Below are positions 1-9,510 of a stretch of 9,510 nt of DNA, piece after piece. Every line of letters starts with the position of its first letter. Position 1 is the stretch's first letter. Source of the DNA: a bacterium (GTDB lineage: Bacteria > Patescibacteria > Paceibacteria > UBA9973). The stretch covers positions 1 to 9,510 of the forward strand of contig JAKALG010000027.1 in assembly GCA_021813235.1 (NCBI GenBank). Reading direction: 5' to 3'. The translations under genes were made by a program, and so were the position numbers. A model generated the notes under the pieces. That model saw only the letters and a program-made list of their open reading frames with translations, had not been told where the DNA came from and ran no database searches.

Positions 1-534
1 AAATGGGGTTATATAGTTTCGCCTGAAATCTATTCTCAAGATGTCGAAAGCATGTGGGGCATGATGTGGGTGCGTTATCGCAAGTTTCTTGACAGCTCTG
101 ACCAAATTGTGTGCAAATATAGGAGCATTAAAGACATCCCCACTGAAACAGCTATCACTTGGGCCTCTACCTCCTCTTTCACTTTAGCTTCTGCTACCAC
201 CTATGCCGTGGGTGATGAAGTGGAAATAGTAAGGGGTACGGGGTCTGGAAAATCCGCCCATATCTCCGCCTTATCCGCAGACCTAAAGACCGTGACTCTT
301 GACGATACCTTTACGGGTGTGACTACGGGAACCGCTCTTGCTCGCTTTACTAAATGGACGAAGTTAGGTACAATTACACCAACTTCAACCACTAAGCCTC
401 AGTTCGCAAAACTCTCTTTTCCCATCAACAACAACGACACGAAAGTGCAGTTGAAAATATGTATGCAGTTCAAGGGAGACGATGAACTTGAGCAGGTCTT
501 AGTCGTAGAGAAGACCGAAGTTAAACCAACTTAA
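1..534 (+). CDS. C-terminal part of a phage virion-type protein (5' end outside window)
   Basis: The frame is open from base 1, giving 177 visible residues, so the start codon lies upstream; the ATG at 52 is internal. The visible N-terminal part is aromatic-rich (WGYIVSPEIYS, then WGMMWVRYRKF), followed by a Thr/Ser-rich beta-type stretch with a VGDEVEIVRGTGSGKSAHIS motif and a final beta segment ending in charged residues. I have the impression that this kind of segment ends large structural proteins of environmental tailed phages, but I cannot name a family. The position directly before low-complexity and ejection-type proteins fits a virion role, such as tail, neck or head-surface protein. 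It ends in TAA five bases before the next ATG, so translation is probably coupled. Coding status is solid; the function is inference. Confidence 0.75.
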   Translation, partial: KWGYIVSPEIYSQDVESMWGMMWVRYRKFLDSSDQIVCKYRSIKDIPTETAITWASTSSFTLASATTYAVGDEVEIVRGTGSGKSAHISALSADLKTVTLDDTFTGVTTGTALARFTKWTKLGTITPTSTTKPQFAKLSFPINNNDTKVQLKICMQFKGDDELEQVLVVEKTEVKPT

Positions 535-538
535 TAAT

Positions 539-1945
539 ATGCCAATTCCTAATTTTATGGTGTCTCGTAATCCGAAAACAAATCTGCCAATAAATCAGAA
601 TAAGATTTCTGCTTCTACAGCAGTTCCTACAGAAAATACAAAAGTTCAGCCACCAATAAATCAGGTACCAACTTCTGTATCTTCAACGGGTTCATATCAA
701 GGTGGTCAGATGGTTCCTGCTATGGGAACTCCTGAATACAATCAGGCATCTAAAAATGCGGCTGATACCGCCGCCGCCCAAAGAGCCGCAATTGTCGCCT
801 CTACTCAGGGAAATACAGGAACGACCTTTGACCCAAACAACTTCAACGCTAATATAGGCAATCTCTATAAAGCCAATGCTCCTATAGACCTAAATGCTAC
901 TGGTATAAATCAGGACTTGACCAATCTCAACGCCATCAACTCTCAGATAGCTAAGACCACGGGGAATAAGCTGATGTATGACGCCAATGCCTATGGAGGC
1001 GCTGTGGCTAATCCCACGGCCGGAGACTTTCTTGGAAACAACCTTGACTTCAATGCTCAAAGGGCGGCGGCTGTTCTCGGTGGACTAGGCTTGGCACAAA
1101 CAGGTATCACGAACACCTTGCAGAATCAGCTTGCTGTAGCTCAAGCTCAAAGGACTGCTGGCGTCGAGCAGGCTGGAGTTCCATTCAGCGCCGCCAATCA
1201 GCCGGTAGCAACTCAACCCGCTACAACATATGTGAATCCTTACAATCCTGTCTCGGTTGCGGCATTTAATGCAGGTCTTCCTGGCGGTGGTGGAACTGGT
1301 GCACTTGGAAGTGCCGTATCCACATATGCTGATAAAGTTAAAGCTGGTCAGATGAGTTATGATGACGCCGTAAAAGCCCTATCCGCTTATGGCCCCCGTG
1401 GACAGCAATCTCTTACTCAAGCGCTTGGGCCTAACTTCAATGTGGCTCAATCTAATACACTTGCCGCACAGCAGGGTGCAATCGGCCCATCTTTCAATTT
1501 TGCCAAAACAGCTTTACAGAATGTGCAAAACACAATTAAAGATTTGGGAATTACACAGAACACTAATATTCCACTCGTTAACCAAGCAAGTAATTGGGCT
1601 TCCATGCTGACTGGGTTAGGTTCCGAGAAAACTAGAGCATATATGCAGGCCGTTCAGGAGGCTAGGAATGCCTATCAACAGCTTTTGGCCGCTTCTAAGG
1701 GTGGAACGCCATCAGATTATAGTGGACAGGCAACTGCGGCTATTCCTGACCAACCTACACCTAATGATATTAACGCCGCCTTGAGCACTGTAGAAGGTCT
1801 TGGAGGAGCCAAAGTTGGTATTTATGGAAATCCAGGAGCTTCAACATCTAATACGGCTTCTGGTCAGAGCTTTACAGAAGGCCAAACAGCCGCAGGTGGA
1901 GAACTGATATATAAGGATGGTAAGTGGCAAGTTAATAGCAAATGA
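539..1945 (+). CDS. Low-complexity Ala/Asn/Gln/Thr-rich phage structural or ejection protein
   Basis: A 468-residue protein in which I see no Cys or His and only two Trp. The first 80 residues are Pro/Asn/Thr/Ser-rich and probably disordered. Residues of about 170-210 and 320-390 are Ala/Gln-rich and probably helical, and a Gly-rich linker (LPGGGGTGALGS) lies near residue 250. The C-terminus ends in a short beta-like motif, GELIYKDGKWQVNSK. This composition is typical of phage internal virion, scaffold-like or ejection proteins. The neighbour downstream, which looks like a DNA-ejection protein, supports this. The start ATG follows TAATAAT with no SD; the preceding stop is four bases upstream, so reinitiation is likely. 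No enzymatic motif is visible. The exact role is unknown. Confidence 0.7.
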   Translation: MPIPNFMVSRNPKTNLPINQNKISASTAVPTENTKVQPPINQVPTSVSSTGSYQGGQMVPAMGTPEYNQASKNAADTAAAQRAAIVASTQGNTGTTFDPNNFNANIGNLYKANAPIDLNATGINQDLTNLNAINSQIAKTTGNKLMYDANAYGGAVANPTAGDFLGNNLDFNAQRAAAVLGGLGLAQTGITNTLQNQLAVAQAQRTAGVEQAGVPFSAANQPVATQPATTYVNPYNPVSVAAFNAGLPGGGGTGALGSAVSTYADKVKAGQMSYDDAVKALSAYGPRGQQSLTQALGPNFNVAQSNTLAAQQGAIGPSFNFAKTALQNVQNTIKDLGITQNTNIPLVNQASNWASMLTGLGSEKTRAYMQAVQEARNAYQQLLAASKGGTPSDYSGQATAAIPDQPTPNDINAALSTVEGLGGAKVGIYGNPGASTSNTASGQSFTEGQTAAGGELIYKDGKWQVNSK

Positions 1946-1946
1946 C

Positions 1947-3650
1947 ATGCAGGATAATATACCAACAAGGAATAATAATCCAGGAGACTTAAAGAATCCC
2001 CAGACGGGTGAGTTTCAACAGTTTTCAAATCCACTGGATGGTAAGGCCGCCCTATATAATGACTTGACTGCTAAGATGACTGGCACTTCTACCACGGGAA
2101 TAGGGCCGTCAAGTTCTTTGGTAGATTTTGCGAAAGTATATGCACCTGCCTCTGATAAAAATGACCCAATCCAATATGCGGCCAATCTTGCTAATCAACT
2201 TAATATATCTCCTGATACTCAAATTGGTACGCTTAAATCACGCATAGATGATTTTGCCAATGCAATATCAAAAAACGAGGGATACCAGAGTCAAACTAAT
2301 CCTGATATGCCAGAACAGAATATGCAAAGCACAGAAGGTCAAGGACAGATAATTTCTCCTACTATTAACACGGCACCAAAGCCTGATTTTCTTGACAAAG
2401 TCGCAGGAGTTGCAAATGCAATTTTGGGTGTAACTGGAGGACAACAGATATCTAAAACACTTGGAAATGCTTTGGGACTTGTGTGGAGTAAAGCCTCTGA
2501 TTTACTGAATGGAACTGATTACTCAAAATACTACGATACATCAGATACGCCATCATTTTTGCAGAATGTAGGTGATATCGGTCAATTAGGTTTAACCTTA
2601 GCGGCTCCAGAAGTAGGAGCAGGAGAAGGAATGTTGGCAAGAATTGGTGCAAATGCCGCTTTGGGAGCAGGTATAGGTGCTTCTCATGCTTTAGCTAATA
2701 AGGGAGATATAACTAGTGAAGCCGGAACTGGAGCTTTGATGGGAGGTATTGCTACGCCAGCTATTGAAGGTATATCAAAACTATTCTCGTTCCTACCTGA
2801 TTCCATCATGTCAAAAGCCCTCAATGGAGCTGAAGATGATGTTAAGAACTCTGTTCTCAATAATAAACATATGTGGACAGTCGGAAGTGCATTACAAGAA
2901 ACAAACAAAGGAATAAGTCTGGCTGGTAACAAAATAGATAATATTTTGTCAAATATGCCAGAAGAAAAGAATCTTGGAAGCGGTAGTGACTCACTAGATA
3001 AAGCACTAATAAAGTTTCAGCAATCTTCTCTATTTCCTGAAACAACTGCTCCTGGAGAAGTAGGATTTTTTGACGCACAAACAGAAGCAAGAAACAATCT
3101 AATCAAACAACTAAAAGGATATGTACCAGGTAAGGGTGCGTTGGTAGATAAACTCGCTAATGGGGACGCTACTCTCTTAGAGAAAAATGAACTTCGCCAA
3201 GCACTTGACAAAACCTATACCACGCTTGATCCTGAATCAACTTGGAAAAAAACGCTTGCTAAGAGCGTAGCCGATAATCTAAGAGATGAAGTACAGTCAT
3301 GGGCACCAGATACTCAACCGTATTTCCAACAAATGACTAAAAACTATGGCATAAAGGATGCCCTTGAACCAATCGCAGAAAAAGCGGGAAAGACTAAAGG
3401 AATTGGCCTGTATGATTTGACCGCCTTTCTTGCCGGTCATACTCTCGGTGGTCCATTTGGAGGTTTAGGAGCTGTAGCCGCAGAAAGAGCATTAAGAAAT
3501 CCTAATGCTGACTTGATGGCGGCTCGTTTCCTTTCAAGAAGTGGAGGGATGATTGGTTCTCTTGCTAAAGCAGGAAAAGCACCAGTCTTGAACGCTATTC
3601 TAGGAGGTCTTCAGCAGGGCCAATCCACAAAAGCCACAACAAACCAATGA
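1947..3650 (+). CDS. Probable DNA-ejection / internal virion protein with N-terminal lysozyme-like domain
   Basis: A 567-residue protein. Residues 8-95 carry the RNNNPGDLKNP motif followed by a GKAALYNDLTAKM helix, DFAKVYAP and a helix ending near NEGYQ. This pattern occurs in virion-associated murein hydrolase-like domains (structural protein P5-like), so local peptidoglycan opening during entry is the expected job. A polar linker (about 95-140) leads to a hydrophobic Gly/Ala-rich region (about 205-280, LGLTLAAPEVGAG, ANAALGAGIGAS, GTGALMGGIATP) that could insert into a membrane. The remainder is mostly helical, with a second Gly-rich stretch (LAGHTLGGPFGGLGAVAAERA). This layout fits podovirus-type ejection proteins. 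I chose ATG 1947, one base after the upstream stop (TGACATG). ATG 1917 would add ten residues and overlap the upstream gene by 29 bases. Confidence 0.72.
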   Translation: MQDNIPTRNNNPGDLKNPQTGEFQQFSNPLDGKAALYNDLTAKMTGTSTTGIGPSSSLVDFAKVYAPASDKNDPIQYAANLANQLNISPDTQIGTLKSRIDDFANAISKNEGYQSQTNPDMPEQNMQSTEGQGQIISPTINTAPKPDFLDKVAGVANAILGVTGGQQISKTLGNALGLVWSKASDLLNGTDYSKYYDTSDTPSFLQNVGDIGQLGLTLAAPEVGAGEGMLARIGANAALGAGIGASHALANKGDITSEAGTGALMGGIATPAIEGISKLFSFLPDSIMSKALNGAEDDVKNSVLNNKHMWTVGSALQETNKGISLAGNKIDNILSNMPEEKNLGSGSDSLDKALIKFQQSSLFPETTAPGEVGFFDAQTEARNNLIKQLKGYVPGKGALVDKLANGDATLLEKNELRQALDKTYTTLDPESTWKKTLAKSVADNLRDEVQSWAPDTQPYFQQMTKNYGIKDALEPIAEKAGKTKGIGLYDLTAFLAGHTLGGPFGGLGAVAAERALRNPNADLMAARFLSRSGGMIGSLAKAGKAPVLNAILGGLQQGQSTKATTNQ

Positions 3651-3717
3651 AAATTATAAATGGCATTACACTTATAAAAACATAAATTATTAAAATTATC
3701 AATTTAACTTATCCACA
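3651..3717 (+). promoter_or_regulatory. AT-rich intergenic segment ending in an exact DnaA box
   Basis: Roughly 86% A+T by eye, with several TATAAA/TAAAAT-like hexamers but no clear -35 at standard spacing. It ends in TTATCCACA at 3709-3717, an exact DnaA-box consensus whose last base is the A of the next gene's ATG. No SD precedes that ATG. It could be a promoter, an unwinding-type element or a protein-binding site that occludes the start; the sequence does not decide between these. Confidence 0.45.
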
Positions 3718-4022
3718 TGGCGTATACAAATATCTCAACTCAAAATAGCAACACCCCTTCCGTTCAGACAGGTGCTACGGCACTGGCCGCTAATCAGGCA
3801 CGCGTAGGTTTCTCTATTCAAAATCAAGGTACTAATCCTCTATTCGTCTGCTTCGGTTCAGGAGCCACTACATCTGTCTATCATGTAATTCTCAAAGCTA
3901 GCACAGTAGCGGCCGATGGTTCTGGTGGTATATTCACAATGCTTTCAGGCACAGTCTACAATGGAGTCATCACAGTGGCGGGTACTTCTCCAAGTTATAC
4001 GGTTCTTGAAATGGCACCATAA
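3717..4022 (+). CDS. Small beta-rich phage protein, probably virion-associated
   Basis: A 101-residue protein that starts MAYTNISTQNSNT. It is rich in Thr, Ser, Gly, Ala and Val, with alternating patterns typical of beta-sandwich proteins: ARVGFSIQNQGTNPLFVCFG, then SVYHVILKAST, a Gly-rich turn (ADGSGGIF) and GVITVAGTSPSYTVLEM. It contains one Cys and no charged clusters. I have the impression that similar short proteins occur in environmental phage structural regions, where they could decorate capsid or tail, but I cannot name the family. The start codon overlaps an exact DnaA box and has no SD. The next gene starts four bases after its stop, so the two are probably co-translated. Confidence 0.65.
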   Translation: MAYTNISTQNSNTPSVQTGATALAANQARVGFSIQNQGTNPLFVCFGSGATTSVYHVILKASTVAADGSGGIFTMLSGTVYNGVITVAGTSPSYTVLEMAP

Positions 4023-4026
4023 TACA

Positions 4027-4308
4027 ATGACCCAGAGATTGAACAAAAAACTACATGAGATAGTTGATAACGGATATATCACAATCCTAGTCACTGTAAT
4101 GTTGGGTTTTGCTGGTTGGATAGGAATATCAACCATCCAAAACCAAGTAGCGATTGCTGAAACCCGTACTCAACTAACTGATGTTGCTTCATCGGTAGAT
4201 GAAATAAAAAGCGATATCAAGTCTTTAGTCCTACCGAGACTTGGAGTCAATCCTGGTGTCCTAAGTTATGTACAATCTCTTAATGCTTCATCAACAGCAC
4301 AAAAATGA
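4027..4308 (+). CDS. Small membrane protein with a coiled-coil tail
   Basis: A 93-residue protein. A basic, polar N-terminus (TQRLNKKLHEIVDNG) precedes one clear membrane segment at about residues 17-36 (YITILVTVMLGFAGWIGIST). A probable coiled coil follows at about 39-68 (heptad-like I/V/L spacing through TRTQLTDVASSVDEIKSDI), then a short Ser/Ala-rich tail. The topology resembles phage lysis accessory or haemolysin-XhlA-like proteins, and also small virion membrane anchors; I cannot choose between them. I use the ATG at 4027, four bases after the preceding stop. An upstream in-frame ATG at 3916 would run through the previous gene and is unlikely. Its TGA overlaps the next ATG (ATGA at 4305-4308), indicating translational coupling to the protease gene. 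Confidence 0.7.
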   Translation: MTQRLNKKLHEIVDNGYITILVTVMLGFAGWIGISTIQNQVAIAETRTQLTDVASSVDEIKSDIKSLVLPRLGVNPGVLSYVQSLNASSTAQK

Positions 4309-5216
4309 AAACAATACTAATTGAAGGTAAGGTACCAGCAGGTGCAAAACATCAACCAATCTTCCGTTTTTTTCACAAGAAATTACGAAGACTCACTGGA
4401 AAAAGACTTGCTAAGGGTATGGGTGTAGACTGGACAAAAGGCTCACAGTTTAGAACTCAAGCCTCTGGATTGCCTATAAAAAATCAAGGCTCCAATTTCT
4501 CTTGTGGAGGTGAAGCCGGTGCATATTTCTTGGAAATAATGCGCCGCATTCAAAATATCCAAGAGGGAGAGATATCTGCCAAGTCAATATACGCTCCTAT
4601 AGCATATCCAGGAGGGGGAACCACAATAACATCGCTTATGACCCAAATCGGCGCTCACGGGGCCAATTTGGAGGCCACAGTGCCATCCTACGACTCAAAT
4701 GGACAACCTTTGGATGAAATACAGATGACAGATAAGTCATTTATGACATCTGAAAATATAAAAGATGCTCTGTCAAGAGCTGGATACACTCCATATGATT
4801 GTCAAGATGATATTGAGAGCGTTGCCGAAGCTATCAATACTTATGGAGCTGTAATATGGGAAATAACAGGCCAAAATGGAAACACTCCTGACTGGATTAG
4901 TGCTACTCCACAACCGCCTCAAATTGGAAACCCAAACCCTCTTTGGAGGCATTTCATGTGTGCTTATGATTTCTCGTTGGATGAAAACGGAAAACAAAGG
5001 ATACACGCATATCAAAGCATGAGTAGCGGATGGGGTGACAAAGGTATACAATACTTCTATGAAGAATACTTCACTGGAAAGTATTTGGACGCATTCACTT
5101 TCATCTATGATACTAAATTAGTACCGAACTCTGATAATCATTCTATTTGGGCTGAACTATTGAGGTGGTTTAGAATCACTCAATTCAAACTTGCTGGTAC
5201 TTTGGGCTATGCTTGA
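4305..5216 (+). CDS. Papain-fold cysteine protease (peptidase C1-like) of phage
   Basis: A 303-residue protein. IKNQGSNFSCGGEAGAYF (58-75) matches the papain QGSCGSCWAF signature with exact spacing: Q61 would be the oxyanion Gln and C67 the nucleophile. H216 in WRHFMCAYDF is the catalytic His candidate. YQSMSSGWGDKG (236-247) aligns without gaps to papain NSWGTGWGENG, but the catalytic Asn is Gln (Q237) and the first Trp is Met (M239). The papain disulfide Cys before the nucleophile is Asn (N64). No signal peptide or obvious propeptide is visible. A basic N-terminal stretch (FFHKKLRRLTGKRLAKG) and a hydrophobic C-terminus (IWAELLRWFRITQFKLAG) may bind membrane or partner. The role is unknown: virion maturation, entry or lysis are possible. 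It is coupled by ATGA to the membrane-protein gene upstream. Confidence 0.83.
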   Translation: MKTILIEGKVPAGAKHQPIFRFFHKKLRRLTGKRLAKGMGVDWTKGSQFRTQASGLPIKNQGSNFSCGGEAGAYFLEIMRRIQNIQEGEISAKSIYAPIAYPGGGTTITSLMTQIGAHGANLEATVPSYDSNGQPLDEIQMTDKSFMTSENIKDALSRAGYTPYDCQDDIESVAEAINTYGAVIWEITGQNGNTPDWISATPQPPQIGNPNPLWRHFMCAYDFSLDENGKQRIHAYQSMSSGWGDKGIQYFYEEYFTGKYLDAFTFIYDTKLVPNSDNHSIWAELLRWFRITQFKLAGTLGYA

Positions 5217-5261
5217 GAGCATAGTCCTGGGCTGGCATTGCCGCCCAGAACCATGCTCTTA
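5214..5261 (+). other. Strong RNA hairpin spanning the protease stop and abutting the exonuclease start
   Basis: The outer stem pairs 5214-5222 (TGAGAGCAT, beginning with the TGA stop) with 5253-5261 (ATGCTCTTA), including one G-U. The inner stem pairs CTGGGC (5227-5232) and GGC (5234-5236) with GCCGCCCAG (5240-5248), with one bulged T and an ATT loop. The next ATG is at 5264, two bases after the stem. No T-tract follows, so it is not a standard terminator. It may separate late structural genes from the exonuclease gene by processing, pausing or start-site occlusion. Confidence 0.6.
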
Positions 5262-5263
5262 AC

Positions 5264-6052
5264 ATGTCTATACTAGAAAATCAAACTCCGTTTTCGTTCG
5301 ATGATAAAGTATTGTTTTTTGACATTGAAACCACTCCGACAAAAGGATGGGCTTTTAGAAATTATGAAGCAAATGTCTTTGAAATAGAGGAATACTTCCA
5401 TATTCAATCATATTCTTATAAATGGGGAGAAAAAGGGAAAACAAAATGCGTGGCACTTCCTGATTTTCCTTTGTATAAAAAAGAACCACACAATGATTTA
5501 GAACTGGTAAAATCTCTATTTGATTTATGGTCTAAAGCTGATATCATCATCGGATATAATGGAGATAGATTTGATATAAAGAAAACCAGACATAGGTTTT
5601 TGATACATGGCTTAGGAAATGTATACTCTTTCAAAACTATAGACCCATTGAAGATTGCTAAAAAACTTGGATTTTTCTCTAACTCTCTTAATGGTGTCAG
5701 TGATGAATTGGGTTTAGGAAAGAAAGTAGAACATGAGGGTAACCTGTGGAAAAAGTGTTATGATGCTTACTTGACAAATGATAAGAAATCATGGAAAAAA
5801 ATGAAAGAATATAACAATCAAGATATAGAACTATTATACCTTGTATCTCGACGATTAATTCCTTACATGGAAAGATATCCTAGAGTAAAAATGGACAATG
5901 GAAAATGTCCTGTATGCGGAGGAACAAACTTTAAGAGAAATGGAAAAAAATATTATAGTAATTATGAACAGCAAAGATATGCTTGTCTAAAGTGTGGTTT
6001 TGGAAATATCTATGGTGATAAAATTAAAAAAGAATGGGATATAAAACAATGA
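5264..6052 (+). CDS. DEDDy 3'-5' exonuclease (RNase H-like fold) with C-terminal zinc ribbon
   Basis: A 262-residue protein. ExoI motif VLFFDIETT gives D20 and E22; ExoII is GYNGDRFDIKKTRHRF with D104; ExoIII is YNNQD with Y183 and D187, the Y-x3-D pattern of the DEDDy class. These residues bind the two metal ions in DnaQ/PolB-exonuclease-type domains that remove nucleotides from DNA or RNA 3' ends. TIDPLKIAKKLGFFSNSLNGVSDELGLG (125-152) is the usual linker region before ExoIII. The C-terminus carries CPVC (215-218) and CLKC (241-244), a four-Cys zinc ribbon likely to bind nucleic acid. I see no polymerase domain, so it is a stand-alone exonuclease, possibly for phage DNA replication, recombination or host nucleic-acid turnover. 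There is no SD; the ATG follows the 5214-5261 hairpin. It ends in an ATGA overlap with the next gene. Confidence 0.85.
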   Translation: MSILENQTPFSFDDKVLFFDIETTPTKGWAFRNYEANVFEIEEYFHIQSYSYKWGEKGKTKCVALPDFPLYKKEPHNDLELVKSLFDLWSKADIIIGYNGDRFDIKKTRHRFLIHGLGNVYSFKTIDPLKIAKKLGFFSNSLNGVSDELGLGKKVEHEGNLWKKCYDAYLTNDKKSWKKMKEYNNQDIELLYLVSRRLIPYMERYPRVKMDNGKCPVCGGTNFKRNGKKYYSNYEQQRYACLKCGFGNIYGDKIKKEWDIKQ

Positions 6053-6375
6053 AAAAGCTAACTCACTATGAAACTGGAGCTGTGAGAGATGATCGAACTG
6101 GAAAACCAAATTATCTGGCTGTGTCTTTTACTGCTAGACATCGTTATGTCAGATACATGACAGAAATGGCTAAAAAATACGGAGAGGGTAACTGGAGGAA
6201 AGGCATTCCCACTTATTCATATGAGGAGTCATTATTACGACATATTTCTCAATACTTCCGCAATAAGTATGAAAACGGCCAAGATGAGCCGGAAAAAGAC
6301 CATTTGTCAGCCGCCCTATTTAATCTTGAAGGAATTATCCACAACGAGGAGATATCCAAATTAAAGAATAAGTAG
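6049..6375 (+). CDS. dATP/dGTP diphosphohydrolase N-terminal-like phage protein (DUF5664 type)
   Basis: A 108-residue protein with the family's motifs in order: GAVRDDRTGKPNY (10-22), MAKKYGEGNWRKGIP (40-54), LLRHISQYF (62-70) and DHLSAALFNLEGII (84-97). The pattern RHxxQY followed by DHLxAAxxNL is characteristic of a small all-alpha phage family annotated as dATP/dGTP diphosphohydrolase N-terminal; the acidic and His residues could bind metal. If active, it would act on nucleotide pools during replication, fitting the exonuclease gene next to it. The chosen ATG (6049) overlaps the upstream TGA. A start at 6034 would add five residues and overlap more. The protein is one compact domain, so enzymatic activity is inferred rather than shown. 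Confidence 0.8.
   Translation: MKKLTHYETGAVRDDRTGKPNYLAVSFTARHRYVRYMTEMAKKYGEGNWRKGIPTYSYEESLLRHISQYFRNKYENGQDEPEKDHLSAALFNLEGIIHNEEISKLKNK
6335..6343 (+). promoter_or_regulatory. Exact DnaA-box 9-mer inside the diphosphohydrolase-like gene
   Basis: TTATCCACA. The 12-mer TTATCCACAACG recurs exactly at 6820-6831. It could be chance, because it encodes IIHNE here, but it belongs to a set of such sites within 3.4 kb. Confidence 0.35.
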
Positions 6376-6394
6376 TATAATATATATGGAGGTG
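6376..6394 (+). promoter_or_regulatory. Possible -10 hexamer and strong Shine-Dalgarno for the 47-residue gene
   Basis: An exact TATAAT lies at 6376-6381, directly after the previous stop, but there is no good -35 at 16-18 bases. GGAGGTG at 6388-6394 is a canonical SD with six bases between GGAGG and the ATG at 6399. Most other genes here have no SD, so this decides the start of an otherwise very short gene. Confidence 0.55.
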
Positions 6395-6398
6395 CCCA

Positions 6399-6542
6399 AT
6401 GACACTACATTCATTGCTTGTTGTTCATGAGGGCGTCACCTATCTAGTACGCCTCTCATTCAAAGTCCAGGACGGTTATCTAACCGCTTCTGTTGTTTCA
6501 ATCCGTCAAGTCAGTTTCTTCGACAATCGAAACCTAAACTAA
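6399..6542 (+). CDS. Small phage protein of unknown function (47 residues)
   Basis: It begins MTLHSLLVVHEGVTYLVRLS, continues with a second beta-like half (FKVQDGYLTASVVSIRQVSF) and ends FFDNRNLN. The alternating hydrophobic pattern suggests a small beta-rich fold. The strong case for a real gene is the canonical GGAGGTG SD six bases upstream and an immediately preceding TATAAT. It ends AAC-TAA, one base before an ATG, in the shared AACTAACATG context. Codons end mostly in C or T, unlike the A/T-ending genes to its left. I do not recognise a family. Confidence 0.6.
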   Translation: MTLHSLLVVHEGVTYLVRLSFKVQDGYLTASVVSIRQVSFFDNRNLN

Positions 6543-6550
6543 CATGTCTC

Positions 6551-6769
6551 ATGTCAAGTTTATACAAAAGAAATTGCCACTTCTGCGGCAAGCCGTTCCT
6601 GTCAGTCAGTTCAGACGCATCCTTCTGTTGCGGCGCGCATTTCCTCCGAAACTTTACGGGAGAAGTACACGACCCACAAGAAAACGACGCTCGTTCTATT
6701 GAACAGCAACTGCTTCTCCGTTTGGTGGAGAACAATGCACAGCACATAATCATCAACGAAAGGAGGTGA
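6551..6769 (+). CDS. Small zinc-finger-like protein (72 residues)
   Basis: It begins MSSLYKRNCHFCGKPFLS and carries C9, C12, C26, C27 and H30. CHFCGKPF followed by SFCCGAHFLRNF is a likely treble-clef or zinc-ribbon-like C-x2-C...C-x3-H site for nucleic-acid or protein binding. The second half is acidic and helical (DPQENDARSIEQQLLLRLVENNAQ). There is no SD. The ATG at 6544, in another frame, has the AACTAACATG context and would give a basic 52-residue product ending at 6702; I prefer 6551 because only this frame yields a recognisable metal site. The gene's last codons and TGA lie inside a perfect 12-nt anti-SD complement (6759-6770). Its codons are rich in C endings like the preceding small gene. 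Confidence 0.6.
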   Translation: MSSLYKRNCHFCGKPFLSVSSDASFCCGAHFLRNFTGEVHDPQENDARSIEQQLLLRLVENNAQHIIINERR

Positions 6770-6770
6770 T
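6759..6770 (+). promoter_or_regulatory. Perfect 12-nt Shine-Dalgarno without a normal start codon
   Basis: AAAGGAGGTGAT is fully complementary to the common bacterial 16S rRNA 3' tail. No ATG, GTG or TTG lies at usable spacing downstream. Seven bases after GGAGG is ATC (6774), which would open a 23-residue frame (beginning I/M-RGAGKFTPY, ending NALLI, stop at 6843-6845). It may serve a non-AUG leader peptide, or be a remnant whose start was lost. Confidence 0.6.
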
Positions 6771-6811
6771 TATATCAGGGGAGCAGGAAAGTTCACCCCA
6801 TACCTGCAAAC

Positions 6812-6843
6812 AAGAGCGCTTATCCACAACGCTCTTTTGATTT
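6812..6843 (+). terminator. Hairpin terminator, possibly bidirectional, with a DnaA box in its loop
   Basis: AAGAGCG (6812-6818) pairs with CGCTCTT (6830-6836), followed by TTTGATTT on the plus strand. The complementary strand reads CGCTCTTGTTT after the stem, so it may also stop the minus-strand HTH gene, whose TAA (6820-6822) lies in the loop. The 11-nt loop contains an exact TTATCCACA (6820-6828). Confidence 0.6.
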
Positions 6844-7002
6844 AATCAAACCTAAAGCTTTCATTTCTTTTCTAATATCATAGACATCGAACCTGGTTAT
6901 ATCGTACTTTCGTCCTATATATTCTGCGTCTGTGTGGTTTGATTTATCAGGATGTAATATGAAGTTCATTATTTCTTTTTTTCTCTCTGTGGAGATTTTC
7001 AT
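6820..7002 (-). CDS. Small helix-turn-helix-like regulator (60 residues), probably leaderless
   Basis: It begins MKISTERKKEIMNFILH. An N-terminal helix is followed by a segment (about 24-52) running DAEYIGRKYDITRFDVYDIRKEMKALGLI, which reads as helix-turn-helix followed by a recognition helix and the typical start of a wing. It is basic overall. A role as a DNA-binding regulator is inferred from this pattern and from its position divergent from the lysis-side promoter. The ATG at 7002 lies seven bases after an extended -10 (TGCTATATT), so the mRNA would begin at or next to the start codon. A TTG six bases further upstream is the alternative. No SD is possible. The stop lies in the loop of the terminator-like hairpin. 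Confidence 0.65.
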   Translation of the reverse strand: MKISTERKKEIMNFILHPDKSNHTDAEYIGRKYDITRFDVYDIRKEMKALGLIKSKERCG

Positions 7003-7008
7003 AACCAA

Positions 7009-7036
7009 AATATAGCATAAAATAAGGCTTTTACAA
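7009..7036 (-). promoter_or_regulatory. Promoter of the HTH-like gene
   Basis: On the minus strand, TTGTAA (7036-7031), a 16-base spacer, then TATATT (7014-7009) preceded by TGC, an extended -10. The predicted transcription start is at 7002-7003, the A of the ATG or one base before it. It is back-to-back with the plus-strand promoter, with 14 bases between the two -35 elements. Confidence 0.65.
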
Positions 7037-7044
7037 GTGGATAA
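7036..7044 (-). promoter_or_regulatory. DnaA-box-like site (one mismatch) between divergent promoters
   Basis: The minus strand reads TTATCCACT, one base from the consensus. It touches the -35 of the HTH-like gene's promoter and lies in the 14-base gap between the two -35 elements, where a bound protein could influence both directions. Single-mismatch sites are expected by chance at this length. Confidence 0.3.
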
Positions 7045-7050
7045 CTCTTA

Positions 7051-7080
7051 TAGACACTAAATAACATTTTCATGTATAAT
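7051..7080 (+). promoter_or_regulatory. Strong promoter of the structured RNA and lysis genes
   Basis: TAGACA (7051-7056), an 18-base spacer, then consensus TATAAT (7075-7080) preceded by TG, an extended -10. Seven bases on is G7087, exactly the first base of the 21-bp helix that closes the downstream structured RNA. Confidence 0.72.
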
Positions 7081-7086
7081 GTATCA

Positions 7087-7241
7087 GGTTGAGTTTAGTG
7101 TGTTGGGATTTACGAGCACGCTCTCTTATATAAAATACAAATACTTCGACTGGTAGCGCTTCTTCCATTGTCTACGATATCGTAGATACTCAGTTGGCTC
7201 CGTCAGTTCCCAACCTGACGCCCAACACACTAAACTTGACC
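7087..7241 (+). ncRNA. Candidate structured RNA (~155 nt) closed by a 21-bp helix
   Basis: Arms 7087-7107 and 7221-7241 pair at all 21 positions with two G-U pairs; the core 16 bp (AGTTTAGTGTGTTGGG) is perfect. Inside are three elements: CGTCAG/CTGACG (7201-7206 with 7215-7220, loop TTCCCAAC); TCTACG-ATAT-CGTAGA (7171-7186), extendable by G7170-U7187 and U7169-A7188; and CGACTGG (7147-7153) with TCAGTTG (7190-7196) enclosing the second hairpin. A weaker GAG/CTC hairpin lies at 7114-7123. The predicted transcription start falls on the first paired base. There is no terminator after 7241, so it is either a leader of the holin-like and lysozyme-like genes or is released by RNase III-type cleavage of the long helix. 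I match it to no known RNA family. Confidence 0.65.
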
Positions 7242-7264
7242 ATTAAAAGCTAACCAATTAAAAA

Positions 7265-7456
7265 ATGAATAGCACTTATGTTACCGTAGCAGTAATGGTC
7301 TTGGCCGCAATTCTTCCTCGTTTTGGAATTAATCTTGGAAATGATTCCTTAACCACGGTAGTTGAAGGTTTGATTCAGATTGTCGGTGGTTTATATGTTT
7401 ACTTTAGCCACAAGTCAGTCGTTACTGCCGCCAAAGCCGCTGGTGTATCGTTTTAG
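7265..7456 (+). CDS. Holin-like small membrane protein
   Basis: A 63-residue protein with two probable membrane segments, about 5-20 (YVTVAVMVLAAILPRF) and 30-48 (TTVVEGLIQIVGGLYVYFS), joined by a short polar loop (GINLGNDS). A short basic tail (SHKSVVTAAKAAG) follows. Size, two-helix hairpin topology and the adjacent lysozyme-like gene fit a phage holin that perforates the cytoplasmic membrane to time lysis. The ATG follows an A-rich leader (CAATTAAAAA) without an SD, 23 bases after the structured RNA's closing helix, so RNA folding or processing may control its translation. Other small two-helix membrane proteins remain possible. Confidence 0.7.
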   Translation: MNSTYVTVAVMVLAAILPRFGINLGNDSLTTVVEGLIQIVGGLYVYFSHKSVVTAAKAAGVSF

Positions 7457-7496
7457 TCTGCGATAAAAAACTATCATAACTAACTTAATCCATTCG

Positions 7497-7835
7497 TTGC
7501 TATTTGCAACGGTTGTGTATGCTTCTAGCACTCCTGTATCGTCTACCACAACTATTGCAAATATGATAAGAGAGGAGTTTGGCCCTCAAACCGTAATGGT
7601 TGAAGTAGCTCAATGTGAAAGTGAACTAAAACAATACGATGATAATGGCCAAGTATTGGTTGGAGTCACTGATGATATAGGTGTAATGCAAATCAATCCA
7701 CTATGGCTTCCAGACCTTAAAAGAAACGGTATAGACCCTTATACACTGTCAGGAAATATAAAAGCCGCTAGGTACATATATGACCGTCAAGGATTACAAG
7801 CTTGGGTTTGCGCAAAAAAACTAAACCTTATATAA
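7497..7835 (+). CDS. Lysozyme-like / lytic transglycosylase (SLT-type) endolysin, start uncertain
   Basis: From TTG 7497 this is 112 residues. VAQCESELKQYD (38-48) carries the candidate catalytic Glu E41; DIGVMQINPLW (60-70) is the G-x-M-Q-I-N motif of SLT-type lysozyme-like domains; GNIKAARYIYDRQGLQAWVCAKK (86-108) closes the fold. C40 and C105 could form a disulfide, suggesting an exported enzyme. It would cut peptidoglycan glycan strands at lysis. The frame is open from 7467 but has no ATG or GTG; TTG 7497 leaves only a short hydrophobic start (LFATVVYAS). Reading from 7473-7485 gives a better signal-like sequence (ITNLIHSLLFATVVYAS) but needs ATC, ATA or TTA initiation. I associate this domain style with Patescibacteria hydrolases, from memory. 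Confidence 0.8.
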   Translation: MLFATVVYASSTPVSSTTTIANMIREEFGPQTVMVEVAQCESELKQYDDNGQVLVGVTDDIGVMQINPLWLPDLKRNGIDPYTLSGNIKAARYIYDRQGLQAWVCAKKLNLI

Positions 7836-7869
7836 TGTAGTTACTTGACCGCCAAATGACGGCATTGAC

Positions 7870-7900
7870 AAACATCCGTATCGACCGGATGTTTTGTTTT
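7870..7900 (+). terminator. Rho-independent terminator after the lysis genes
   Basis: AACATCCG (7871-7878) pairs with CGGATGTT (7886-7893), a 7-nt loop TATCGAC lies between them, and TTTTGTTTT follows. It lies between convergent gene sets and overlaps the minus-strand gene's stop (7899-7901). In the minus direction the tract after the stem is weak. Confidence 0.85.
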
Positions 7901-8294
7901 AATCCCAAAGACTTCTAAAATATTTACCGAACAACATCAATCCTTCATCTATTTCCTTGGATAACACAGTATATTTTTCAATACTGTCAGATTCAAACTC
8001 ACTAAACTCTCCCTCCGCATATTCAAAGTCATGAATTAGTTGAAATGCTCTAACCATCTTATTAAGGACAATTTTCCAATCTACAAGGCTTCGAATATCA
8101 TCATCAATAGGATAAGCAGACATACCATCGTTTCCCGCATACTTTTTTAGAACTGGCAGAGCAATTTCTGTAATATAACTGTCTAAACTCCAATAAGCAG
8201 TATCATCATACCCTCTTACAGCTCTTTGCCATGCAAACTTAATCCTATCACATAGAATTGATACGGAATACCATATTTTATAGAATGTATACAT
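7899..8294 (-). CDS. Conserved phage-type hypothetical protein (131 residues)
   Basis: It begins MYTFYKIWYSVSILCDRIKFAW. The most distinctive stretch is FAWQRAVRGYDDTAYWSLDSYITEIALPVLKKY (20-52), an aromatic, amphipathic helical region, followed by a WKIVLNKMVRAFQLIHDF helix and an acidic segment (EYAEGEFSEFESDSIE). A final helix ends GKYFRSLWD. I recall similar RGYDD-x-W-S-x-D-x-Y proteins as uncharacterised genes in environmental phages, with no function known to me. No catalytic motif or membrane segment is evident. The ATG is preceded by ACTAAAC without an SD. It is the last gene of the minus-strand set, converging on the lysis genes across the 7870-7900 terminator. Confidence 0.72.
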   Translation of the reverse strand: MYTFYKIWYSVSILCDRIKFAWQRAVRGYDDTAYWSLDSYITEIALPVLKKYAGNDGMSAYPIDDDIRSLVDWKIVLNKMVRAFQLIHDFEYAEGEFSEFESDSIEKYTVLSKEIDEGLMLFGKYFRSLWD

Positions 8295-8297
8295 GTT

Positions 8298-8337
8298 TAG
8301 TATATTAAATCTTTTATAGCTTGGGTGTAGTATATTA
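8298..8337. repeat. Short direct repeat TAGTATATTA, 30-bp period
   Basis: Exact copies at 8298-8307 and 8328-8337 flank the gap between two minus-strand genes. On the minus strand each reads TAATATACTA, which contains -10-like hexamers. The copy next to the 8294 start would give a nearly leaderless transcript, but no good -35 is present. The repeat may be a binding site or chance in AT-rich sequence. Confidence 0.35.
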
Positions 8338-8487
8338 CATTACAGAAATATTGATTTGCCAATTTAGGACTGCAACTGTCATCATCCATTTTTTTGAAAA
8401 TTGCCCCCTTATGAACTCTAAGCCAATTACAGTTAGGCCACTGTCGTCCATTAGGTTGGCGGTGATGTAAAAGGGATATAATTTCAT
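8335..8487 (-). CDS. Small phage protein of unknown function (50 residues)
   Basis: It begins MKLYPFYITANLMDDSGLTV and continues IGLEFIRGQFSKKW, ending in a hydrophobic beta-like stretch (MMTVAVLNWQINISVM). The alternating pattern suggests a single small beta sheet. I chose ATG 8487, preceded by AAATAAC (context AAATAACATG, two mismatches from AACTAACATG). A longer frame from 8532 would overlap the upstream gene and begins with an implausible polar extension. It lies 34 bases after the upstream gene's stop on the same strand and probably shares its mRNA. No family is recognised. Its small size makes coding status likely but not certain. Confidence 0.55.
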   Translation of the reverse strand: MKLYPFYITANLMDDSGLTVIGLEFIRGQFSKKWMMTVAVLNWQINISVM

Positions 8488-8521
8488 GTTATTTCTTTTA
8501 TCGCTTGTAATATCTGCATGG

Positions 8522-8839
8522 CTACTTGGCATCCTCTATCCGCTTCTTTTCTTCCTTGATGAAGGCGAGGAGGTCTTCGGCATTGATTATTCCATTGTTA
8601 GAATCACAAAAAGGACATCTGCCACAACACCATGTATGACACTCATGCTCTGGGGTCGGTCTTTCTTCGGCATGGCTTTCTGTCCATTCTACGACCCTCT
8701 CCAATAATCCAAGAGAGAGTGAGAGAATGTGGGATTTGATTTCTATGCTTTGGAGAGGATAAGAAAGTTTGATGGTGGCGAAAAACAGCTCATCAAACTC
8801 TTTCTCCTTCTCTTTGTAGAAACTTGATGGTGAGGTCAT
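8522..8839 (-). CDS. Small Cys-rich phage protein with probable zinc site (105 residues)
   Basis: It begins MTSPSSFYKEKEKEFDELFF. The first 60 residues are mostly helical and charged (SHILSLSLGLLERVVEWTESHAEE). Residues 65-78 hold a dense metal-binding cluster, H65, C67, H68, C71, C72, C75 and C78 (HECHTWCCGRCPFC). The C-terminus is a charged helix (AEDLLAFIKEEKKRIEDAK). CxxC pairs in a short loop suggest a structural zinc site between two helices. I recognise no named family. It starts one base after the YopX-like gene's TAA in the AACTAACATG context with no SD, so translation is presumably coupled. Confidence 0.7.
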   Translation of the reverse strand: MTSPSSFYKEKEKEFDELFFATIKLSYPLQSIEIKSHILSLSLGLLERVVEWTESHAEERPTPEHECHTWCCGRCPFCDSNNGIINAEDLLAFIKEEKKRIEDAK

Positions 8840-8840
8840 G

Positions 8841-9230
8841 TTAGTTGATGAGGTCAGGGTTTTCGAATATGTTGCCGATGACTTCTACTGAAGTTGAATC
8901 AGTGCCGCTAGCACAACAACCACAGTTTCCTGGAGTATCAGCAAAGGGCCAGAAACCGCTTTCTATTTCTTGCCATTTAACAGTATGTATGCGGCGTCCA
9001 TCGTCATATACATCCCCCGCAACCAATTCGTTCTCTGCTACTATATCCCCCTCATATATCTCCTTGCCATTCTTGTCTTTTAGGCCGGTGAATTGCATCC
9101 ATGTGAAGAAAATACTAGGTTTGTCATCTCCACTATAATCAGAAGTGTTGAATCGGGAAACTAAATCATTAAGAGTCCAAAAAATCATTTTCTTTCCGTC
9201 CCACGCCCTAAACTTTATTTCTCTGTTCAT
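8841..9230 (-). CDS. YopX family protein
   Basis: A 129-residue protein with the three hallmarks of the YopX family: N-terminal REIKFRAWDGKKMIFW (3-18), central QFTGLKDKNGKEIYEGDIV, and C-terminal VEVIGNIFENPDLI. These proteins are common in phages and prophages of many bacteria; their biochemical role is not established, though the fold is a small beta-barrel-like structure. An internal CGCC stretch (GNCGCCASGT) may bind metal or form disulfides. The gene sits between two small unknown genes in a compact minus-strand operon. Upstream and downstream stop/start junctions are both AACTAACATG, with a single C between stop and ATG. Confidence 0.9.
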   Translation of the reverse strand: MNREIKFRAWDGKKMIFWTLNDLVSRFNTSDYSGDDKPSIFFTWMQFTGLKDKNGKEIYEGDIVAENELVAGDVYDDGRRIHTVKWQEIESGFWPFADTPGNCGCCASGTDSTSVEVIGNIFENPDLIN

Positions 9231-9231
9231 G

Positions 9232-9504
9232 TTAGTTTAGCGGCTTACTAACTATTAAACCATTCTTCTGGCAGAGCTCGATTGCGGCTTCGAGGGTCAG
9301 ATTGTCAGAGGGAATGAGGGTCTTATTGCGAGAGAACACCCGGTCGCCATCATCCCACCTGAACGGGCTCTCGACGGAGTCCGCAACGACGCCCCAGCCG
9401 ACGCCGTACCAGCCCACAGAGACCGTGCGAAGCACACCAGCGGTATCTTTCACATAGAAGATTCCCAAAACATTGTGGTCCAGAGATTCAAGACAGTTAT
9501 ACAT
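9232..9504 (-). CDS. Hypothetical phage protein (90 residues, may extend beyond window)
   Basis: It begins MYNCLESLDHNVLGIFYVKD. A beta-rich first half contains a Trp/Gly-rich stretch (VSVGWYGVGWGVVADS), followed by FRWDDGDRVFSRNKTL and a C-terminal helix LEAAIELCQKNGLIV. I recognise no named family. The ATG at 9504 is preceded by GGAGAG, an SD-like sequence but very close, and the frame is still open to the window edge, so a more upstream start is possible. GC content in its first part is visibly higher than in the rest of the window, with runs of CGACG and GCC codons on the plus strand, hinting at a different origin. It is the first visible gene of the minus-strand set. Confidence 0.65.
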   Translation of the reverse strand: MYNCLESLDHNVLGIFYVKDTAGVLRTVSVGWYGVGWGVVADSVESPFRWDDGDRVFSRNKTLIPSDNLTLEAAIELCQKNGLIVSKPLN

Positions 9505-9510
9505 CTCTCC

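Follow-up and report, generated by a model that had tools for sequence, protein, structure and literature searches.

The window, that is, the whole stretch of 9,510 nucleotides that was analyzed, is phage-like DNA as judged by its gene content in family searches of its ORFs. It encodes an exonuclease with an RNase_H_2 domain (PF13482, E 1e-14 in a Pfam-type family search), the N-terminal domain of a dATP/dGTP diphosphohydrolase (E 1e-12) and a YopX protein (E 2e-22). Another of its proteins matches phrog_873 at E 1e-11, a family listed as 'endolysin' under head and packaging. The element under study (7087-7241) is located between a small divergent ORF and two probable lysis genes, with the following features:

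6820-7002, minus strand: divergent ORF of 60 aa from the ATG at 7002, DNA-binding-like by eye only
7051-7056, plus strand: -35 box TAGACA, 5 of 6 consensus positions
7075-7080, plus strand: -10 box TATAAT, 6 of 6 consensus positions, abutted by a TG at 7073-7074
7087-7107, plus strand: 5' arm of a 21-bp closing helix, its first base G7087 being the predicted +1
7147-7196, plus strand: uncertain helix (7147-7152 with 7191-7196) enclosing the palindrome hairpin, pair probabilities 0.47-0.49, about even odds
7169-7188, plus strand: palindrome hairpin with the perfect 16-nt palindrome TCTACGATATCGTAGA at 7171-7186
7201-7220, plus strand: 6-bp hairpin (7201-7206 with 7215-7220) with an 8-nt loop, pair probabilities 0.88-0.99, flush against the 3' arm
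7221-7241, plus strand: 3' arm of the closing helix, pairing with 7087-7107
7242-7264, plus strand: A/U-rich linker from the helix foot to the start codon, Shine-Dalgarno sequence absent by eye
7265-7456, plus strand: 63-aa ORF with two hydrophobic stretches, resembling a holin only in its position and hydropathy
7497-7835, plus strand: probable lysozyme/transglycosylase ORF with sub-threshold lysozyme-type matches, start codon uncertain
7870-7894, plus strand: terminator-like site 3' of the second ORF, from the terminator scan

The two ORFs downstream of the element are probable rather than proven lysis genes. For the 63-aa ORF, the best family matches were weak and uninformative, and in the protein database it matched only itself. 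The preliminary description of this DNA spoke of lysis genes. For the second ORF, this assignment is supported by an IagB-type match in NCBIfam (E 2e-4), whose 21 bits are below the cut-off of 208, by weak SLT-type Pfam matches and by a tblastn match (E 9e-3) to lyZ1 as annotated in Caudoviricetes MW202577. It is weakened by matches to flavodoxin models below threshold (E 0.011) and by a PDB sequence search that returned no lysozymes among 18 sequences up to E 10. In the protein database, this ORF matched only its own shorter form, and its predicted structure has a mean pLDDT of 41. Its frame is open 5' of the first ATG (7563), from 7467 to 7562, across a signal-like hydrophobic stretch, and the only start codons upstream of this ATG are TTG (7497) or rarer ones. 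In locus L001, the stretch 5' of lyZ1 is mildly structured (z -2.3), and the 67-aa ORF beside lyZ1 gave no alignment to the 63-aa ORF.

Upstream of the element, the divergent ORF had no PHROG match in its 62-aa form, while its first 52 aa had no Pfam match and one NCBIfam match below the cut-off (E 0.052). A promoter-like site on the minus strand (7036-7009, 9/12, with a TG before the -10 box) has its predicted +1 at the A of the ATG at 7002, and the message of this ORF is possibly leaderless and divergent from the lysis operon. Further upstream, a perfect AAAGGAGGTGAT at 6759-6770, complementary to the entire 16S rRNA tail, runs across the stop codon of the 6551-6769 ORF; by eye, no start codon follows it at the usual spacing. 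An inverted repeat AAGAGCG...CGCTCTT (6812-6836), located 3' of the same ORF and overlapping the end of the divergent ORF, is possibly a two-way terminator, though it is absent from the list of the terminator scan.

The exonuclease was the main source of comparison loci. The protein database has 37 matching proteins including the exonuclease itself, which is recorded on five contigs; the best others are at 58 and 54 %. From at least 296 loci with exonuclease relatives in IMG/VR, 80 were kept (29-43 % identity in the best segment, among the matches listed), and three further loci have 31-33 % identity; no exonuclease relative was found among 117 stretches from genome_contigs. Together with four phage records, the 80 loci form a partly redundant set of 84 comparison loci (702,487 b). 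The three further loci are absent from the helix scan of these 84 loci and present in the covariance-model and promoter/helix scans. In a tblastn search of 16 other ORFs or frames of the window against the 84 loci, with two frames translated past a stop and the divergent ORF entered in its 52-aa form, the only matches were two lysozyme-like ones and one YopX-like one. Four window ORFs searched one by one in IMG/VR matched pattern stretches (69 for the 63-aa ORF, two for the 4305-5216 ORF, one for the lysozyme-like ORF and three for the 1917-3650 ORF), and no relatives were confirmed among them.

The element is preceded by TAGACA-18-TATAAT (7051-7080), which agrees with the sigma-70-like consensus at 11 of 12 positions and is the sole site of at least 11/12 on both strands of the window; four other promoter-like sites reach 10/12. 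The predicted +1, seven bases past the last T of TATAAT, is G7087, the first paired base of the closing helix. The preliminary description had based this start on an extended -10 promoter, which has to be withdrawn because the TG abuts TATAAT without a spacer base, a shift of one position, and the promoter scan answered 'no'. Nevertheless, the predicted start at the helix foot stands. Across 88 sources, which include the window itself and the three further exonuclease-relative loci (771,813 b, both strands), 305 promoter-like sites of at least 10/12 were found, and the chance of a helix foot at the +1 of such a promoter is approximately 2e-4 per position and strand. The same sources contain 1,128 helices of at least 12 bp, with a mean of 0.27 promoter/foot coincidences per offset. 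A foot at most 2 nt from the +1 of a promoter of at least 10/12 was found for three helices, namely the 21-bp one and two of 12 bp.

Recomputing the arms confirmed that they are 113 nt apart and paired at all 21 positions, with 19 Watson-Crick and two G-U pairs (U7090-G7238 and G7091-U7237), as had been described before; the pair probabilities in the ensemble are 0.98-1.00. The rarity of this clamp was assessed for helices with at most two G-U pairs and a span of at most 350 in 100 dinucleotide-preserving shuffles of the window. The mean helix count per shuffle was 21.6 for 10 bp, 0.49 for 13 bp and 0.02 for 16 bp, and the longest helix over all 100 shuffles had 18 bp (two cases). Extrapolated to 21 bp, the expectation is between about 3e-5 (from the slope) and about 5e-4 (from the two 18-mers). 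The window itself has 23 helices of 10 bp, six of 11 bp, none of 12-20 bp and one of 21 bp; once more G-U pairs are allowed, one 18-bp helix with four G-U pairs is added. In a separate set of 60 shuffles, the maximum was 18 bp with any number of G-U pairs and 16 bp with at most two, and the longest helix with at most three G-U pairs in the 84 comparison loci had 18 bp. The RNA-structure prediction is real, statistically strong and correctly located.

The whole element folds with -55.9 kcal/mol and a z of -6.7, with none of 200 shuffles as good, although this z was computed on element boundaries picked after the fact. In a sliding scan with 160-nt segments on both strands, 7081-7240 ranks fifth of 468 (z -4.7), behind four minus-strand segments, of which three overlap one another at 5121-5360 and the fourth is at 5761-5920. 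The intergenic stretch 5195-5266, which separates the 4305-5216 ORF from the exonuclease gene starting at 5264, is strongly folded in its own right (-32.5 kcal/mol, z -3.7), with the exonuclease start codon paired at the foot of its hairpin; minus-strand segments overlapping this stretch outscore the element in the fold scan.

The interior alone (7108-7220) is little more structured than shuffled sequence (z -1.8, 12 of 200 shuffles as good), and therefore the clamp is the conspicuous part of the element. Inside, the palindrome pairs with probabilities of 0.97-1.00 and is extended by G7170-U7187 (0.87) and U7169-A7188 (0.64). The two hairpins reported earlier, at the palindrome and at 7201-7220, are thus firm, whereas the enclosing helix reported with them is no better than even and the interior as a whole is inconspicuous. 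A perfect 16-nt palindrome arises in 3 of 2,000 shuffles of the interior compared to 32 of 200 shuffles of the window, so that what stands out is where the palindrome lies rather than that there is one; no second copy occurs in the window with up to three mismatches. The earlier statement that no protein is encoded in this stretch was not confirmed; ORFs of 24-34 aa overlap the element or its promoter.

Searches for relatives and named classes left the element on its own. Rfam 15 covariance models gave no match in 7040-7290 up to E 10. The two Rfam matches in the window are both outside the element and below the cut-off (E 2.8 and 3.4), and at the gathering cut-off the element falls into no Rfam 15 family, including pRNA and 6S RNA if Rfam 15 contains them. 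ARAGORN reported no tRNA or tmRNA genes. The exact 5'-arm pattern had no occurrence in IMG/VR; in phage records, one search returned none and blastn gave matches at chance level in nine records, the best at E 0.7 and none covering more than 15 % of the query. A blastn search of the element against plasmids returned none, and none of the papers listed in literature searches was recognized as describing this element. A covariance model built from the single window sequence and run with default filters had the window as its sole match in the 88 sources, the window being one of them, and no match in 23 records; it also matched the minus strand of the window with 32 bits. As one-sequence models are weak and default filters were applied, an empty search is not proof of absence. 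The most fitting description of the element is a structured 5' leader known in a single copy, with no homologue by the routes tried, and as such it shows both the reach and the stopping point of an analysis of this kind.

A structured RNA that starts at the helix foot upstream of the lysis genes, as originally proposed, is well supported as a prediction, with the genes being only probable. The proposal that the layout is that of a dedicated RNA of about 155 nt was an over-reading. The terminator scan found no terminator-like site on the plus strand in 7087-7264, including the end of the element at 7241, and the next ORF follows 23 nt on, so the element reads as an mRNA leader. Like the helix and its rarity, the promoter coincidence and this lack of a terminator-like site at 7241 are computed results. 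With a probability of roughly 0.45, 7087-7241 is the 5' leader of the probable holin-lysozyme mRNA, and its 5'-terminal clamp protects the message from decay.

RNA polymerase would initiate at G7087, and after 7241 is transcribed, the first 21 nt would pair with 7221-7241 and leave zero unpaired 5' nucleotides. The flush hairpin 7201-7220 could possibly stack coaxially on the clamp. The resulting blunt, paired triphosphate end would be a poor substrate for RppH and for 5'-end-dependent decay by RNase E or RNase J, and the lysis message would be long-lived. The clamp would stop 23 nt 5' of the start codon, and the start region would stay outside it. We infer the use of the promoter, the identity of the transcript as a lysis mRNA with this leader and protection as the purpose of the clamp. 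With the whole leader, the predicted openness of 7245-7280 is 0.54, compared to 0.54-0.60 with five shorter 5' ends, and that of 7255-7275 is 0.54, compared to 0.54-0.65. Strong occlusion of the ribosome binding site by the leader, as the means of timing, was set aside because the predicted openness of the start-codon region barely changes.

By analogy, the element may work like a 5'-terminal mRNA stabilizer. In the E. coli ompA and papA leaders and the B. subtilis 5' stabilizers, the 5' end is paired at or near the +1, ahead of the region where the ribosome binds (PMC3997798). The element is alike in its predicted 5' end, with the predicted +1 G7087 paired at a probability of 0.98, and in its position upstream of the ribosome binding region. 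It differs in having a 21-bp clamp around a 113-nt interior, placed before probable phage lysis genes. B. subtilis RppH is reported to require at least two unpaired 5' nucleotides, and some mRNAs are reported not to be stabilized in this way. If the clamp holds, the element would be a natural phage example of the lifetime of a lysis message being set by sealing its first base in a long helix, and it would offer a convenient system for testing how mRNA decay during infection depends on access to the 5' end.

Several points count against a protective leader. A 5' clamp needs no 113-nt interior with a palindrome that is so rare there, known 5' stabilizers are usually simpler hairpins, and neither ORF is assigned to lysis on strong evidence. 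A further system for comparison is the lambda late leader, a 194-nt '6S' RNA transcribed from pR' upstream of S and R, which ends at a terminator relieved by Q. Both loci have a promoter and a leader directly upstream of lysis genes, which are only probable here. However, the plus strand of 7087-7264 lacks the intrinsic terminator that a lambda-type late leader has at its end, and no Q-type family match was found in the window.

The palindrome suggests a different reading, in which the interior, with its palindrome hairpin and 8-nt loop, would time lysis by binding a ligand, be it a protein of phage or host, a small molecule or an RNA; the closing helix would only present the interior. The rarity of the palindrome among interior shuffles and its single copy in the window are consistent with such a regulatory leader, as are the two firm hairpins and the divergent small ORF in the same intergenic region. 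However, the element has no Rfam match and no terminator-like expression platform, the start-codon region is little altered by the leader, and the z of the whole interior is only -1.8. A regulatory leader is considered unlikely.

Alternatively, the repeats could act at the DNA level, as a short invertible segment, an operator palindrome or a replication or recombination site, and the RNA fold would be incidental. The two strands differ little in folding energy (-55.9 and -52.7 kcal/mol), and the element has a z of -5.2 with DNA parameters. The half-site ATATCRTAGA is present at 6875 and twice within 7171-7186; with at most one mismatch, there are five sites compared to 1.6 expected, and 9 of 200 shuffles reach as many. 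Inverted repeats of such a size flank invertible segments elsewhere. The argument for RNA from G-U pairs, which the preliminary description drew from those extending the palindrome, is weak: the two clamp G-U pairs and the one flanking the palindrome would be A-C on the opposite strand, with zero A-C on the RNA strand, but by our reckoning random transitions give this outcome in 1/8 of cases, and the DNA folds too. The coincidence of the helix foot with the +1, which is not required of a DNA element, is the better argument for RNA. In addition, the strong promoter is located outside the repeats, no recombinase is among the family matches of the window, and a flanking duplication is absent by eye. 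A DNA-level element is regarded as quite unlikely.

A free-standing phage RNA of about 155 nt, which would be released from the primary transcript by cleavage and act in trans on a host target or in the virion, is distinctly improbable. One long helix closes its 5' and 3' ends, it has its own promoter, and its self-complementary hairpin could allow it to dimerize. In size, in the helix closing both ends and in the branched interior, it resembles the phi29 packaging pRNA; it differs in that Rfam gave nothing for 7040-7290 up to E 10 and in being followed by an ORF. This ORF, 23 nt downstream, and the terminator scan, in which 7241 has no terminator-like site, speak against a discrete RNA, and so does the absence of relatives from the 23 records searched with the one-sequence model and from the plasmids searched with blastn, the phage records having given chance-level pieces only.

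Cleavage by RNase III of the near-continuous helix formed by the 21-bp clamp and the flush 6-bp hairpin, which would give the holin-like ORF a message with a newly cut 5' end, is very unlikely. RNase III sites of this sort are known from positions between genes and not from a 5' terminus. T7 RNase III sites such as R1.1 are similar in being long helices in phage mRNA upstream of a gene (PMC8708148); the helix here differs in being branched and in forming the predicted 5' terminus of its transcript. Highly improbable is a new class of phage RNA, discrete at about 155 nt and closed by the blunt 21-bp clamp. It would be excised from the lysis transcript and would act in trans, perhaps dimerizing via its self-complementary hairpin loop, either to determine when lysis occurs or to become part of the virion.

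For the clamp of the favored protective leader, a pattern search with GTGTGTTGGG-N95..125-CCCAACACAC, i.e. the inner 10 bp at similar spacing, matched at least 120 viral stretches (L085-L204) and 50 stretches in genomes (L208-L257), of which 39 are titled Pseudomonas (36) or Stutzerimonas (3). Among the matches listed, most pattern copies have tandem GTGTTGGGT-type repeats in their arms. In three annotated Pseudomonas phages, the pattern stretch is located downstream of the primase gene, in two of the three upstream of an annotated holin, and its neighbors in L208 and L219 are primase by eye. Applied to 33 of at least 170 pattern loci, model R1 matched 27 at E <=10, many on both strands, which is expected because the arms had been selected for. 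Kinship with the Pseudomonas elements was rejected, as nothing beyond the selected 10 bp is common to them by eye; the arms of the element are without tandem GTGTTGGGT-type repeats, and the window has no primase match. Still, the occurrence of the 10-bp arm motif in so abundant an element family is a coincidence that keeps some weight. Our guess is that the Pseudomonas pattern element is an iteron-bearing origin or a regulatory site.
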